Assembly: GCA_016124735.1 (NCBI GenBank)
Contig: WGMZ01000019.1
Coordinates: 67,217 to 131,216, forward strand
Direction of reading: 5' to 3'
DNA from: Bacteroidota bacterium
GTDB lineage: Bacteria > Bacteroidota > Bacteroidia > UBA8524
DNA: 64,000 bases
In this document: positions 1 through 64,000 of the stretch, one piece after another
Layout: each line of letters begins with the position of its first letter
How positions within the stretch are numbered: the first letter of the stretch is position 1
Position numbers and translations under genes: made by a program
The notes under the pieces: generated by a model
Databases searched by the model: none
Seen by the model: the letters and a program-made list of their open reading frames with translations, nothing else
What the model was told of the DNA's origin: nothing

Positions 1-254
1 TATATGTTTATCCCTATAATGAAGACTTGAATTTTTATGGGGGATTGCATCTGGGTTTGGATTCGAAATCCTATCAGGAACACTATCTGGGAGGCATTCC
101 TAGCGGGACTATTCAGCAAAGTATTGGAAAATTGTTCCCTTATGGAGGGATGATTGTGGGCGCGGATTACAAATTGGGCAGACACTATGCAATTTATAGT
201 GAGTTAGGCTATGATCTTTTGTGGTTTACTCTGGGAATAAAGTCTTATCTTTAG
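1..254 (+). CDS. C-terminal end of an outer-membrane barrel-like protein (partial)
   Basis: The reading frame is open from the first bases of the window to a TAG at 252-254, so only the C-terminal 83 or so residues are visible and the start lies upstream. The residues are rich in Gly, Tyr and alternating hydrophobic/polar positions (LGLDSKSYQEHYLGG, GGMIVGADYKLG, YAIYSELGYDLLWFTLGIKSYL), as in the last strands of an outer-membrane beta-barrel. No signal peptide or domain can be assessed. The stop lies 5 bp before the amn start, so the two are probably cotranscribed. The family is not recognised. Confidence 0.55.
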   Translation, partial: YVYPYNEDLNFYGGLHLGLDSKSYQEHYLGGIPSGTIQQSIGKLFPYGGMIVGADYKLGRHYAIYSELGYDLLWFTLGIKSYL

Positions 255-259
255 GTAAC

Positions 260-1030
260 ATGAAAACCAAAAAGGAAATCGCAGAGAATTGGCTACCCCG
301 TTATACGGGGATGCCGCTCGAATCCTTTGGCAAATACATCCTGCTCACCAACTTCGATCATTATTTGGAAATATTTTGTCGGCTCACCGGGGCAAAAGAA
401 TTGGGAGAGGACAGACCTTTTCAGGTGGCAACCGCAGGAAAACTAACCATAATAAATTTTGGAATGGGTTCTCCGAATGCTGCTACTGTTATGGATTTGC
501 TGAGTAGCATTAAACCCAAAGCTGTGTTGTTTTTGGGTAAATGTGGTGGCTTGAAGAGAAAAAACAAAATTGGAGATCTTATTCTTCCGATTGCTGCCAT
601 TCGCGGAGATGGTACCAGCAATGATTATTTTCCGGTGGAGGTTCCTGCCTTGCCGGCTTTTGCATTGCAGAAAGCCATTTCCACAACCATTCGCGATTAT
701 GCATTGGACTATTGGACCGGCACAGTTTACACTACCAATAGAAGAGTATGGGAACATGATTCTGCGTTTAAAGCTTATCTGCGTAAAATCAGAGCAATGG
801 CCATCGACATGGAAACTGCAACAATATTTTCTGTCGGCTTCTTCAATGGCATTCCTAGTGGAGCACTTTTATTGGTTACTGATCAACCCATGATCCCCGA
901 AGGAGTAAAAACGGCAAGCAGTGATTCCAAAGTTACCGCCAACTTTGCCGAAACGCATGTGAAGCTGGGTATTGACTCATTGAAACAGATTAGTGGTCGT
1001 CGGCAGACTGTTAAACACCTGCATTTTTAA
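260..1030 (+). CDS. amn: AMP nucleosidase
   Basis: This 256-residue protein matches the short Bacteroidota AMP nucleosidases, cytosolic enzymes that split AMP into adenine and ribose 5-phosphate for purine salvage. It belongs to the nucleoside phosphorylase/nucleosidase fold. Visible hallmarks are INFGMGSPNAATVMDLL, the phosphorylase-like VLFLGKCGGLK, the YTTNRRVWEHD segment and the purine-binding AIDMETATIFSVGF with its Met-Glu pair. I chose the ATG at 260 (MKTKKEI), 5 bp after the upstream stop, rather than the earlier in-frame ATG at 221 that lies inside the preceding gene. The 3' end overlaps the convergent gene's stop by 4 bp, leaving no room for a terminator. The assignment is firm; the product activity itself is known from the family. 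Confidence 0.93.
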   Translation: MKTKKEIAENWLPRYTGMPLESFGKYILLTNFDHYLEIFCRLTGAKELGEDRPFQVATAGKLTIINFGMGSPNAATVMDLLSSIKPKAVLFLGKCGGLKRKNKIGDLILPIAAIRGDGTSNDYFPVEVPALPAFALQKAISTTIRDYALDYWTGTVYTTNRRVWEHDSAFKAYLRKIRAMAIDMETATIFSVGFFNGIPSGALLLVTDQPMIPEGVKTASSDSKVTANFAETHVKLGIDSLKQISGRRQTVKHLHF

Positions 1031-4000
1031 AAATCGTAGCCGAAAGAGAAATACCAGCTGGGTTTCCCATGATTCACCAGTTCTCCATTTTCAATTCCCC
1101 AGGCCACATCTGCCCGAATATAGTAGCCGAAGATTCTTGAACGTAACCCGGTTCCAAAACCACTGACAAAAGGGTTATTTTTATTACGCACCGTGATGCG
1201 CACGGATCCCTGATCCACAATTCGCGTATTGTAATGCTGTTCTCCAAAAGGGTTCCAGCCATTCCATGCAGAACCTATATCATAAAAAGCAATCCATTGC
1301 AAGGTTCTAACAAAGCCTAATTTTACTGGAGTTATCCCGAGATTAGCTACTATAGGAATGCGAATTTCTGAATTGATTATCAGGCTTTGAGCGCCATTCC
1401 GGATGTTTTGCGGGAAACCACGAATGCCCGAAATTAATGTATTGAATACGTAGGAATAATTTGGATTGGTTCCGAGTGCATTGTATTGGTTCCACAACCA
1501 ATTTTCAGTACCTCCAACAAAATAATTTACACTTGATGGCCCGAAGCTGGCTGAGCCTGAAATACGATTGGCCCATAAAAATTTGGGTGCGAGTTTCCTA
1601 TAAAAACGCAAATCCATCCCCATCATTGAGGTGCTGTTGCTTTCATTGGTGATGTTTTGAAAATGTTCAAAATAGACTTTCGCGCGTGTGCCAACCGGAA
1701 AATTCAATTCTTCTTCTGTATACAGATCATAAATCACTTCCACTCTGGCCCCCACCCAATTTTGCAATACATCCGGAGATTCCAGTTTACCCTGGTCGGT
1801 GGCATTCCGCACCAACTTGTCAAAGCGGGCAAATGGGGAAAAACGAAATTCGAAGTTGTTTGGAAGTGGAAAGATAAAAAATGGTCGTATTTCATGAATA
1901 AATACACGGTCGCTGCTGTCTGGGGAATCAATCAATCGTGTGGTTCGAAAAAAGTTAAATCCAAAATCAAATTTCTTCGTGCGGTTCATGTATGAAGCAT
2001 AAAAATCGGTGCTAAAAAGATGCAATGGGATGCGCCCGCCCGCTACAATACTATGGTTATTAAATAAATCCGCAATCCCCGCCTCCACGCGGGCATTCAT
2101 GTTGGGTCGTGAAAAAGTATTAAAATTCCGGCTTAATGGATTGTTAATGTAATAAGGCGTATTGATAATAGAGTTGTCGGGGAATTTGCTCACCAGATAA
2201 GTAGGGAAGAAATTAATATGATAATCCCGCGGAACGGTTTGATAACTTATTAGCTTTTTGTCCCTTGATTTCATCATCGTACTCACAGACGGGGGAATAT
2301 CGGGAAAGCCTGTTTGGAATTCGTACAGATGGATCCGGTGATTCGTGTCGGCTTTGGTAACCGTTATTGCCTCTTCGACCGGTAATTCAGTTTTTTCAAT
2401 CAGATTTCCGCCTGAACTGTCAATGACAAATGCCTGAGCTCCCGACATTTTTCGGTAAACAGTCGGGATAACCAGGGTCAGTTTTGCATCCGCCACCACA
2501 TCTTCGGAAACGGGAACATTTTGTAAATAATAATGTCCCATGTAACGGTAAAGGCTGATTTCCGATTGCAAGAATCGGTCGGTGCCCAGGAGCGTAATAT
2601 TTCGCGCATTATTGCTGAGAGCATAATGGTAATAATGTTCAGTCCAAACAGGCTGGATGCGGTAGCTTTTAATGCCTTTTTGATAATCGGGGTCCAGATC
2701 TAAATCGTCGAGAGTGAAGTGGACGGAATCCAATGCGTCATGTATAATTAACGTATCTGAAATGTGATTAGGATCCTCTCTGTAAATGAATACCAGCGTT
2801 TTCTCAACCGTTCTTCTGACAAGGGAAACATAGGTGTTATATATTCCATTGTTATCACTCAGATAGGCAATCCCACCGTCGGTATAGGGAATGGGCTTTA
2901 TCTCATTGACATAATCTGAGTGCGTAATCCTTTTCATCGGATGATGAAGTTCCGGATAATTGATGCTATAGATGTCAAAACTGGTGCTGTCTTTTGGGAT
3001 AAAACGGAGATCTTTTTCTTGTTGCATCCCGCTGGAACCTCGGTTTGAACTGAAGTAAATGGCATGTCCTCCCAGATCAAAAGATGCGTGCATATCATCG
3101 TACACATCGTTGGTCAATGGAATAAGGATCCCCTCCTGCCAAATATAAATGTCGCTTTGTCCATTTTTTGATGCGCTGAGTAACAAGGCCTGGCTTTCGG
3201 GATGAATATCGAGGTATCCTACCAGGCCCAGGTCCGGGATTATTTCTTTGTGGTTGATAGCACCCTGCAAATCCATGATACTGTGTACCAGCTGCCCTTT
3301 TTCATGGGCTATTATATGAATTTTATTGCCTTTGGCATTCCAGGCAATGGCAGGTTCTTCATCTTGCCAGCTTCGAATTTGACGGTCACCACTCCGGTAA
3401 ATGCGTTTCGGGTTTTTTCCGTCCGAATCTATCATCCACACTTCCAGTCTGCCATAATAATTGCCCGATAACAAAACGTGCCTGCCATTTGGCGAAACTT
3501 TTAGATGATTAAAAAACCTTTGATCCAGTTTTTCATCCAAAAGATAACTGGTGCGGTTAGGGTCCTGCCCGGGGTCTTCGGCATACCGTGCTTTGTAATA
3601 ATTCGACCAATCGAGAAAAACTTTCATGCTATTGGCACCCAGAACATAAGTGAGTGCCGACTCGTATCCTCTGCTGGCTCTTGTCTGATACAAGAGGTCG
3701 GAAAGGCTTCTGATGCCATGCATGGTAACCACATAATTCCACCAGCTATGGCCGGCCAATATTGCTTCGTCGCCACTCAATTTATTGATTTGGATGAAGC
3801 GGTTATTGGCAACTTCATCTCTTACGCGATCATCGGTATTTGTACTCCACGGTTCTGCCAAATAGGATAGCAGTCCTTTGTAAAACCATGCCGGCATATA
3901 CAGCAGGGTGGAAGAGCGAAACCTTTCCTGAAAGGATCCGCCATACATCAATTCATTCACCAGAATTTCTCCGATACCATAACGGATAGATCTTTTCAAA

Positions 4001-4401
4001 TCTTTTCTACTGCCATTGAAGGCTGCGATGACTTTATTCTCCAGAGCATAGGAATAAGCTCCCGGATTGAATGGTTCTGCCTTTTGAAACAAATTACTCT
4101 GACGGAGATCGAAATCATTTTCAAAAACCAGAATTTGAGATTTGCTTCCCAGCCGATAGTCAACAATATCTTCCAGCTTCTTTAGCTCTTGTTCAGCAAT
4201 CACCAAACTGATTTCTGCCAGTTGAATATTCTCACCATAGTAATAGGCATCAAAGTTATCCGAGCTGATGAATTTCCAATGAAACCGCTCGTATCTCCGG
4301 TGGCTTTCACCAAAATAGGTGCTTCCTCCCTGAGCATGAACCATGTGGGCGCTTAGGAAAAGAAGAATGATATAAAAGAGTTTGACGTGTTTCAAGGGCA
4401 A
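1027..4401 (-). CDS. Large secreted protein: peptidase-MA-like region, beta-propeller and C-terminal outer-membrane barrel
   Basis: A 1124-residue exported protein with signal peptide FYIILLFLSAHMVHAQ. Residues about 30-280 resemble the peptidase-MA-like region of Bacteroidota surface proteins, but the place where HExxH would stand reads GIGEILVNELMYGG, so it is probably not an active zinc protease. Residues about 300-520 contain TolB/PD40-type propeller blades (for example SPNGRHVLLSGN, WMIDSDGKNPKRIYRS, FDLGGHAIYFSSNRGSS). The last 400 residues alternate like a BamA/Omp85-type barrel and end in YFSFGYDF, a C-terminal Phe typical of outer-membrane proteins. No ATG exists upstream of the signal peptide: starts are TTG at 4401 or, equally plausible, TTG at 4395 (MKHVKLFYII). 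A -7 box lies just upstream. I know no gene name; function unknown. Confidence 0.75.
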   Translation of the reverse strand: MPLKHVKLFYIILLFLSAHMVHAQGGSTYFGESHRRYERFHWKFISSDNFDAYYYGENIQLAEISLVIAEQELKKLEDIVDYRLGSKSQILVFENDFDLRQSNLFQKAEPFNPGAYSYALENKVIAAFNGSRKDLKRSIRYGIGEILVNELMYGGSFQERFRSSTLLYMPAWFYKGLLSYLAEPWSTNTDDRVRDEVANNRFIQINKLSGDEAILAGHSWWNYVVTMHGIRSLSDLLYQTRASRGYESALTYVLGANSMKVFLDWSNYYKARYAEDPGQDPNRTSYLLDEKLDQRFFNHLKVSPNGRHVLLSGNYYGRLEVWMIDSDGKNPKRIYRSGDRQIRSWQDEEPAIAWNAKGNKIHIIAHEKGQLVHSIMDLQGAINHKEIIPDLGLVGYLDIHPESQALLLSASKNGQSDIYIWQEGILIPLTNDVYDDMHASFDLGGHAIYFSSNRGSSGMQQEKDLRFIPKDSTSFDIYSINYPELHHPMKRITHSDYVNEIKPIPYTDGGIAYLSDNNGIYNTYVSLVRRTVEKTLVFIYREDPNHISDTLIIHDALDSVHFTLDDLDLDPDYQKGIKSYRIQPVWTEHYYHYALSNNARNITLLGTDRFLQSEISLYRYMGHYYLQNVPVSEDVVADAKLTLVIPTVYRKMSGAQAFVIDSSGGNLIEKTELPVEEAITVTKADTNHRIHLYEFQTGFPDIPPSVSTMMKSRDKKLISYQTVPRDYHINFFPTYLVSKFPDNSIINTPYYINNPLSRNFNTFSRPNMNARVEAGIADLFNNHSIVAGGRIPLHLFSTDFYASYMNRTKKFDFGFNFFRTTRLIDSPDSSDRVFIHEIRPFFIFPLPNNFEFRFSPFARFDKLVRNATDQGKLESPDVLQNWVGARVEVIYDLYTEEELNFPVGTRAKVYFEHFQNITNESNSTSMMGMDLRFYRKLAPKFLWANRISGSASFGPSSVNYFVGGTENWLWNQYNALGTNPNYSYVFNTLISGIRGFPQNIRNGAQSLIINSEIRIPIVANLGITPVKLGFVRTLQWIAFYDIGSAWNGWNPFGEQHYNTRIVDQGSVRITVRNKNNPFVSGFGTGLRSRIFGYYIRADVAWGIENGELVNHGKPSWYFSFGYDF

Positions 4402-4405
4402 GTAC

Positions 4406-4413
4406 CAAATTTA
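4406..4413 (-). promoter_or_regulatory. -7 promoter box for the 1124-residue gene
   Basis: CAAATTTA on the plus strand reads TAAATTTG on the minus strand, matching the Bacteroidota TAnnTTTG box. Its last G is only 4 bp from the TTG at 4401 and 10 bp from the TTG at 4395, which would make the message leaderless or nearly so. Confidence 0.5.
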
Positions 4414-4461
4414 GGGAATAGAAATACACATTCAAATGCTATCCGGACCTAAATACTAATG

Positions 4462-4469
4462 TATTTTTG
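4462..4469 (+). promoter_or_regulatory. -7 promoter box for the MBL-fold hydrolase
   Basis: TATTTTTG fits TAnnTTTG. The start ATG at 4478 follows after 8 bp, so transcription should begin at or within a few bases of the start codon. Confidence 0.5.
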
Positions 4470-4477
4470 CAAGTATT

Positions 4478-5116
4478 ATGCTGCACGTCCAGGTTTTTAC
4501 TTTTAACCCATTTTCTGAAAACACCTATATCCTGTACAATGATTCCGGGGAAGCGGCATTATTTGATCCCGGCTGTTTCAATGCGCATGAACAAGCCATG
4601 GTGAAAAGTTTCCTTGAAGATAAGAACCTGAAACTCCAAAGTTTGTTTCTAACACATGCGCATATTGATCATATCCTGGGGTACCATTGGGTAAATAGCA
4701 CCTATAACCTGGTGGCCCATGCGAATGAAAAAGAGGAGCCTATTTTTAAAAGAGGATTGGAATCTTCTCTGCTTTTCGGAATTCCCTATACAGAAGGCCC
4801 TGCCTTAATCGGCGATTTGCAGCACAAGGACGAGATTATCATCTGTGGAGAGAAAGTGGAATTACGCGAAGCGCCCGGTCACTCGCCGGGCAGTTTGCTT
4901 TTTGTTTTACACAATCAAAAAGAAGTGCTCGTTGGAGATGTTATTTTTGAAGAGAGCATTGGTCGCACAGATTTGCCGGGAGGAAACCACGAAACATTAT
5001 TGGCTTCCATCTCAAAAGAGGTATACAGTTTGCCAGATGATTACGTGTTGCATCCCGGACATGGAAGAGCAACAACCGTGGGACATGAAAAAAGGTTTAA
5101 TCCATTTGTGAGATGA
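4478..5116 (+). CDS. MBL-fold metallo-hydrolase (glyoxalase II-like)
   Basis: A 212-residue cytosolic protein of the metallo-beta-lactamase fold. The metal-binding motif T-H60-A-H62-I-D64-H65 is intact, followed by further ligands in APGHSPGSLLFV (His) and VLVGDVIF (Asp) and the late His in YVLHPGHGRATTVGHEK. Order and length match the glyoxalase II-like hydrolases of Bacteroidota (about 210 residues), which hydrolyse thioesters; the exact substrate cannot be read from the sequence. There is no signal peptide. The stop overlaps the ATG of the next small gene (ATGATGA), so the two are translationally coupled. Confidence 0.85.
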   Translation: MLHVQVFTFNPFSENTYILYNDSGEAALFDPGCFNAHEQAMVKSFLEDKNLKLQSLFLTHAHIDHILGYHWVNSTYNLVAHANEKEEPIFKRGLESSLLFGIPYTEGPALIGDLQHKDEIIICGEKVELREAPGHSPGSLLFVLHNQKEVLVGDVIFEESIGRTDLPGGNHETLLASISKEVYSLPDDYVLHPGHGRATTVGHEKRFNPFVR

Positions 5117-5268
5117 TGACGATTCAGTACATCATATTGGCACTCACCATTGCTGCTGCTTTTTTCTACATAGGCAGAAAAATTGTATTGCCTTTTATCC
5201 GGAATAAAAAAGAAAAGGCATGCGGTGGAGCGTGCTCCGGCTGCGATGCTTTAAAAGATATTCGCTAA
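5113..5268 (+). CDS. Small Cys-rich membrane protein, FeoB-associated type
   Basis: A 51-residue ORF starting at ATG 5113 (MMTIQYIILALTIAAAFFYIG...) and ending at TAA 5268. It has one N-terminal transmembrane helix (about residues 4-20), a short basic linker (RNKKEKA) and a C-terminal CGGACSGC cluster with three cysteines. This layout is that of the FeoB-associated Cys-rich membrane proteins, usually found near ferrous-iron transport genes; no feoB is in this window. It overlaps the upstream hydrolase gene by 4 bp, so it is made from the same message. The start could also be the second ATG at 5116. The function is unknown; a role with iron or sulfur is an inference from the cysteines only. 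Confidence 0.7.
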   Translation: MMTIQYIILALTIAAAFFYIGRKIVLPFIRNKKEKACGGACSGCDALKDIR

Positions 5269-5276
5269 GTTTTTAC

Positions 5277-6473
5277 CTATTTATCGGCGCTCTTAAATGC
5301 AGCGAAATCAAACAAGAGTGAGAAACGCAAGGTGTTTTGAAGCGGGTTCCTTTGCCCGAGACCTGCAAGGTAGGAAACATCCATCCCGAACACCTTGTAG
5401 CGAACCCCGATGCCGAAAGTCAGAAACTTACGGTTCCCTTTGTTTTTATTTTCATAGAAATAGCCGGTACGCACCGCAAATTGTTTTTGGTACCACCATT
5501 CGCCTCCGACAGAAATCTGAATTTCTTCCAGCTCTTCTTTAAGTCCACCTGGAGCATCACTGAACGATTGCCACATTCCCTGCAAAACAGGCACATTATT
5601 GGACTGACCAAAGGCAACCACTGGTCCGTTGCCATTTACAATAATTTTACCATTGGTATCTGTGGCATAAATAGGAGGAGTGGGAACCAAAAGTTTGTTC
5701 AGGTCCAATGCCAATCCCACATGATTGTACTCATCTACCTGCACCCCTGCATATCCTCCCAAACGAAGATTGATGGGAATAAAGTCACGCTGTGCATCAG
5801 AGGTATAGGTGATTTTATTACCGATATTGGTAATGGCCATACCTACCGCATAGTCCATCATCTTTCTTGATTTTAGACGCTTGGTATTGGTATAATACAT
5901 CCCGATATCGGCGGCGCCCGCGATTCCGGGTCTCGCAATTGCACTGCTCAAATTACCAATCAGGTTGGAATAAATGAATCGAACGCCAACACCCATTGAA
6001 AAGTGCTTGGATAAGCGTGTGCTGTAGAATCCATCTACCGCATATTCACTTGGGTTAAAGGTTCCAAGCGGATCTCCATTCTGATCGGTATAATTGATGC
6101 TTCCTAATGAGAAATATCGCAAACTGCCTGCTATCACTCCGTATTTACCCACTTTTCCATAGGCAGACAGATACGAGATGGAAACACCATCTACCAATTG
6201 GCGCAACCAGGGAGTATATGTAAGAGAAACTCCACCTGGTTTATCGATGAACGCAAATTTCGCGCAATTCCAGTGACCGGAGTTCGGATCGGCAGGTGTT
6301 GCAGCACCCACATCCCCCATTGATCCTCCACGTGCATCCGGAGAAATCATCAGAAAAGGAACGGTAGTCGTAATGGTATTCCTTTGACCAAGTAAATTTG
6401 TGTTTGACTGGGCATTGGCGTAGGAGGCCACTGCTAGCCCTGCGAGGGCATATAACAATCGATTCAATCTCAT
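5277..6473 (-). CDS. porV: T9SS outer-membrane shuttle protein PorV
   Basis: This 398-residue protein is PorV (LptO), a 14-stranded outer-membrane barrel of the FadL-like PorV/PorQ family that carries T9SS cargo from the SprA translocon to the PorU sortase complex. A signal peptide (LLYALAGLAVASYANAQ) is followed by the typical PorV opening TTTVPFLMISPDARGGSMGDVGAATPAD and NSGHWNCAKFAF. Barrel-type strands run to the C-terminal LRFSLLFDFAAF. The gene lies directly downstream of porU on the same strand (43 bp after its stop), the arrangement known from Flavobacterium and Porphyromonas relatives. A TATATTTG box sits 22 bp upstream of its ATG, so it also has its own promoter. The assignment is strong. 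Confidence 0.93.
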   Translation of the reverse strand: MRLNRLLYALAGLAVASYANAQSNTNLLGQRNTITTTVPFLMISPDARGGSMGDVGAATPADPNSGHWNCAKFAFIDKPGGVSLTYTPWLRQLVDGVSISYLSAYGKVGKYGVIAGSLRYFSLGSINYTDQNGDPLGTFNPSEYAVDGFYSTRLSKHFSMGVGVRFIYSNLIGNLSSAIARPGIAGAADIGMYYTNTKRLKSRKMMDYAVGMAITNIGNKITYTSDAQRDFIPINLRLGGYAGVQVDEYNHVGLALDLNKLLVPTPPIYATDTNGKIIVNGNGPVVAFGQSNNVPVLQGMWQSFSDAPGGLKEELEEIQISVGGEWWYQKQFAVRTGYFYENKNKGNRKFLTFGIGVRYKVFGMDVSYLAGLGQRNPLQNTLRFSLLFDFAAFKSADK

Positions 6474-6495
6474 TCTAAAAGCTTAAGAAGCGTGG

Positions 6496-6503
6496 CAAAT
6501 ATA
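6496..6503 (-). promoter_or_regulatory. -7 promoter box for porV
   Basis: On the minus strand this reads TATATTTG (TAnnTTTG). It lies in the 43-bp gap between the porU stop and the porV start, suggesting that porV is transcribed separately as well as with porU. Confidence 0.5.
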
Positions 6504-6516
6504 AAATTTAATTGCA

Positions 6517-9500
6517 TTAAGGGTTAGGCATATAAACGAGTCGACTTGAAGCTTCCACCTCTTTGCCAATTTCATTTTTTACTACCAGCTTGAAATAGTA
6601 CAATCCGGGAGATATTTCTGAGTATCCATCCCGATAAGGATTCCAGACGAGGGAATGCATTCTGGAACTTGTAGCCAATTCGGTTGCAGTTAAGGTTTTA
6701 ACGAGAATTCCTCTGCTATCGTATATCAAAACGCGCATATCCAGAATTTTTCCCTGCTGGTTATGTTCAAAGCTAATGGTAGTAGATTGGGAGAATGGAT
6801 TGGGATAAGACATGAGGTCCTGTATGACAAAGTCAATATTGGGAGTGACAATAAAATCAGTCGTTGCGGTGGCCGAATTATTGTAAACATCCCAGACCTT
6901 TATGCTTAAAGTATGTTTTCCTTCGCTCAGTCCGCTAAGGGGGTATTTTACTGTGCCTCTTCTGAAATCATTCAGGTTAGCATCGTAATACTGGTTCAGA
7001 ATATAAATTTCCTTGTTGTTGTTGTCCAGCACGCTGGAAATGTCGCGGCCAATGCCGAGTCCGGTGGTATTGATTCCACTGGTGTCATATATCAAAGCAT
7101 ATATGTAGGGGTTCTCGTCCGTAACTCCGCCTCTCACAAAGAAGGAGTCATTCATGAACAATCGAACTTGCGGTCCTGTATAGTCTGGAACTGCATTGGG
7201 ATCAACTTTAGGACTCAATTGGAAGAGCTGATACCCATGGCCATCCTCAATCCCATTCTCCGCATAAAAACTGATTTTCGCGTCCCCTATATTGAAGGGA
7301 AGGTCTCTCGGCAGGATGAAGCTCACTTTAAATTTACCGTCGACGACTTCTGATTTACCTTTGTAGATGATGCTGGTGTAAGCCTTGAAAGTTTCTTTAA
7401 TGCTGGCGGGGTCATTGGCCAGAGTGGTTACCTCCTGCTGAGGCGCGAAAATGGTCGTATAGGCAGTTCCGTTAAACGAATCCATTAACACATTTTGCAG
7501 ATCCTGAACTTCTCCCTCCAGGGTGAATTTAGATAAAGCCAATGCGGTATCAGTAAGTTGATCTACAGGGACGGAGTTGATGGTAGAGGCCACAACATTG
7601 TACTTTGGATAAGCAAGCTGTACTGCCGGGTCGCCCAAATAAACAAAGCTTCTGTTATTTACGCTGGGCAGGTTCCCGTTTTTGGTTTTCACCACAACAT
7701 CTCCGAGTGCAGGAACTTTGGCCCAGCTAAAATCGAAGGCGTTGTTTCGATAAAAGTTCTCATTGAGTGCTCTGTTTGGAGATTGATAAACTAGGCGGAC
7801 CGTAGTTAACATCCCAACAGCACCACCCTTAGGATTAAGAATCACCATTTCCCCGGCAGATTGTCTTGCCGGATCGTCAAATCGAGAAAATTCGCAGGTT
7901 GCAGTAATAAAGAGAGGAAGCTTAGATCCTCCATCCCATGAATTGATTTGAGGAATATCTACATATTTCTCAGCTCCCAATTGGGTCTCTCCGCCGTGGC
8001 CACTGTAGTTAACAATCAGTGCGCCGTCGTTGAAAGCGCGATTTACTTCTTTTACTACATCGGGGTAACGTTGTCCGTTTCCAACAGTTTCCTGTTTGTA
8101 CGCATCCGCGAATACCTTGCGGACATTGTACACCGGGTGATCGGTTTCCATGATCTTTCCGTAAGACATCGCATCGTGCATATGAATATTACTGTCTTCG
8201 TCGTCGCTCATCACGACTATGGTATTCCTCCAGTCGCCCAGGCCAGACGCGTCGTAATAGCGAAGAACCTTATCTACCATTTGCCTGGCAGATTCCAATG
8301 TCTGCACGGGTAATCGTCCAATGCCAAGGTCCAGATAGCCAACATAATCAATGTTTCCTCCTTCGTTTTCATCCAATAAACCGAAATAGTCATCTGTACA
8401 ATAAGAACCAACCGGAGAATAGGAATTGGCACTTTCGTAGGTAGGCAAGAACATCTTATTGTCTTTGGTGATGTTTTTATAGTCGTAAGAGGCATCACCA
8501 AAAAACAGCATGTATTTTGGTTCGCTTCCCGGAGCCGCGGTTTCGTAAAAATAACGCATCATGTTCCGGAAAGCGCTGATGTCCGGAACGCCGGATGAAA
8601 ATTCATTGTACACCTCAAACGGCTGTACCACAAGCACATTCATGCCATTTTTATTCCGATGAAAATCGGCCAGTCTGTTGGCTTCACTCAGGAAATCCGG
8701 ATGAGTAACAATCACATAGTCTACGTTTTTATTCCCATGAATATTCTGATTCACCGGAATTTCGGTACTGATTATTTTTTTGAATTGATCATTTTTGAAG
8801 GCAGCATATTGCCTCAATGCGGAGGAGCCGGCTACAAAATAATCATTGCCGTTGTCATTCTGTAAAGTGACTTTGAATATATTCAGGGGGTCGGTAACAT
8901 CCCATACTTCGTAGCCTGTTCCTGTTAAATTATAGCGCGTTACGCCATTTACTCCAAGCCCTTTGCTATCCCGAAATAGCAATTGCCCGGTCGTTTGAAG
9001 CTTTCTTCTGTACACTACTTCCGCATAATCCAACCATGCTTTGGCATCCTGACTGGAGCTGAAATAGCTAAAAGTAATATCCACCGGCCCACTGGCGCTG
9101 AAATCAGAACTGACAATATCTGGAGTTGAAGTATAAGGCGCCGCATAGAAATAAACATTGGCAGAGGCCAGCGGATGATTTTGAATGGTTTGTCCGCCAA
9201 TGGATGCACTAAGGATACTTGTTGATTCACTGCGCGCAGCTGCCCGGGTTTGAAGTACTGCCGGCTTGGTTTCGTCGATGTCCTGTAGATTAAAATGCAG
9301 AGTAATATCACTCACTGCTCTGCCGAATTCCTGCCCAAACCAATCTCTTCCTGAACGAATCAGATTGTATTTCTCATCCTCCAAATGGATTATTTCATCG
9401 AAAGTACTTGTGGTATAAGTTGGGGAGCCAGGGTTATTCCCGCCAGGCTCGATTCGTTTTCCTCCCGGGTCTCCAACGGTGATGAATGCAGCAGAGAGCG

Positions 9501-10362
9501 TACTATAGTAATGGATTTGACGGGTGAAAGTTTTGTTTGTTGGGTTGTATATCAGAGCATTGGGGCCATTCACGTAAAAAAGAATGTCATCTTCTCCATC
9601 AAATTTCCCGTTGCCGTTTCTATCCCGCACCAGGATCGCCATTTCCTCCAGGTCGTCGTATACGTTCAAACTATTGGCTTCCGGTAACATGCCACCGGCA
9701 TAGGCATACATGTGAATCTTACTGATGTCTTGTCCGTTGGCCCCAATTCCAAGCTTATCTACATCTCCAACGTTGAGCTGATAAATGCCGTCTTCAGCAA
9801 AGATTACTTTGGCCCAATTGCCATCTTTCAATAAACTTTCAGATTTCCAATTAATGCCTTTCTTACTCTGGTCAGTTGTTAAACTCTGTTCAATGATGTC
9901 GTATTTAAGGGTAACATGAGTCAATCTGTTGAATCCGTTGCCCTCTTTTTCAATCACTGGAATTTCAATAACCGCATAGCGTTGTTTACGTTCTGTTTCC
10001 TGACGGATTTGGATAAAGTCAGGGTCTGTATTGTTTCGAAGAGAAGACAGCTTTAAAGAGGATGAATAATCGAAATACCGTTCTTCGTCCAATTGTTCCA
10101 TCATATAAAACGGATTTCCAATAATGCGAATGGATTGGCCGGGATTCAATGGCACTTTAAAGGTAAATACCGGCGATTCATTTGGTCTTGCCTGTTCCGA
10201 TTCATTGGCGAAAGGCACCAAAACCTGACTGGAATCAAATTGAGTGATAAATTTTTCCTGCCAGGTAAAATCCTGGTCGAGGTAACCGGATTGAGCCTTG
10301 CTTTCAAAGGAGATTATAAGACTTAAAAGCAACGAATAGGCATAATAACGGGTCATCTTCAT
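6517..10362 (-). CDS. porU: T9SS C-terminal signal peptidase (sortase) PorU
   Basis: A 1281-residue gingipain-related (C25) cysteine protease that removes the C-terminal sorting domain of T9SS cargo and attaches the cargo to surface lipopolysaccharide. The catalytic His is in VNYSGHGGE and the catalytic Cys 34 residues later in ITATCEFSRFDDP. Preceding parts show the C25 segment YVIVTHPDFLSEANRLADFH. The protein ends in its own sorting-type domain (MSYPNPFSQSTTISF ... SPGLYYFKLVVKN). I chose the ATG at 10362 because it begins a clean signal peptide (MKMTRYYAYSLLLSLIISFESKAQ); an in-frame start at 10419 would add 19 charged residues in front. Length fits the family (about 1100-1300). Divergent porP and downstream porV support the call. 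Confidence 0.94.
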   Translation of the reverse strand: MKMTRYYAYSLLLSLIISFESKAQSGYLDQDFTWQEKFITQFDSSQVLVPFANESEQARPNESPVFTFKVPLNPGQSIRIIGNPFYMMEQLDEERYFDYSSSLKLSSLRNNTDPDFIQIRQETERKQRYAVIEIPVIEKEGNGFNRLTHVTLKYDIIEQSLTTDQSKKGINWKSESLLKDGNWAKVIFAEDGIYQLNVGDVDKLGIGANGQDISKIHMYAYAGGMLPEANSLNVYDDLEEMAILVRDRNGNGKFDGEDDILFYVNGPNALIYNPTNKTFTRQIHYYSTLSAAFITVGDPGGKRIEPGGNNPGSPTYTTSTFDEIIHLEDEKYNLIRSGRDWFGQEFGRAVSDITLHFNLQDIDETKPAVLQTRAAARSESTSILSASIGGQTIQNHPLASANVYFYAAPYTSTPDIVSSDFSASGPVDITFSYFSSSQDAKAWLDYAEVVYRRKLQTTGQLLFRDSKGLGVNGVTRYNLTGTGYEVWDVTDPLNIFKVTLQNDNGNDYFVAGSSALRQYAAFKNDQFKKIISTEIPVNQNIHGNKNVDYVIVTHPDFLSEANRLADFHRNKNGMNVLVVQPFEVYNEFSSGVPDISAFRNMMRYFYETAAPGSEPKYMLFFGDASYDYKNITKDNKMFLPTYESANSYSPVGSYCTDDYFGLLDENEGGNIDYVGYLDLGIGRLPVQTLESARQMVDKVLRYYDASGLGDWRNTIVVMSDDEDSNIHMHDAMSYGKIMETDHPVYNVRKVFADAYKQETVGNGQRYPDVVKEVNRAFNDGALIVNYSGHGGETQLGAEKYVDIPQINSWDGGSKLPLFITATCEFSRFDDPARQSAGEMVILNPKGGAVGMLTTVRLVYQSPNRALNENFYRNNAFDFSWAKVPALGDVVVKTKNGNLPSVNNRSFVYLGDPAVQLAYPKYNVVASTINSVPVDQLTDTALALSKFTLEGEVQDLQNVLMDSFNGTAYTTIFAPQQEVTTLANDPASIKETFKAYTSIIYKGKSEVVDGKFKVSFILPRDLPFNIGDAKISFYAENGIEDGHGYQLFQLSPKVDPNAVPDYTGPQVRLFMNDSFFVRGGVTDENPYIYALIYDTSGINTTGLGIGRDISSVLDNNNKEIYILNQYYDANLNDFRRGTVKYPLSGLSEGKHTLSIKVWDVYNNSATATTDFIVTPNIDFVIQDLMSYPNPFSQSTTISFEHNQQGKILDMRVLIYDSRGILVKTLTATELATSSRMHSLVWNPYRDGYSEISPGLYYFKLVVKNEIGKEVEASSRLVYMPNP

Positions 10363-10489
10363 ACGTTTAGGGGTGGATAGGCGGTCCCTCGTTTGCAAAT
10401 TTCTTTCAATTATTTGCATATTTCATGAGAATTTGCTGCCAAACTCGAAACGATTCTTCTCAGGATTTATTTCGTAAGTTGAAAAAAAG

Positions 10490-10497
10490 TATTTTTG
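10490..10497 (+). promoter_or_regulatory. -7 promoter box for porP (first copy)
   Basis: TATTTTTG fits TAnnTTTG and ends 5 bp before the ATG at 10503. This supports the downstream ATG over the earlier in-frame start at 10425 and predicts a leaderless or nearly leaderless transcript. Confidence 0.5.
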
Positions 10498-10502
10498 AAA
10501 AT

Positions 10503-11519
10503 ATGACACCAGTTCTACTCAAAAAGTTGCTTATCCGTTCTGCACTTTTAGGTGCTGGCTTTTTGCTCATCCAAACCGATGCAAATGCCCAGGATCCTGA
10601 ATTTACGCAGTTCTATGCTTCTCCTATTTATACCAACCCGGCCTTTGCGGGAACTGGTAATTGTGGAGGGCGTGTGGTATTGAACTATCGCAACCAATGG
10701 CCGAAGCTTCCGGGAACCTTTCGGACTTTTGCCGGATCTTATGATCAACACTTTGATAAAATCGGAGGAGGGATAGGAATCATGGCCATGCAGGATGTGG
10801 CTGGTGATGGACTTCTTAAGACTACCGCACTTTCAGGAATCTATAGCTATCAGATCAATGTGAGCCGTAAATTTACCATGCGTGCTGCTATTCAGGCTAC
10901 TTACCAGCAGCGTTCAATTGATTTTGATCGTTTGCGTTTTGCCGATCAGATTGTTGCCCGGAGAGGATTTGTCAACCAAACAGCGGAGCAATTGCCAAAT
11001 CAGAAGGTGTCATATCCAAACTTTAGTGCTGGTATCGTTGGTTATACCAAGAACTTCTATGGGGGTATTGCGGTTCATAACCTGAATGAGCCGAATCAAT
11101 CCTTTTATGGTAATTCCGATCAGGGAACAACAGTTCCGAGAAGATTTACTCTGCATTCCGGTATGGTGATTCCAATCCGTAAGGGTCATGGAAGAAATTC
11201 TGAGCCTGATGTATCGATCAGTCCGAATATCCTGATAATGGTTCAGCAAAAATTTATGCAGGTGAACTTTGGTTTTTACGTCAACAAAGGGCCGCTTGTT
11301 GCCGGTATGTGGTTCCGTCAAACTTCTCCCAACTCAGATGCCATGATGGTTCTGCTGGGCTTCCGTCATAATAATTTCAAATTTGGATACAGCTACGACG
11401 TGACAGTTTCTTCGGCCAGAGCAGCAGCTCCTGGCTCTCACGAAATTTCTGCGGCCATAGAATGGTGTTCTAAAAAACGTCCGCGGAGATACAGAAAGTT
11501 AACTTGTCCTGACTTCTAA
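10503..11519 (+). CDS. PorP/SprF family T9SS outer-membrane protein (copy 1)
   Basis: A 338-residue outer-membrane barrel of the PorP/SprF family, proteins that sit beside T9SS or partner with type-B cargo. The signal peptide ends in QTDANAQ, followed by the family opening DPEFTQFYASPIYTNPAFAGTG and the strand motif RNQWPKLPGTFRTFAGSYDQHF. The GGGIGIMAMQDVAGDGLLKTT segment is diagnostic. The C-terminal part carries KFGYSYDVTVSSARAAAPGSHEISAAIEWCSKKR, also typical. The frame is open to 10425, but the ATG at 10503 starts the signal peptide and follows a -7 box. The gene diverges from porU and is followed by a clear terminator and a second paralogue. Confidence 0.92.
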   Translation: MTPVLLKKLLIRSALLGAGFLLIQTDANAQDPEFTQFYASPIYTNPAFAGTGNCGGRVVLNYRNQWPKLPGTFRTFAGSYDQHFDKIGGGIGIMAMQDVAGDGLLKTTALSGIYSYQINVSRKFTMRAAIQATYQQRSIDFDRLRFADQIVARRGFVNQTAEQLPNQKVSYPNFSAGIVGYTKNFYGGIAVHNLNEPNQSFYGNSDQGTTVPRRFTLHSGMVIPIRKGHGRNSEPDVSISPNILIMVQQKFMQVNFGFYVNKGPLVAGMWFRQTSPNSDAMMVLLGFRHNNFKFGYSYDVTVSSARAAAPGSHEISAAIEWCSKKRPRRYRKLTCPDF

Positions 11520-11540
11520 GAAGCAGAGAAAATAGTGTAA

Positions 11541-11566
11541 AGCCACCTCTTTGGGTGGCTTTTTTA
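11541..11566 (+). terminator. Rho-independent terminator after porP copy 1
   Basis: Stem AGCCACC (11541-11547) pairs with GGTGGCT (11554-11560) around a 6-base loop and is followed by T6. It separates the two porP genes. Confidence 0.85.
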
Positions 11567-11619
11567 TTGGTCGAAAATATACTCCGTTCAGGAGTTAATT
11601 CGTTAACTTCATACGTGTT

Positions 11620-12615
11620 ATGCGTATGTTCAAAGTTCTTTTATCCATTACTCTGCTATTTCCTGCAGCCTTTGTTATGGCACAAGATGCCATATTTTCT
11701 CAGTTTTATGCTTCTCCAATGTTGACCAATCCTGCCCTGACTGGTGTTGGATTATGCGGTGGACGTGCCGTGATGCAATACCGCGATCAGTGGCCTAAAT
11801 TGGGGGGTAATTATCGCACAGGACTCGTTGCTTATGATCAGGTTGCTCCGAGCGTCAATGGGGCGTTTGGTATATATGCATTGAATGATGTGGCCGGAGA
11901 CGGATTGCTTACAACCCTTTCACTGAATGGGGTGTATAATTACCTCGTGCCACTTGGTAAGAATTGGAGGTTAAATCTTGCTCTGCAAGGAACCTATGTG
12001 CAGCGTTCTATCGATTTCAATAAGCTGAAGTTCGCGGATCAAATTGAGCCAAAGAAAGGTTTTGTGAAGCCTACAAGTGAACAGGTTCCTTTTCAAAAAG
12101 TGACCATGGCCAGTTTTAGTACGGGTGCTGTTATAAGCAATGAAAAGTTTTATGCAGGTCTGGCAGTATTTCATCTGAACCAGCCCTCCCAAAGCTTTTA
12201 TGGGACTACCGGACCTGGAACCTATTTGCCCCGTCGGGTGAATCTGCATGCGGGTACGAATATTCGGGTGGGTCATCGTTACGGTCCCAAAAGAGAGGAT
12301 GATTTGATTCTTTCGCCGAATGTTTTATTGTCTGTTCAGCAAAATTTCTCGCAACTCAATCTTGGCTTCTATGCGAACAAGGGAGGCTTTGTCTGTGGTT
12401 TATGGTGGAGACAGACGAGTACCAACCCCGATGCGTTGATTGCAATTGTTGGAATGAGCAAGGATCAGTATAAAATTGGGTATTCCTATGATGTAACGGT
12501 TTCCAGCGCACGTTCCGCTGTTAAAGGAAGCCACGAAATTTCTGTTGCCTATCAGTTCTGCAGCGCAAGACCCACTCCGAAAAAATGGTTGAACGATATC
12601 TGCCCGAAATTCTGA
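11620..12615 (+). CDS. PorP/SprF family T9SS outer-membrane protein (copy 2)
   Basis: A 331-residue paralogue of the gene just upstream, sharing the same landmarks: signal peptide ending VMAQ, DAIFSQFYASPMLTNPALTGVG, RDQWPKLGGNYRTGLVAYDQ, NDVAGDGLLTTLSLNGVYNY and KIGYSYDVTVSSARSAVKGSHEISVAYQFCS. The two align along their whole length, so they arose by tandem duplication. The ATG at 11626 (MFKVLL) is an alternative start. It lies between copy 1 and gldJ; the intervening terminator suggests separate expression. Two adjacent copies may serve different surface partners, which cannot be read from sequence. Confidence 0.92.
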   Translation: MRMFKVLLSITLLFPAAFVMAQDAIFSQFYASPMLTNPALTGVGLCGGRAVMQYRDQWPKLGGNYRTGLVAYDQVAPSVNGAFGIYALNDVAGDGLLTTLSLNGVYNYLVPLGKNWRLNLALQGTYVQRSIDFNKLKFADQIEPKKGFVKPTSEQVPFQKVTMASFSTGAVISNEKFYAGLAVFHLNQPSQSFYGTTGPGTYLPRRVNLHAGTNIRVGHRYGPKREDDLILSPNVLLSVQQNFSQLNLGFYANKGGFVCGLWWRQTSTNPDALIAIVGMSKDQYKIGYSYDVTVSSARSAVKGSHEISVAYQFCSARPTPKKWLNDICPKF

Positions 12616-12784
12616 TAGCTGGACCACAATTCGCAAAAATTCCTTTGCTAAGGGACAGATTGAGACTATTTTCGGAAATAGGAGCTTTTAACTATTCGCT
12701 CATATTTATTTATAATTGTACAATTTTGTAGGGCTATCTTGCGTTTATTGAACAAAGTAGCTTTACTTTGTATTTCGCACTATT

Positions 12785-14221
12785 ATGAAAAAGTATCTAT
12801 TAGTAATTCTAGGTGTTGCCGTTGTGGGACTCGGTTCTTCCTGTCGGAAGCAAAAGTCGGCAACCACCGGTTGGGAACTGAATAGTACCAAGTGGGGGGG
12901 GATTGAGAAGTTGGAATACGAGGGACAGGAAACTGGACCTGGTTTGGTTTTGGTTCAGGGCGGTACCTTTACAATGGGATCGATGGAGCAAAACATCACC
13001 TATTCACATGATAATACAGAACGTCGTGTTACCGTACCAAGTTTCTACATGGACGAAACCGAAGTTTCTAACCACCAATACCGTGAATACCTGCAATGGT
13101 TAGCCCGCGTATTTGTGGATTATCCTGAGGTTCACGATAAAAACCTTCCTGACACGAACAGCTGGAGACGTAAATTGGCTTATAATGAGCCTTATGTAAA
13201 ATATTACTTCCGCCATCCTGCCTACGATGATTATCCTGTCGTAGGGGTCAACTGGATTCAGGCAACTGCTTTCGCCGCCTGGAGAACAGACCGCGTGAAC
13301 GAGATGATTCTGATTCGTGAGAAAATTCAGGACATTAAAGTAATTGCCCAGGAGGTGAATGAAGATAACTTCAATACCGACGCATACTACAATGGTCAAT
13401 ACATCGGGTTGGAGAAAAATAGCCTGAGAGACATCACCCCAGGAGGAACCAGCAGAACCGTCAGAATAGAAGATGGAATTCTTCTTCCTGAATACCGGCT
13501 ACCCACAGAGGCTGAGTGGGAATATGCTGCGATGGCCTTGGTTGGTAACTCTCAATACGAAAATATCAATACCCGCCGTGTTTATCCGTGGAATGGTCTG
13601 ACAACACGTAAAGCTGCTCCGGAAAAATACCGCGGTGAAATCCAGGCGAACTTCAAAAGAGGTCGTGGCGATAACGCGGGTGTAGCTGGTAAACTGAATG
13701 ATAATGGTTTTATTACCACTCCTGTTAAATCCTATTGGCCAAATGATTTCGGACTTTATAACATGGCCGGAAACGTTTCAGAATGGGTAATGGATGTGTA
13801 TCGTCCGCTTTCTATGCAGGACTTTCAGGATTTCAATTCTTTCCGTGGTAACGTTTACCTAACAAAGGAATTGGATCCTGATGGATATGTGCAGGAAAAA
13901 GATTCTCTCGGACGTATCAAATACCGTCCGGTAACCGAAGAAGACAATGTAAATCGTCGTAATTATCAGGTGGCAGACAATATTGGTTATCTTGATGAAG
14001 AAGTATACGACAATGGTAATCAGCAGTACGAATATGGAGTTCATTCGCTGATTAATAACCGTGCACGTGTTTACAAAGGCGCCAGCTGGGATGATCGGGC
14101 ATATTGGTTGTCGCCAGGAACCCGTCGCTTCCTGGATGAAGAACAGGCATTAGCTACTCTTGGCTTCCGCTGCGCAATGATTCGCGTGGGGAACCCAGCG
14201 GGAAATGGTGGAAAGAAATAA
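12785..14221 (+). CDS. gldJ: Gliding-motility lipoprotein GldJ (SUMF1/FGE-like)
   Basis: A 478-residue lipoprotein with lipobox GLGSSC20 and a formylglycine-generating-enzyme (SUMF1-like) domain. Landmarks are LVLVQGGTFTMGSMEQN, SFYMDETEVSNHQYREYLQWL, VVGVNWIQATAFAAWR, YRLPTEAEWEYAAM, GLYNMAGNVSEWVMDVY and the terminal GTRRFLDEEQALATLGFRCAM. GldJ is an essential gliding/T9SS lipoprotein that associates with the outer membrane and stabilises GldK. GldJ rather than GldK is favoured by the opening TGWELNSTKWGG and by synteny with porU/porV; the related GldK is usually followed by gldLMN, which are absent here. F. johnsoniae GldJ is somewhat longer. Confidence 0.88.
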   Translation: MKKYLLVILGVAVVGLGSSCRKQKSATTGWELNSTKWGGIEKLEYEGQETGPGLVLVQGGTFTMGSMEQNITYSHDNTERRVTVPSFYMDETEVSNHQYREYLQWLARVFVDYPEVHDKNLPDTNSWRRKLAYNEPYVKYYFRHPAYDDYPVVGVNWIQATAFAAWRTDRVNEMILIREKIQDIKVIAQEVNEDNFNTDAYYNGQYIGLEKNSLRDITPGGTSRTVRIEDGILLPEYRLPTEAEWEYAAMALVGNSQYENINTRRVYPWNGLTTRKAAPEKYRGEIQANFKRGRGDNAGVAGKLNDNGFITTPVKSYWPNDFGLYNMAGNVSEWVMDVYRPLSMQDFQDFNSFRGNVYLTKELDPDGYVQEKDSLGRIKYRPVTEEDNVNRRNYQVADNIGYLDEEVYDNGNQQYEYGVHSLINNRARVYKGASWDDRAYWLSPGTRRFLDEEQALATLGFRCAMIRVGNPAGNGGKK

Positions 14222-14240
14222 GCAGCCTTATGGCAAAAGA

Positions 14241-14275
14241 AAACCCCGGAATCTCTGATTCCGGGGTTTTTTATT
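14241..14275 (+). terminator. Rho-independent terminator after gldJ
   Basis: A 12-bp perfect stem, AAACCCCGGAAT (14241-14252) with ATTCCGGGGTTT (14258-14269), loop CTCTG, followed by further T residues. Confidence 0.88.
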
Positions 14276-14305
14276 ATTCAGTCTTTCGTCTGACTATTCA
14301 GTGGT

Positions 14306-14722
14306 CTAGCAATATTCTTCGAAGGCAAGCTTCAAATTGTCAGCAATCATTTGGGCACTTCTTCCTTCTATATGATGACGTTCGATCATATGAACCAATT
14401 CGCCGTTTTTAAAGAGGGCGATGGAAGGGGATGATGGAGGATACGGTAACATATATGAACGTGCTTTGTCTGTTGCTTCCTTCTCCATTCCTGCAAATAC
14501 AGTGACCAGGTTGTTTGGAAGTTTTTCACTGCCCTTAACAGCTGCAACAACGCCCGGTCTGGCAGAACCAGCGGCACATCCGCACACTGAATTGACAACT
14601 ACCAGGGTAGTTCCTTCATTATTTTCCAAAGTAGAAACCACTTCATCGGTAGTTTTCAATTCTTTGAACCCGTTATTGGTTAATTCAGCCCGCATGGGAG
14701 CTACTAACATTTCAGGATACAT
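14306..14722 (-). CDS. BrxA/BrxB family bacilliredoxin
   Basis: A 138-residue cytosolic thioredoxin-fold protein of the bacilliredoxin (YphP/YqiW, DUF1094) family, which in Firmicutes removes bacillithiol from S-bacillithiolated proteins. The active-site CGC motif is in VVNSVCGCAAGSARPGV, preceded by MYPEMLVAPMRAELT and followed by LPYPPSSPSIALFKNGELVHMIERHHIEGR, all family hallmarks. I chose the ATG at 14722 (MYPEML); the frame is open further upstream to 14764 but the family begins with MYPE. A TACCTTTG box stands 27 bp upstream. It converges on the gldJ terminator. Whether the organism makes bacillithiol is not shown here. Confidence 0.9.
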   Translation of the reverse strand: MYPEMLVAPMRAELTNNGFKELKTTDEVVSTLENNEGTTLVVVNSVCGCAAGSARPGVVAAVKGSEKLPNNLVTVFAGMEKEATDKARSYMLPYPPSSPSIALFKNGELVHMIERHHIEGRSAQMIADNLKLAFEEYC

Positions 14723-14749
14723 ATTTTTAAATTTTGATGTAATTACATG

Positions 14750-14757
14750 CAAAGGTA
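14750..14757 (-). promoter_or_regulatory. -7 promoter box for the bacilliredoxin gene
   Basis: On the minus strand this reads TACCTTTG (TAnnTTTG), 27 bp upstream of the ATG at 14722. Confidence 0.5.
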
Positions 14758-14853
14758 ATTCCAATCATAGATTATACCTAACTCCCTAATTTTAAGTGAA
14801 GGTAATATCTCCTTAAAAGGCGTGGAAGCAGTGGGCTCGGAACAATTATTGCT

Positions 14854-14861
14854 TATCTTTG
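14854..14861 (+). promoter_or_regulatory. -7 promoter box for ahcY
   Basis: TATCTTTG followed by C fits TAnnTTTG, 22 bp before the ahcY ATG. Confidence 0.55.
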
Positions 14862-14883
14862 CAGCATCTTATAAAATACATTT

Positions 14884-16197
14884 ATGACGACACAATCCAC
14901 ACCGCTTAACTACAAAGTTAAGGACATCACGCTTGCCGAGTGGGGCAGAAAAGAAATCAGACTTGCTGAGGCGGAAATGCCCGGTCTGATGGCTATCCGT
15001 GCCGAGTACGGACCACAAAAGCCTTTGAAAGGTGCACGTATTGCAGGTTGCCTGCACATGACCATTCAAACGGCGGTATTAATTGAAACATTGATAGAGC
15101 TGGGAGCAGAAGTTACCTGGTCTTCTTGTAACATTTTCTCTACCCAGGATCATGCTGCTGCGGCGATTGCCGAAGCCGGAATTCCTGTTTTTGCATGGAA
15201 GGGAATGAATGAAGAAGAATTTGACTGGTGTATCGAACAAACCTTGCATGCATTTGAAGGCGGACAGCCTTTGAACATGATTTTAGATGATGGAGGAGAT
15301 TTGACCAATATGGTACTCGATCGTTATCCTGAATTGGTGAAAGGTATCAAAGGTCTTTCTGAAGAAACTACAACAGGTGTACATCGTCTATACGAGCGCA
15401 TGAAAAAAGGAACCCTTCCTATGCCGGCTATCAATGTGAATGACTCTGTAACTAAATCGAAGTTTGATAATAAATACGGCTGCCGTGAGTCATTGGTAGA
15501 TGCTATTCGTCGCGCAACAGACGTAATGCTTGCTGGTAAAGTGGCTGTTGTAGCGGGTTATGGCGATGTGGGAAAAGGTTCTGCCGAATCTCTTCGTGGT
15601 GCCGGCTGCCGGGTAATGGTGACCGAAATCGACCCAATCTGTGCCTTGCAGGCTGCAATGGATGGTTACGAAGTGGTAAGAATGGATGATGCGGTGAAAC
15701 GTGCCAATATTGTGGTTACTGCAACGGGAAATAAAAATATTATCCGTGACCTTCATTTTGAGTCGATGCGCGATAAAACCATCGTATGTAATATTGGCCA
15801 TTTCGACAATGAGATTGATATGGCATGGCTCAATAAGAACCATGGTAATACAAAGTATTCCTTGAAACCACAGGTTGATATCTACAATGTGGGAGGCAAT
15901 GAAATCATTGTTTTGGCTGAAGGTCGTTTGGTAAACCTTGGTTGCGCAATGGGACATCCATCTTTTGTGATGAGTAATTCATTCTCTAACCAGACCTTGG
16001 CTCAAATTGAAATGTGGACCAATACAGACGCCTATGAAAATAAGGTGTATGTGCTTCCTAAAATTCTTGATGAGAAAGTAGCGGCATTGCATTTGGATCA
16101 AATTGGTGCAAAATTGGAAACGCTTGATAAAGATCAGGCGGAATACATTGGAGTTCAAGTAGAGGGTCCGTATAAACCTGAATACTATCGCTACTAA
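14884..16197 (+). CDS. ahcY: Adenosylhomocysteinase
   Basis: A 437-residue cytosolic NAD-dependent enzyme that reversibly hydrolyses S-adenosylhomocysteine to adenosine and homocysteine, closing the methyl cycle. Visible hallmarks: [71 protein letters not shown], the NAD-binding [20 protein letters not shown], and the C-terminal family ending [11 protein letters not shown]. Length matches bacterial homologues. A -7 box and a strong terminator bracket it, so it is a single-gene unit. Confidence 0.97.
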
Positions 16198-16224
16198 GAC
16201 ATGGCGACATCATGATAAATAAAG

Positions 16225-16249
16225 CCCGGGTTTTCCCGGGTTTTTTTTT
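16225..16249 (+). terminator. Rho-independent terminator after ahcY
   Basis: Stem CCCGGG (16225-16230), loop TTTT, stem CCCGGG (16235-16240), then T9. Confidence 0.85.
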
Positions 16250-16271
16250 GACTTCTTATGAAGAATGCGGA

Positions 16272-16568
16272 TTATAACAGGCGAATGGCAATAGCCAAAG
16301 GGATGCCGATAATGACAATACCCCAGAATACAAAAAATGCGGCATGCGTGATTCTATTGAGGGTAATGCTTTCAGAATTTACGAGAACATAACCCTGCCA
16401 TTGGCATTTTTTGCATTTATGATGTATGACTTTGTGCCCTGTTAATTCATAGGTGGCTTTACTCAAGCCGCCAAATCTGAATGGGTTAAGTCCATTTCGA
16501 TGACCGCACTTCGGACATGTGCCAAATTTGTTACTGCCGGATTTGTAAATCTTACTGCTTGACTTCAT
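16272..16568 (-). CDS. Small zinc-ribbon membrane protein (hypothetical)
   Basis: A 98-residue protein (from ATG 16568; the frame is open to 16613) with two Cys pairs, GTCPKCGHRNG and HHKCKKCQWQGY, forming a probable zinc ribbon, and one C-terminal transmembrane helix (FFVFWGIVIIGIPLAIAIRLL). It is tail-anchored rather than secreted, with the ribbon predicted on the cytosolic side. It stands alone between ahcY and gltA. I do not recognise the family and give no function. Confidence 0.65.
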   Translation of the reverse strand: MKSSSKIYKSGSNKFGTCPKCGHRNGLNPFRFGGLSKATYELTGHKVIHHKCKKCQWQGYVLVNSESITLNRITHAAFFVFWGIVIIGIPLAIAIRLL

Positions 16569-16826
16569 TGATGAGAGGGCCACAAAATTCAAACAAAATT
16601 TACAAAAATCCACAATGCGTGCCTATAGGTTTCCGCCATATCCGAAATAATTTGCGCGATTCTGTGATTTCCCGGGATATTGTACTCTATAAATTTACGT
16701 AGTGTTCTGACGGGATAAATTCAGGTATGATTTATGCACCTTGAAGGCGAAGAATGTCAAGACATATAACCTTGGAAAAACACCTTAAAATTCAGCGTAT
16801 TCTTGAGGTTTCCGCAGAACAAATAT

Positions 16827-16834
16827 TACCTTTG
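16827..16834 (+). promoter_or_regulatory. -7 promoter box for citrate synthase
   Basis: TACCTTTG followed by C fits TAnnTTTG, 35 bp before the ATG at 16870. Confidence 0.55.
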
Positions 16835-16869
16835 CGGCGGTTTAAATCTAGATAAGCGCAAATACTCAC

Positions 16870-18189
16870 ATGGACAGATTAAAGGAAAAATTCGCACAAG
16901 TTGCAGCACCACTCGCAGTGCAAACAAAAAAGCTGGTTAAAGAACACGGTAACGTGGTCATGGGGCAGTATACTTTGGAGCAGGTGATGAGCGGGATGAA
17001 AGGCATTATCGGCCTCATTACCGAAACATCATTATTGGATGCTGAAGAAGGAATACGATTTCGTGGATACACGATTCCGGAGCTTCGTGAGAAACTTCCT
17101 AAAGTTGAGGGGGGTGTGGAACCGTTGCCAGAAGGCTTATTCTATTTGATGCTTATTGGTGAATTGCCTTCAGAAGAAGACGTCCAGGATATTTCCAATA
17201 ACTGGGCGCGTCGAAGCAATGTCCCAAACCATGTTTTTAAAGTTTTAGACGCCCTTCCGAAAAATACTCATCCAATGACTCAGTTTACTGTGGCGATTAA
17301 TGCCCTTCAAACCGAGTCTGAATTTGCTGCCGCTTACAGCAAAGGAATCAGCAAGTCTGAGTATTGGAGCTATGTGTACGAAGATGTTATGAATCTGATT
17401 GGACGACTTCCCAGAATTGCCGCTTATATCTACCGTCGCACCTATAAAAATGACGAGCACATTGAACCGAATCCGAAATTGGATTGGGCAGCAAATTTTG
17501 CTCATATGTTGGGATATGGTGAAGTAGACGGATTTAAACGTCTGATGCGTTTGTATATGACCATTCATGCCGACCATGAGGGAGGAAACGTTTCTGCCCA
17601 TACAACACACCTGGTAGGATCTGCTTTAAGTGATCCGTATCTGTCATTTGCTGCAGCAATGAATGGATTGGCAGGGCCACTTCACGGTCTTGCGAATCAG
17701 GAAGTGATCAAGTGGATTTTTGAGATGCAGGATTCTTTAGGAACCAAGAAACCAAGCAAAGAGCAAATTGCAACTTATGTGAATAAAACCCTATCGGAAG
17801 GTAAAGTAGTTCCGGGATACGGACACGCTGTATTGCGTAAAACTGATCCTCGTTTCACCGCGCAAATGGAATTTGCAAAACGCAATAATGTAACAGACGA
17901 TACCATCGAAACGGTTTGGAATGTGTACGATGTTGTACCTGGAATTCTTGAGTCGTTGGGAAAAGTAAAAAACCCGTGGCCAAACGTGGATGCGCATTCC
18001 GGATCCTTGCTTGTTCATTACGGAATGGTGGAGTACGATTTCTATACCGTTTTGTTCGGAGTTTCCCGTGCATTGGGAGTTTTAGCTCAACAGATTTGGG
18101 ACCGCGCACTCGGTCATCCGTTGGAAAGACCAAAATCCGTAACCACCGAATGGCTTCAGGCGAAAGTGAAAAGCAGTGCAACTGCTTAA
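16870..18189 (+). CDS. gltA: Citrate (Si)-synthase, eukaryote-like type
   Basis: A 439-residue citrate synthase condensing acetyl-CoA and oxaloacetate at the entry of the TCA cycle. It follows the mitochondrial-type sequence pattern rather than the E. coli GltA pattern: [25 protein letters not shown] near the N-terminus, [44 protein letters not shown], and [15 protein letters not shown]. The catalytic residues are visible as His in GPLHG, His in GYGHA and Asp in the NVDAHSG region. There is no mitochondrial-type leader, only a short charged helix. It is monocistronic, with its own -7 box and terminator. Such eukaryote-type enzymes are known in some Bacteroidota. Confidence 0.95.
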
Positions 18190-18210
18190 TCCGAAGATAA
18201 CATAAAAGAA

Positions 18211-18239
18211 AAACCGCCCTTTTGAGGCGGTTTTTTTAT
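18211..18239 (+). terminator. Bidirectional terminator between gltA and the 311-residue gene
   Basis: Stem AAACCGCC (18211-18218) with GGCGGTTT (18226-18233), loop of 7, then T run; A residues before the stem give a T run on the minus strand too, so it can end both converging genes. Confidence 0.8.
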
Positions 18240-18260
18240 GCGTTTGACACAGGGTATTCC

Positions 18261-19196
18261 TTATTCGAGATATTCGAAGTTCCTATTTATTTTCTTCTTG
18301 ATGCTGTAAGATTGTATTGCCATCAGGCTGGTCCATTCCTGATCCGAATACAGCTTCTTTACCGAATCAAACGACGACCAATACCAGCTCATTGCTCCGC
18401 TTCCATTTCCCGGATGATACATGAGAGATACGGCTTGATTTTCCAATTCAAAAGCATCTTCGTCTTCGTCGGTTTCGTAAGACATTACGAGGCCGTTCGC
18501 TGAATCAGCATTTAATGGGTAATAGAAATAGGTTACAGAGCGATCTCCCCAGTTGTAGGTCCGGGATTTATTCAGGTCCTCTTTTTTCATCTCCTTTTTC
18601 AAAGTAGCATCCGTAAAGGGTGTAAGAGATTCTGAGTTGAACAGGCGGTTGGTGAAAAGCTTAAGAAATGCTTGGCTGTTCTTAGTGAGGCTTTCGCTGT
18701 TAACTTGTCCGAAATGCGTGGAATACAAAGAAATCAATTGATAGGCTTTGCCAGCAACTTGCTTTTGCACTTCTTTATTGGAGAGGTAATAGGTGGCAGA
18801 GCCTTCCAGATTTTTCGTGCTCACTTCGATTGCTTCACCCTTCCAAATCAAGAACTCAGAAGTGGAAATTGCCTGATTTTCCCAAAGAATAGTGTCTATG
18901 AGGTTGTAGGGATCTTCCGGGGTGAGCGGATCAATAATTTGAGCTGTGTACTTCAATAAAGTTTCCTTCATGAATTGATCGGCCTGGATCTTTTCCTTTA
19001 GATTGACGTCGCGGTAAACCTGAATTTTCGATTTGGCGATCAGTTGGTCAACCTGGCGGCTGAATTGGGAATAATAGTAATTGGTGGCTTGCGCTACATC
19101 GGTCTCAGTACTTGATACACGAAGTAAGCTGGATTGCTGAGCCATGACAGAGGTTATTAAAAGGCAGAGCAAACCAAAGAGTACATACTTTTTCAT
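18261..19196 (-). CDS. Secreted protein with two GldN-like modules (paralogue 1)
   Basis: A 311-residue exported protein; signal peptide MKKYVLFGLLCLLITSVMAQ starts at ATG 19196 (the frame is open to 19286, but that adds a hydrophilic stretch). Two related segments are visible: KIQVYRDVNLKEKIQADQFM and LTPFTDATLKKEMKKEDLN, the first followed by IDPLTPEDPYNLIDTILWE. The pattern VY-D-x3-K recalls the repeated module of GldN/PorN (in which 'kItVYadsxFtxk' segments recur), but the rest of GldN is not evident. It is a paralogue of the gene at 19789-20763. Function unknown; a surface or periplasmic role is inferred only from the signal peptide. Confidence 0.65.
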   Translation of the reverse strand: MKKYVLFGLLCLLITSVMAQQSSLLRVSSTETDVAQATNYYYSQFSRQVDQLIAKSKIQVYRDVNLKEKIQADQFMKETLLKYTAQIIDPLTPEDPYNLIDTILWENQAISTSEFLIWKGEAIEVSTKNLEGSATYYLSNKEVQKQVAGKAYQLISLYSTHFGQVNSESLTKNSQAFLKLFTNRLFNSESLTPFTDATLKKEMKKEDLNKSRTYNWGDRSVTYFYYPLNADSANGLVMSYETDEDEDAFELENQAVSLMYHPGNGSGAMSWYWSSFDSVKKLYSDQEWTSLMAIQSYSIKKKINRNFEYLE

Positions 19197-19256
19197 GTCT
19201 TTTAGTTTGGTACATGAATATAACCAATAAGTAGAAGTAATTATTGTTGAATTATC

Positions 19257-19299
19257 TTCTTTTTGGCTTGAACCAAAAAGAACCAAAAAGAACCAAAAA
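19257..19299. repeat. TTCTTTTTGG / CCAAAAAGAA inverted and direct repeats
   Basis: TTCTTTTTGG (19257-19266), spacer CTTGAA, then CCAAAAAGAA (19273-19282), repeated directly at 19283-19292 and partly at 19293-19299. The first two arms form a perfect 10-bp inverted repeat. It borders the dispersed repeat that begins at 19302. Confidence 0.75.
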
Positions 19300-19301
19300 A
19301 T

Positions 19302-19602
19302 TCAAGGCCAAAATATGCTTCCCTGCTCTTATTTTTTTCTTAACGGTCGGCCATTGCATCTGGCCTCCCTAAAAAAAAACATCACGCCAACGCTCGCCCC
19401 GCATTTTGGCCAGCCCACCCGCACGGAGCTTACCTGTTTCTAACAGACTGAGATGCTAGCTTATGCCGGCGTCAGCAATTGGCGCCTGGCTTCCGTCCCG
19501 AATTGGTCGGGAGGGCACCCGCTGCCTGACGGAGCGTCTATTTTCTTCCCTGTTTGAGCGAACAAGGTGAAGCGAGTGCGCTTTTTTTGTTTCTTTTTTT
19601 CT
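19302..19602. repeat. Dispersed intergenic repeat, copy 1
   Basis: About 300 bp of non-coding DNA, the main content of the 592-bp gap between the two paralogues. It shares ordered blocks with 56396-56710: TCAAGGC-AAAATATGCTT, CCATTGCATCTGGCCTCC, ACATCACGCCA, TTTTGGCCAG-CCCACCC, a GTCCCGA...TCGGGAGGG hairpin, and the terminal GCGCTTTTTT-TTTCTTTTT. Spacers between blocks have diverged. The short frames through it are not gene-like. The rest of the gap (19603-19788) shows nothing recognisable. Confidence 0.75.
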
Positions 19603-19788
19603 AAATAAAAGAAATGAGCAGTAACACGAGATAAATATTCTGAAATAAGCAACAGTGAGAAAATGGAGATTCCTGTGATTTATCTAATCATCCAAAATTC
19701 TGAGAATATTCTTGCTTTTGGAGGGTGCAAATTTGAACAATGTGTATAGAATCAATAAAGCAATGAATCTGCACAATGCTGTGATTCA

Positions 19789-20763
19789 TCATCGGTTCAA
19801 ATGACTCAATGACCAAACGTAGTTTAAGCGGATGAAGTATGCTTTTTCCCAAGAAAACTGCTTTTGAATATCGCTCCACTTTAACCAGCCAGTTTTTCTG
19901 ATGTATTTAATGTTCTCTGTCTTTTTTAGAACAGCCTCATTCATCCAAAGGATATTATCAAAGCAATTGATGGATATTCCTTTCAAATCTGAGGAGCCGT
20001 TCGAATGAGTCAGTGTGAGAAATATCAAACCGGATGGTGAAGAAGAATCAGCAGGTGTAATCATGACAGAATCGATAATGTCATATGGTGAAGGGTTTGC
20101 GGGTCTTGTTTGAACATACTCCATCTTGTTGCAGATATCCACTTTCATGTAATCGGTATAGGAAAGGTTAAAAGAAATATCTTCATAAACTGGAATTGTA
20201 CCATACATCAATTCCGAAAGAATCTCCCACTGCAAACCATCATAAAACTGCTGCACATACAAGCCAAAATCATCCCCGGCAATGCGCTTGGTGGGGAAAG
20301 CATCCAGAACGGCTAGAATCAATCTGGCCTGGTCCATCTTTTTCAAATCTTTCTTCCGGATATAGATGTTTTGTCCGGGGTGACTTACCAAGGTGAGGTA
20401 ATTTTCTCCGGTATACAAATGAACCCATTGATAGGGCGATACGTATTCATATACCATCGTGTCAACAAGATCGTAGGGGTCATCCGGGTTGTTTGGATTG
20501 ATCATTTGCTGCATGTGTGGCCTAAAGAAAAAGGAACGGGAATCCGACATGTCGCGTTTGCGCGTCAAATTGGAGTCTGCATAAAATTCAATCTTTTCAT
20601 CTTTAAGAAGATTATATATCGCCAATCCAAACTCATCTAAAACCAAACTGCCGAAAATCGCATTAGATGAGTCGGAAGCAAAGTGATAACTGTATTGTAT
20701 TTGGGCTTGTGACCCGAAGGAGAACAAAAGAATAAAGGAGAAGAAAAACGATTTGATTTTCAT
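19789..20763 (-). CDS. Secreted protein with two GldN-like modules (paralogue 2)
   Basis: A 324-residue exported protein, signal peptide MKIKSFFFSFILLFSFGSQAQ from ATG 20763. It has an internal duplication: KIEFYADSNLTRKRDM followed by INPNNPDDPYDLVDTMVYE, and again GTIPVYEDISFNLSYTDYM followed by RPANPSPYDIIDSVMITP. The same pair of motifs occurs in the neighbour at 18261-19196. The FYADS / VYEDI segments resemble the repeated module of GldN/PorN; that relation is an inference. Its 5' leader contains the terminator of rho, only 20 bp from the start, so read-through from rho or an unseen promoter must drive it. Confidence 0.65.
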   Translation of the reverse strand: MKIKSFFFSFILLFSFGSQAQIQYSYHFASDSSNAIFGSLVLDEFGLAIYNLLKDEKIEFYADSNLTRKRDMSDSRSFFFRPHMQQMINPNNPDDPYDLVDTMVYEYVSPYQWVHLYTGENYLTLVSHPGQNIYIRKKDLKKMDQARLILAVLDAFPTKRIAGDDFGLYVQQFYDGLQWEILSELMYGTIPVYEDISFNLSYTDYMKVDICNKMEYVQTRPANPSPYDIIDSVMITPADSSSPSGLIFLTLTHSNGSSDLKGISINCFDNILWMNEAVLKKTENIKYIRKTGWLKWSDIQKQFSWEKAYFIRLNYVWSLSHLNR

Positions 20764-20782
20764 GCTCCGGTAAAGATAGGGC

Positions 20783-20811
20783 AAAAAAAATCCCGGTCTT
20801 TTGGACCGGGA
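20783..20811 (-). terminator. Rho-independent terminator after rho
   Basis: Read on the minus strand: TCCCGGTC (20811-20804), short loop, GACCGGGA (20798-20791), then T8 (plus-strand A8 at 20783-20790). It lies in the 69-bp gap between rho and the next minus-strand gene. Confidence 0.85.
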
Positions 20812-20832
20812 CGTGAAATTATTCAGGGAACC

Positions 20833-22530
20833 TTAACCGTTCATTGCAACAATGAACTCTTCCTGGCTCCTGGTACCTTCCATGTATTTCAACAGGGTAT
20901 TCATCGCCTCTTCGCTGTTCATGTCGGAAAGGTGGTTGCGGAGCACCCATACCTTTTGCAGGATGGATTTGTCCATCAACAGGTCTTCACGACGAGTGCC
21001 GGAAGCCAATACATCAATAGCTGGATAAATACGTTTGTTGGATAGTTTGCGATCGAGTTGTAATTCCATATTACCGGTACCCTTGAATTCTTCAAAGATT
21101 ACCTCATCCATCTTGGAGCCGGTATCGATCAAGGCAGTTGCGATGATGGTTAAAGAACCACCATTTTCAATCTTACGGGCCGCACCGAAGAAACGTTTTG
21201 GTTTATGCAAGGCATTCGCGTCCACACCACCGGAAAGGATTTTTCCTGAAGCCGGTTGCACCGTGTTAAAGGCACGTGCCAGTCGGGTGATGGAGTCGAG
21301 AAGAATCACAACATCGTGTCCGCACTCGGTCATGCGTTTGGCTTTTTCCAATACGATATTGGCCAGCTTAACGTGTTTTTCTGCCGGTTCATCAAATGTA
21401 GAAGCAATGACTTCAGCCTTTACATGACGCGCCATATCGGTAACCTCCTCAGGACGCTCATCTATCAATAAGATGATAAGGTAAGCTTCCGGATGATTGG
21501 ATGCAATGGCATTGGCCACATCCTTCAATAAGGTAGTTTTACCGGTTTTAGGCTGGGCCACAATCAAACCACGCTGTCCTTTTCCAATCGGTGAAATCAG
21601 GTCGATTACACGAGTAGAATAGTTATTCGCTCCATCGAAGAGATTGAATTTTTCATCCGGGAAAAGGGGAGTAAGATGCTCGAAAGAAACGCGGTCGCGT
21701 ACTTCGGCCGGGTCTTTCCCGTTGATGTTCTCCACCTTGATTAAGGCAAAGTATTTTTCGCCTTCTTTCGGAGGACGAATCGTGCCTTTGATGGTGTCGC
21801 CGGTTTTTAATCCATAAACTTTTATCTGCTGAGGCGATACATATACATCATCCGGAGAAGGCATGTAGTTGTAGTCACTGGAACGAAGAAAACCATATCC
21901 ATCCTGGATAATTTCCAAGACACCGATATTGCTTACTACGCCTTCTAATTCAGCATAAGCCAGCGCAGCTTCAATGCTTCGTTGGTCGCGATCACGACGT
22001 TCATGGCGCTCTTCCCGATCGTTATTACGATCGCGGCGTTCTTCCCGGTTGTCGTTGTTTTTATCGCGGCGTTCGCGACGGTCTTCCCGATTTTCTTCGT
22101 TGCGGCTGTCGTTGCGGTTGTCGTTATTTCTGTCTCGGCGATCTCGGCGTTCTTTTCTTTCTTCTCCTGATTCAGCTGACGCTTCTTTGTTCTCTTCTTT
22201 CTTTTCTTCCGCTTTCACTTCTTCGGTGGCAGGTACTTCTTCCGTTTTCTTACGACGACCCCGGGTTTTTTTCTCTGGGTTTTCATCGTTTGTCTGTTCG
22301 GATTTTTCTACTACCGTTTCTGGTTTTTTAGTGTCCGGTTTTCCGGCGGGCTTGCGACTGCGATCTTTTTTTTCCGGCTTGGGAGCAGTGGTAGTCACCG
22401 CCTGGTGCTCTAGAATTTTGTAGATGAGATCCTGTTTTTTCAGGTCTTTGTAGTCGCTTAATTCAATTTTCTCTGCCAAATCACGAAGTTCTGACACGAG
22501 CATGTCATTCAGAGTGAGAATGTCGTACAT
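20833..22530 (-). CDS. rho: Transcription termination factor Rho with a long disordered insert
   Basis: A 565-residue hexameric RNA helicase that terminates transcription. The N-terminal SAP-like domain ([19 protein letters not shown] ... YKILEHQA) is followed by a low-complexity region of about 140 residues (roughly 48-190), first Lys/Glu/Pro-rich, then repeats of [14 protein letters not shown] type. Next come the cold-shock-like RNA-binding domain ([19 protein letters not shown]), the Walker A motif [11 protein letters not shown], Walker [17 protein letters not shown] and the R-loop segment [22 protein letters not shown]. coli Rho has 419 residues, so the insert accounts for the extra length. 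In Bacteroides thetaiotaomicron a similar disordered region drives Rho phase separation; the same is likely but unproven here. Confidence 0.96.
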
Positions 22531-22752
22531 TTAAGTATGCTTAATACGTTTATCTAAGAATAATTCGGGTTTAACTAGCCTGTTGGTATAGGTAGGGAAA
22601 TCTAATCGAAGCTCGTCTGAGTGACGGGCTGTGCGAATAAAAACCGATGCAAGTTTAGACCTTAAATTCCGAATTGTCAAGTAACTAAAAATTTCCTCGT
22701 TAAATTTTCCTGTTACATCTTCGCGATTGATTGAAAAATTGTAATTTCCACT

Positions 22753-23466
22753 ATGCAAAAGGTTCACCTGGAATGCGCTAGCTGTGATGCAAAGAGTATT
22801 TCCTTTATAAAATATTGCACGCCGGATCAAACGGATACCATCAATGCGGCAAAAAGCTGTGTCCATTATAAAAAGGGACAGGTTATTTTCTATGAAGATA
22901 ATTTGGCACAAGGAGTATACTGTATCAGTTCGGGTGTCATTAAACTGGTTAAAAGCAGCGAAGATGGACGGGAGCAAATTATTCGCTTTTCACAGAAGGG
23001 TGAATTTTTAGGTTACCGTGCCCTGATTGCAGAGGAACCTTATGTAGCTTCAGCGGAATGTGTGGAAGACACGGTGGCCTGCTTTATTCCGAGAGAGGCA
23101 TTTCTAAAAGTTTTGGCTGAAAACCCAAAAGTGAATTCGGAAATGATGCGGTCTTTATGCCATGAATTGGGCCTTGCAGATGAAAAAATTGCGAGTCTCG
23201 CTCATAAATCGGTGCGCGAACGCCTGGCAGAAACCTTACTCCTTTTGCATGAAACTTTTAAAATGGAACAAAACATGGTGCACGACGATCACATGATTCA
23301 TATTGTACTTCCCAGAGAAGACATTGCAAATATCGTTGGAACGGCCACAGAAACATTGATTCGACTCCTTTCAGAATTCAATAAAGAAGGCTTAATTGAA
23401 CTCAAGGGCAAACGCATCAAATTAATCGAGATGCGCAAACTGGAGAAAATCGCAGCCATGGCCTGA
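22753..23466 (+). CDS. Crp/Fnr family transcriptional regulator, probable oxygen or redox sensor
   Basis: A 237-residue regulator with a cyclic-nucleotide-binding-type sensor (QVIFYEDNLAQGVYCISSGVIKLVKS ... FLGYRALIAEEPYVASAECVEDTVACFI), a dimer helix and a C-terminal winged helix (LPREDIANIVGTATETLIRLLSEFNKEGLIEL). The N-terminus has Cys8, Cys11, Cys22 and Cys36 (ECASCDAK...KYC), reminiscent of Fnr Fe-S ligands, although the spacing differs from E. coli FNR. It heads a row with a UspA-like gene, ccoI and ccoS, so it probably controls the microaerobic respiratory switch. No cAMP-binding signature is obvious. Confidence 0.88.
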   Translation: MQKVHLECASCDAKSISFIKYCTPDQTDTINAAKSCVHYKKGQVIFYEDNLAQGVYCISSGVIKLVKSSEDGREQIIRFSQKGEFLGYRALIAEEPYVASAECVEDTVACFIPREAFLKVLAENPKVNSEMMRSLCHELGLADEKIASLAHKSVRERLAETLLLLHETFKMEQNMVHDDHMIHIVLPREDIANIVGTATETLIRLLSEFNKEGLIELKGKRIKLIEMRKLEKIAAMA

Positions 23467-23555
23467 TTAGTTGATTAAAATCATGTTTTCCTCTGACAGG
23501 TATCATTCATGTCGGAACTGGGTTCTTCTACCTTTGGCTATTCAAATGAGCCAAG

Positions 23556-24287
23556 GTGAATAAGAAAGTACTGCTTCTTGTAAAAGATTTGAATAAGCTG
23601 AATGAGCAGATTGATGCCTTGTTGCATTTTTTCTCTGTTCATGATAAATTGATATTGGCTGTTTTCCAGGAGGACTCCGAGGGCGACTGGCCCTTTCGGA
23701 TGTACGATCTTGGATGGCCGGTTCTTCAAGAAGAAAACCTGATCAGAAAACTGCAACATAGTGGCTCGTTAAAAAAGCGCAGCCGGGCGAAATGGATGGA
23801 AAGCAGCTCCTTTCTTGATATGGTTGTGATTCATAAGAACCTACTGGATGCATTCAGGGGGCAGGAAGAATTTGAAAATATTCTGGAAGAAATCCATTGT
23901 CCGATCTTTTTGATGGACGAAAATCAAACCCAATTCGACGAAATATTTTTCTCCTATAATGGAACCGGTGCGTCGTTTAATTCAATCAAACATTTCACCT
24001 ATCTTTTTCATCCTCATTTCAATAATTCCTTGCTCAATCTGGTCGTTAAGGTAAACGACAAAGCGCTGAATCTGGAAAACTGCGTATACGGGTATATCCG
24101 TTTGCATAAACGTCATTTTGCCATTTCCCGTTTATTTGAGGAAGACTACGACAGTGGCATTGAACGATTACTGGATCAAAGTCATAATCCCCTGGTCATT
24201 TGTGGAGGGGAAAGAAAGGCTAACTTGCATCAGTTTCTCCATTATTCGGACCATCGGCTGGAGCCGAGTTCCATGTTTTTAGTATGA
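23556..24287 (+). CDS. UspA-like protein (hypothetical)
   Basis: A 243-residue cytosolic protein. The only possible start near the 5' end is GTG at 23556, because an in-frame TGA stands three codons upstream. The sequence has the two-domain look of Bacteroidota universal-stress-like proteins: KKVLLLVKDLNKLNEQIDALLHF at the start and FDEIFFSYNGTGASFNSIKHFTYLFHP in the middle, ending near NPLVICGG. I do not see the ATP-binding G-2x-G-9x-G(S/T) motif, so nucleotide binding is doubtful. Its stop overlaps the ccoI start by 4 bp (ATGA), implying coupled expression with copper delivery for cbb3 oxidase. Confidence 0.6.
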   Translation: MNKKVLLLVKDLNKLNEQIDALLHFFSVHDKLILAVFQEDSEGDWPFRMYDLGWPVLQEENLIRKLQHSGSLKKRSRAKWMESSSFLDMVVIHKNLLDAFRGQEEFENILEEIHCPIFLMDENQTQFDEIFFSYNGTGASFNSIKHFTYLFHPHFNNSLLNLVVKVNDKALNLENCVYGYIRLHKRHFAISRLFEEDYDSGIERLLDQSHNPLVICGGERKANLHQFLHYSDHRLEPSSMFLV

Positions 24288-26659
24288 AACAGGTAAAGGA
24301 ATCAAATGTATGTTTCCATTGTGGTGATCCTTGCGGCTCGGATGCGCTAATGTATCAGGAACATTCTTTTTGTTGCGAAGGGTGCAAAACCGTTTATCAG
24401 CTTTTGGATGAAAATTCCATGTGCCGTTACTACGACCTGGATGAAAATGCAGGATTGAAGATGGACCATCCTTTGGCTGAAGGGAAATATGCGTTTCTTG
24501 ATAACCCTGAGCTGAGTGCTTCTCTGTTTCGTTTCAAAAAGCCTGAAAAGGCAATGGTACAGTTTTTTATTCCCGGAATGCATTGTGCAAGCTGCATTTG
24601 GCTCATCGAACGTCTGTATAAATTTTTGCCGGGGGTGCTGGAAAGCCGGGTCAACTTCGACCGGAAGGAGGTAGCTATTCAGTTCAATCCCGAAGAAGTT
24701 AGTATCCGGCAGGTGGTGGAAAAATTAAGCGCATTGGGATATGAACCTGCTTTAATTACGGGAAATGAAGAAAAGAAGGAGTACAAATCACTGTTGTATC
24801 GTTTGGGAGTGGCCGGATTCTGCACTGGAAATATTATGCTGTTCAGTTTCCCTGAGTACCTTGGGATGGACCCGTCTTCTCAAGAAACGTTTTCTCCGGT
24901 ATTTCAATGGTTGAATCTGAGCCTGTCGATTCCGGTAGTCTTTTTTTCTGCGCAGCCCTTTTTTGCAAAGGCATGGAAAGGACTAAAATACCACGATTTA
25001 AATATCGATTTCCCATTAGCCCTTGGAATTGCCACCTTGTTCATTCGGAGCCTGTTGGAAGTGAGCATGCATTGGGGTCAGGGATTTTTTGATTCGTTAT
25101 CGGCATTGGTTTTTTTCCTGTTGATCGGGCGTTGGCTGCAAGACAGGGCTTATGAGGCCATGTCATTCGATCGGAATTTTAGGTCTTATTTCCCTATGGC
25201 GGTTGAAGTGCTGTCTAATGATGAGGAGGCCAGTCAATATCGAGCCATTGGCGAGCTAAAAGTGAGCGAACGAATCCGGGTGAGAAATCAGGAGTTAATT
25301 CCTGCCGATGCAATACTGGAATCGGGTGCGGCCCAGATTGATTATAGTTTTGTGAATGGAGAAAGTGAGATTGAATCGGCTCAGATTGGAGATGTTATTC
25401 ATGCAGGCGGACGTCAGGTCGGGAGCTCTATTATCTTACAGGTCATGAGACCTGTTTCCGAGAGTTATTTAAGTGCATTATGGAATCAGCAGGATAAAAA
25501 GGAAGGCTCCGAATCCATTCGCAGCTTTTCCGATTGGGTGGGGCGATATTTTACAATTGCTCTTGTATTCATTGCATTGGCTACACTGTTCTATTGGCTT
25601 CGCATTGATACCTATAAGGCATTCCATGCTTTTACCGCGGTTCTTATAGTGGCTTGTCCTTGTGTTCTGGTCGTGGCGGCTCCATTTGCCTTTGGTAATG
25701 CGATGCGATGGTTGGCTAAAAAGGGAATATTTCTCAAGAGTCCTGACACCGTGGAAAGAGTCGCACGGGTAAATGAAGTGGTTTTTGATAAAACCGGCAC
25801 TCTGACCAAACAATCTGCCAGCCTGGAAGAAATTTTTAACGAATTAAATCGGGAAGAACAGGCTTGGATTGGAGGCCTTTGCGCACATTCTTCCCATCCC
25901 GTTTCAAGGATGTTACACCGCTATTTAGGCTTGGAAAGCCAGGTGAAAACTGAGAACTATAAAGAATTTCCGGGAAAGGGTATTGAAGCAAAATGGGGCG
26001 AAAATGTATGGAGAGTTGGGTCGGCTCATTGGATTCTTGACGGAATAAAAGACGAGAAAGAATCCGGGGTCTGTGTTTCAGTGAATGGGGTGTTAAAAGC
26101 CCGGTACCGTATTGACTGGCATTTCAGAGATGATTTGGATGGCTTATTTGCCAACTGGGACTTGCCCCGGTACTTATATAGCGGTGACCGCGATACCAGC
26201 AGGAGTGAATTATTGCGTTGGTTCCCGGAAGATCATCTTCATTTTAGGGTGAGCCCGGAAGAAAAATTGAAGGCGCTTCGCATGGATAGAGAGAGAGGCC
26301 AATATCCCATGATGGTAGGAGATGGGTTAAATGATGCCGGAGCATTAAAAGAAGCGTGGTTGGGAGTTTCCGTGACAGAAGATGTCCATGCATTCACCCC
26401 TGCCTGCGATGTGATCATGGTTGGAAAATCGATCTCGGAACTGCCTGGCTTTGTTCGGTTTTGTAAAAATACGCTGAAAACGGTGAAATTCAGCTTTCTA
26501 TTCTCTTTGGTTTACAATTCCATTTGGATGAGTTTCGCGGTGAGGGGAGAGCTGCAACCGTTATTTGCCGCTTTATTAATGCCAATCAGCTCCGTGACCG
26601 TATTCGCATTGAACACAATCGGCATTCGTTATTTTGCAAGAAAGGAGCGTTTCCAATGA
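24284..26659 (+). CDS. ccoI: Copper-transporting P-type ATPase CcoI/FixI
   Basis: A 791-residue P1B-type ATPase of the CcoI/FixI branch, which exports copper for assembly of cbb3-type cytochrome oxidase. It begins with the branch-specific Cys-rich segment VCFHCGDPC ... CCEGCKTVY, followed by a heavy-metal-associated domain with GMHCASC (about residues 98-104). Transmembrane helices carry the ion-site motif VACPCVLVVAAP (about 457-459 for CPC). The phosphorylation loop DKTGTLT is near residue 502, the HP motif is in AHSSHPVSR, and the hinge is GDGLNDAGAL. It overlaps both neighbours by 4 bp. Unlike the usual arrangement, no ccoNOP genes follow. Confidence 0.93.
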   Translation: MKQVKESNVCFHCGDPCGSDALMYQEHSFCCEGCKTVYQLLDENSMCRYYDLDENAGLKMDHPLAEGKYAFLDNPELSASLFRFKKPEKAMVQFFIPGMHCASCIWLIERLYKFLPGVLESRVNFDRKEVAIQFNPEEVSIRQVVEKLSALGYEPALITGNEEKKEYKSLLYRLGVAGFCTGNIMLFSFPEYLGMDPSSQETFSPVFQWLNLSLSIPVVFFSAQPFFAKAWKGLKYHDLNIDFPLALGIATLFIRSLLEVSMHWGQGFFDSLSALVFFLLIGRWLQDRAYEAMSFDRNFRSYFPMAVEVLSNDEEASQYRAIGELKVSERIRVRNQELIPADAILESGAAQIDYSFVNGESEIESAQIGDVIHAGGRQVGSSIILQVMRPVSESYLSALWNQQDKKEGSESIRSFSDWVGRYFTIALVFIALATLFYWLRIDTYKAFHAFTAVLIVACPCVLVVAAPFAFGNAMRWLAKKGIFLKSPDTVERVARVNEVVFDKTGTLTKQSASLEEIFNELNREEQAWIGGLCAHSSHPVSRMLHRYLGLESQVKTENYKEFPGKGIEAKWGENVWRVGSAHWILDGIKDEKESGVCVSVNGVLKARYRIDWHFRDDLDGLFANWDLPRYLYSGDRDTSRSELLRWFPEDHLHFRVSPEEKLKALRMDRERGQYPMMVGDGLNDAGALKEAWLGVSVTEDVHAFTPACDVIMVGKSISELPGFVRFCKNTLKTVKFSFLFSLVYNSIWMSFAVRGELQPLFAALLMPISSVTVFALNTIGIRYFARKERFQ

Positions 26660-26826
26660 GCATTATTTTACTTTTGATTGGCTGCAGCTTACTTATTGCA
26701 ATTGGTTTTTTAATAGCATTTATCTGGTCCGTTAGAAGCGGCCAGGTGGAAGATACAAGCACCCCTGCCTATCGAATTTTAGATGAAGACAAGCCGGTAG
26801 AGGATGATTCCGGAGAAGAGGAATGA
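26656..26826 (+). CDS. ccoS: cbb3-type cytochrome oxidase assembly protein CcoS
   Basis: A 56-residue membrane protein starting at ATG 26656, overlapping the ccoI stop (ATGA). One transmembrane helix (IILLLIGCSLLIAIGFLIAFIWSVRSGQ) is followed by an acidic tail with DTSTPAYRILDED, the CcoS pattern in which the segment after the helix reads like 'GQfdDxxtPayriL'. CcoS is needed to load haem and copper into CcoN. It ends 30 bp before the convergent paaG stop, with no terminator seen. Confidence 0.9.
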   Translation: MSIILLLIGCSLLIAIGFLIAFIWSVRSGQVEDTSTPAYRILDEDKPVEDDSGEEE

Positions 26827-26856
26827 ATTGAACCGGGTCAGCATGCAAATGCACGC

Positions 26857-27639
26857 TTAATTTCCAGTAAAGGCCGGTTTACGTTTTTCATTGAAAGCCT
26901 TAACTCCTTCTTTATTGTCTTCCGAATTTCCTGCAATTTCCTGGCAATATGCTTCGTATTCGAGCATGGTATTGAGGTCGGAATGGAAGGATTTATTCAG
27001 CATTTTTTTCATGAGAGCCACAGCCTTTGTTGGAGCGCTTGCATAGTAATCGGTGTATTCTTTTACTGCAGCGTCTAGGTCATCCTGAGCCACTACTTTG
27101 TTCACCATGCCCCACTCAAGGGCCTGTTGTGCTTTGACGCGTGTACCCATGGTCGACATTTCAAATGCTCTTGCAGAACCAATCAGTCGAGGTAGAAAAT
27201 AAGAGGAGCCTGAATCCAGAACCAATCCTACGTTCACGAAAACCTCGATGAGGGTTGCATTTTCAGAAGCTATAATCAAGTCGCAGGCCAGGGCAAGAGA
27301 ACATCCGGCGCCAGCGGCTACTCCATTTAATCGGCAGATGATGGGTTTTGGCATTTCACGCATCGAACGGATGATAGGATTGTAACGCTTGTCCAGGGAT
27401 TCTTTCAAGGAGCGTTTTTCTGTGGTAGCAATGGCCTTAAGATCTTGTCCGGAACAGAATGCCTTTCCGGCGCCGGTCAATACGATTGCCCGAACAGTTT
27501 CGTCTTTTTTAGCCATTTTCAACGCGTCTTGCAATTCGAAACTTTGGGCGTCATTAAAGGCGTTAAATACATCCGGACGATTCAGGGTAATTGTGGCAAT
27601 GCCGCCTTCTACGGCATAGGTAATGCATTCAAAATTCAT
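26857..27639 (-). CDS. paaG: Enoyl-CoA hydratase/isomerase, PaaG-like
   Basis: A 260-residue crotonase-fold enzyme. Landmarks are ATITLNRPDVFNAFN, the oxyanion-hole segments RAIVLTGAGKAFCSGQDLK and RLNGVAAGAGCSLALACDL, and the PaaG-type segment VNVGLVLDSGSSYFLPRLIGSARAFEM with an Asp in place of the hydratase Glu. PaaG isomerises the ring-1,2-epoxide of phenylacetyl-CoA to the oxepin. The symbol is moderately secure: other crotonase family members share much of this. It is the last gene of an rpoN operon, overlapping the PAP2-like gene by 4 bp, about 15 kb away from paaBCD. Confidence 0.8.
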   Translation of the reverse strand: MNFECITYAVEGGIATITLNRPDVFNAFNDAQSFELQDALKMAKKDETVRAIVLTGAGKAFCSGQDLKAIATTEKRSLKESLDKRYNPIIRSMREMPKPIICRLNGVAAGAGCSLALACDLIIASENATLIEVFVNVGLVLDSGSSYFLPRLIGSARAFEMSTMGTRVKAQQALEWGMVNKVVAQDDLDAAVKEYTDYYASAPTKAVALMKKMLNKSFHSDLNTMLEYEAYCQEIAGNSEDNKEGVKAFNEKRKPAFTGN

Positions 27640-28253
27640 AAACGTACAATCAGGTATATTAAAGTCAATCCTGACAGGAATCCCGTATAGATTTCCGTCA
27701 GATTATGCGAGTGCAAATATAGCCGTGCCCATATTACAATACCTGAGAAAAGGATCCAGCATGCAATGATAGGACGGAGATCAAAAAAAGCATTTTCCTG
27801 CAGATAGATTAAAAGACCGAGGGTACCACCCAATCCGATTGAATGCAGACTAATTTTAAAACGCAGGTTAACAATACTGGCCAACACAATAGATGCCGCG
27901 GTTCCAAGTAAATATCCTCTGACAATATGCGGAGCGCGGTAACCCAGTTTGTAGTTAAAGAGGTAAAATGTGAGGAGCACACAAATGGCAGAAATGAGCA
28001 AAGGTATCCGGCGGTCGCGTTTTTCCTGCATGTATACACTGATGTCGGTGCTCATGATTCGCTGCATAAAAAAGATGGCATTCAAAGGCAGGATGAAAGT
28101 ACCCATGAGGATGATGAGCAAATAAATAAGTTGCGTCTTAGTTCCGAGGGCTACATGGTAAATACTATCAAAATCCAGAATAAACCAGGTGCCCAGCGTG
28201 ATGAGCAACAAAGGATGAAATACAATGCTTATTGCTTTGGCGAGCTTTTCCAT
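27636..28253 (-). CDS. PAP2-like multipass membrane protein, catalytic motifs degenerate
   Basis: A 205-residue integral membrane protein with about six transmembrane helices. The layout resembles PAP2 lipid phosphatases: YKLGYRAPHI sits where KxxxxxxRP would be, RFKISLHSIGLGG where PSGH would be, and ARLYLHSHNLTEIYTGFLSG matches the last motif SRxxxxxHxxxD with Glu for Asp. The changed residues make phosphatase activity uncertain. The start codon overlaps the rpoN stop (TAATG), so it is translationally coupled. Function unknown. Confidence 0.65.
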   Translation of the reverse strand: MEKLAKAISIVFHPLLLITLGTWFILDFDSIYHVALGTKTQLIYLLIILMGTFILPLNAIFFMQRIMSTDISVYMQEKRDRRIPLLISAICVLLTFYLFNYKLGYRAPHIVRGYLLGTAASIVLASIVNLRFKISLHSIGLGGTLGLLIYLQENAFFDLRPIIACWILFSGIVIWARLYLHSHNLTEIYTGFLSGLTLIYLIVRL

Positions 28254-29716
28254 TACAATTGTTTCCGCAATCGCGCAACCGGAATATTCAGTTGTTCACG
28301 GTATTTCGCGACAGTTCGGCGTGCAATATTATAACCCTTGTCCTTCAGTATCTCCATCAGTTTTTCATCAGGTAGCGGTTTGGACTTGTCTTCCGCTTCA
28401 ATTGCGTCGCGCAATATTTTCTTGACTTCTTTATTGGATACCTCTTCGCCGTCGGCTGTGGTAATTCCTTCGGAGAAGAAGAATTTCAGCGGGATGATGC
28501 CAAAATCTGTTTGAACATACTTACTATTCGCGACTCTTGAAATGGTTGATACATCCAGACCTACTTCATCTGCAATATCTTTCAGAATCATAGGTTTTAG
28601 TTTGGTTTCATCTCCATCTTCAAAGAACTCCCGTTGGTATTCAAGGATTGCTCTCATGGTGGTAAGCAAGGTGTTTTGTCTTTGCTTGATGCTATCGATG
28701 AACCATTTGGCCCCGTCCAGTTTTTGCTTGATGAATTGAACAGTCTCTTTTAATTCTTTGTTCTGCTTATCGGATTTCTCGTAGGTTTTGAGGGTATCCA
28801 TATAGGAACGCGATATTTTTAGTTCCGGCGCATTTCTGGAATTCAGCTGAATATCGAGGCCCTGATCTGTTTCAATGAGGATGAAGTCGGGTACAATATA
28901 CTGACCCTTCATTGAAGTGGATGTTTCGCCCGGCTTGGGATTCAATTTTGTGATGAGCTGGATGGCTTCTCTCAGTTCGTCTTCGGTTACCTTCAGGGAA
29001 CGCATCAATTTCTCGTAATGCTTCTTGGTGAAATCATCCATATAATCCTGAAGCAGTTTGAGAGCAAGGTCTACTTCCGGGTGCACATCACGGTCTTTTC
29101 TTTTCAGTTGAAGGATGAGGCATTCCTGTAAATCCCGGGCCCCGATTCCCGGAGGATCGAGTCTGTGAATTTTATCCAACACCTTCTCGAGTTCTTCAAC
29201 GGTGGTATTGACGTTTTGTGAAAAAGCAAGGTCATTGACAATTGCAGGCAATGGCCGACGCAGGTATCCATCTTCATCGATGCTTCCCACAAGTTGCTCT
29301 GCAAGCGCTTCCTCATGAGCATCGTTTACAATGGCATTGATTTGTTCGAGCAGATTTTCATAAAAAGTAGATGACATAGGAATTGGCATTTCCTTTTTGT
29401 CGTCTTCCCCTCCATCTTCATAAAGGTGAAATCCCTCGTTATCGTCGGCACCATCTGTATATTCGGAAATGTCATAGAGATCATCTTTTTCGAATATATC
29501 GTCGTCGGTTTCTTCCGTTTCATCTTTGGTGTCGACGTCATCTGAATTGTACTCTCCTTCCTCTTCCTTTCCTGTTTCCAATGCAGGATTGTCTATCAGC
29601 TCCTGTTCAACTCTTTGCTCCAAATCCTGGGTAGTAAGTTGCAGTAACTTAATGAACTGTATCTGTTGAGGAGATAGCTTTTGTAATAATTTCTGACTAA
29701 GATTCTGTTTCAGCAT
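28253..29716 (-). CDS. rpoN: RNA polymerase sigma-54 factor
   Basis: A 487-residue sigma-54. Region I is visible as LSQKLLQKLSPQQIQFIKLLQLTTQDLEQRVEQELIDNPALE, region II is the acidic stretch that follows (residues about 50-130), the core-binding domain includes LDPPGIGARDLQECLILQL, and the C-terminal RpoN box appears as ARRTVAKYREQLNIP. The ATG at 29716 begins the conserved N-terminus; the frame is open to 29791, beyond the promoter. It diverges from asnS over paired promoter boxes. Confidence 0.95.
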   Translation of the reverse strand: MLKQNLSQKLLQKLSPQQIQFIKLLQLTTQDLEQRVEQELIDNPALETGKEEEGEYNSDDVDTKDETEETDDDIFEKDDLYDISEYTDGADDNEGFHLYEDGGEDDKKEMPIPMSSTFYENLLEQINAIVNDAHEEALAEQLVGSIDEDGYLRRPLPAIVNDLAFSQNVNTTVEELEKVLDKIHRLDPPGIGARDLQECLILQLKRKDRDVHPEVDLALKLLQDYMDDFTKKHYEKLMRSLKVTEDELREAIQLITKLNPKPGETSTSMKGQYIVPDFILIETDQGLDIQLNSRNAPELKISRSYMDTLKTYEKSDKQNKELKETVQFIKQKLDGAKWFIDSIKQRQNTLLTTMRAILEYQREFFEDGDETKLKPMILKDIADEVGLDVSTISRVANSKYVQTDFGIIPLKFFFSEGITTADGEEVSNKEVKKILRDAIEAEDKSKPLPDEKLMEILKDKGYNIARRTVAKYREQLNIPVARLRKQL

Positions 29717-29739
29717 CCCTGAAGGCCTCTTAAATGCTC

Positions 29740-29747
29740 CAAAAATA
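29740..29747 (-). promoter_or_regulatory. -7 promoter box for rpoN
   Basis: CAAAAATA on the plus strand reads TATTTTTG on the minus strand, 23 bp upstream of the rpoN ATG. It forms a perfect inverted repeat with the asnS box at 29752-29759, with 4 bp between. Confidence 0.55.
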
Positions 29748-29751
29748 AATC

Positions 29752-29759
29752 TATTTTTG
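29752..29759 (+). promoter_or_regulatory. -7 promoter box for asnS
   Basis: TATTTTTG followed by C fits TAnnTTTG, 32 bp upstream of the asnS ATG. It faces away from the mirrored rpoN box. Confidence 0.55.
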
Positions 29760-29791
29760 CCAAGATTTTTTGGAGGAAAGCAATATAGCAC

Positions 29792-31306
29792 ATGTACATT
29801 AAAGATTTAAGCCAATTTGAAGGACAGGAAATTACTCTGAAAGGATGGGTATCGAACAAGCGTGAAAGTAAAGGCTTGGTATTCTTGATTTTAAGAGATG
29901 GTACCGGGTTAGCTCAATGCATCCTGGATGCGAATAATGTAAATGAAGAAATCTTTAATAATGCCAGACGCTTAGGGATAGAAAGCTCTTTGAGCCTGAG
30001 TGGAAAGGTCGTGAAGGACGAACGTCAGATTGGTGGTTTTGAGGTGCAGGTAAATGGACTGGAGGTGTACCAATACACTGAAAACTATCCTATTGCCAAG
30101 AAAGAGCATGGAGTCGATTTTCTGATGGATCATCGGCATTTGTGGTTGAGAAGCCAAAGGCAGTGGGCCATTATGCGTATTCGGAATCAGATCATTTATT
30201 CCATTCATCGATTTTTCCAGGAGCGGGAATTTGTTCAAATGGATGCTCCTTTGTTTACCGGGAACGCCTGTGAAGGAACAACCAACCTTTTTGAAACCGA
30301 ATTTTACGGTGAGCCAGCATATTTGTCGCAATCCGGACAGTTGTACGGAGAAGCCATGGCCATGGCCATGGGAAGGATTTATACATTTGGTCCCACTTTC
30401 CGTGCAGAGAAATCCAAAACACGCCGTCACCTATCTGAATTTTGGATGATTGAGCCGGAAATGGCTTTTTACGACATCTTCGACAATATGGATCTGATAG
30501 AAGATTTTCTTCGCCATGTTACCCAAGAAGTGGTGCAGCATTGTGAAAGCGAATTGAAAGTGATTGGCCGGGATGTGGAGATGCTTAAAAAAGTGACTGC
30601 GCCCTTCCCGCGACTTACTTACGACGAGGCGGTTAGAATTATTAAAGGCGAACAGAATGTAGAAGGAAAAAATTCCATTCTGACTTTGGAAGATGATTTG
30701 GCCAAGGTAAAAGCGAGAATCATTAAGGTGCAGCAGGAGATTTCAGACCGCGAGCAGCGTATAGCGACACCCGGAATGAAAAAAGGAGAAATTGCCTTTA
30801 ATCAACGCAAGGTAGACGACCTGAAATCGGAGTTGAGAGATTTGGAGGAAGACGAGAGAAATATTCCGCAATGGCTGGAATCCGCAAGAGGATTTGAATA
30901 TGGAAATGATTTTGGGGGTTCGGATGAGACGGTATTAACCCGTTTATTCGAAGTGCCTATAATGGTATACAATTGGCCGCATGCAGTAAAGGCCTTTTAT
31001 TTAAAACGCGATCCTGAGAATGAACAATTTGCGCGTGGTGTTGATGTGCTGGCGCCGGAAGGGTATGGTGAAATTGTAGGCGGTGGCGAAAGAGAAACAG
31101 ATCTGGAGAAGGTAAGGAATAAGATCATCGAGCACGAATTGCCGATGCATGAATTTGAATGGTACCTGGATTTGAGAAGATTCGGTTCTGTGACACATAG
31201 TGGTTTCGGGCTTGGTTTAGAGCGCATGGTGGCCTGGATTTGCAAACTTCCACATGTCAGGGAAACCATTCCGTTCCCCCGGATGTACGGCAGGCTTTTT
31301 CCATAA
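29792..31306 (+). CDS. asnS: Asparaginyl-tRNA synthetase with a coiled-coil insertion
   Basis: A 504-residue class II aminoacyl-tRNA synthetase. An OB-fold anticodon-binding domain (ITLKGWVSNKRESKGLVFLILRDGTGLAQCI) leads to motif 2 (TFRAEKSKTRRHLSEFWMIEPEM) and motif 3 (SGFGLGLERMVAWI). Between about residues 290 and 365 there is a long charged, heptad-like stretch (LTLEDDLAKVKARIIKVQQEI ... VDDLKSELRDLEEDER) absent from the roughly 466-residue E. coli AsnRS, so the enzyme carries an inserted coiled coil. The protein ends in PFPRMYGRLFP. AsnRS rather than AspRS is indicated by the overall motif set and length. It is monocistronic, with terminator at 31463. Confidence 0.93.
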   Translation: MYIKDLSQFEGQEITLKGWVSNKRESKGLVFLILRDGTGLAQCILDANNVNEEIFNNARRLGIESSLSLSGKVVKDERQIGGFEVQVNGLEVYQYTENYPIAKKEHGVDFLMDHRHLWLRSQRQWAIMRIRNQIIYSIHRFFQEREFVQMDAPLFTGNACEGTTNLFETEFYGEPAYLSQSGQLYGEAMAMAMGRIYTFGPTFRAEKSKTRRHLSEFWMIEPEMAFYDIFDNMDLIEDFLRHVTQEVVQHCESELKVIGRDVEMLKKVTAPFPRLTYDEAVRIIKGEQNVEGKNSILTLEDDLAKVKARIIKVQQEISDREQRIATPGMKKGEIAFNQRKVDDLKSELRDLEEDERNIPQWLESARGFEYGNDFGGSDETVLTRLFEVPIMVYNWPHAVKAFYLKRDPENEQFARGVDVLAPEGYGEIVGGGERETDLEKVRNKIIEHELPMHEFEWYLDLRRFGSVTHSGFGLGLERMVAWICKLPHVRETIPFPRMYGRLFP

Positions 31307-31462
31307 TTGGGAAGAAAGCCTCCCATAATGAGAGGGTTGCCGTATGTCAATTTGATGTAAATTTTCGATTTACTCAATATTATCGGAGAGGTTTGGTTAT
31401 TGGCATGAAATTTCGTAACATTGACATAGGATTAGTAATTTTTGGTTCATAGTTGAGCGAAG

Positions 31463-31491
31463 GCGGATCGGAATCGATCCGCTTTTCGTCT
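31463..31491 (+). terminator. Rho-independent terminator after asnS
   Basis: Perfect 8-bp stem GCGGATCG (31463-31470), loop GAAT, CGATCCGC (31475-31482), then TTTTCGTCTTT. It is 156 bp after the asnS stop; the 3' untranslated stretch in between shows no gene. Confidence 0.75.
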
Positions 31492-31578
31492 TTATAGGCC
31501 TCCTATTTTCCACCTTCTGTGGAAATGTAAAATCCGCATCTCATGCATTATTCAGGTTCTTTGTCTTAAACAAGACTC

Positions 31579-32466
31579 GTGAAGCTCGCAGCAATTGACA
31601 TTGGTTCGAATGCGCTCCGTTTACTTATCGTTCGGGTATTGCCTGAGCATAAGACCGGGGATTTCAAAAAAGTGGAGTTCGTGCGTATTCCGCTTCGGCT
31701 CGGGGACGATGTGTTTACATTCGGTAAAATTGGTGCCGACAAAAAGAAGATGTTCCTGATGGCCATGCAGGCTTTTAAATTGATCATGGACATTCACAAA
31801 GTTGATTTATACTATGCCTGTGCAACCAGTGCCATGCGCGAAGCTTCCAATGGAGAGAATATCCGGGATGCTGTTAAAAAGCGTTACGGACTGAAGCTTG
31901 AAATAATCAGTGGAGAAGAAGAATCCAGATTGATTCTTCAATCCGTTATGGAATCCGTTCAGCGGAAAGGGAATTTTATCAATATCGATGTAGGAGGGGG
32001 CAGTACCGAAATAACCTATATTCACGATGGTACTCCCCGTGAATCGCGCTCATTTCCAATAGGAACGGTGAGATTAATGGATGGGAAAGTAAAACAGGAG
32101 TCCTGGGACGAAATGGAGTCCTGGGTCAAAAAGCAGGCAGGTCGTTTAAAAGTAATCCGGGCATTGGGCACGGGAGGAAATATTTCCAAACTTTACCGAA
32201 TGAGCGGCTCACAGGCAAAAGAAGAATACATGAGCCTGGATACATTGAAGTCGCTGCACGAAAAAATTCGTTTAATGTCGATAAAGGACAGGGTTTACGA
32301 AATGCGATTAAACCCGGATCGTGCAGATGTGATTGAATTTGCGGCGAGTATTTATATCAAAATAATGGAATGGAGTCATGTAGATCAGATACTGGCTCCC
32401 AAGGCAGGTCTGAAGGAAGGATTGATATTGGAGTTGTTCAATTCGAACTTTTCAAACAAGAAATAG
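31579..32466 (+). CDS. Ppx/GppA family phosphatase
   Basis: A 295-residue protein of the exopolyphosphatase/guanosine-pentaphosphate phosphatase family (ASKHA fold), cytosolic. The N-terminal phosphate-binding motif is AAIDIGSNALRLLI, followed by ACATSAMREASNGENI, ISGEEESRLIL and the second nucleotide/phosphate loop FINIDVGGGSTEIT, then ALGTGGNISKL. It is the short, single-core form without the C-terminal HD domain. The start is GTG at 31579. Its 3' end overlaps the convergent UbiA-family gene by 15 bp. Polyphosphate versus pppGpp preference cannot be told from sequence. Confidence 0.9.
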   Translation: MKLAAIDIGSNALRLLIVRVLPEHKTGDFKKVEFVRIPLRLGDDVFTFGKIGADKKKMFLMAMQAFKLIMDIHKVDLYYACATSAMREASNGENIRDAVKKRYGLKLEIISGEEESRLILQSVMESVQRKGNFINIDVGGGSTEITYIHDGTPRESRSFPIGTVRLMDGKVKQESWDEMESWVKKQAGRLKVIRALGTGGNISKLYRMSGSQAKEEYMSLDTLKSLHEKIRLMSIKDRVYEMRLNPDRADVIEFAASIYIKIMEWSHVDQILAPKAGLKEGLILELFNSNFSNKK

Positions 32467-33363
32467 AAGACCTAGCAAACCACCTACCATCAGCAATTTG
32501 GCATACTGGCTCAATTTAGCCCATTGAATTCGTGCGGGATTTTTTAGCAATCCTATTGCAATAAGAATCATCCAGGGAATCGTGCATGCTCCGAATAATA
32601 CCATGGCGAAAGTTGAATACTCCATTAAAATAAAGAAAATGGCTATGCTAACACTTAGGATGATGAGCAGGGAGCGAGACCAGGCTCCTGAGGATTTCTC
32701 TCCAAATTTAACTGCCAGAGTTATCTTGCCTGTTGCCTGATCGCCCACCCGATCCTCTGCATCTTTGATGATTTCACGGAGCATATTGCTGACTCCTGCA
32801 AAAAAGGCATAAAAGTAAAGTGTAAATAGAAGGTCATGTCCATCGGGGAGCTGTTGAATCGGTTCTTTTTCCGCAAAGGGAACCAATAAGGCCACGGCTG
32901 CACAAAAAACAGAAACCAATAAATTCCCCCAAATGACGGATGCTTTCAGGCGATAGGAATACAACCAAAGCAACAGGATCGCGAGTGGATAAATCCAGGA
33001 CCATATCATCTTGTTGTATTGGTATGCGAGGTAGAGATTGATTCCCATACCTAAAAACACCAAGATCAGATAAATTGCCCTGGCCTGTCCGGGGCTAACA
33101 AGGGTGCCGATGATTACTTTATCCGGTCTGTTTTGTTTGTCGGTTTCCAGGTCGTACAGATCGTTGATGACATAGCCGCTGAAGGTCACCATCATGGTAA
33201 GAAGGCAGAGCATTAAAAAATCGAAGGTGTTCAGCACGAAGTGGAGATTGTATTGACGAAACCAATTCCCCAACAGGCCATAGCGTATAAAAGCCAGTGT
33301 GAAAAATACTAGAATCAAATTTGGCCAACGCAGCCAGCGAAGCATCATCCGAAGTTTCTTCAT
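32452..33363 (-). CDS. UbiA-family prenyltransferase
   Basis: A 303-residue integral membrane prenyltransferase with about eight or nine helices. The first Asp-rich motif is NDLYDLETDKQNRPDK and the second is the segment REIIKDAEDRVGDQATGKITLAVKFG. The pattern matches the Bacteroidota proteins usually annotated as geranylgeranylglycerol-phosphate geranylgeranyltransferase; the true substrate in bacteria is uncertain and could be another lipid or quinone-like acceptor. A TACCTTTG box lies 10 bp upstream of its ATG. It converges with the Ppx/GppA gene with overlapping stops. Confidence 0.85.
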   Translation of the reverse strand: MKKLRMMLRWLRWPNLILVFFTLAFIRYGLLGNWFRQYNLHFVLNTFDFLMLCLLTMMVTFSGYVINDLYDLETDKQNRPDKVIIGTLVSPGQARAIYLILVFLGMGINLYLAYQYNKMIWSWIYPLAILLLWLYSYRLKASVIWGNLLVSVFCAAVALLVPFAEKEPIQQLPDGHDLLFTLYFYAFFAGVSNMLREIIKDAEDRVGDQATGKITLAVKFGEKSSGAWSRSLLIILSVSIAIFFILMEYSTFAMVLFGACTIPWMILIAIGLLKNPARIQWAKLSQYAKLLMVGGLLGLLFLV

Positions 33364-33373
33364 CTTGATGTCC

Positions 33374-33381
33374 CAAAGGTA
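33374..33381 (-). promoter_or_regulatory. -7 promoter box for the UbiA-family gene
   Basis: On the minus strand this reads TACCTTTG, ending 10 bp from the ATG at 33363, predicting a very short leader. Confidence 0.5.
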
Positions 33382-33497
33382 ATGAACAGAGATATTTGCT
33401 TGTCAAAAGAAATCGTGTCCAAAGTGATTTCAGGACATTAGAGCAAACAATTCGGGCAATTGGGAAATACTGCATTTTGTACGCAACTAATGCTTGT

Positions 33498-33505
33498 TAT
33501 CTTTG
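33498..33505 (+). promoter_or_regulatory. -7 promoter box for the subtilase
   Basis: TATCTTTG fits TAnnTTTG, 29 bp before ATG 33535. It lies inside the 5' extension of the frame (which is open to 33460), so it supports the downstream start. Confidence 0.55.
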
Positions 33506-33534
33506 TCTACCTTTTTAACACAGGGCATTTATTA

Positions 33535-36500
33535 ATGAAAAGAATTTTTCCTTTTTTGCTGGTTTTCAGTTTGGTCTGCAGAGTTTCAGCACAAGTAGAA
33601 CGTCCGGTTTTCACCGACCGTGAAATTTATATCGGACTTCGTTCGGAGTATGCGCCGCAGATTGTGGACGAGGTGGGAGGCGTGAATACAAAAGCATTTC
33701 TTTCTTTATTCTCCGAAGTGATTCAAGCGAATGAACTAGAGAAAATCGAGGCGCCATTTTTTGCTGCCAAAAACACGGACCTGCAATGGGTTTTGCGCTT
33801 ATCTGTATTGGATGCTGAAAGAGTTGATTCTTATACAGAATCCTTTTCAAAACACATGGCGGCCCGCTATGCGGAGCGTGTTCCGGTATTTTATCTTTCG
33901 TATACTCCCAATGATTTAGGGAGCAATTCGTACAACAACCAATGGCATTTGTATAAAATTGGAGCCAAGGCGGCCTGGGATTACAGCAAGGGAAATAAGC
34001 TGGTCAAGGTTGCAGTGGTAGATGATGCGGTGCTGATTAATCATCCGGATTTGGAACATCAGATTTGGGTAAATCCGGGCGAAATACCAAATAACGGGAT
34101 CGACGATGACAATAACGGATATATAGATGATGTGAATGGTTATGACGTGGGCGGCAAAGACAATGACCCGATGCCGAATAACAATAATTTTACTCACGGA
34201 ACCCATTGTGCCGGTTTGGTAGGAGCATCAACCAACAATAACCTGGGGGTTGCTTCCATAGGATTCAATATTTCAATTGTTCCGGTTAAATGTACCGCCA
34301 CAGGGCAAACCAATACTCAATCAATCCCTTATGGCTATGAAGGCATTACCTACGCGGTAGCGGCTGGTGCAAAAGTGATTTCTTGCTCCTGGAGTAGCAC
34401 ATTCGGAGGAACTACAGGCAATCAGGTAATAAATTATGCACTTAATAATGGTGCATTGGTTGTTGCTGCGCAAGGAAATGATAACATGGATGCCCTTCAT
34501 TATCCTGCAAACTATAGTGGGGTAATTTCAGTGGCTGCCACAGATCTCAATGATAACAAAGCTTCCTATTCGAATTACAACGATGCGGTTGTTATATCCG
34601 CACCGGGCAATTATATGCTTAGTACGGTAACCAATAATAACTATGCGAGCTTTTCGGGAACTTCAATGGCTACGCCTTTGGTGGCTGGATTATTGGGGTT
34701 GATGAAATCGCATATGGTGGGAATTTCGAGCACCAGTCTTAAAACCTGCCTGATCAATTCGGCAGATAATATTGATGCGAACAATACGAGCTATACCGGG
34801 AAATTGGGTGCAGGCCGTATCAATGCAGAGATATCAATGAAATGCGTGGATGATATCAAATCTAATCTTCCTCCTGACATCATCTTTACCCTGGAAAACA
34901 ATGTCTATTGTCCGAATTCCTATGTGAAATTTTCTGCCATTTCTCAGAAAGGAGCCATTGACAGTTTTTACTGGGAATTCCCGGGAGGTGTGCCATCGTA
35001 TAGCAATGACCCGGAGCCGGAAGTCTACTACAGTGGAAACGGTAGTCGAAGTTATTATTTGCACGCATTTAATAGCAATGGATCCGACAAAGACAGTGTA
35101 GTCAATGGTGTTTCGTTTTCCGACCAGGGAAAGGCAGTTGCTTTGTTTAGTGGTTTTGAAACCGGGTTGGCGGGTTCAGTGTGGAATGTGATGAACGACA
35201 ATGATAGTTTTGGATGGGAAGATTACCTGCTTATCAGTGGCACCGATTCGAATCATGTAGCGCGTGTGCATGCGTATGGTTCTAGTCAGAATAAAATTAA
35301 AAGTACTTTAACCAGTGCCAAACTTAATCTGAGTGATTACGGAAATCAGGTTTTGAGTTTTGAGTTTGCTTATGCTCGAAAATCATCTAATGCAAAGGAT
35401 TCTTTGTATATCGATATTTCTGTAGATGGAGGAAGCAGTTTCGAAAATATTTTTGAATCGGGTCTTTCTTCCGACTTGAATGTGTCTGGAAATTCCAGTG
35501 CCGAGTTTGTGCCAACCAGCATGGGGCAGTGGTGCAAACAGCAGGGGTTATGTGTGGAGGTGGATATGAAAAAATACAACCGCGCTCCCGATGTGCGTAT
35601 TCGCATTCGGCATATAGGAATGAACAATGCCAATGATTTCTATCTGGATAATGTTCGGATGGAAGGCAATTGTGCCATCTATAATACGAATAAAGCGACT
35701 GCTGCCACCTCAACGCCGCAGGCAGATTCCTGTGGTTCTGCCAATATTTCCTTCAAAGATGAATCTGCCAACTTCCCAACCAGCTTCCATTGGTATTTCC
35801 CTGGCGGGACTCCTTCAGAATCCTATGACCCAAATCAAAACGTTCAATACAATCAGGTAGGGAATTTTGATGTGATTTATGTGGTTGGCAATGCCTTTGG
35901 AAAAGATTCAGCTGTCTGGAGTAATTATGTTCACATTCACGAGCTACCGACTATTTCTGTAAACAGCACTGATACCGTGATTTGCAAAGGAAATAGCGTG
36001 GTGTTGAGCGCAGATGGAGGAAATACCTACAATTGGTCTCCCCTGGTGTCGATCAGCAGTACCGTTGGAAAAAGTATAACGGCCTCTCCATCTATGAGTC
36101 TTACCTATACGGTGTTGGGAACAGACACATACGGATGCAGTAATTCAGCAGATATTTACATTGATGTTTTGCCGGCGCCTTCTGCTCCAACAATTTATAT
36201 GTCGGATACGATGTTATTTGTTCCCGTACAGAAAGATGTTTCTTATCAGTGGTTTTTGAATGGAAAACTGATTCCTGATGCAACATCTTCATCTTTTGTT
36301 CCGACCGAGTCAGGTACCTACGATATTGAGCTGACCAATACTGTTTCTCTGTGTTCTTCCAAGAATCGCACTTCCTACAATTTCACTGTGGCTTCGGTGA
36401 ATGGAATTGTTCCTGTTGAATACCACTTGTATCCAAATCCGGCGAAAGAATATATCAATCTGAAGCAAAACAGGAATATTGGAAGCGTTAAGATTTATTC

Positions 36501-36648
36501 CATAGAAGGTAAGGTAATGCTTTCGGGAAAAGGAATTACAGCCAACGCCATTGTCCTGTCTACAGCCGGACTAGCGGATGGGATTTATATTCTGGAATGG
36601 GAGGCAGACGGAGTTCCGATTCAGGAAAAAATTGTGATCAGACATTAA
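33535..36648 (+). CDS. Secreted subtilisin-like (S8) serine protease with PKD/Ig-like domains and T9SS sorting domain
   Basis: A 1037-residue cell-surface or extracellular protease. Signal peptide RIFPFLLVFSLVCRVSAQ; prodomain-like region to about residue 130; catalytic domain with Asp163 (VAVVDDAVLINHPDL), His221 (FTHGTHCAGLVG), oxyanion Asn in VVAAQGNDN and Ser377 (SGTSMATPLVAG). After it come PKD-type segments (DSFYWEFPGGVPSYSNDPEPEVYYS, SFHWYFPGGTPSESYDP) and an Ig-like region, then a type-A C-terminal domain (YHLYPNPAKEYINL ... LADGIYILEWEADG ... EKIVIRH) that targets it to PorU. The ATG at 33535 starts the signal peptide. The target substrate is unknown. Confidence 0.93.
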   Translation: MKRIFPFLLVFSLVCRVSAQVERPVFTDREIYIGLRSEYAPQIVDEVGGVNTKAFLSLFSEVIQANELEKIEAPFFAAKNTDLQWVLRLSVLDAERVDSYTESFSKHMAARYAERVPVFYLSYTPNDLGSNSYNNQWHLYKIGAKAAWDYSKGNKLVKVAVVDDAVLINHPDLEHQIWVNPGEIPNNGIDDDNNGYIDDVNGYDVGGKDNDPMPNNNNFTHGTHCAGLVGASTNNNLGVASIGFNISIVPVKCTATGQTNTQSIPYGYEGITYAVAAGAKVISCSWSSTFGGTTGNQVINYALNNGALVVAAQGNDNMDALHYPANYSGVISVAATDLNDNKASYSNYNDAVVISAPGNYMLSTVTNNNYASFSGTSMATPLVAGLLGLMKSHMVGISSTSLKTCLINSADNIDANNTSYTGKLGAGRINAEISMKCVDDIKSNLPPDIIFTLENNVYCPNSYVKFSAISQKGAIDSFYWEFPGGVPSYSNDPEPEVYYSGNGSRSYYLHAFNSNGSDKDSVVNGVSFSDQGKAVALFSGFETGLAGSVWNVMNDNDSFGWEDYLLISGTDSNHVARVHAYGSSQNKIKSTLTSAKLNLSDYGNQVLSFEFAYARKSSNAKDSLYIDISVDGGSSFENIFESGLSSDLNVSGNSSAEFVPTSMGQWCKQQGLCVEVDMKKYNRAPDVRIRIRHIGMNNANDFYLDNVRMEGNCAIYNTNKATAATSTPQADSCGSANISFKDESANFPTSFHWYFPGGTPSESYDPNQNVQYNQVGNFDVIYVVGNAFGKDSAVWSNYVHIHELPTISVNSTDTVICKGNSVVLSADGGNTYNWSPLVSISSTVGKSITASPSMSLTYTVLGTDTYGCSNSADIYIDVLPAPSAPTIYMSDTMLFVPVQKDVSYQWFLNGKLIPDATSSSFVPTESGTYDIELTNTVSLCSSKNRTSYNFTVASVNGIVPVEYHLYPNPAKEYINLKQNRNIGSVKIYSIEGKVMLSGKGITANAIVLSTAGLADGIYILEWEADGVPIQEKIVIRH

Positions 36649-36651
36649 GAT

Positions 36652-36676
36652 AAAGGCGGCCTGGGTCGCCTTTTTA
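36652..36676 (+). terminator. Rho-independent terminator after the subtilase
   Basis: Stem AAAGGCG (36652-36658) with CGCCTTT (36667-36673) and a T-rich tail; the tail overlaps the -7 box of the next gene. Confidence 0.75.
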
Positions 36677-36682
36677 CTTTTG
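36675..36682 (+). promoter_or_regulatory. -7 promoter box for the DUF2330-like gene
   Basis: TACTTTTG fits TAnnTTTG, 13 bp before ATG 36696. Confidence 0.45.
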
Positions 36683-36695
36683 ACTAACTTGAGGT

Positions 36696-37808
36696 ATGAA
36701 TGGAGGTATGAAATATCATCTCTGGAATCGAATGAGTATTCTTAACCTGTTCTTACTGTTTCCGCTGATTCTTTTGTCGCAATCACCAGTCAATGTAACA
36801 CTTGTTCGGACGAATGATTCATCCTTCTGGACCCTTGATTTGAGCAAGCTTCCGCAGGCCACTTCCTATATTATTGGTTTTGACAGCATGGATATCCCTG
36901 ATCATCTTAATGAAATAGCTGATCAGGATCCCGGAGTTCTGAATGAATATATTGTTCCCCGCTTTGTAGAAGAATTTGACAGCTTTGATTGCCTGAATCG
37001 TCAGTTAATTAATCACTTTGACTCATTGGCATCATCTGGAAAAAGCGAAGGGAAAATTGTGGGTTTACCCGGACGAGTGCATCAAGCAAACCCTCCGGCA
37101 CGGGGAATGGATAGTCAAATCCGATGGGAATGGGTGAATGAGGGATTGAATTTTATGGATCAAGTAAATCATTCCGAAAGGATGAAATATTTGCGGGTCA
37201 GTTGGGATCATGAATATGTTCCGACAAAGCGTTTAATTTCCTGGTTTACAAAGGGTGCAATCTTACCGGTAATATGGAGTGCGCAGGGAGATTCGATTTT
37301 TGCCAGGGAAGTCATGTTATTTTCCTTTTCTCCGGAATATATGCTGGGGATGGATGAGATGAAATATCCAGGACTTGAATCTTATCAATTGCCTGAAGCT
37401 GTCCTGGCAAAAAAGAATGAGTTTTTACACTTGTTCATGAGTAAAGGAAAGGATCGGGGGGCATTGTTGCTTTACAGTTGGGACATCGGAAAAGAAGGAG
37501 GAAACAAATGCGGGCCTTGTTCCGGAGCACCTCCATCTGCAGACTTTTTGGGGAGCATAGGACTACGGGAGCTGGGAAGTCATTTATATTTCACCGCGAT
37601 TTTGATCAAAGCGGACAAGCGTGAACGGAGGATGATTCCAATGCAATACAGGATGCAGCAATGGCTGTTTATTATCCATCATCCGGCAAAGGGCTTTTTA
37701 AATTGTCCGGAGGTCAAGGAATACCGGCAAATGCTTTTGAAACGTTCTCAGGAAGAAGAGGACAATTTATTTAAAATGCTAGGAGACAGCACAGCCCTTT
37801 TGCGATAA
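36696..37808 (+). CDS. Secreted DUF2330-like protein (hypothetical)
   Basis: A 370-residue exported protein with an N-terminal hydrophobic segment (SILNLFLLFPLILLSQS). The segment LLYSWDIGKEGGNKCGPCSGAPP followed by LGSIGL recalls the 'WD...CxPC...P' core of DUF2330 proteins, large secreted proteins of unknown function in many bacteria; this link is from memory of the pattern and not a search. Starts at ATG 36696 or 36708 are both possible. It lies between two T9SS cargo genes but has no sorting domain itself, so it may stay in the periplasm or be a lipid-free exported protein. Confidence 0.55.
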   Translation: MNGGMKYHLWNRMSILNLFLLFPLILLSQSPVNVTLVRTNDSSFWTLDLSKLPQATSYIIGFDSMDIPDHLNEIADQDPGVLNEYIVPRFVEEFDSFDCLNRQLINHFDSLASSGKSEGKIVGLPGRVHQANPPARGMDSQIRWEWVNEGLNFMDQVNHSERMKYLRVSWDHEYVPTKRLISWFTKGAILPVIWSAQGDSIFAREVMLFSFSPEYMLGMDEMKYPGLESYQLPEAVLAKKNEFLHLFMSKGKDRGALLLYSWDIGKEGGNKCGPCSGAPPSADFLGSIGLRELGSHLYFTAILIKADKRERRMIPMQYRMQQWLFIIHHPAKGFLNCPEVKEYRQMLLKRSQEEEDNLFKMLGDSTALLR

Positions 37809-38126
37809 ATGCCAAAAAAGAATTTAGCAAAAATTATTCGACAGAGGCAACATTTTTTCAGCAGAGGTACTCTACCCATCAAACGCCTGTTAATCGGTTC
37901 TGTTTAAAAGGTGTTTAAGTCTTAAGACTCTTATAGCCAATTATTTATAGAAGCTGTTGTGAAGCTGAGGAAAGCATGAATCGTCTTGCTCTTGCTCAGG
38001 CTGGTGGTCGAGTTATGCCTTAACCCTGTTAACGTATGAAAAGGACGTTCTATGGCCGACCCCAGCCGGGCGAGAGAGTGGCTTTTATAAGCTCTACGGG
38101 TTATTTCTTAGACTGATTTCAATCCT
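37809..38126 (+). other. Gene-free stretch with GC-richer, hairpin-prone core
   Basis: No coding frame or known RNA family was recognised in these 318 bases. The part from about 37960 to 38100 is richer in G and C than its flanks and contains short complementary segments (AGCTGAG near 37966 against CTCAGGCT near 37996; TTAACCCTGTTAA near 38022). It could be a structured leader of the adhesin gene or an unannotated RNA, or neither. Confidence 0.3.
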
Positions 38127-38134
38127 TATCTTTG
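38127..38134 (+). promoter_or_regulatory. -7 promoter box for the adhesin-like gene
   Basis: TATCTTTG fits TAnnTTTG, 17 bp before ATG 38152. Confidence 0.55.
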
Positions 38135-38151
38135 GGTGATTCTAATGAACC

Positions 38152-41100
38152 ATGAAGAAAATCCTCTTAAGCTTAATCCTCATTCTAATAACAGGGATTG
38201 TCCAAGCAACCCATATACGCGGCGGAGTTATCACCTATGAACACATTAGTGGCAAGAAATATACAGTCTACGTTAAAATTTGGAGGGATTGCAACGGCAT
38301 CCCCATTTCTCAATCTAACCTTGCCGTGCTGAATGATACGCTTGGTTCAATAGGATCCATTACGAATCAAACGAAGGTTTACGTTCGCGATATTTCTATG
38401 ATCGACAGTTCAGCGAGTTGTGGTGCGAAGAGTAATTGTCAGATTTCAGGGGGGCAAGGTGGATTTGAGGAACATCTATGGAAAATGACTGTAGATTTTT
38501 CCAGTTATTATCCGAATTGTGCTTTTTATCTGGTGTGGACCCAGGCTGGCCGCTCAAATGCCATTACCACGGGTGCTGCTAATTCATATTTTTACATCAA
38601 TGCATATATCAATTTGTGTTATGATTCCTCGTCACGTTCTGTATTAAACAGGACCTATCCTGATATAACACTTGATTATAATTATAACCATATAATAAAT
38701 CCAGGTTTTTATCAGAAGGAAGACTATTTTGATAGTATTGGCTACGAATTAGTTCCTGCACTGTCTGGGCCAACGACTTCTGTGACCTATAGCGGAAATT
38801 TCTCGGAATTGCGGCCAATGACATTTTTTGGTTTTCCTAACTATAATCTGGGTTTTCCTGCGGGATTCCATTTAGATCCTGGGACAGGGACACTACTGTT
38901 TCGTCCAAGCCAGGTGAATCAGGTTGCTGTTGTAACCATTATGCACAAAGGATATAAAAGTGTAAATGATACCATGCGCTTGGTAAGTTTTACGCGGTAT
39001 GAATTTGACCCTGTCGTCCTGAACAGATCTACCAATGGTCATATGTCCGTGTTTGAAAATCCCCGAACCCTGACGCATTACGTCTGTGAAGGAACAACAG
39101 CTTGCATTGATGTATTGTACACTGCAACTTATAATGATTCTGTTTATTACAAAGGGTATATAAATAATCCACGGATTTCGATAGACACTTTATTGTATAC
39201 AGTGGATAGTGTCCGTTTGCGATATTGTATGACTCCAGATTCGACTGATTGGGGTTGGGGGGTGAATACTGTTCTTTCAGAAATTGTATCGAACTATTGT
39301 CCTGATACAAGAAGGTTCAATTTCCAGCGTCAGTTTGTGATGGTGCCTTCGCCAGATTCGAGTAAAATTCCTTCCTGGTACACAGAAAGAAATTGCAATA
39401 CCCTGTCCCTCATTGTTTCAGATACGGCGCAATCGGGGAAAGACTGTTATATCAAAAGGGATGGCGCAACAAGTTATAGCTTGGATACCGCAATAATTCA
39501 GTTGCAGTCGAGTGATACGGGATGGTTCAAATACCATGTCATGCAGGATTGGCTTGGATGTCAATTGGTATTTGAAGATTCGGTTTATATCCGCCAGATT
39601 TATAACCTGCAATTGAACCCCAACCTCCCCATTAAGGCGTGTGCCAATGATACGCTGGTGCTACATGGAAATCCAAGTGGTGGTATGGCGGCAGAATCCT
39701 GGTTATGGAGCGACAGCACAACTGCGGATTCCTTCTCAATTTTTATTAATCAGGATACGACAGTATGGGTTTCCTTGCTTGACAGCTCAGGCTGTTTTAT
39801 TAGCGACACCTTTCATATCCGGATGGATTCGGCTTTATCAGTCTATACCCCTGTGATATCCATTTGTACTGAATTGAAAAACGCTTCGGTTCAGCTGAGT
39901 AGTCAGGTGGATGGCGGAACAAAGCCATACACCTATTCATGGTTGGGTTTAGGTCAGGGAAACAATTATTCATATGTGCCTCCTGCACAAGACACCAGCA
40001 TTGTCATTCTCGTAAATGACAGTGTGAACTGCTCCATCTATGATACGCTGGCTATTGACAGGTACGTGCCTCATTATCCGCAGGCTATGAATGACACAGT
40101 AGGCTGTCAGCTTGGAGCACTTTACCTGAAAGACAATGACAAAGTCAATTATGGAACCTATAAATGGACCTATGGTCCTCCTGGAGACGATAGTATTCGT
40201 TTGTATCCTCCATTGGGTTATACCACACGAATATTGAAGTACACGGACACGTTGAGCTGCTCTACCTATGATACGGTGAATATTTTAAATAAGGCAAAGC
40301 CCAAGGTTTTTTTGCCAAGAGATACGGTGCTGTGTTCTGGTAGCAGCTTGCAAATAGATGCGATAACCTATAAAGGTGTTCCTCCATTCATCTATTCCTG
40401 GAAACCAAACACACAGGTAACGGACACTTTTATTGTGAATACCTACTATCAAAGTTCAAGGGTGTATGTGAAGCTGGAAGATTCATCCGGATGCACCAGC
40501 GAAGACTCAATGGATATTGTCGTTAATTCTATCCCTCAGATTTCGGGAAATAGCCCATATTCTATTTGCAGGGCAGATTCGATGATTCAGCTTTCATCCC
40601 TGTCTGGAAACCTGAATGGAACATGGTATGGTAACGGTGTGAGTCAATCTGGAGGTAGTGATGTTTTTAAGGTAGATGGACTCATTTCGGGAACTTATTG
40701 GACATACTTTAATTCTTTGAATTCCAGTGGTGCCTGCACGGCTAAAGATAGTCTCGAAATTTATTTGTTGGAATCGCCAGTGGCTTTTGCGGGCAACGAT
40801 ACGGGTATTTGTGGAAATGGAAATTTGGTATTTCATGGCCAGGGTATGGGCGGGAATTCCGGATACCATTTCAGATGGAACAGCGACTCAGTGCTGAATA
40901 TAGATAGCCTGACTTATCAGGTAATCAGTGATACAGCCGCCTATCTGGAAATCTGGGATGCCAATGGCTGTTACGCAGAGGATTCTATCCAGGTGAGTAA
41001 ATACATTGTCCCACTTGCTCGTTTCACTGTTCCATTGTCAGATACATCCATTTGTAAGGGGGATACCTTGTCAATCCTGTATGATTCTTCCAGTAGCCCA

Positions 41101-42000
41101 ATGGGTTCTGCTTATCAGTTGGATCCATCTCCCGCAAATCTTAGTCACTATGTGCCGAATTCCTCGGGAGCTCTTCATTTGAAAGTAACGACAGTCGAAG
41201 GCTGCACGGATCGGGATACCCTGAATATTACGCTGAATGCATTGCCTGTTATTCTAAGCATGGATACGGCGCTTTACTGTGAAGATATGTCAGGCATCAT
41301 GATCGATAGCCTGGCAAATCCAGTTGGCGGTATCTGGTCAGGAATGGGGATAAGCTGGGATAGTGTTCACTATTATTTTGATCCCCAATCCGGAGGGCCA
41401 GGCAAGTACCGTCTTTTCTATGTATTGGTAGACTCGAATCATTGTGCGAGTTATGATAGCACTTTTGTTGGTGTAGAAGAGAAGAGTGCAGTCGCTTTCA
41501 GTTCGGATTCTGTTTACGGACGCTATACTCTCCATACACAATTCACCAATACGAGTATAGGTGGAAGTCCGGTATCGTATCTTTGGGATTTTGGCGACGG
41601 CGATAGCAGTCTGCTGGAAAACGCATCACATGTCTACAATCAGATTGGCTTTTTCGATGTTCGCTTGACTTTGAATGGAATGGCTTGCCAATCCACCTTA
41701 TTGAAATCGGCCTATATCCAGGTAGACAGCAATGGAGGAGTTGCAGTCATTTTGCCAGGTGAGGAGAGAATTGAAGTATATCCCAATCCTAGCAATGGTA
41801 TTTATCGAATTAAAGGTTTGAATGAGAATGTCTCTTTAAAAGTGTTTGATGCTGAAGGAAGAGAGATCCCTTTTGCTCAATCTTATTATGGAAATAGTAT
41901 CCAGATTGAATTGATATCCAGTGTGCCTGGAATTTATTGGCTTCAAATTGATAATAGAAGGCAGTTGTATCGTATTAAGCTTGTGAAGCTCAATCACTAA
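38152..42000 (+). CDS. Large adhesin-like T9SS cargo with Ig/PKD repeats
   Basis: A 1282-residue secreted protein, signal peptide KILLSLILILITGIVQA. It opens with THIRGGVITYEHISGKKYTVYVKIWRDC, a start common to large Bacteroidota surface proteins. From about residue 400 to 1120 there are repeated Ig-like units each marked by 'DTxxC.G..L' (for example RDTVLCSGSSLQIDA, NDTGICGNGNLVFHG, SDTSICKGDTLSILY). A PKD domain follows (YLWDFGDGDSSLLENASHVYNQIG). The C-terminus is a type-A sorting domain (IEVYPNPSNGIYRIKG ... PGIYWLQIDNRRQLYRIKLVK). Adhesion is an inference from the architecture. It ends 11 bp from the convergent paaD stop. Confidence 0.85.
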   Translation: MKKILLSLILILITGIVQATHIRGGVITYEHISGKKYTVYVKIWRDCNGIPISQSNLAVLNDTLGSIGSITNQTKVYVRDISMIDSSASCGAKSNCQISGGQGGFEEHLWKMTVDFSSYYPNCAFYLVWTQAGRSNAITTGAANSYFYINAYINLCYDSSSRSVLNRTYPDITLDYNYNHIINPGFYQKEDYFDSIGYELVPALSGPTTSVTYSGNFSELRPMTFFGFPNYNLGFPAGFHLDPGTGTLLFRPSQVNQVAVVTIMHKGYKSVNDTMRLVSFTRYEFDPVVLNRSTNGHMSVFENPRTLTHYVCEGTTACIDVLYTATYNDSVYYKGYINNPRISIDTLLYTVDSVRLRYCMTPDSTDWGWGVNTVLSEIVSNYCPDTRRFNFQRQFVMVPSPDSSKIPSWYTERNCNTLSLIVSDTAQSGKDCYIKRDGATSYSLDTAIIQLQSSDTGWFKYHVMQDWLGCQLVFEDSVYIRQIYNLQLNPNLPIKACANDTLVLHGNPSGGMAAESWLWSDSTTADSFSIFINQDTTVWVSLLDSSGCFISDTFHIRMDSALSVYTPVISICTELKNASVQLSSQVDGGTKPYTYSWLGLGQGNNYSYVPPAQDTSIVILVNDSVNCSIYDTLAIDRYVPHYPQAMNDTVGCQLGALYLKDNDKVNYGTYKWTYGPPGDDSIRLYPPLGYTTRILKYTDTLSCSTYDTVNILNKAKPKVFLPRDTVLCSGSSLQIDAITYKGVPPFIYSWKPNTQVTDTFIVNTYYQSSRVYVKLEDSSGCTSEDSMDIVVNSIPQISGNSPYSICRADSMIQLSSLSGNLNGTWYGNGVSQSGGSDVFKVDGLISGTYWTYFNSLNSSGACTAKDSLEIYLLESPVAFAGNDTGICGNGNLVFHGQGMGGNSGYHFRWNSDSVLNIDSLTYQVISDTAAYLEIWDANGCYAEDSIQVSKYIVPLARFTVPLSDTSICKGDTLSILYDSSSSPMGSAYQLDPSPANLSHYVPNSSGALHLKVTTVEGCTDRDTLNITLNALPVILSMDTALYCEDMSGIMIDSLANPVGGIWSGMGISWDSVHYYFDPQSGGPGKYRLFYVLVDSNHCASYDSTFVGVEEKSAVAFSSDSVYGRYTLHTQFTNTSIGGSPVSYLWDFGDGDSSLLENASHVYNQIGFFDVRLTLNGMACQSTLLKSAYIQVDSNGGVAVILPGEERIEVYPNPSNGIYRIKGLNENVSLKVFDAEGREIPFAQSYYGNSIQIELISSVPGIYWLQIDNRRQLYRIKLVKLNH

Positions 42001-42011
42001 ATTCAGGAGAT

Positions 42012-42503
42012 TTACCCCACTGGTTTAAACTGTTCGAAAGCCTGAAGGCAATTGTCGCAGTAATGCATGGAGCGGCAAAGAGTGGGTCCGAAGGGTGTGG
42101 TAAGGCGGGTGTTTCGGCTTCCGCAATAGGGACAGGCTACATCCGAAAGCACATTTAATTCAATCAAGCCGCCATGATTCTCTGGAGGAGGAGCTAAACC
42201 GTGTTGCAATAAAGCCTTTCTGCCTTTTTCAGTGATGCGTTCTGTGGTCCATGGAATGTCAAAATTGGTACTTACCTTCACTTGATCTACACCAAGCGAT
42301 TCCACTTTTTCCCGAACCATATCTTCCATGATTCTCAAGGCAGGACAACCGCTAAATGTTGGGATCAGGGTAATGGCAGCGCTGTTTTCATCCGGGTTGG
42401 TCTGAACACTGGTAACAATACCCAAATCAACCATGGAAATGGTGGGGATCTCGGGATCCATCACCTCCTCCAAAGCTTTCCATATTTCTTTTTCCTTTAC
42501 CAT
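42012..42503 (-). CDS. paaD: 1,2-phenylacetyl-CoA epoxidase, subunit PaaD
   Basis: A 163-residue cytosolic protein with a MIP18-like (DUF59) domain (EVMDPEIPTISMVDLGIV ... FSGCPALRIMEDMVREKV) and a C-terminal zinc ribbon (DVACPYCGSRNTRL ... CRSMHYCDNCLQAFEQFKP), the PaaD architecture. PaaD is thought to help mature the iron centre of the PaaABC(E) monooxygenase. It overlaps paaC by 7 bp on the minus strand and is the last gene of this run; no paaE follows, since the next gene converges. Confidence 0.93.
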   Translation of the reverse strand: MVKEKEIWKALEEVMDPEIPTISMVDLGIVTSVQTNPDENSAAITLIPTFSGCPALRIMEDMVREKVESLGVDQVKVSTNFDIPWTTERITEKGRKALLQHGLAPPPENHGGLIELNVLSDVACPYCGSRNTRLTTPFGPTLCRSMHYCDNCLQAFEQFKPVG

Positions 42504-43267
42504 TCTGCTCCCGGATCCACACGGAATACCTCGGTCATCTCATCCAAAAGAGGTTGAAGATGCTCGGTATGCTTTCCGGTACGTCCTCCATTTACAGGCG
42601 CCCAGTTACTGTCGTCAGGAATTTGCAATCCTGCTTCATCGATGATCGGTTGCACGGCTTCCAACCAGCGGAGTTTCAAAAAGTCTTCTCCCTTCCAGAT
42701 TCCTTCCTCGATGAGAAGGTCTTCGTACGGCGAGTTTTCGAAAATTCCAAGGGCAAGATTCCAACTTGCATTTAAGCTGGCTTGCATGCGTTTTTTACTT
42801 TCTTCGGTTCCTTTTCCAAGTTGCATCACAAATGTGTCGCCATGGAATTTGTGGTATTTCAACTCACCAACAAATTTGCGGGCGAGTTTGGCCAATGGCT
42901 CATAAGACGATTCAGAAAGTAACTCATACCGGATGAGTTCTGCATTGTCAAAAAGGAAATGACGTATAAGCGAGAAATCGTATTCGCCGATGGGATATTC
43001 TACCAATTGACAGCTATGGAACTGATTGTCATTACGAGTAAAGGCAACGGTATCCGGCTCGTTTTCTCCCAACTCATGCAGCAGTTGATACAAAGCCAAT
43101 GCTTGTCCTAATTTATCCTGAGCCATGGAAGAAAAAGAAATGTCTTCCTCCAGCATTGGTCCGATGCCGGTCCATTCAGAATTGCGATGGCCTAAAATCA
43201 ACAGGTCATCTGCCATTTTATAAAGCAGCTCTTTCAGCGCGAGGGTATTTTGTTCGTTCAGATTCAT
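42497..43267 (-). CDS. paaC: 1,2-phenylacetyl-CoA epoxidase, subunit PaaC
   Basis: A 256-residue ferritin-like-fold subunit that scaffolds the catalytic PaaA in the phenylacetyl-CoA epoxidase. The sequence shows LLYKMADDLLILGHRNSEWTGIGPMLEEDISFSSMAQDKLGQALALYQLL and KFVGELKYHKFHGDTFVMQLGKGTEESKKRMQ, both PaaC hallmarks. It is separated from paaB by 2 bp and overlaps paaD, so the three form one operon. Confidence 0.94.
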   Translation of the reverse strand: MNLNEQNTLALKELLYKMADDLLILGHRNSEWTGIGPMLEEDISFSSMAQDKLGQALALYQLLHELGENEPDTVAFTRNDNQFHSCQLVEYPIGEYDFSLIRHFLFDNAELIRYELLSESSYEPLAKLARKFVGELKYHKFHGDTFVMQLGKGTEESKKRMQASLNASWNLALGIFENSPYEDLLIEEGIWKGEDFLKLRWLEAVQPIIDEAGLQIPDDSNWAPVNGGRTGKHTEHLQPLLDEMTEVFRVDPGAEW

Positions 43268-43269
43268 GA

Positions 43270-43644
43270 TCAGGCTCCTTGTTTCGCTTTGTATTCGTTG
43301 ATCTTATCCATGACTTTGTATGGGGTCGCTTCACGGTATTGTTTTTCCGGTGTCGTCGCGAAAATGTCTGAATCGTCGTAATCGGAAGCAAAAATATCTG
43401 CCGAACGAACTACCCAAATATTGACACAAACACCTCGGCGGCCAAACTGTTCCTTGCCGAACAATAATGCCATCTCCGGATTCGGTGCATGGACAGTGCC
43501 GACATGTTGGTGATGGGTGCCTCTTTTCTTTTGATGAAATACCTCGTACGTTTCAAAATGATCCAGAGGTTTCAATTCCTCCGTAGCGCTTTGATCATCG
43601 ATCTGGGCACGGGAAATGCGTGGGTCTAAGGATTTTATGATCAT
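43270..43644 (-). CDS. paaB: 1,2-phenylacetyl-CoA epoxidase, subunit PaaB
   Basis: A 124-residue subunit B. The core FETYEVFHQKKRGTHHQHVGTVHAPNPEMALLFGKEQFGRRGVCVNIWVVRSADIF is typical; the N-terminal 30 residues exceed the 95-residue E. coli PaaB. It is the first gene of the run: an 18-bp palindrome lies 10 bp upstream and then comes the stop of an unrelated peroxidase gene, so the usual upstream paaA is absent here. Confidence 0.93.
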   Translation of the reverse strand: MIIKSLDPRISRAQIDDQSATEELKPLDHFETYEVFHQKKRGTHHQHVGTVHAPNPEMALLFGKEQFGRRGVCVNIWVVRSADIFASDYDDSDIFATTPEKQYREATPYKVMDKINEYKAKQGA

Positions 43645-43654
43645 GACTTCGTTA

Positions 43655-43672
43655 AACTAACGCAAGTTAGTT
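43655..43672. promoter_or_regulatory. Palindromic operator upstream of paaB
   Basis: AACTAAC-GCAA-GTTAGTT, a perfect 7-bp inverted repeat with a 4-bp spacer, centred about 20 bp upstream of the paaB ATG. Size and symmetry fit a TetR-type operator such as that of PaaR, which controls paa operons in several bacteria; no regulator gene of this kind is in the window. Confidence 0.6.
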
Positions 43673-43692
43673 AAAACTCGGAAGAATTCAAA

Positions 43693-44706
43693 TCAAGGGT
43701 CAGGTTGGTAATGCGGATTCTGGATGAATATCGCGTCGCTGAGCGTCTCCAAAAATGTAATCAGCGCTTGCCTGTCCTCTGCATTTAGAGTGAATGGTTT
43801 AATCAAATCATTCTGATGTGGCCCCTGTTTCCCGCCGGCACTGTAGTGGTTTAAAACGTCATCTAATGTGGACAGACTACCATCGAACATATATGGAGCT
43901 GTCAAAGCAATATTCCTGAGACTTGGGACTTTAAAGCTTCCGCTGTCTTCTGCTTTTCCTGTGGCTCTCCATCTTCCCGGATCATCGTAGATGGAATACA
44001 GTCCGTTGTTCATTGCGGTAAAATTGGTGAAGAAAGGTTCCGGATGGCATTTTGAACAATTGAGACTATTTGCAAATAGCTGATAACCCTTTTGCTCAAG
44101 AGCGGTAAATTGTTCATTGCCAGCTTTAACCTGGTCGTATTTGGAATTGGCGCTGAGCAATGTTCTTTCAAATGCCGCAATGGCGCGGGTGATGACGAAC
44201 GCATCGGGTGGTTTTTGGTAGGCAAGGCGACTCATTGAGTCGTACCAGTCAATCTCCTTTAGCTTGAGAGCGATATCAACTATATTGGAATTGAACTCAT
44301 TGTGTTCCTGAATGGGAACGAGGATTTGCATTTCCAATGTTGGGAGAGAAGCTTCTCGTAGAAATGCCGGTTGATAGGCTAAATTAAACAGGGCAGGTAC
44401 ATTTCTGGTTCCAGGACGCTGAAACACTCCATTACTTGTCGCATCGTTGTTGGCAAAAGCATGATTTTGTTGGTGGCAGGTAGCGCAACTAATGCTGGAA
44501 TCAATGCTTAATAGTGGGTCGAAAAAAAGTTTCTTACCGAGCGCTATGCGTTCCGAATTTGGTTGGTTGTCTGAGGGGAAAACCGGGTCTGGAAATTGAG
44601 TTGGGTAATTAAGAAACCACTCATTTTGGACCGATGAGGGTTCATCTCTGTGGCATGCCAGAATAAAAAGCATGCATCCCAATAGAGTGGCTATCCATTT
44701 CATCAA
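43693..44706 (-). CDS. Di-haem cytochrome c peroxidase / MauG family lipoprotein
   Basis: A 337-residue exported di-haem protein with lipobox FILAC (Cys18). Two haem-attachment motifs are visible: CATCH in the N-terminal half (about residue 75) and CSKCH in the C-terminal half (about 218). Family segments are ALGKKLFFDPLLSIDSSISCATCHQQNHAF and SFKVPSLRNIALTAPYMFDGSLSTLDDVL. Enzymes of this family are either H2O2-reducing peroxidases or MauG/MbnH-type protein oxidases; the sequence does not decide. It overlaps the next peroxidase gene by 4 bp, in an operon behind an MbnP-like gene. Confidence 0.9.
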   Translation of the reverse strand: MMKWIATLLGCMLFILACHRDEPSSVQNEWFLNYPTQFPDPVFPSDNQPNSERIALGKKLFFDPLLSIDSSISCATCHQQNHAFANNDATSNGVFQRPGTRNVPALFNLAYQPAFLREASLPTLEMQILVPIQEHNEFNSNIVDIALKLKEIDWYDSMSRLAYQKPPDAFVITRAIAAFERTLLSANSKYDQVKAGNEQFTALEQKGYQLFANSLNCSKCHPEPFFTNFTAMNNGLYSIYDDPGRWRATGKAEDSGSFKVPSLRNIALTAPYMFDGSLSTLDDVLNHYSAGGKQGPHQNDLIKPFTLNAEDRQALITFLETLSDAIFIQNPHYQPDP

Positions 44707-45818
44707 TGCGGGTCACTGTAACGAACGTCATTCACCAGCGTGAAATCCGAAAGGGTTTTCAGGAAGGCAATTAAATCGGCTTTCTCCTGAGTATCCAACA
44801 TCAATCCGGTGCTCATGGTGTTCTTTAACGCAGGGTCCAGTGTTGGCGAATTATGAATGCCCGTGTTGTAGTGATCTACCACTTCTTCCAAGGTGGCAAA
44901 ACGACCATCGTGCATATAAGGGGGAGTTAAAGCGATGTTTCTTAGACTTGGGACTTTAAATTTACCTCTGTCCATCATGTCGTGTGTAACTTCTTCTCTT
45001 CCCATATCCATCATCTGACCACCATCATCCAATCCGTTATTCATGTATCTGTCGTTCTCGAAATTGAAGCCGCCATGGCAATGGGCGCAATCTGCTCCGG
45101 TAATATCCGGAAAGGCTGGATTGTATTCGGCAAAGAAGAGCTTTCTTCCTTTTTCTTCTGAAGGAGTGAACTTCGCTTGTCCGGCTTGAACCTGGTCGAA
45201 TTTGGAATTGTAGGAAACGATGCTATTCATGAATTGCTCCATGGCCAATGAGATTCTTTCCGGGGTAATTGTTTTGGTTCCAAAGGCTTTTTCAAACATT
45301 CCTGTATAGCTGTCCATTGCCTCCAACTTGGTCACCACATTCTCCAATGTCTCATTCATCTCCACTGGATTTTGAATGGGCATCAACGATTGATCTCTTA
45401 ACAAGTGCGCACGTCCATCCCAGAAAAATTCGTTGCTGTTCCAAAGCATGTTAAATACGGCCATGGCCTGTCGGGTTCCCATTGTACCCGCAATGCCCGT
45501 TGAGAATTGTGCGGTATCGGAGAATGCATTTTTCTGCCTGTGGCAATCTGAACAAGCCTGGGTTCCGTCTCCGGAAAGGGCTCGCTCATAAAAGAGCATT
45601 CTTCCCAGTTCTACTCCTTCTTTTGTGAGACGGTTGTCTTCTGGAATGTTCGGGTCCGGTAATTTCCCATATTCAAGTGTATAGGGCGTTGTTTCAAAAG
45701 GGGCTTGAAGATCTGAATGGTCAGGTTTCTTGCATCCGTCTGTCAGAAATATGACGGCTCCGGAATAAATTCCAATGCCCAGAAAAACAATGCTTTTTCC
45801 AATTTGAATTTTATTCAT
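44703..45818 (-). CDS. Di-haem cytochrome c peroxidase / MauG family protein
   Basis: A 371-residue exported di-haem protein, related to its neighbour. The haem motifs are CSDCH (about residue 88) and CAHCH (about 244), with LGRMLFYERALSGDGTQACSDCHRQKNAF and GKFKVPSLRNIALTPPYMHDGRFATLEEVV. The N-terminus has a hydrophobic stretch ending DGCKK, perhaps a lipoprotein site. The His-rich/Met-rich loop MNNGLDDGGQMMDMGREEVTHDMMDRG before the C-terminal segment is unusual. It overlaps the MbnP-like gene by 8 bp and the second peroxidase by 4 bp. Confidence 0.9.
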   Translation of the reverse strand: MNKIQIGKSIVFLGIGIYSGAVIFLTDGCKKPDHSDLQAPFETTPYTLEYGKLPDPNIPEDNRLTKEGVELGRMLFYERALSGDGTQACSDCHRQKNAFSDTAQFSTGIAGTMGTRQAMAVFNMLWNSNEFFWDGRAHLLRDQSLMPIQNPVEMNETLENVVTKLEAMDSYTGMFEKAFGTKTITPERISLAMEQFMNSIVSYNSKFDQVQAGQAKFTPSEEKGRKLFFAEYNPAFPDITGADCAHCHGGFNFENDRYMNNGLDDGGQMMDMGREEVTHDMMDRGKFKVPSLRNIALTPPYMHDGRFATLEEVVDHYNTGIHNSPTLDPALKNTMSTGLMLDTQEKADLIAFLKTLSDFTLVNDVRYSDPH

Positions 45819-46767
45819 GAATCATCCAATTCACCTGATATAATTGATTGTTTTGGTCGGTTACTCGGATCAGATACATTCCGGATGGAAGATGCAGGTC
45901 CAGTTTATTGTTCTGAATGAGTTTCGTCAACTGAAGTTTTCCCTGGGCATCGTATACTTCAACTTTTTTATTGTCGGATGTTGAAGTCAGGAGCAATGTG
46001 CCTGATCCGGTAGATGGATTTGGGTAAATGCTTATTTGTTCTTTCTGAATGTCTTGAACATGTAAAACCGCATTATTCCCGTCCTTGGAACTAAAAACTT
46101 CCGTAGCGAAATTTTGAAGGAGATTCACGCATTGATCTGTTCCTCCGTGAATAATTAATCCCTGACTGACATCAATACCTTTAAGCGCCTGGGTATAGTC
46201 TGCATTTAGTTCAATGGTGAGGGTTTGCCCGGAAAGACTTCCCTGTGTCGCAATGATTTGTTGCAGGTAGTTTTCATCTCCCAATGCATGGATTTCCATG
46301 TCCTGATTCAAATTGCTTCCTGCGCTGCCTTCCAATGCAACAAAGCGGTAACCGGCGGCCCATCCCCAATGCATGGAAGGAGATTTTGGATACAATGGGC
46401 TATAGGTAGGAAATGCAGATGGATCGTTGTGATTCACTTCTGCATTGACGCCGACAGCAAAACGAATTTCTTCGAGACTGGTAATATTGAAATTGCCAAG
46501 CAAAGCATCAATCGGAATGCCTGCATCAACAAACACTACACTATCGCTGATAGGGGTAAATTGTCCGCCGTCGTGCACCAGGAGAATTTTGGAGATGTAA
46601 TACTGAAGGCGGGTCAGACTGAATTTTTGAGATTCCGGGGAACTTGCCTCCTGGTTGAAAGCGAAAGCCTGGTTTCCTAATTGGTGATTAATCTTCAGAT
46701 GAACTTCATATTGGGCAAAAGACGCCATATGAAATCCAATGGATAGCAGCAGTAGTAGTTTCTTCAT
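45811..46767 (-). CDS. MbnP-like copper-binding domain protein with T9SS sorting domain
   Basis: A 318-residue exported protein. After signal peptide KKLLLLLSIGFHMASFAQ comes a domain matching MbnP: FSLTRLQYYISKILLVHDGGQF, VVFVDAG, LEEIRFAVGVNAEVN and the diagnostic PSMHWGWAAGYRFVALEG, with Trp134 and Trp136. In methanotroph MbnP a Trp is oxidised to kynurenine by the di-haem enzyme MbnH and helps bind copper; here the next two genes encode di-haem enzymes. The C-terminus (residues about 245-318, ISIYPNPSTGSGTLLL ... LPSGMYLIRVTDQNNQ) is a type-A T9SS domain, so the product should reach the surface. It heads the operon. Confidence 0.85.
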   Translation of the reverse strand: MKKLLLLLSIGFHMASFAQYEVHLKINHQLGNQAFAFNQEASSPESQKFSLTRLQYYISKILLVHDGGQFTPISDSVVFVDAGIPIDALLGNFNITSLEEIRFAVGVNAEVNHNDPSAFPTYSPLYPKSPSMHWGWAAGYRFVALEGSAGSNLNQDMEIHALGDENYLQQIIATQGSLSGQTLTIELNADYTQALKGIDVSQGLIIHGGTDQCVNLLQNFATEVFSSKDGNNAVLHVQDIQKEQISIYPNPSTGSGTLLLTSTSDNKKVEVYDAQGKLQLTKLIQNNKLDLHLPSGMYLIRVTDQNNQLYQVNWMIHE

Positions 46768-46829
46768 ATTCGGTTTGTAATGAATCTGTGAAAATATGAA
46801 AAACGGGAATGCCGTCCGAATTGTTTGCT

Positions 46830-48173
46830 TTAAATTAAACCTCTGGCTTTTAATTCCAGATATCGGTTGATGGTGTTGATGGTGAGGTCTTCGGGTTTGC
46901 TTAAAAGGGAGATGATGCCATGTTTTCTGAGTTCCGATACAATCTGTTCTTTCTCGTAGCGCATTTTTTCAGCCACCAATTTATGATAGACCTGCTGCAG
47001 GTTCTTCGCTTTATCCTGAATTAAAGAAAGGGTCTCGGTATTGTCGAAAAAGACAACAAGCAGAAGATGATTTCGTGACAATTGTTTCAGATAACGAAGC
47101 CGACGTTCCATTGCATTTACTGTATCGAAATTGGTAAAAAGCACCAGCAGGGAACGTTGTGGTATTTGCCGTTTGATATTAAAAAACAAGCGGTCGTAAT
47201 CGGATTCGAGAAAACGGGTCTCTTGCTTGAAGAGCAATTCCTGAATCTGTAACATTTGGCCAGACTTACGATGGGCGGGCAGCATTTGTACCTCCTGTTC
47301 GTCAAAAGTGAGAATGCCTGCTTTGTCGTATTTTTTGATTGCAATATTGCTGAGCACCAGAGAAGCATTGATGGCATAATCGAGCAAACTCATCCTGTTA
47401 AATGGCTGATCCATTACCCGACCTTTATCAATAATGCAGTAAACTTGTTGTGAGCGTTCATCCTGATAAGTATTGGCCATCAATTTGTTTCTGCGCGCAG
47501 TGGCTTTCCAATTGATTACTCTAAACTCATCGCCTGGAATGTATTCACGGATTTTTTCAAACTCTGTCTGCTGGCCAATTCTTCTGATTTTCTTTATTCC
47601 CGCTTGAACCAGCGTATTGCTTATAGCCAGGTACTCGTATTTGAGCATGGAAATATAGGAAGGAAAGACTTGCACTTCCGCTTCCTCCGCCAATGTGAAT
47701 CTTCTTTTAAGGAAGCCGGGTTGAATGGATACCAAAACCTGCACATGGCCAAAAACAAAATTTCCTCTTCGCACCGGACGAAAAAAGTACGGGAAAGATT
47801 TACGCTCTTTTGCCTTTAAGTCGTATTGAATCAAAAAGTTTCTGACCTGCCATTCGACTGGGAGTTCATCGATTATTTCCAGATGAATACTTTGTGGGTA
47901 GGTGGATTCCAGATGAATCTCAATTTTATTCTCATCGCCATTGCTCAGTTTGTCCTTAAAGGTCCTGCTCCCTTTTATTTCACCAAAGCTGAATAAAATC
48001 CAATATTCGTAAAGGCAAATCAGTCCGAAGAGTATCGCGGCGCCATGGACTATATATAATGTGGTAGGAAACAGGTATGCAGTGGTATATAAAAGCACCA
48101 ACAACGCCAAACCGACAAAGAAATGCCAGCTTAAAAAGAAGCGGGAAAAGACTTTACGGAGGGAGGCAATCAC
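46830..48173 (-). CDS. DUF58 domain-containing protein
   Basis: A 447-residue protein with two N-terminal transmembrane helices and a cytosolic VWA-like DUF58 domain, recognised by EFEKIREYIPGDEFRVINWKATARRNKLMAN and IIDKGRVM. DUF58 proteins partner with the MoxR ATPase encoded just upstream; the gene starts at the base where the moxR stop ends. The role in Bacteroidota is not established (envelope or complex assembly is the usual suggestion). Confidence 0.9.
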   Translation of the reverse strand: MIASLRKVFSRFFLSWHFFVGLALLVLLYTTAYLFPTTLYIVHGAAILFGLICLYEYWILFSFGEIKGSRTFKDKLSNGDENKIEIHLESTYPQSIHLEIIDELPVEWQVRNFLIQYDLKAKERKSFPYFFRPVRRGNFVFGHVQVLVSIQPGFLKRRFTLAEEAEVQVFPSYISMLKYEYLAISNTLVQAGIKKIRRIGQQTEFEKIREYIPGDEFRVINWKATARRNKLMANTYQDERSQQVYCIIDKGRVMDQPFNRMSLLDYAINASLVLSNIAIKKYDKAGILTFDEQEVQMLPAHRKSGQMLQIQELLFKQETRFLESDYDRLFFNIKRQIPQRSLLVLFTNFDTVNAMERRLRYLKQLSRNHLLLVVFFDNTETLSLIQDKAKNLQQVYHKLVAEKMRYEKEQIVSELRKHGIISLLSKPEDLTINTINRYLELKARGLI

Positions 48174-49171
48174 TATCTGGGAATTTCAATTTGACCAATC
48201 AATGTGTTCAGCAATTCATCGGGTTGTGCTCCTTCCATCTCTTTTTCCGGACTCAGCATTACCCGGTGACGAAGCACAGGCAGTGCACAATATTTGATGT
48301 CATCGGGTGTTACAAAATCTCGTCCATCAAGCACCGCGCAGGCTTTCGATGCATTCAACAGAGCCACTGCACCACGGGGAGATACCCCCATGTAAAATCC
48401 GTGAAAATTGCGGCTGGAACGAACAATTTTACTGATGTATGAAAGGAGACTTTCACTGACCGTTACCTTCCGGATGATTTTTCTGAAATTGGTGATTTCG
48501 ATCGACTTGAGCAGAGGTTTCAAGTTTTGAAGTGGGTCAGACCCTTCGCTGTTTTGATGCATGGAAAGGATGCTTAATTCATCTGCTTCGTCCGGATAGT
48601 TTACCAGAATTTTCATCATAAATCGATCCAGTTGAGCTTCAGGCAGGCGGTAGGTGCCTTCGTGCTCAATGGGGTTTTGCGTGGCAAGGACCACAAAAGG
48701 CTCTTCCAGTTTTAAGGTGTTTCCGTCGATGGAAACCTGGTATTCTTCCATGACCTCAAAAAGGGCGGCCTGTGTTTTTGCCGGAGCTCTGTTGATCTCA
48801 TCTATCAGACAAATCTGCGTAAAGATGGGACCTTTTTTCAGGTCGAATTCCTGCGTCTTTTGATTGTAAACAGTGGTTCCAATCACGTCGGAAGGCATGA
48901 GGTCCGGGGTGAACTGAATCCGGTTAAACCGGGCATCAATGCTCTTTGCCAATGCGCGGGCAGCCAGGGTTTTTGCCACACCTGGCACCCCTTCAATCAG
49001 CACATGACCTCTTGCCATGAGTGCGATAATCATCTGATTAATAAAAGCAGGCTGTCCAATCACCACCTGAGAAAGAGTATCCTTTAATGCGGTGATCTGT
49101 CCTTTGATTGGTTGCAAATCCAATCGAGATTCAAAGTCATTTGTTTCCTGGGTATTTTCCTGATTCTGCAT
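48173..49171 (-). CDS. MoxR-type AAA+ ATPase
   Basis: A 332-residue AAA+ ATPase with Walker A EGVPGVAKTLAARALA, Walker B ICLIDEINRAPAKTQAALFEVMEE and sensor-1 VVLATQNPIEHEGTYRLPEAQLDRFMMK, followed by the C-terminal lid (YMGVSPRGAVALLNASKACAVLDGRDFVTPDD). MoxR ATPases act as chaperones with VWA/DUF58 partners. The gene overlaps the DUF4350 gene by 35 bp and abuts the DUF58 gene. Confidence 0.94.
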   Translation of the reverse strand: MQNQENTQETNDFESRLDLQPIKGQITALKDTLSQVVIGQPAFINQMIIALMARGHVLIEGVPGVAKTLAARALAKSIDARFNRIQFTPDLMPSDVIGTTVYNQKTQEFDLKKGPIFTQICLIDEINRAPAKTQAALFEVMEEYQVSIDGNTLKLEEPFVVLATQNPIEHEGTYRLPEAQLDRFMMKILVNYPDEADELSILSMHQNSEGSDPLQNLKPLLKSIEITNFRKIIRKVTVSESLLSYISKIVRSSRNFHGFYMGVSPRGAVALLNASKACAVLDGRDFVTPDDIKYCALPVLRHRVMLSPEKEMEGAQPDELLNTLIGQIEIPR

Positions 49172-50315
49172 AAAAATCTTCTAATAAACTATTCAATCGA
49201 ATGAGATAGTCCGGACTCATCTGTTTGAATTGGTGAATCGTGGTTATCATCTCTTTTAATTTTCTAATGGTAATTTCTTTGGCTCCTGATTTTTGTTGGA
49301 GCTTATCCCAAAAATCATCTTCGTTTTCACGCAAAAGATAGGTCAATTGTGCGTTGTGAAAGAAATAGCGCACTTTTTTGTTGGCCATGTCCAAATGGTT
49401 CCCCTCATTGAAGTACAGGTCGCCAATGGTCTGAATAAATTCCAATGATTTGTTTTCCGGGTCTTTGATAATCGGAACAGCACGTTGTTTTCTTTTGGCG
49501 AAAAACAGCACTGCCAGGATGCTGCCATAGAGAAGAAGATACCAGGCAATGGTGAGTGCTTTGTTCGATAAAATAATATCTAGGGAAGACTTTTCCTTGT
49601 GGTTGAAGGGTTTGTAATATTCATCCCAATATGTTCGTCTCAATGGTAAATAGGAAAAACACCGCGCGATGTATTGGGGATTCTCTGTCAGATGAATATT
49701 TGTAAAAATCTGTGGTACTGTGTGGAGGTAGATTTTACCCAGGCCGTAGGGAATCTCAACAAAATTGGGTAGTCCGGTTCGGTAGTCTATTCCTAACACT
49801 TTGTAGTAAACACTTCCGTCGCTTTTTAGCTGGATGAAAGTAGGAAGTCGATTGAATTTGGCGGTATCTTTCCGGTAAGCCGGGTTTACCAGTCCAAGTT
49901 GTGTTACCGTATCGCTGCTCCAACTGAACGTAAGCTGATCTTTGAGTCCCAGGGTTTCATAAAATCCTTCCGGAAGTACGGTGTTCGCAATAAACACATT
50001 GTTTCCATCCAAGGCGTAGTTAAGTAATATGTCCTGATCTACTTCTCCAAATTCTATCTGGTCGCCAATGATGATTAAATTGCTTTGGCCTTCGGTTTTA
50101 TTGAGCCATTCGCTGAGTGGCCTTTTCCGGGTCTCCACCGATTGATTCGGAAAGATAGAGGGAAGTTGTTCGCGAAGAAGAAAGGTGCCAAATGGTATTT
50201 TATCTTGTGCTTCGTAGGTCTCGTTCCAGTTTACTGAGTTGGACTGTCCGAGCCATCCAAGAAAAACGAAAAATGCCAGAAGCAGGAGGAACCAATAACT
50301 TTTTAATTGCCTCAT
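49137..50315 (-). CDS. DUF4350 domain-containing membrane protein
   Basis: A 392-residue protein: N-terminal helix (SYWFLLLLAFFVFLGWLG), an extracytoplasmic domain with NLIIIGDQIEFGEVDQDILLNYALDGNNVFIAN (the DUF4350 pattern, related to ABC-type gliding GldG-like folds), a second helix (ALTIAWYLLLYGSILAVLFFAKRKQRAVPI) and a cytosolic helical tail. It is part of a translationally overlapping run with the DUF4129 and MoxR genes. Function unknown. Confidence 0.8.
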   Translation of the reverse strand: MRQLKSYWFLLLLAFFVFLGWLGQSNSVNWNETYEAQDKIPFGTFLLREQLPSIFPNQSVETRKRPLSEWLNKTEGQSNLIIIGDQIEFGEVDQDILLNYALDGNNVFIANTVLPEGFYETLGLKDQLTFSWSSDTVTQLGLVNPAYRKDTAKFNRLPTFIQLKSDGSVYYKVLGIDYRTGLPNFVEIPYGLGKIYLHTVPQIFTNIHLTENPQYIARCFSYLPLRRTYWDEYYKPFNHKEKSSLDIILSNKALTIAWYLLLYGSILAVLFFAKRKQRAVPIIKDPENKSLEFIQTIGDLYFNEGNHLDMANKKVRYFFHNAQLTYLLRENEDDFWDKLQQKSGAKEITIRKLKEMITTIHQFKQMSPDYLIRLNSLLEDFYAESGKYPGNK

Positions 50316-51031
50316 TTTGCAAGCCCTCCTTTCTTCTTGAGCCGTTGAAAGAGTGCTTTGGCTTCTTCATAGAGTTCTTTACTGATCGGATAATTTCCGT
50401 AGTACCCATAAGAGAACAATTGACTCAGGCGGGTCATCGGTGTCTGCGACCATTCTTCCTTTAATTCTCTGAGGTAGTCGGCATTTGTTTTTTCAGCTTT
50501 CCATTGGATGATGCCTTCTTTTTCAAGGAAGCTAAGCGCTGTGATAAAGAGGTAGCGTAGGGCCAACGGGTAATCGCCATTGGCTTCTGCCTGACGCAGG
50601 GATTTTTCCAGGTCGTCGTTGTTTCCTGTATAATCCATGAATCGTACTTCCTGTATTGAGCTGTTGTCTTTCTTCAGGAAGCGGGCAGGATTCATCTTGA
50701 AGATATAATAGGATGCTCCAATCAGCACCAGAATCAATACAATCCAGAAGATGACATTTTTCGCCGTATCCATGTCTTCTCGGTCGAAGTCGCCGAAAAG
50801 CTGTTCCATTATCCAGGCCACCAGACGATCAAAGGTGTCGTCGGTTTCAATTTGTGCCCTGTTGTATTGAAAGGCTTCTTCCTGCATTCTTTTATTCAGC
50901 AGAGAAGTGTCCATCTGACGTTCGCTTACATCCGAACTATCGAGATAGAACAACTCAGCTTTCTCCGCCCCCGCCCAACTGAAACCAACAGAGAGGCATG
51001 AAAAGAAAAACAGCAGGAGAAAGCGGCTCAT
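50312..51031 (-). CDS. DUF4129 domain-containing membrane protein
   Basis: A 239-residue protein with signal peptide (RFLLLFFFSCLSVGFSWAGA), one internal transmembrane helix (AKNVIFWIVLILVLIGASYYIF) and a C-terminal cytosolic helical domain typical of DUF4129 (LRQAEANGDYPLALRYLFITALSFLEKEGIIQWKAEKTNADYLREL). It overlaps both neighbours by 4 bp. In many bacteria DUF4129 accompanies MoxR, DUF58 and DUF4350. Function unknown. Confidence 0.82.
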   Translation of the reverse strand: MSRFLLLFFFSCLSVGFSWAGAEKAELFYLDSSDVSERQMDTSLLNKRMQEEAFQYNRAQIETDDTFDRLVAWIMEQLFGDFDREDMDTAKNVIFWIVLILVLIGASYYIFKMNPARFLKKDNSSIQEVRFMDYTGNNDDLEKSLRQAEANGDYPLALRYLFITALSFLEKEGIIQWKAEKTNADYLRELKEEWSQTPMTRLSQLFSYGYYGNYPISKELYEEAKALFQRLKKKGGLAK

Positions 51032-51981
51032 GAATAGGCGTTTACTTCTTGGTCATCTGCCAATTTTTCTACTTTGCGACCCAAGCTCACATAGGAAATT
51101 CTTTCCCGGTTAGATAGATAAAATGCCATGAAGCTCAGGGAGATGAAATACATGGAGATATAGGTGAAAACCGTGGTTAAATTCTGAAAAATAAGGCTCC
51201 AAATATTCATGCTACCCATCATTGCTAATGGATTGACATGCCCATAGCTGCCCTCGAGTAGACTGAAGAGAATGGTAATCATCAAGGGGGTCAACAAAAT
51301 GCCATAGGTGGCAACAAAACTGGCAATCAAAAGACCAATACTTTTCCAAAATTGCCCTTTGACTAAAGCTATTGCTTTCGCAAAAGCGTCAAATAATCCG
51401 CAAGCCTCGTACAGGTAAGTCACCTGCCATATAAAAATGAAGGCCATAATTCCGAACATAATTGGATAGAGAAGGAATACGAAAAAGGCAAAAAATGAAG
51501 CGATTTGCGCAAACAGGCCGAAGATTAATGCGAGGATGAAAAAGAAAACGATCAACAGGATAAAGATGAGGATATTGGAGAAAATTAATTTCCATCCATG
51601 TCGGAATACCAAATTCCAGATGTCGTTCCATTGAAAGTTCTCCGGACCTTTTTCATCGTAAAGCTTCAGGTAGTAAACCGAACCCCAAAGAATGGTAATA
51701 TAGGTCATGTAATAGGCCAGCATTGACAAGAGGAAATTTCCTCCAAACATGCCAGCGAGAGGATTTGTGCGTACAAACGGATTCGCCTGAAGACTTTCGA
51801 CCATATTCGTTGTGGCCAGATAGTACAAGGTACTGGCAGCTAAAATCAGCGGCAAGCTCATGATTCCGATGGTGCGGAACATATGCTTGTAATGCCGGCG
51901 AATCATGGTCGCAGCCAGGCCCATCATTTGGCCCAGGTCTCTTATTTTAAATAGTTCAAGGGGCTGGTTCGGTGTGTTCAT
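51028..51981 (-). CDS. Multipass membrane protein of the MoxR/DUF58 cluster
   Basis: A 317-residue integral membrane protein with about six helices and no charged catalytic motif. Recognisable stretches are FRTIGIMSLPLILAASTLYYLA and the long hydrophobic IFSNILIFILLIVFFFILALIFGLF. Proteins of this kind sit at this place in Bacteroidota clusters; the sequence does not allow a sharper call. It overlaps the DUF4129 gene by 4 bp and the SpoIIM-like gene by 26 bp. Confidence 0.75.
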   Translation of the reverse strand: MNTPNQPLELFKIRDLGQMMGLAATMIRRHYKHMFRTIGIMSLPLILAASTLYYLATTNMVESLQANPFVRTNPLAGMFGGNFLLSMLAYYMTYITILWGSVYYLKLYDEKGPENFQWNDIWNLVFRHGWKLIFSNILIFILLIVFFFILALIFGLFAQIASFFAFFVFLLYPIMFGIMAFIFIWQVTYLYEACGLFDAFAKAIALVKGQFWKSIGLLIASFVATYGILLTPLMITILFSLLEGSYGHVNPLAMMGSMNIWSLIFQNLTTVFTYISMYFISLSFMAFYLSNRERISYVSLGRKVEKLADDQEVNAYS

Positions 51982-52945
51982 CTTTGTGTTTCATGTAAGG
52001 CAGGTAGATAAAATACCAGCTGATCAATCCAATGGAAATAATTATTAGTGGGATACTGAGCGCAGTTGTTTTGTAGTGCCGGGTGGCGAAGCTTTCCAGA
52101 AAACCTGCGATGATAAAAAACGGAATCAGGCCCAGGGCCATTTTCATCCCATCCTTCGCTGTTTGCTTGAATCGCTCCATGCGGGTATAGGTTCCCGGGA
52201 AAAGAAACCCTTTCGAAAGCTCAATTCCCGCTCCTCCCGCAACCACGATGGAGGTGATTTCAATGGTTCCGTGAATCCAGATGGCCTGAGCAGATATTCC
52301 CAGGGAATCGTATTGGTAGAAAAAAGCCTGAAAGGCGCCGAGCATAATTCCGTTACGAATCAACATGGCAATGGGGAAATAAGGCCCCAGGTAACCAAGA
52401 ACGAAAGTCATCAGTGCAACCATGATGTTATTCAGAGTAATCATACCAAACATGGCACTTTCTTCTCCTCCGGCATAAACGGCCATTGGATCGCCGCGTT
52501 CGATGTTGCGAATGGTCATATCCACGTAGCCGTCACCTAAAATCAGGCGAACAAAATCCTGGTCGAGCATGGTGCTGGCTGCACCAATCAAGACCGATAA
52601 GAGGAAAGCCAACAAAGCAATGAGCATCGGCCAGCGTGCCCGATAAAAACTTTCCGGAATCTCTTCCAGCCAATATCTCAGGAATCTGCCGCGGTCTTCT
52701 TTTTTGTTTCGGTAGATGCGATTATGGAATCGAATGGCCAGTTGGTTGAGGTAACCGGTGGTATTGGAATCTGGATAGAATGTCTGACTAAAAGCCAGAT
52801 CATCGCTCAACTCAACATACATGTCGGCCCACTCATCCGGAGATTTCCGCTTAGGCGATTGAAGCATTTGCTCCAGTTCTGTCCAGCGTTCTTTGTTGAG
52901 TTTGATAAAACGGGCTTCTTTCATGCAGGATTCCCAAAAATGCAT
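51956..52945 (-). CDS. SpoIIM-like (stage II sporulation M family) membrane protein
   Basis: A 329-residue protein with a cytosolic N-terminal helical part (FIKLNKERWTELEQMLQS ... WADMYVELSDDLAFSQTFYP) followed by about six transmembrane helices. The SpoIIM/DUF95 signature is seen as NNIMVALMTFVLGYLGPYFPIAMLIRNGIMLGAF and IWIHGTIEITSIVVAGGAGIELSKGFLFPG. It heads the minus-strand cluster and diverges from the RDD gene, an arrangement conserved in many bacteria. No sporulation role is implied. Confidence 0.88.
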   Translation of the reverse strand: MHFWESCMKEARFIKLNKERWTELEQMLQSPKRKSPDEWADMYVELSDDLAFSQTFYPDSNTTGYLNQLAIRFHNRIYRNKKEDRGRFLRYWLEEIPESFYRARWPMLIALLAFLLSVLIGAASTMLDQDFVRLILGDGYVDMTIRNIERGDPMAVYAGGEESAMFGMITLNNIMVALMTFVLGYLGPYFPIAMLIRNGIMLGAFQAFFYQYDSLGISAQAIWIHGTIEITSIVVAGGAGIELSKGFLFPGTYTRMERFKQTAKDGMKMALGLIPFFIIAGFLESFATRHYKTTALSIPLIIISIGLISWYFIYLPYMKHKDEHTEPAP

Positions 52946-52984
52946 TTTTATTTGAAATTATTCCGCCTTTCCTCCTATAATTGA

Positions 52985-53713
52985 ATGAATATGGATGAAT
53001 CCTTACACATACGTACAAGTACAGGCGTGTCGCTCGACTACGAATTGGCAGGTTTAGGCGATCGCATCATCGCATGGCTTCTGGATATTCTAATCCTGGC
53101 GGCTTACATTTTTGTCATTCAATATTTTGTTATTAACGAAGGAGATTATTCAACCTTGATCATCATCCTTCTGTATCTCCCGGTTTTGGTTTATCATTTT
53201 GTGATGGAGACTTTTGCCAATGGACAAAGCATCGGGAAAAGAGTCAGGAATATCCAGGTGGTGCGTTTGGATGGACGGCAAGCCGGTATCGGTGAGTACG
53301 CTATGCGTTCGGTGATGCGATTGCTTGAAATTACCCTTTGCAATGGATCTCTGGCTATCCTTTCAATTGTTAGCACGAAGAATGCACAACGATTGGGTGA
53401 TCTTGCTGCTGGTACCACGGTTGTGAAATTGAAGGCGAGTCATCAATTGGCGGATTCGCTGTTACGTGAGATGCCTGAAAATTATGAGGTCAAAATTCCA
53501 CAGGCTGAATTGATGACCAATACAGATGCCGAAACTATCAACAGGGTTTTATTAGAATTAAAACGCACGCGAAACAGCAGCATCATCATGAAGTTCGCAC
53601 AGCAGGCGCGCGCGAACATTAGTCAGCGACTCAATATCGAATCGGAATTAAATGATCTGGATTTTCTAAATGCCATTTCAAACGATTACAGCTACCTTCA
53701 ATCTCAAGCTTAG
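52985..53713 (+). CDS. RDD family membrane protein
   Basis: A 242-residue membrane protein with an RDD domain: LDYELAGLGDRIIAWLLDILILAAYIFV (Arg and two Asp), FVMETFANGQSIGKRVRNIQVVRLDGRQAG and MRSVMRLLEIT. Three helices are predicted, then a cytosolic tail of about 100 residues. It is divergent from the SpoIIM-like gene, 39 bp between starts; TATAATTG just upstream is only a weak promoter match. It overlaps the convergent pdxJ stop by 4 bp. Confidence 0.9.
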   Translation: MNMDESLHIRTSTGVSLDYELAGLGDRIIAWLLDILILAAYIFVIQYFVINEGDYSTLIIILLYLPVLVYHFVMETFANGQSIGKRVRNIQVVRLDGRQAGIGEYAMRSVMRLLEITLCNGSLAILSIVSTKNAQRLGDLAAGTTVVKLKASHQLADSLLREMPENYEVKIPQAELMTNTDAETINRVLLELKRTRNSSIIMKFAQQARANISQRLNIESELNDLDFLNAISNDYSYLQSQA

Positions 53714-54432
53714 CGGAGACAGTTTAAATAGTTTTGAATGGCTTTTTCAAATCCCAAATAAAGGGAATCGCAGATAAGTGCATGTCCGATACTCACCTCC
53801 AGTAAGTCGGGAATATTTTCCTGAAAATACTTCAAATTTTCCTGATCGAGATCGTGCCCGGCGTTGATTCCCATTCCGATTGAATTGGCAAAGATTGCCG
53901 CTTTCCTGTATGGAGTGATAGCCTTCACTTTGTTTGCATGATATTGTTTTGCGTAGGCCTCTGTATAAAGTTCGATTCGATCGGCTCCAACCTTTTTTGC
54001 ACCTTCAATCTTATTAAAATCAGGGTCGATAAAAAGGGAAGTTCGGATACCGTATTTTTTAAATTCGGCTATTATTTCATTCAGGTAATTGGCATGCCCA
54101 ATGGTGTCCCATCCTTGATTGCTGGTAAGCGCTGAACGGGTATCCGGAACCAGGGTCACCTGGTGTGGAAGCACTTCAACGACCAGATCCATGAATTTTT
54201 TCTCCATGGGATTCCCTTCGATATTGAATTCGGTTTTTACCACCTTTTTTAGTTCGCGAACATCTGCATAGCGAATATGCCTTTCGTCCGGGCGTGGATG
54301 CACCGTTATACCTTGTGCGCCAAAAGACTCTGCATGGATTGCGGCCTGAACGACGTCCGGATTATTGCCACCCCTGCTGTTTCTAAGGGTGGCAAATTTG
54401 TTGATATTAACAGAAAGCCTCGTCTTGCTCAT
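53710..54432 (-). CDS. pdxJ: Pyridoxine 5'-phosphate synthase
   Basis: A 240-residue TIM-barrel enzyme that condenses 1-deoxyxylulose 5-phosphate and 3-amino-2-oxopropyl phosphate in the DXP-dependent vitamin B6 route. Hallmarks are LSVNINKFATLRNSRGGNNPDVVQAA, GITVHPRPDERHI, VTLVPDTRSALTSNQGWD, ADRIELYTEAYA, GMGINAGHDLDQENL and VSIGHALICDSLYLGFEKAI. It begins immediately after the ABC-F stop on the same strand and is probably cotranscribed with it. Confidence 0.96.
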   Translation of the reverse strand: MSKTRLSVNINKFATLRNSRGGNNPDVVQAAIHAESFGAQGITVHPRPDERHIRYADVRELKKVVKTEFNIEGNPMEKKFMDLVVEVLPHQVTLVPDTRSALTSNQGWDTIGHANYLNEIIAEFKKYGIRTSLFIDPDFNKIEGAKKVGADRIELYTEAYAKQYHANKVKAITPYRKAAIFANSIGMGINAGHDLDQENLKYFQENIPDLLEVSIGHALICDSLYLGFEKAIQNYLNCLR

Positions 54433-56067
<1,635 letters not shown>

Positions 56068-56079
56068 TCAAAAGAGGGG

Positions 56080-56087
56080 CAAAGGTA
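56080..56087 (-). promoter_or_regulatory. -7 promoter box for the ABC-F gene
   Basis: On the minus strand this reads TACCTTTG, 21 bp upstream of the ATG at 56058. Confidence 0.55.
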
Positions 56088-56395
56088 AGGTTTTTAATGT
56101 GTAGACCCTAGAGCGTGCTTTGTTGAATTTGACTGTCAGATGAGTGCACTTTCAGATATCGAGATCTCGATTCAGGATGCAATTGTAAAATGCAAAAGAT
56201 GTCTATTCTTTCTTGTGATCTTTGCACCTAATTCACGTTGCATGAGTCTCCGTTTTGATACCATCAAGAGTTTTCACGAAGGAGTTATATCCCAAAATTT
56301 TCAAATAGAATCTGACTCAATCCTCGATTTATTCATGTTCGTTTTGCCTTGACACTTCGGCCTTGCTCAGTGTAAAATCCAAACGAACCAATAAA
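56088..56395. other. Gene-free stretch before the dispersed repeat
   Basis: About 300 bases with no convincing coding frame; a 70-codon open frame at 56140-56352 has no protein-like features and no promoter box. Nothing else recognised. Confidence 0.4.
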
Positions 56396-56710
56396 TCAAG
56401 GCTAAAATATGCTTACTTGCTCTCCTTTTTTTTAAACGACCGTCCATTGCATCTGGCCTCCATAAACAACATCACGCCATACCGCTGCCCGCTTTTTGGC
56501 CAGTCCCACCCACATCCTGGTTTTGGATTTCTACTTTATCTGGCGCCAGCCATTTGTGCTTAGCTTTCGTCCCGAAATTTATCGGGAGGGTACCTGCCGC
56601 TCGATGAATTTTTTCATAATCCTTAGTGCACTATAATCATATTTAGCTCTCCGCACTCTAACTTTGACGAAGCCGCTGGAGGTAATTGCGCTTTTTTGTT
56701 TCTTTTTATT
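56396..56710. repeat. Dispersed intergenic repeat, copy 2
   Basis: Shares ordered blocks with 19302-19602 in the same orientation: TCAAGGC-AAAATATGCTT, CCATTGCATCTGGCCTCC, ACATCACGCCA, TTTTGGCCAG-CCCACCC, the GTCCCGA...TCGGGAGGG hairpin and a terminal GCGCTTTTTTGTTTCTTTTT. The loop and spacer bases differ, so the copies are old or under partial constraint. Non-coding. Confidence 0.75.
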
Positions 56711-56842
56711 CATGATTGTCAGCTGTTCATAGGTATTCATGAATGCTTCGCATTTTTCGAAAAAAAGTGAGGGTAAAAAATAATAAAATTGAATTTTTGG
56801 ATTAGCCAAAAAGATAATTAGAAGTAAATTAACGGAGACTCA

Positions 56843-57285
56843 TGCCGCTTACTTCAGTTATGTCGCTTACGTCAATGGATTAGCTTCGCTGATCCAGGTA
56901 TGGGGTTGCCTAAACAAAAAGCCGCCATCCGTCACTTTGTTCCGGCTGCCGCTTACTTCGCTTACTTCAGTTATGTTGCTTACGTCAATGGATTAGCTTC
57001 GCTGATCCAGGTATGGGGTTTGCCTAAACAAAAAGCCGCCATCCTTCACTTTGTTCCGGCTGCCGCTTACTTCGCTTACTTCAGTTATGTCGCTTACGTC
57101 AAAGGATTAGCTTCGCTGATCCAGGTATGGGGTTTGCCTAAACAAAAAGCCGCCATCCTTCACTTTGTTCCGGCTGCCGCTTACTTCAGTTATGTCGCTT
57201 ACGTCAATGGATTAGCTTCGCTGATCCAGGTATGGGGTTGCCTAAACAAAAAGCCGCCATCCGTCACTTTGTTCCGGCTGCCGCT
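56843..57285. repeat. Four tandem 104/114-bp units beside tRNA-Pro
   Basis: Units begin with TGCCGCTTACTTC at 56843 (104 bp), 56947 (114 bp), 57061 (114 bp) and 57175 (104 bp), ending in a partial TGCCGCT at 57279. They are nearly identical; the 10-bp difference comes from an extra 9-bp stretch near the start and one extra T in GGGGTTTGCC. On the minus strand each unit carries GGATGGCGGCTTTTTG, like the 3' side of a terminator. The 104-bp units break any common reading frame, so a repeat protein is unlikely. Confidence 0.88.
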
Positions 57286-57344
57286 TTTTTCATTTCCAGT
57301 GCTCGCTTGAGCCTTTGGCTCAGATTCGCCTGGAAATGAAAAAA
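57285..57344. repeat. Long nested inverted repeat
   Basis: TTTTTTCATTTCCAG (57285-57299) and CTGGAAATGAAAAAA (57330-57344) form a perfect 15-bp stem, enclosing a second perfect hairpin TGAGCC-TTT-GGCTCA (57308-57322). It lies between the tandem units and the tRNA terminator. Confidence 0.85.
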
Positions 57345-57366
57345 CCGCTCATGCTTCGCATGGCGG
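57339..57366 (-). terminator. Rho-independent terminator of tRNA-Pro
   Basis: Minus strand: CCGC-CATGC (57366-57358), loop GAA, GCATG-A-GCGG (57354-57345) and then T6. One bulged base; 11 bases after the tRNA 3' end. Confidence 0.78.
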
Positions 57367-57377
57367 CTTTTTGTTTG

Positions 57378-57451
57378 TCGGGGTGACTGGATTCGAACCA
57401 GCGACCTCGTCGTCCCGAACGACGCACGCTACCGGGCTGCGCTACACCCCG
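57378..57451 (-). tRNA. tRNA-Pro (anticodon CGG)
   Basis: The minus strand folds into a cloverleaf: acceptor CGGGGTG (57451-57445) pairs with CACCCCG, a D arm with AGCGCAGCCCGGTAGCG, anticodon stem CGTCG/CGACG with loop TTCGGGA giving anticodon CGG, and a T arm with GGTTCGAATCC. No CCA is encoded. The terminator follows at once. Confidence 0.93.
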
Positions 57452-57730
57452 AAGATTATTTTACCCTTTTACCGGTTTACAAGTATGTTTCCGATTGGAA
57501 GCACTTTTTGCGGTCAGGTATCGGGCGGAGTCTGTCCTGAGGAAACTCGATGAACTATGCCCCGATTGTTTATTGCGAATATAGTATGTGTGAAAATATA
57601 TCTCCAACTCAATATTTGATCTGAATTAATGAAGTCATTCTGCCTTTTCGTCCTGAAAAGAATCATCTTCGTAAGGTAGATTATGTGCGACACAGGCAAC
57701 GTTAGTGAGAAATATTTGTCATCCGTATAC

Positions 57731-59716
57731 ATGCGGCTTTTCATTCTTTCTGCCCTCACTTTCTTACTTCATCTCCGGCTTAATGCCCAATCCAGTGTAA
57801 TTCGAAGTTTCAAGGAAACGGGAGGAACCGTGAGTACCGGGAATGGCGGAAGCGTCAATAGCTTTTCGAATGGCGATGTGTTGGTGGTAAATGAACGCTG
57901 GACGAATTTCTATCAGAAGGGAATTCAGTTATTCCGTTTGGCGGAACAAGGATTGTCGGTTGTAAACAGCAGAGCGTATTACAATGATTTCACCGTTACG
58001 AATATCAGAACGGCAGTGAGAAACGACTCTGTTTTTATGCTTGCCCAGCATTACAATGGTGGGATTTATAAATTTCTATTTCTTGTCTTTGATAAAGATT
58101 TGGGATTGGTACGATCCAAATTGATTGACGGAAGCAATCCGAATCTTTCCTTATTCGGTTACAGCTTTTTTGCCTCACAGGACGGAAGTTTCAGAATATA
58201 TGGGAATACAACTCTGGCCACATCAAACCAACGTTGTGTAGTCTCTCTGGATGCCAATGGAAACCTGCTTTGGAAATATACGATCGGAGCGGAAGCTCCT
58301 TTATGGGGTGGTTCGGTATTGATGCCTGACGGAACCTTGATTGGGATGAACAGCGGCGCCTGCACTTATGTGGATAAGGACGGCAATGTGACGAATAAAT
58401 TCTCTTTTGGTTCAGCCTTATCCTATACGCTCAATGGGGTAGTGGATAAGGATGGAAATGGAATGTTTTGTCGAACAGGCTATGATTCGGCAGCCTATTA
58501 TGCGGTCCATGTAACAAGTGGCGGAAGTTATACCGGAAGTATAAGCTCCTTAAATATTCAGGCTCCGGTGCTGATTGAAGCATTCCGGGATGGATCCTAC
58601 GTGATAGGAAGCAGTTCTCTGGCTGGCAGCGAGGTCAATCTGAAACTGAGCCTGTTCGATGAAAACAATCAATTCAGCAAAAATCTCTTTATCAGCAATA
58701 TATACGGATATGCTCCCACAGGTGCCTTAAGAGATGCATGCCTTTATTCGTCGCATATAGATGCAAAAGGTAATTTGCTGGTTTTAGGCGTTGCCAACCG
58801 CAAAGGATTTTTTGTCTTTCGCTATAATCCGACACTGGGTTTCGATTGTGGAAACCAAATGAGTGACATACAAAGTTCACAGGCGGTACAAATAACCGGG
58901 AATAACGATACAAGAAACAGCCTGGACATAAAAGTGAGCGATTATATTTTTCAGGAAGAAACACCGGGTAATTATAAACCGGTTTGCCAGTCCTGCGGAA
59001 GTGCCCTGGAAAAAAATCTGATCGACACAATCCTTTGCCTGGACACCAATTTTTTCACTTTGAATGCCGGGAATCCGGGTGCTCAATATATTTGGGATGA
59101 TGGTTCAACAAATGCCACGCGAACGATCACTCAAAGTGGAACCTATTGGGTTCGGATGAGCAATGATTGCGATACCCTAATTGATAGTGCCGTGATTGAG
59201 ATGAAGAAACGGCCAAAGTTGAAGGCGTCTTATACACCCACCGAACCGAATCCCGGTGATGCCATTCAATTCCGAATGGATCCGGATACTATTTCGTTTG
59301 TTCGCTGGTATATCGCCGATACCCTTTTTACTACCCAAAATCAATTCTCCTGGACTCCGGTTAAAAACGGCACCTACTTTTTTGCTCTTGAAGCCTTCAA
59401 TGAACCCGGTTGTTCGGCATATGATACGGTTTCCGTTTCGGTGAATTTGCTCGACTATTATTTCCCCACTGCATTTACCCCTGACCGAAACCGACGCAAT
59501 GATACGTGGGGGCCCGTTGGATTTGGGATACAAGAATTCCGACTTAAAATTTTTAATCGTTGGGGGCAGGAAATTGTTCATCTGCAGAACGAGAACTGGG
59601 ATGGAACGGTAGGTGGTGTAGAAGCGGAAGATGGACTCTATCTTTATATGATTTGGCTGACGGATGATCTCGGAGCAGCCCGTTTTTACAAAGGCTATAT
59701 CTATCTCCTTCGTTAA
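57731..59716 (+). CDS. T9SS type-B cargo protein (gliding-motility-associated C-terminal domain)
   Basis: A 661-residue secreted protein; ATG 57731 begins the signal peptide RLFILSALTFLLHLRLNAQ (the frame is open to 57683). Residues about 60-430 look like a propeller of repeated blades with Gly- and Asp-rich turns (SLDANGNLLWKY, YVDKDGNVTNKF, GVVDKDGNGMF). An Ig-like unit (DTILCLDTNFFTLNAGNPGAQYIWDDGSTNATRTITQSGTYWV) and a PKD-like unit follow. The end is a type-B sorting domain: YYFPTAFTPDRNRRNDTW ... EFRLKIFNRWGQEIVHLQNENWDG ... GLYLYMIWLTDD. Type-B cargo usually needs a PorP/SprF partner, and two are in this window. Function unknown. Confidence 0.85.
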   Translation: MRLFILSALTFLLHLRLNAQSSVIRSFKETGGTVSTGNGGSVNSFSNGDVLVVNERWTNFYQKGIQLFRLAEQGLSVVNSRAYYNDFTVTNIRTAVRNDSVFMLAQHYNGGIYKFLFLVFDKDLGLVRSKLIDGSNPNLSLFGYSFFASQDGSFRIYGNTTLATSNQRCVVSLDANGNLLWKYTIGAEAPLWGGSVLMPDGTLIGMNSGACTYVDKDGNVTNKFSFGSALSYTLNGVVDKDGNGMFCRTGYDSAAYYAVHVTSGGSYTGSISSLNIQAPVLIEAFRDGSYVIGSSSLAGSEVNLKLSLFDENNQFSKNLFISNIYGYAPTGALRDACLYSSHIDAKGNLLVLGVANRKGFFVFRYNPTLGFDCGNQMSDIQSSQAVQITGNNDTRNSLDIKVSDYIFQEETPGNYKPVCQSCGSALEKNLIDTILCLDTNFFTLNAGNPGAQYIWDDGSTNATRTITQSGTYWVRMSNDCDTLIDSAVIEMKKRPKLKASYTPTEPNPGDAIQFRMDPDTISFVRWYIADTLFTTQNQFSWTPVKNGTYFFALEAFNEPGCSAYDTVSVSVNLLDYYFPTAFTPDRNRRNDTWGPVGFGIQEFRLKIFNRWGQEIVHLQNENWDGTVGGVEAEDGLYLYMIWLTDDLGAARFYKGYIYLLR

Positions 59717-59795
59717 CCAGGTGAATCCAGCTACCTTAAAGATGAATCGGAACCCAATATTAGTTTGTTTCCCGATTTAAATTGAAATCCTCTGA

Positions 59796-59803
59796 TAACT
59801 TTG
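59796..59803 (+). promoter_or_regulatory. -7 promoter box for the methyltransferase
   Basis: TAACTTTG fits TAnnTTTG and ends 6 bp before ATG 59810, again predicting a leaderless message. Confidence 0.45.
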
Positions 59804-59809
59804 AAGAAG

Positions 59810-60628
59810 ATGAGTCAGGAAGAACCGGAATTCAATTCATACTACCTAAAGGTAAAGACATATTACGATGAGGATTCACTGAGTTTTAAAAGCAGAGGCG
59901 AATCGAATCCTCTATTAGCAAGAATTCGGGAATCTTTTCGGGAAGAGTCAGAGCCGTTACAATTCAAACATGCGCTGGAAATTGGCTATGGGCCGGGATT
60001 TGATTTGGTTTATTTTTCAGGGAGACAGAAGGCAGGCAAAGTCTACGGACTTGATATTTCTCAGGGAATGCAGCATGTAGCCAAAGAAGCAATTCAAAGC
60101 GCTGGCCTGGAGAATTGCCTTGCCGAGGTGGGAAGTGTGGAAGACATTGAAACCCAATTCCCCGGAATTGAATTCGATTTTATCTATGTGTTTTTCGGTG
60201 GACTCAATACCGTTGAAGATTTGTCAAAAGCGGCAAATCATCTTGACCGGGTATTGCTTCCCGGTGGGAAAATGGTCCTTACCTTTGTTAATAAATGGTA
60301 TCTGCTGGGGATTCTGAAGCCCCTGTTAAAGCTGAAGTTCGGCCTGGCTTTTCGTCGCTTACGAAAAACCTGGGGTGGCTATTCCCTCAGCCGTTTTTTA
60401 CCGAGCAAATGCTATTCTCCGGCAGATGTGAGAAAGGCATTTTCGCGATTCAAAGAGGTAAAGCACCGGGGCTATTCCATCCTGTTTCCTGCCTGGTATG
60501 AACATTCGAAATTCTCCAATCGGCGGCAAACCGAACGTCGGTGGAAATGGGATGCCATGCTGAACCGAACTCCATTGTGGGGCTGTGGAGAGTATACCCT
60601 ATTTGTTTTTGAGAAAAGGGAAAAGTAG
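59810..60628 (+). CDS. SAM-dependent methyltransferase (class I)
   Basis: A 272-residue cytosolic protein with a Rossmann-type methyltransferase core: motif I FKHALEIGYGPGFDLVYFSG, motif II region KVYGLDISQGMQHVAKEA, and FDFIYVFFGGLNTVEDLSKAANHLDRVLLPGGKMVLTFVNKWY. I chose ATG 59810 rather than the in-frame TTG at 59801 because of the promoter box. The closest families act on small molecules or lipids; the substrate is unknown. It lies between a T9SS cargo gene and the polysaccharide operon (opposite strand), so a link to surface glycans is only a guess. Confidence 0.82.
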   Translation: MSQEEPEFNSYYLKVKTYYDEDSLSFKSRGESNPLLARIRESFREESEPLQFKHALEIGYGPGFDLVYFSGRQKAGKVYGLDISQGMQHVAKEAIQSAGLENCLAEVGSVEDIETQFPGIEFDFIYVFFGGLNTVEDLSKAANHLDRVLLPGGKMVLTFVNKWYLLGILKPLLKLKFGLAFRRLRKTWGGYSLSRFLPSKCYSPADVRKAFSRFKEVKHRGYSILFPAWYEHSKFSNRRQTERRWKWDAMLNRTPLWGCGEYTLFVFEKREK

Positions 60629-60741
60629 AGAGGTCGGTATCAGGTGTGAAAGAGCTAAAGTACGGAGCAGGAGGTACAGAGGAGAAAATGTGATTTTGAG
60701 ACGAAGAGATATTGAGCTGAATGCACAATATATTGACCTGG

Positions 60742-61650
60742 CTAGGAGAGAAGCTGCGGTAGTTCTTCCCTGAGCATTTCTTTTACTGAAATGTACTCTG
60801 CCAGTTTGTTAAATTCTTCCTGATAACGGCTTTTTAAGGGGATGGAACAGGTAAAAGCTTCGTAAACCGCTCGGCCAAATTTGTTTCGAAGTTCTACGTT
60901 TGAAATCATCTGCAGGGGCATGCCACTGATTTCTTCTATCAGACGACAAAATCCCTTTTGCGTCAGGATTTCTTCCATGCACAGATTGAAGGTGCCATCG
61001 CCTTCTTTCAAAGCAATTTCGGCAATCAGCTTTCCGGCATCCCGAACATGAATAAACGACATCCTGCTTTGACCGGTGCCGTAAACCGGTATCTCCGAGC
61101 AATCCCTCATCGATTTTAAATAGAAGCTTTGAAACCAACTACCCTTTCCAAAAACCCAGGGAAGACGAATCATTTGTACCCGGTCGGACTGCAAAAAAGG
61201 CTTTTCCGCTTCCACATATTCCCGTGCGAACGAAACAGGATTCACCGGGCTTTTTTCATCCGCCGTTTCGGCTCCCATTTCTCCATACATCAAACTGCCC
61301 GAAACATACGTTACATGTGTTCCCCAATTATTCTTTTGGATATGATTCAGTAATCGTTGGTTCGCACGCCTCCCCTGAAAAGCCGCCCGCTTTCTACCCC
61401 ATTTGCCAAATCTTCGGGCGTTGATACGCGCCAAATGAATAATGCGGTCAGGAGGTTCCTCATCCAATTGGTGCCAGTCAAAGCTGCGTATGTCTCCCTG
61501 AAAAATGCGAATTCCGGATTCCGTTTTGGCCGGTTGACGTAACAGGATGGAAACATGAATTTTCGGATGATAACGCAACAATGCCCGAAGCACTTCCTGT
61601 CCGATAAATCCGGAAGCACCTAAAATCAATACGCGTGCATCGTCATTCAT
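60742..61650 (-). CDS. NAD-dependent epimerase/dehydratase-like protein (extended SDR)
   Basis: A 302-residue protein of the extended short-chain dehydrogenase family, with the dinucleotide-binding loop VLILGASGFIGQEVL, a lock-like GDIRSFDW, and VTYVSGSLMYGE. The usual active-site Tyr-xxx-Lys should fall in NPVSFAREYVEAEKPF, but the sequence there reads F-A-R-E-Y-V-E and shows no canonical YxxxK, so catalysis is doubtful. It overlaps the next upstream gene by 4 bp as the last gene of the polysaccharide run. The sugar substrate is unknown. Confidence 0.8.
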   Translation of the reverse strand: MNDDARVLILGASGFIGQEVLRALLRYHPKIHVSILLRQPAKTESGIRIFQGDIRSFDWHQLDEEPPDRIIHLARINARRFGKWGRKRAAFQGRRANQRLLNHIQKNNWGTHVTYVSGSLMYGEMGAETADEKSPVNPVSFAREYVEAEKPFLQSDRVQMIRLPWVFGKGSWFQSFYLKSMRDCSEIPVYGTGQSRMSFIHVRDAGKLIAEIALKEGDGTFNLCMEEILTQKGFCRLIEEISGMPLQMISNVELRNKFGRAVYEAFTCSIPLKSRYQEEFNKLAEYISVKEMLREELPQLLS

Positions 61651-62558
61651 GTTATACCGAAAACATTTACCCGCTTTTTATCCATCTGAGTGAGAACCCT
61701 TTTCTGGTAATTTTTGGGATGATTTTTTGAAATATATTCTCTGGTACGAAAGGCCAGGTCATAGTCTTCCATGGGATATCCTGCCCGCTGCCATTTTCTT
61801 TTCCATTTTATATCTGTGATCCTCATCAACAGATGATTCAGTCTTGATGGGAAAAAGAGGTTAATCAGGAATTCAGAAAGAAATTTCACTGGCATCATTT
61901 GCCTGTGATCAGTGACTACCTGAGACAGATGGAAGTTGGGCACGTTTTCCTTCAGCCAGAAGTTTTCACGAATCAATCTTTTGTAAAGCGTTGAATTCAC
62001 TACGGGAATCAAAGTGGACAATTCAATGGAAGTATAGCGGTTCCGATCTTCCAATTGAAGATGATCCGAATCCAGGTAATAGTTCATGCAATAATGCTCC
62101 TGCTTATTGAACAGAAAGCTAAGTTTTTTGAATGCATGCATGAAACTCCTGGCAATCCACAGGCGATTGGGAGCAGTCACGATGAAGAAGTCAAAATCCG
62201 TTTTTTCATCTGCATAAAGTTTGCTCAGGGAGCCGGAAATTCCAACAAAGCGGACAAAGGGAAAGCGATAGAGAAAACGCCCGACGGATTTCGCCCGTGG
62301 GATCAGTTCCATGGCGAGCGCATTGCTGATTTTTCTTCTTTCGAAGAGCGGAGTCTTTCCATACAGGGAGTAAAAGGTTCCATCGCTGCTCACTTTCTGT
62401 TCATCCATCATTTCCAGAAGACAGTTTTGGATGTCGACGGGTGTTGAGGGAACTTCCAAAAAACGATGTATTTCATCGGCATTCAAGGGGTATTTGAAGT
62501 AGTCAAAATAGCTCAGTGTTTGCAAGATAGCTGAAGCCAGCAGTTCTTTGTTTTCCAT
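61647..62558 (-). CDS. Nucleotidyltransferase-like protein in polysaccharide operon (hypothetical)
   Basis: A 303-residue cytosolic protein. The segment RFVGISGSLSKLYADEKTDFDFFIV carries the GS...DxD pattern of the polymerase-beta nucleotidyltransferase superfamily (Asp pair after GS), with an N-terminal winged-helix-like region (FDYFKYPLNADEIHRFLEVP). Such proteins occur in Bacteroidota surface-polysaccharide operons, but I know no function. It overlaps the epimerase-like gene by 4 bp and lies 3 bp from the sugar transferase. Confidence 0.65.
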   Translation of the reverse strand: MENKELLASAILQTLSYFDYFKYPLNADEIHRFLEVPSTPVDIQNCLLEMMDEQKVSSDGTFYSLYGKTPLFERRKISNALAMELIPRAKSVGRFLYRFPFVRFVGISGSLSKLYADEKTDFDFFIVTAPNRLWIARSFMHAFKKLSFLFNKQEHYCMNYYLDSDHLQLEDRNRYTSIELSTLIPVVNSTLYKRLIRENFWLKENVPNFHLSQVVTDHRQMMPVKFLSEFLINLFFPSRLNHLLMRITDIKWKRKWQRAGYPMEDYDLAFRTREYISKNHPKNYQKRVLTQMDKKRVNVFGIT

Positions 62559-62561
62559 GGC

Positions 62562-63248
62562 TCAAGACTTGATACTTACCCAAACTTCGTGTGCGGTGGC
62601 CCAGATAATTCTGAGGTCCATAAAGATGTTCCGGTGTGCCACATAGTAGAGGTCGGATTTTACCCTGTTTTCCATGTCGGTTAAGGTAAGCGTTGGTCCT
62701 CTGAAGCCCCGGATTTGTGCAAGGCCTGTTATTCCGGGTTTCACCAGATGCCTCAGGTTATAGGTGGGAATTTGTTTTTCATAGGTTTCGGTATGGTAAA
62801 GCATGTGCGGACGAGGTCCGACCAGACTCATTTCTCCCATTAATACATTTAAAAACTGCGGTAGCTCATCCAGGCTGCTAAGGCGAAGAAAATGTCCGAT
62901 TCGTGTTATTCTTTCATCCTTATGTCCTGCCTGTTTGTAGTCTGCTTCGTCATTCAGACGCATGGTTCTTAGTTTAATACAGGTGAAGCTCCGATTGTTT
63001 TTGCCCGTTCTCTTCTGAAGAAAAAAGGGCGAACCTTTGCTTTCCAAACGAATGAACAGGGCTATCAAAGGAATTATCCAGAACCCAATGCTGAGTAAAA
63101 AGAGCAGGGCGATACTCAAATCGATTCCTCTTTTCATCCATGAATAACCCCATGGTTGGGAATTTGAATGTTGTCTTACAAACAAATCCCAATTGCCGGA
63201 ATGTGAGTGCCATTCCTGACGCGTCAGGTATTTTGCTGGTACTATCAT
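62562..63248 (-). CDS. Undecaprenyl-phosphate sugar transferase (WcaJ/Pgl-type)
   Basis: A 228-residue membrane enzyme that transfers a sugar phosphate to the lipid carrier to start polysaccharide or glycan synthesis. After one N-terminal hairpin helix ([27 protein letters not shown]) comes the catalytic domain: [52 protein letters not shown] and [19 protein letters not shown]. It is the short form without the extra N-terminal helices. It overlaps the O-antigen-ligase-like gene by 4 bp. Confidence 0.9.
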
Positions 63249-64000
63249 AATAAATCTGGCTTATTTAATTTTTGAGATGCATTTTTCGTCTCAGCCGGAT
63301 TTTGAATGAACCAACAGGCAAATACCAGGAAGGTAAATACCCCTTGTTGTCGCTCAAAAACTGATTCCGTAAGACAAAACAGCATGAACATCAGGGAAAA
63401 AATAAAGAGCATTTCCAATTGCTTCTTTTTGGCAATTGCGAACAAAAACCCAAAGCAGGCAATCAGGGAAATGAAAGAGAAAACCCCGCCCTGTACCAGG
63501 GTTTCCGCATATTGATTATGAAAATTGTATCCGATATATCCTTTGGATTTACCCTCTTTTGGCTCATATAAATTTAGCGAACGGTATTTGGCATCCAATG
63601 CCGCCTGACTACTTCCCGGACCGGTTCCCCAGAATAAAATGCCGTCTGTTTGCACAATTTCCAGAGCGAATCGCAGCTGCAAAATGCGCAAGCTCAATCC
63701 ATCCAGATAAACATCCGGTCCGATGGATATTGCATTGATATATTTCAATCGAGAAGTCGAAACGTCCGTGAATCGTTTGGATACCGGATTGTTGGTGATC
63801 GCAATAAGGAGCACCGGCAGAATAAAAGCTCCCCGAACCAGCCATTTTAATGTTCTTTTTGGATGATTACGTTTCAAGGAAAAGTAGCTCAATACTGCCA
63901 GAGCTATCAGAATCATGAGTTTGGAGCTGAGTAAAATCAGCAAGGCCAATAGCCATAATTGGAAGACCGTACGAAGAGGAAAATCTTCGATGGATTCACT
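63245..64000 (-). CDS. O-antigen ligase/polymerase-like membrane protein (partial, 5' end outside)
   Basis: The frame is open from 63245 to the window edge (251 residues visible); the start lies beyond 64000. Transmembrane helices alternate with the Wzy_C-type segment GILFWGTGPGSSQAALDAKYRSL ... GYNFHNQYAETLVQGGVFSFISLI, where the His-Asn-Gln segment is the family landmark, and there are several further helices. Such proteins polymerise or ligate polysaccharide at the outer face of the inner membrane. It heads, in this window, the run with the sugar transferase. Confidence 0.82.
   Translation of the reverse strand, partial: SESIEDFPLRTVFQLWLLALLILLSSKLMILIALAVLSYFSLKRNHPKRTLKWLVRGAFILPVLLIAITNNPVSKRFTDVSTSRLKYINAISIGPDVYLDGLSLRILQLRFALEIVQTDGILFWGTGPGSSQAALDAKYRSLNLYEPKEGKSKGYIGYNFHNQYAETLVQGGVFSFISLIACFGFLFAIAKKKQLEMLFIFSLMFMLFCLTESVFERQQGVFTFLVFACWFIQNPAETKNASQKLNKPDLL

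Follow-up and report, generated by a model that had tools for sequence, protein, structure and literature searches.

A dispersed repeat family in a Bacteroidota draft genome as a very probable IS1595-linked MITE with a candidate partner insertion sequence

Results

The repeat pair and its extent

The window analysed here, i.e. the whole 64,000-bp stretch of a Bacteroidota draft genome, carries two copies of a non-coding repeat, at 19.3 and 56.4 kb, for which the initial annotation offered two explanations, namely a non-autonomous mobile element and a structured RNA. The question raised by the locus is what kind of sequence this repeat is. We are highly confident that it is a non-autonomous MITE of the IS1595 family.

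Positions 19281-19525 align with 56376-56600 at 72% identity over 247 columns (E ~4e-34), and a second block common to both copies, 19577-19598 and 56687-56707, represents the T-rich end; the two aligned blocks confirm the ordered arrangement and the shared T-rich end described initially. The hairpin, the stem of which was said to be kept while the loop differs, was also seen in this form in both copies (Table 1). The repeat is thus confirmed as a dispersed one, but the 300 bp originally assigned to it are only a part of the element: the region 19302-19602 is the middle of copy 1, and most copies run beyond 300 bp to common ends, as was seen on comparison of their flanks. The blocks conserved between the window copies reflect shared ancestry, that is, descent from one mobile ancestor, which explains them; the suggestion that they are under constraint found no support.

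Table 1 Coordinates of the two window copies, their parts and the partner insertion sequence
Feature	Position	Strand	Remarks
Copy 1, end-truncated decayed MITE	19258..19677	+	outer limits inferred by eye
Hairpin GTCCCGA...TCGGGAGGG, copy 1	19495..19515	+	
Copy 2, complete 604-bp element, divergent subgroup (L030)	56241..56844	+	
Left terminal inverted repeat, copy 2	56241..56254	+	inverted pair 100%
Right terminal inverted repeat, copy 2	56831..56844	-	inverted pair 100%
Hairpin GTCCCGA...TCGGGAGGG, copy 2	56569..56590	+	
Partner IS, 1,004 bp	L040:1500-2503		ends CATGAGTCTCCG / CGGAGACTCATG

Copy number in the genome

The genome is a 3.11-Mb draft in 53 contigs. At least 70 matching pieces, far more than chance would give, were obtained with copy 1 as the query and at least 54 with a complete copy. 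Forty-eight rows chosen from both searches and merged at 600 bp gave a family size of about 43 places including short fragments, a number that is approximate because only the best 40 of 63 or 69 candidates were scored in each search, several further ends from an end-pattern search being left out of it. The copies used as queries thus revealed additional ones, and the expectation that two copies in the window would mean many in the genome proved right. Searched in the genome, the end pattern itself was matched exactly 21 times, and its reversed form not once. Pairwise identity among full copies has a median of 84% and reaches 96% in the closest pair; therefore recent movement is not proved. Several copies of the family are located at contig ends.

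Element ends and target duplications

The left end of the element reads CATGAGTCTCCG[C/T]TT...TACCAC and the right end ...GGGAAATAAACGGATACACATG, and the two form an imperfect inverted pair; in full copies the imperfect inverted repeats are CATGAGTCTCCG... and ...CGGATACACATG. Such terminal inverted repeats are common to the family and are present in window copy 2, not in copy 1. In 17 copies both ends could be recognised, and the length of these is 487-604 bp.

Thirty loci were fetched, and the same 17 were kept for the duplication test, the remaining 13 of 30 having an end that was missing, decayed, misplaced or cut by the contig. The 8-bp flanks are identical in seven of the 17 copies, agree at seven of eight positions in three more and at three to six positions in the other seven, while in 272 controls with mispaired left and right flanks no pair reaches seven and only eight reach six. 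Insertion with an 8-bp target duplication, which the initial annotation had proposed to look for, is therefore established for the family.

No transposase gene was found inside the element: the longest ORF in the 17 copies is 48-96 aa long and lies on the plus strand in nine and on the minus strand in eight. When the flanks were joined with the element and 8 bp removed, an ORF of at least 100 aa was found to run across the join at five of the 17 sites (L007, L010, L017, L019 and L030), so that an intergenic location can be claimed for 12 of the 17 copies at most.

The L017 site was also compared with two congeneric genomes, G001 and G002, in which the same two flanking genes are present with no element between them; the intergenic sequences there are too diverged for the join to be defined at the base level.

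Two shorter elements were found in the same genome. The first is an 87-bp minimal element (L041:1500-1586), which consists of hardly anything but two ends almost identical to those of the MITE, has no core and shows the exact 8-bp duplication ATTAATTT, and the second is a 182-bp deletion derivative of the MITE (L032:1829-2010) with the exact duplication ACCAATTA. A related, decayed minimal element lies beside copy L014 (from L014:1871).

The partner insertion sequence

One of the loci obtained with the end pattern, L040, is an insertion sequence (IS) of the IS1595 type with ends matching those of the MITE (Table 1). It is flanked on both sides by the exact 8-bp duplication AAATCCAT and contains an uninterrupted ORF of 311 aa, the product of which matches DDE_Tnp_IS1595 (PF12762, 60.8 bits with a cut-off of 27), Zn_ribbon_IS1595 (PF12760, 28.4 bits with a cut-off of 25.4) and the NCBIfam model transpos_IS1595 (NF033547, 152.5 bits with a cut-off of 75).

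The right end of the MITE, CATGTGTATCCG, is different from the CATGAGTCTCCG of the IS. Past the 12-bp tip, the left end of copy L002 matches the IS at 17 of 24 positions (13-36), and none of 2000 shuffles was as good. Among the other 16 copies, no more than 25 of 2000 shuffles did as well past the tip in eight and 40-200 of 2000 in L006, L007, L011, L012 and L030, and the similarity was no better than chance in L008, L009 and L019 (696-1064 of 2000). As far as can be seen, the interior of the MITE is not derived from the IS.

The inverted ends, the 8-bp duplications and the presence of an IS with matching ends together make the repeat a non-autonomous element, i.e. a MITE; with the element-free site in the congeners, they uphold the first of the two explanations offered initially. 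Judging from the sequences, an IS1595-type transposase very probably mobilised the MITE in trans. It would supply only ends recognisable by such an enzyme, namely CATGAGTCTCCG...TACCAC and the variant right end CATGTGTATCCG; the transposase from the 1,004-bp IS would bind these ends and insert the MITE, duplicating 8 bp of a mostly A+T-rich target. That the transposase encoded at L040 is the actual mover, and that it still acts as such, is what we infer from these data.

This genome also has another IS1595-family IS, with different tips (CATGACTGTCC as opposed to CATGAGTCTCCG), which is cut by contig ends. Contigs C53, C7, C20, C24 and C8 begin with its right part, and C14, C32 and C42 have its left part at one end; this splitting over many contig ends points to several copies that were merged during assembly, and this IS is therefore probably multi-copy. 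A relative of the transposase, with 56% identity, one in-frame stop and similar ends, was found in G004, a genome of a sister genus.

The two window copies

Copy 1 is located between two minus-strand genes, according to the ORF list. Its left terminal repeat is missing, the left junction having been placed by alignment with the corresponding G004 locus, and a possible decayed right terminus is AAAATGGAGATTC (19660-19672). The flanking 8-mers AATTATCT (19250-19257) and ATTTATCT (19678-19685) match at seven of eight positions, which is weak evidence as the comparison was made by eye with no control. Copy 1 carries three perfect repeats of GAACCAAAAA at its left edge (19270-19299). One terminator-like site was counted in this copy against 0.5 expected. 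In G001, about 139 bp separate the orthologue of the left gene from the next gene, coding for a Rho-like protein as identified by eye, and in G004 there is no element between the two genes flanking copy 1. The precise pre-insertion site was not found in either genome, the sequence being too diverged.

The termini of copy 2 are perfect 14-bp inverted repeats, CATGAGTCTCCGTT and AACGGAGACTCATG, both of the CATGAGTCTCCG type as in the partner IS. No recognisable target duplication is present at this copy (3/8). It is a divergent copy: of the 136 pairwise identities, the three lowest (58-62%) all involve it. Promoter-like sites number four against 1.4 expected, the best of them matching at 11 of 12 positions. 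A tandem array of four 114-bp units (56846-57286) begins at most two bases from the right end of copy 2, and an inverted partial copy of the unit, at 57357-57376, adjoins a tRNA-Pro gene (57377-57451, minus strand). The two flanking genes are less than 100 bp apart in G001, which is not a simple empty site because the tRNA-Pro gene and the tandem array are absent there too.

Both window copies look old: copy 2 keeps both ends and copy 1 has lost the left one. Since copy 2 is without a recognisable duplication and copy 1 without a left terminus, the two are assigned to the family by their homology to its remaining copies.

Distribution in related genomes and the origin of the core

Among three members of the same bacterial family (G001, G002 and G003) the element was not found, except for a 44-bp match in G003 to the left edge of copy 1, which is A-rich and rich in AACCAAAAAG. 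The G004 genome contains one core-only stretch, with 76% identity over 106 bp to window positions 19286-19391, and no IS1595-type end was detected at up to two mismatches within 0.8 kb of it. This sequence was included in alignment A1 together with 18 of the 28 core copies.

An exact core pattern searched in 395 genomes of the class matched only the genome under study (20 matches) and G004 (one match), the reach of this pattern being limited, as 20 home matches compared with about 43 places indicate. A sequence model searched in 395 genomes of the phylum, with the best eight candidates per genome scored, found only the genome under study, with at least eight copies listed, which makes a weak negative. 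In the GTDB contig collection, a similar pattern matched seven stretches, of which one, from a Bacteroidetes MAG (SBGR01000012), was identified by sequence as the G004 locus and six are from other phyla. No match was found in viral contigs and plasmids. With a larger query, six of 40 relatives were matched, namely the genome under study, G004 (82 bp) and four genomes of other families (G005, G007, G017 and G034), the latter with pieces of 25-62 bp (E 8e-5 to 5e-4), which are taken for chance or low-complexity matches. A core widespread in Bacteroidota is unsupported by the genome, contig, viral and plasmid searches.

These data bear on a refinement of the MITE explanation, which we regard as possible though rather doubtful: an older, independent core (about 19300-19400), found at the level of the bacterial family, would have been captured between IS1595 ends and amplified as a passenger. 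The single core relative in G004 with no IS1595-type end nearby, the 87-bp core-less element with nearly the same ends, and the copies L001 and L029, which share TTCTTTTTG as their starting point and have no terminal repeat there, are in agreement with it. Against this, there is only one copy outside the genome, the ends of which may simply have decayed, and in copy 2, the full copy that diverges most, both ends are already present. The element would then tentatively be seen as two-layered, its core having spread earlier in the bacterial family by other means and having been captured later between minimal IS1595 ends; if so, an empty shell, the loaded element and copies of the core alone still coexist in this genome.

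The hairpin and other explanations of the repeat

The second explanation offered initially was a structured RNA; taken as a non-coding RNA or RNA-level regulator that occurs in many copies and whose hairpin is selected for, it appears very improbable. It is true that the stem is kept in both window copies with differing loops and that 95.7% of hairpin cells pair, slid versions being worse, but a self-derived stem tends to beat its slid versions anyway. The pair counts, made on 15 loci with the hairpin and window copy 2 (14 distinct sequences) with nine hairpin-less loci excluded, revealed one compensatory cell, and the covariation score was reached by 58 of 500 shuffles, i.e. the hairpin does not stand above shuffled alignments. 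Anchors for the comparison were found in 24 of the 30 loci, and in nine of these 24 copies the hairpin is absent; as the hairpin-less copies L010, L013, L017 and L021 carry exact target duplications, the hairpin is not needed for movement. Folding of the two window copies was no more stable than that of shuffled sequence (z values of -0.62 and -0.37). Rfam matched only tRNA over the window at the gathering score and gave only implausible microRNA and sRNA matches over both copies at a relaxed threshold, and there is no match to the repeat in the congeners G001 and G002.

HUH transposition is not known to create target duplications. Two Y1_Tnp (PF01797) matches in the genome (L031 and L032), one of them about 0.1 kb from the 182-bp derivative, and small palindromes in the MITE interior would agree with a palindromic repeat of the REP/BIME type, mobilised by a Y1 (HUH, RAYT) transposase. 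This explanation has next to no probability and was rejected on the 8-bp target duplications of the family; moreover, the termini are inverted repeats shared with a DDE-type IS, and the derivative near the Y1 fragment has its own IS1595-type ends and duplication, with the Y1 match outside it.

The MITE family identified here belongs to an ordinary class of mobile elements in bacteria. It accounts for unassigned repeats in the genome, and its copies mark likely assembly break sites.

Comparison with known systems

No description of the present element was found among the part of the literature matches that was listed, which does not prove its absence. According to the available part of a description of the IS1595 family, its members usually produce 8-bp target duplications and fall into the groups IS1016, ISPna2, ISH4, IS1595, ISSod11, ISNwi and ISNha5 (PMC8101967). 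The family described here resembles these in its 8-bp duplications and in the local IS with matching ends, which encodes a protein with PF12762, PF12760 and NF033547 matches, and differs from them in that the repeat itself has no transposase gene. A transposon delimited by an IS of the IS1595 family has also been reported to show an 8-bp A+T-rich duplication (PMC7835479).

A MITE of this sort is also found in H. walsbyi, an archaeal host. The pairing of a MITE with an IS1595-family partner and 8-bp repeats is already published: the entry in Table 4 of PMC3852290 gives an IS1595-associated MITE with ISHwa6 as the partner and 8-bp direct repeats. Like the present family, it is non-autonomous and has inverted ends, an IS1595-family partner and 8-bp direct repeats; according to the same entry it is 165 bp long with 25-bp inverted repeats and seven copies, as compared with a length of 487-604 bp, inverted repeats that are short and imperfect, and about 43 places in the present genome.

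MITEs connected with other IS families include one tied to IS1182, as mentioned in the available text of PMC11578231, and MITECca01 of the Cardinium endosymbiont cOegib, which is derived from IS982 (PMC9769881). As far as that source describes it in the part available, MITECca01 is similar to the present family in being lineage-specific and in having intact parental IS copies in the same genome (PMC9769881), and it differs in its IS982-family partner and its length of 240 bp. The understanding of such elements is unchanged by the family described here, which adds to them a bacterial IS1595-linked MITE with a probable partner IS in the same genome.

Follow-up and report, generated by a model that had tools for sequence, protein, structure and literature searches.

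A T9SS-tailed MbnP-family protein encoded with two unlike di-haem enzymes in Bacteroidota

The three-gene operon and its MbnP-family protein

In the window, that is, the whole stretch of 64,000 nucleotides that was analysed, inspection of the open reading frames revealed an operon of three overlapping genes on the minus strand (46767-43693), encoding an MbnP-family protein and two di-haem enzymes, hereafter H1 and H2. The genes and the main features of the first protein are as follows.

45811..46767, minus strand: MbnP-family protein, 318 aa, with a Sec signal peptide read by eye at residues 1-19 (..FAQ)
45814..46029, minus strand: T9SS type A C-terminal sorting domain of MbnP, residues 247-318 (PF18962, TIGR04183)
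46360..46374, minus strand: M132-H133-W134-G135-W136, the WxW site, aligned to GMAWNW of 7l6g
46288..46290, minus strand: His160, nearly invariant, aligned with a His of MtMbnP (VHVGS)
44703..45818, minus strand: H1, di-haem MbnH/MauG-type lipoprotein, 371 aa (PF03150)
43693..44703, minus strand: H2, second di-haem MbnH-type lipoprotein, 336 aa from the ATG at 44703 (PF03150)

The MbnP and H1 genes overlap by 8 bases, and the H1/H2 junction is a TGATG overlap. The start listed for H2 is a TTG at 44706 (337 aa), but the ATG at 44703 is the likely one. An earlier note on this DNA had described three reading frames, including two overlapping di-haem genes with two CxxCH motifs each, and this description was confirmed; its landmarks FSLTRLQYYIS, VVFVDAG and HWGWAAGY and its numbering of Trp134 and Trp136 were also correct. 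Upstream lie DUF58/MoxR/DUF4350/DUF4129 genes and downstream paaBCD, and the same arrangement is found at loci L079 and L081. The paaB-paaC-paaD run (window 42012-43644) lies 48 bases downstream of the cassette on the same strand, with its order kept at both of these loci; paaA is absent from the run and is located on contig C52.

The first protein scored 98.4 bits against PF20243 (MbnP; curated cut-off 27). Its AlphaFold model (pLDDT 94.4) had MbnP of Methylosinus trichosporium (MtMbnP, 7l6g) as its top match, all six chains of which ranked first (E 5e-7 to 4e-6; TM 0.43-0.48, values that refer to the full two-domain model used as the query). When the PDB was searched by sequence, the single protein retrieved T9SS tails only, a five-row MbnP profile gave weak results, and a broader MbnP profile reached 7l6g. 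The score against TIGR04052, the four-Cys type MbnP_like_WxW, was 46 bits, below the cut-off of 140, and the four-Cys feature named in the MtMbnP entry is missing from the mature window protein, which has one Cys.

In the alignment with 7l6g, W134 falls on the first Trp of the WxW motif and M132 on the Met two residues before it, and W136 and H160 are likewise aligned. Among 64 aligned MbnPs, W134, W136, G139 and Y140 were invariant, and M132, H160 and H207 were nearly so. In MtMbnP, the leading Trp of WxW is reportedly converted to kynurenine, and a Met and a His are said to bind Cu(I). By analogy, Trp134 of the window MbnP may be converted to kynurenine and the protein may bind copper; the location previously proposed for the modified site is backed by profiles, fold and conservation.

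The C-terminal domain scored 40.6 bits against PF18962 (cut-off 27) and 52.4 bits against TIGR04183 (cut-off 23), and the tail matched the T9SS cargo tail 8glk_D with both the profile and the AlphaFold model. With a sorting domain above the cut-offs and a signal peptide identified by reading, the protein has the features of a T9SS type A cargo. The profiles back the T9SS display that had been proposed, and the position at the surface is predicted.

The ordinary MbnP and single MbnH pairs of Bacteroidota belong to the same families and have the same gene order, but their MbnPs are about 250 aa long, mostly lipoproteins, untailed, with an MFWxW-type motif and one enzyme. The motif was PSMHWGW in the T9SS type and GMFWSW-like in ordinary MbnP, and the T9SS type was also set apart by conserved His28, His65 and His133. 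The last of these was present in nearly all T9SS-type proteins; Trp replaced it at L210, a locus with both enzyme types. Because of the search pattern used, the GTDB set gives a biased view of motif conservation, but a phylum profile search free of this bias gave the same motif, with a single Tyr for His133 (L185). The T9SS-tailed proteins grouped as one clade in the MbnP tree, so a single gain of the tail is probable. The window genome has four MbnPs, and a di-haem gene adjoins each of them; the tail and a second enzyme are restricted to the window copy. The other three pairs, with GMxWTW motifs and without a T9SS tail, lie on contigs C45 (L073:7873-9731), C26 (L074:7324-9115) and C27 (L075:7666-9428).

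Two unlike di-haem enzymes

H1 and H2 scored 185 and 156 bits, respectively, against PF03150 (CCP_MauG). For both, the solved structure that ranked first was 6e1c, from MbnH of M. trichosporium, with MauG and all CcpA peroxidases ranking lower (E 1e-52 for H1; E 8e-23 and TM 0.84 for the AlphaFold model of H2, pLDDT 86.6). Scores against TIGR04039 (MbnH) were 248 bits for H1 and 228 bits for H2, below the cut-off of 362.85, although this was still the best NCBIfam match; against TIGR03791 (MauG, cut-off 444) both enzymes reached 170 bits. The assignment to MbnP and MbnH-type families made in the earlier note was upheld by profile searches, fold and conservation. The following positions were compared.

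45540..45554, minus strand: H1 haem 1 CxxCH, C89-H93, read from sequence; invariant in 73 H1
45075..45089, minus strand: H1 haem 2 CxxCH, C244-H248, read from sequence
45420..45422, minus strand: H1 Trp133 (FWDGR), inter-haem Trp position
44868..44870, minus strand: H1 Tyr317, aligned to the axial-ligand position
44473..44487, minus strand: H2 haem 1 CxxCH, C74-H78, read from sequence; invariant
44044..44058, minus strand: H2 haem 2 CxxCH, C217-H221, read from sequence
44356..44358, minus strand: H2 Arg117, replacing the inter-haem Trp; Arg in 82 of 90 aligned H2
43843..43845, minus strand: H2 Tyr288, aligned to the axial Tyr position; Tyr in all H2

The axial-ligand column holds Met in CcpA and Tyr in MauG and MbnH, and it is Tyr in H1 and H2. 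At the distal His column of L076, the CcpA-type enzyme of the window genome, H1 and H2 have Val, Ile or Ala. Thus, both have two CxxCH motifs, an axial-position Tyr and no distal His, as in enzymes of the MbnH/MauG type; membership among the CcpA peroxidases was rejected, since L076 has the distal His and the axial Met and both are missing in H1 and H2. The absence of the distal His and a Tyr in place of the axial Met are the mark of MauG/MbnH-type enzymes, which are poor peroxidases.

The two enzymes were found to differ at the column that we take, from alignment, to be the inter-haem Trp of MauG (Trp93). It was Trp in 81 of 81 H1 and in only 1 of 90 H2, the others having Arg (82), Lys (3), Phe (3) or Ala (1), while single MbnHs had this Trp nearby in 31 of 34 cases. 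A region specific to H2 (REGG..LE.Q..VPIQE.NEF) was kept across many genomes. In a quick tree with moderate support, H1 nested among single MbnHs and H2 branched apart; a recent tandem duplication was rejected on this basis, and H1 and H2 are separate lineages. A Trp-containing enzyme from L209 sat near the base of the H2 branch. At that locus (L209:6193-8850), two tandem untailed MHWGW MbnPs stand with this one H2-lineage enzyme, possibly an intermediate arrangement that preceded the loss of the Trp.

A Met/His-rich loop in H1, mentioned in the earlier note where it proposed that the two enzymes divide their work, proved peculiar to the window genome: residues 258-287 hold 7 Met and His there and 0-3 in 79 of 81 H1 (median 1), so the stretch is not a family feature. 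The division of labour that had been built on this loop loses that basis, but the idea itself is supported by the inter-haem Trp-to-Arg change in H2.

Lipoprotein signals were recognized by a simple rule in 64 of 73 H1 and 63 of 74 H2. Lys or Arg at +3 followed by an acidic residue occurred in 30 of these 64 H1 and 24 of these 63 H2, compared with 4 of 27 single MbnHs. The Capnocytophaga surface-export signal was experimentally defined as C-X-K-(D/E)2 (PMC5080379); the window lipoproteins have CKKPDH and CHRDEP, and H2 fits this signal loosely and H1 poorly. Since the N-termini of H1 and H2 often resemble the Bacteroidota surface-export signal, MbnP modification may occur at the cell surface, but the sequences only suggest such a location for the two enzymes.

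Distribution and association with copper genes

Of 247 genomes sampled from the class, 179 contained PF20243, which makes MbnP as such a common protein in this class. Orthologous cassettes were found in all five genomes examined of the family and in many other Bacteroidota, which places the observation far beyond chance and shows that it is not a local oddity; a GTDB genome scan gave 362 relatives. According to the record titles, the hosts were Flavobacteriales, Saprospiraceae, Chitinophagales and similar groups. Edaphocola flava, Taibaiella koreensis and Phaeocystidibacter luteus are cultured species that carry it. One cassette (L132, JASGCQ010000067.1) occurred on a MAG labelled Phycisphaerales, a contig that is probably misbinned Bacteroidota.

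Among 85 loci examined, the order MbnP-H2-H1 occurred 47 times, with one further frameshifted case, and MbnP-H1-H2 occurred 24 times; H1 and H2 both adjoined the T9SS-tailed MbnP at approximately 72 loci. Whole-genome searches for the exceptions located the second enzyme elsewhere in three genomes (G606, G607 and G609) and a few kb off in G608, while contigs of G610 and G611 ended where it would be. A clear H2 was not found by such a search in MAG G605 (L095), in which H1 is present, possibly because the MAG is incomplete. Another MAG carries a split cassette, with two T9SS-type MbnPs, one with H2 only and the other with H1 only (L098 and L099). A family with the pattern DLDFHP...GGSTVxx...DGNAWHFMAL...GPxLW adjoined the cassette at nine loci (L107:5017-6129, L118:4966-6093, L095:5509-7566, L138:9377-10747 and others); three scanned members had no Pfam match except the T9SS tail in two.

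An HYC_CC_PP gene (NF047658) lay within 9 kb of 56 of 94 T9SS cassettes, mostly immediately upstream, and of 1 of 41 ordinary MbnP loci (Fisher p 3e-11, uncorrected for shared ancestry, which partly accounts for the association). Within the same distance, CopA-type ATPases occurred at 13 and AraC-type regulators with an N-terminal CxxC at 12 of the 94 cassettes, and in a sister genus (L082) all stood in one run, HYC-MbnP-H2-H1-AraC-CopA. These neighbours tie the cassette to copper homeostasis. Copper genes were not found flanking the window's own cassette, next to its DUF58/MoxR and paaBCD genes, so the case for copper at this particular locus is an indirect one. On contig C40 of the same genome (L217:1-9210), an HYC_CC_PP gene heads a metal-efflux run, identified by sequence reading rather than profiles, with genes for a CusA-like pump, outer-membrane efflux, a His-rich P-type ATPase and a heavy-metal-binding adaptor; this context suggests a part for HYC_CC_PP proteins in copper/silver efflux.

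A candidate surface copper site and its alternatives

The closest known system is the MbnP/MbnH pair of M. trichosporium OB3b (7l6g and 6e1c; TIGR04052 and TIGR04039, "metallo-mystery pair"). Its MbnP shares the fold, the WxW, the Met two residues before and the His downstream, and its MbnH has the axial-position Tyr of H1 and H2. Unlike the OB3b protein, the window MbnP has a T9SS tail and a His beside the Trp and lacks the four-Cys motif, and the cassette contains two di-haem enzymes, one without the inter-haem Trp, and lies below both TIGRFAM cut-offs. Both pairs are outside methanobactin clusters; the remark that the operon is far from any such cluster was true, but MbnH/MbnP pairs of this kind had already been published (PMC3621798). 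In methanotrophs, CorA and MopE are surface-bound copper-kynurenine proteins with a co-transcribed di-haem partner, and SACCP is found together with MopE at the cell surface (PMC3912023). CorA/CorB and MopE/SACCP thus resemble the cassette, in which kynurenine would likewise be formed from tryptophan, but they have one enzyme, do not use T9SS, and show little sequence similarity to MbnP (MopE/CorA; PMC3621798). MauG shares with H1 and H2 the di-haem fold, the Tyr at the axial ligand position and the lack of a distal His; its target is methylamine dehydrogenase, and H2, unlike MauG, has no inter-haem Trp. A literature search for the metallo-mystery pair, HYC_CC_PP or "MbnP family" returned nothing.

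Taken as a whole, the observations are best explained by a copper-homeostasis cassette with a kynurenine site made by H1 and with H2 as an obligate helper, to which we assign a probability of roughly 0.55. Sec would export MbnP and the type IX system would then take it across the outer membrane, after which it would either stay anchored to the surface or be released there. With its inter-haem Trp and Tyr ligand retained, H1 would oxidise Trp134, at the first position of WxW, to kynurenine. The modified MbnP could then coordinate a single copper ion, most likely Cu(I), through Met132 and His160, and His133, the extra residue of the T9SS type, might assist. H2, with Arg for the inter-haem Trp, would relay electrons, act as a partner subunit or catalyse a second oxidation step, and would be neither a redundant copy nor a peroxidase scavenging H2O2. 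A more specific version is put forward only tentatively, in which H1 and H2 would form an obligate two-enzyme machine at the surface that builds a copper site or a new Trp/His-derived cofactor in the T9SS-displayed protein, H1 making the oxidising di-haem state and H2 acting as electron partner or carrying out the second step.

MopE/CorA are surface-located and made under low copper (PMC3912023, PMC3423442), and a role of the cassette in surface scavenging of copper, rather than in detoxification or storage, is conceivable but not favoured, given that the neighbours in other genomes are of the efflux type (the CopA ATPase, an AcrB/CusA-like pump with its outer-membrane part, and heavy-metal-binding domains). 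It is rather unlikely that the enzymes make a different protein-derived cofactor, for example with Trp134 and Trp136 both modified or a bond between Trp134 and His133, in which case MbnP would work in redox reactions at the surface instead of holding copper at a kynurenine site. The two obligate enzymes from separate lineages and the nearly fixed His next to the Trp, which ordinary MbnP (MFWSW) does not have, would agree with this. However, the Tyr of L185 and the Trp of L210 at that position speak against it, as does MtMbnP, in which a single MbnH reportedly changes the first Trp only (Manesis et al. 2021). On the other hand, MauG has two tryptophans as its targets (PMC3912023).

That H2, or both enzymes, remove H2O2 near the copper protein is improbable. 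They belong to the same superfamily as CcpA, and peroxidase work had been envisaged for one of them, but this role is disfavoured because the distal His and the axial Met of L076 are replaced in both. Decay of H2 as a functionless duplicate of H1 would fit its loss of a residue that nearly all relatives retain, but it is very hard to credit, as H2 is not the sister of H1 and its two haem sites, Tyr288 and its specific region are conserved across many genomes. The interpretation given in the earlier note is partly supported.

The novel elements are the T9SS-displayed MbnP clade with its MHWGW motif, the two unlike di-haem enzymes that constantly accompany it, and the near-universal replacement of Trp by Arg in H2. 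Under the proposed reading, copper-kynurenine chemistry would reach beyond methanotrophs to the surface proteins of widespread Bacteroidota and would be linked to copper efflux genes. Moreover, H1 and H2 differ at the Trp that is held responsible for sharing charge between the haems in MauG-type catalysis. Since H1 keeps this residue and H2 nearly always lacks it, the cassette is a natural test of enzyme mechanism, in which both the role of the inter-haem Trp and the question whether a single enzyme is enough to oxidise tryptophan become directly testable.
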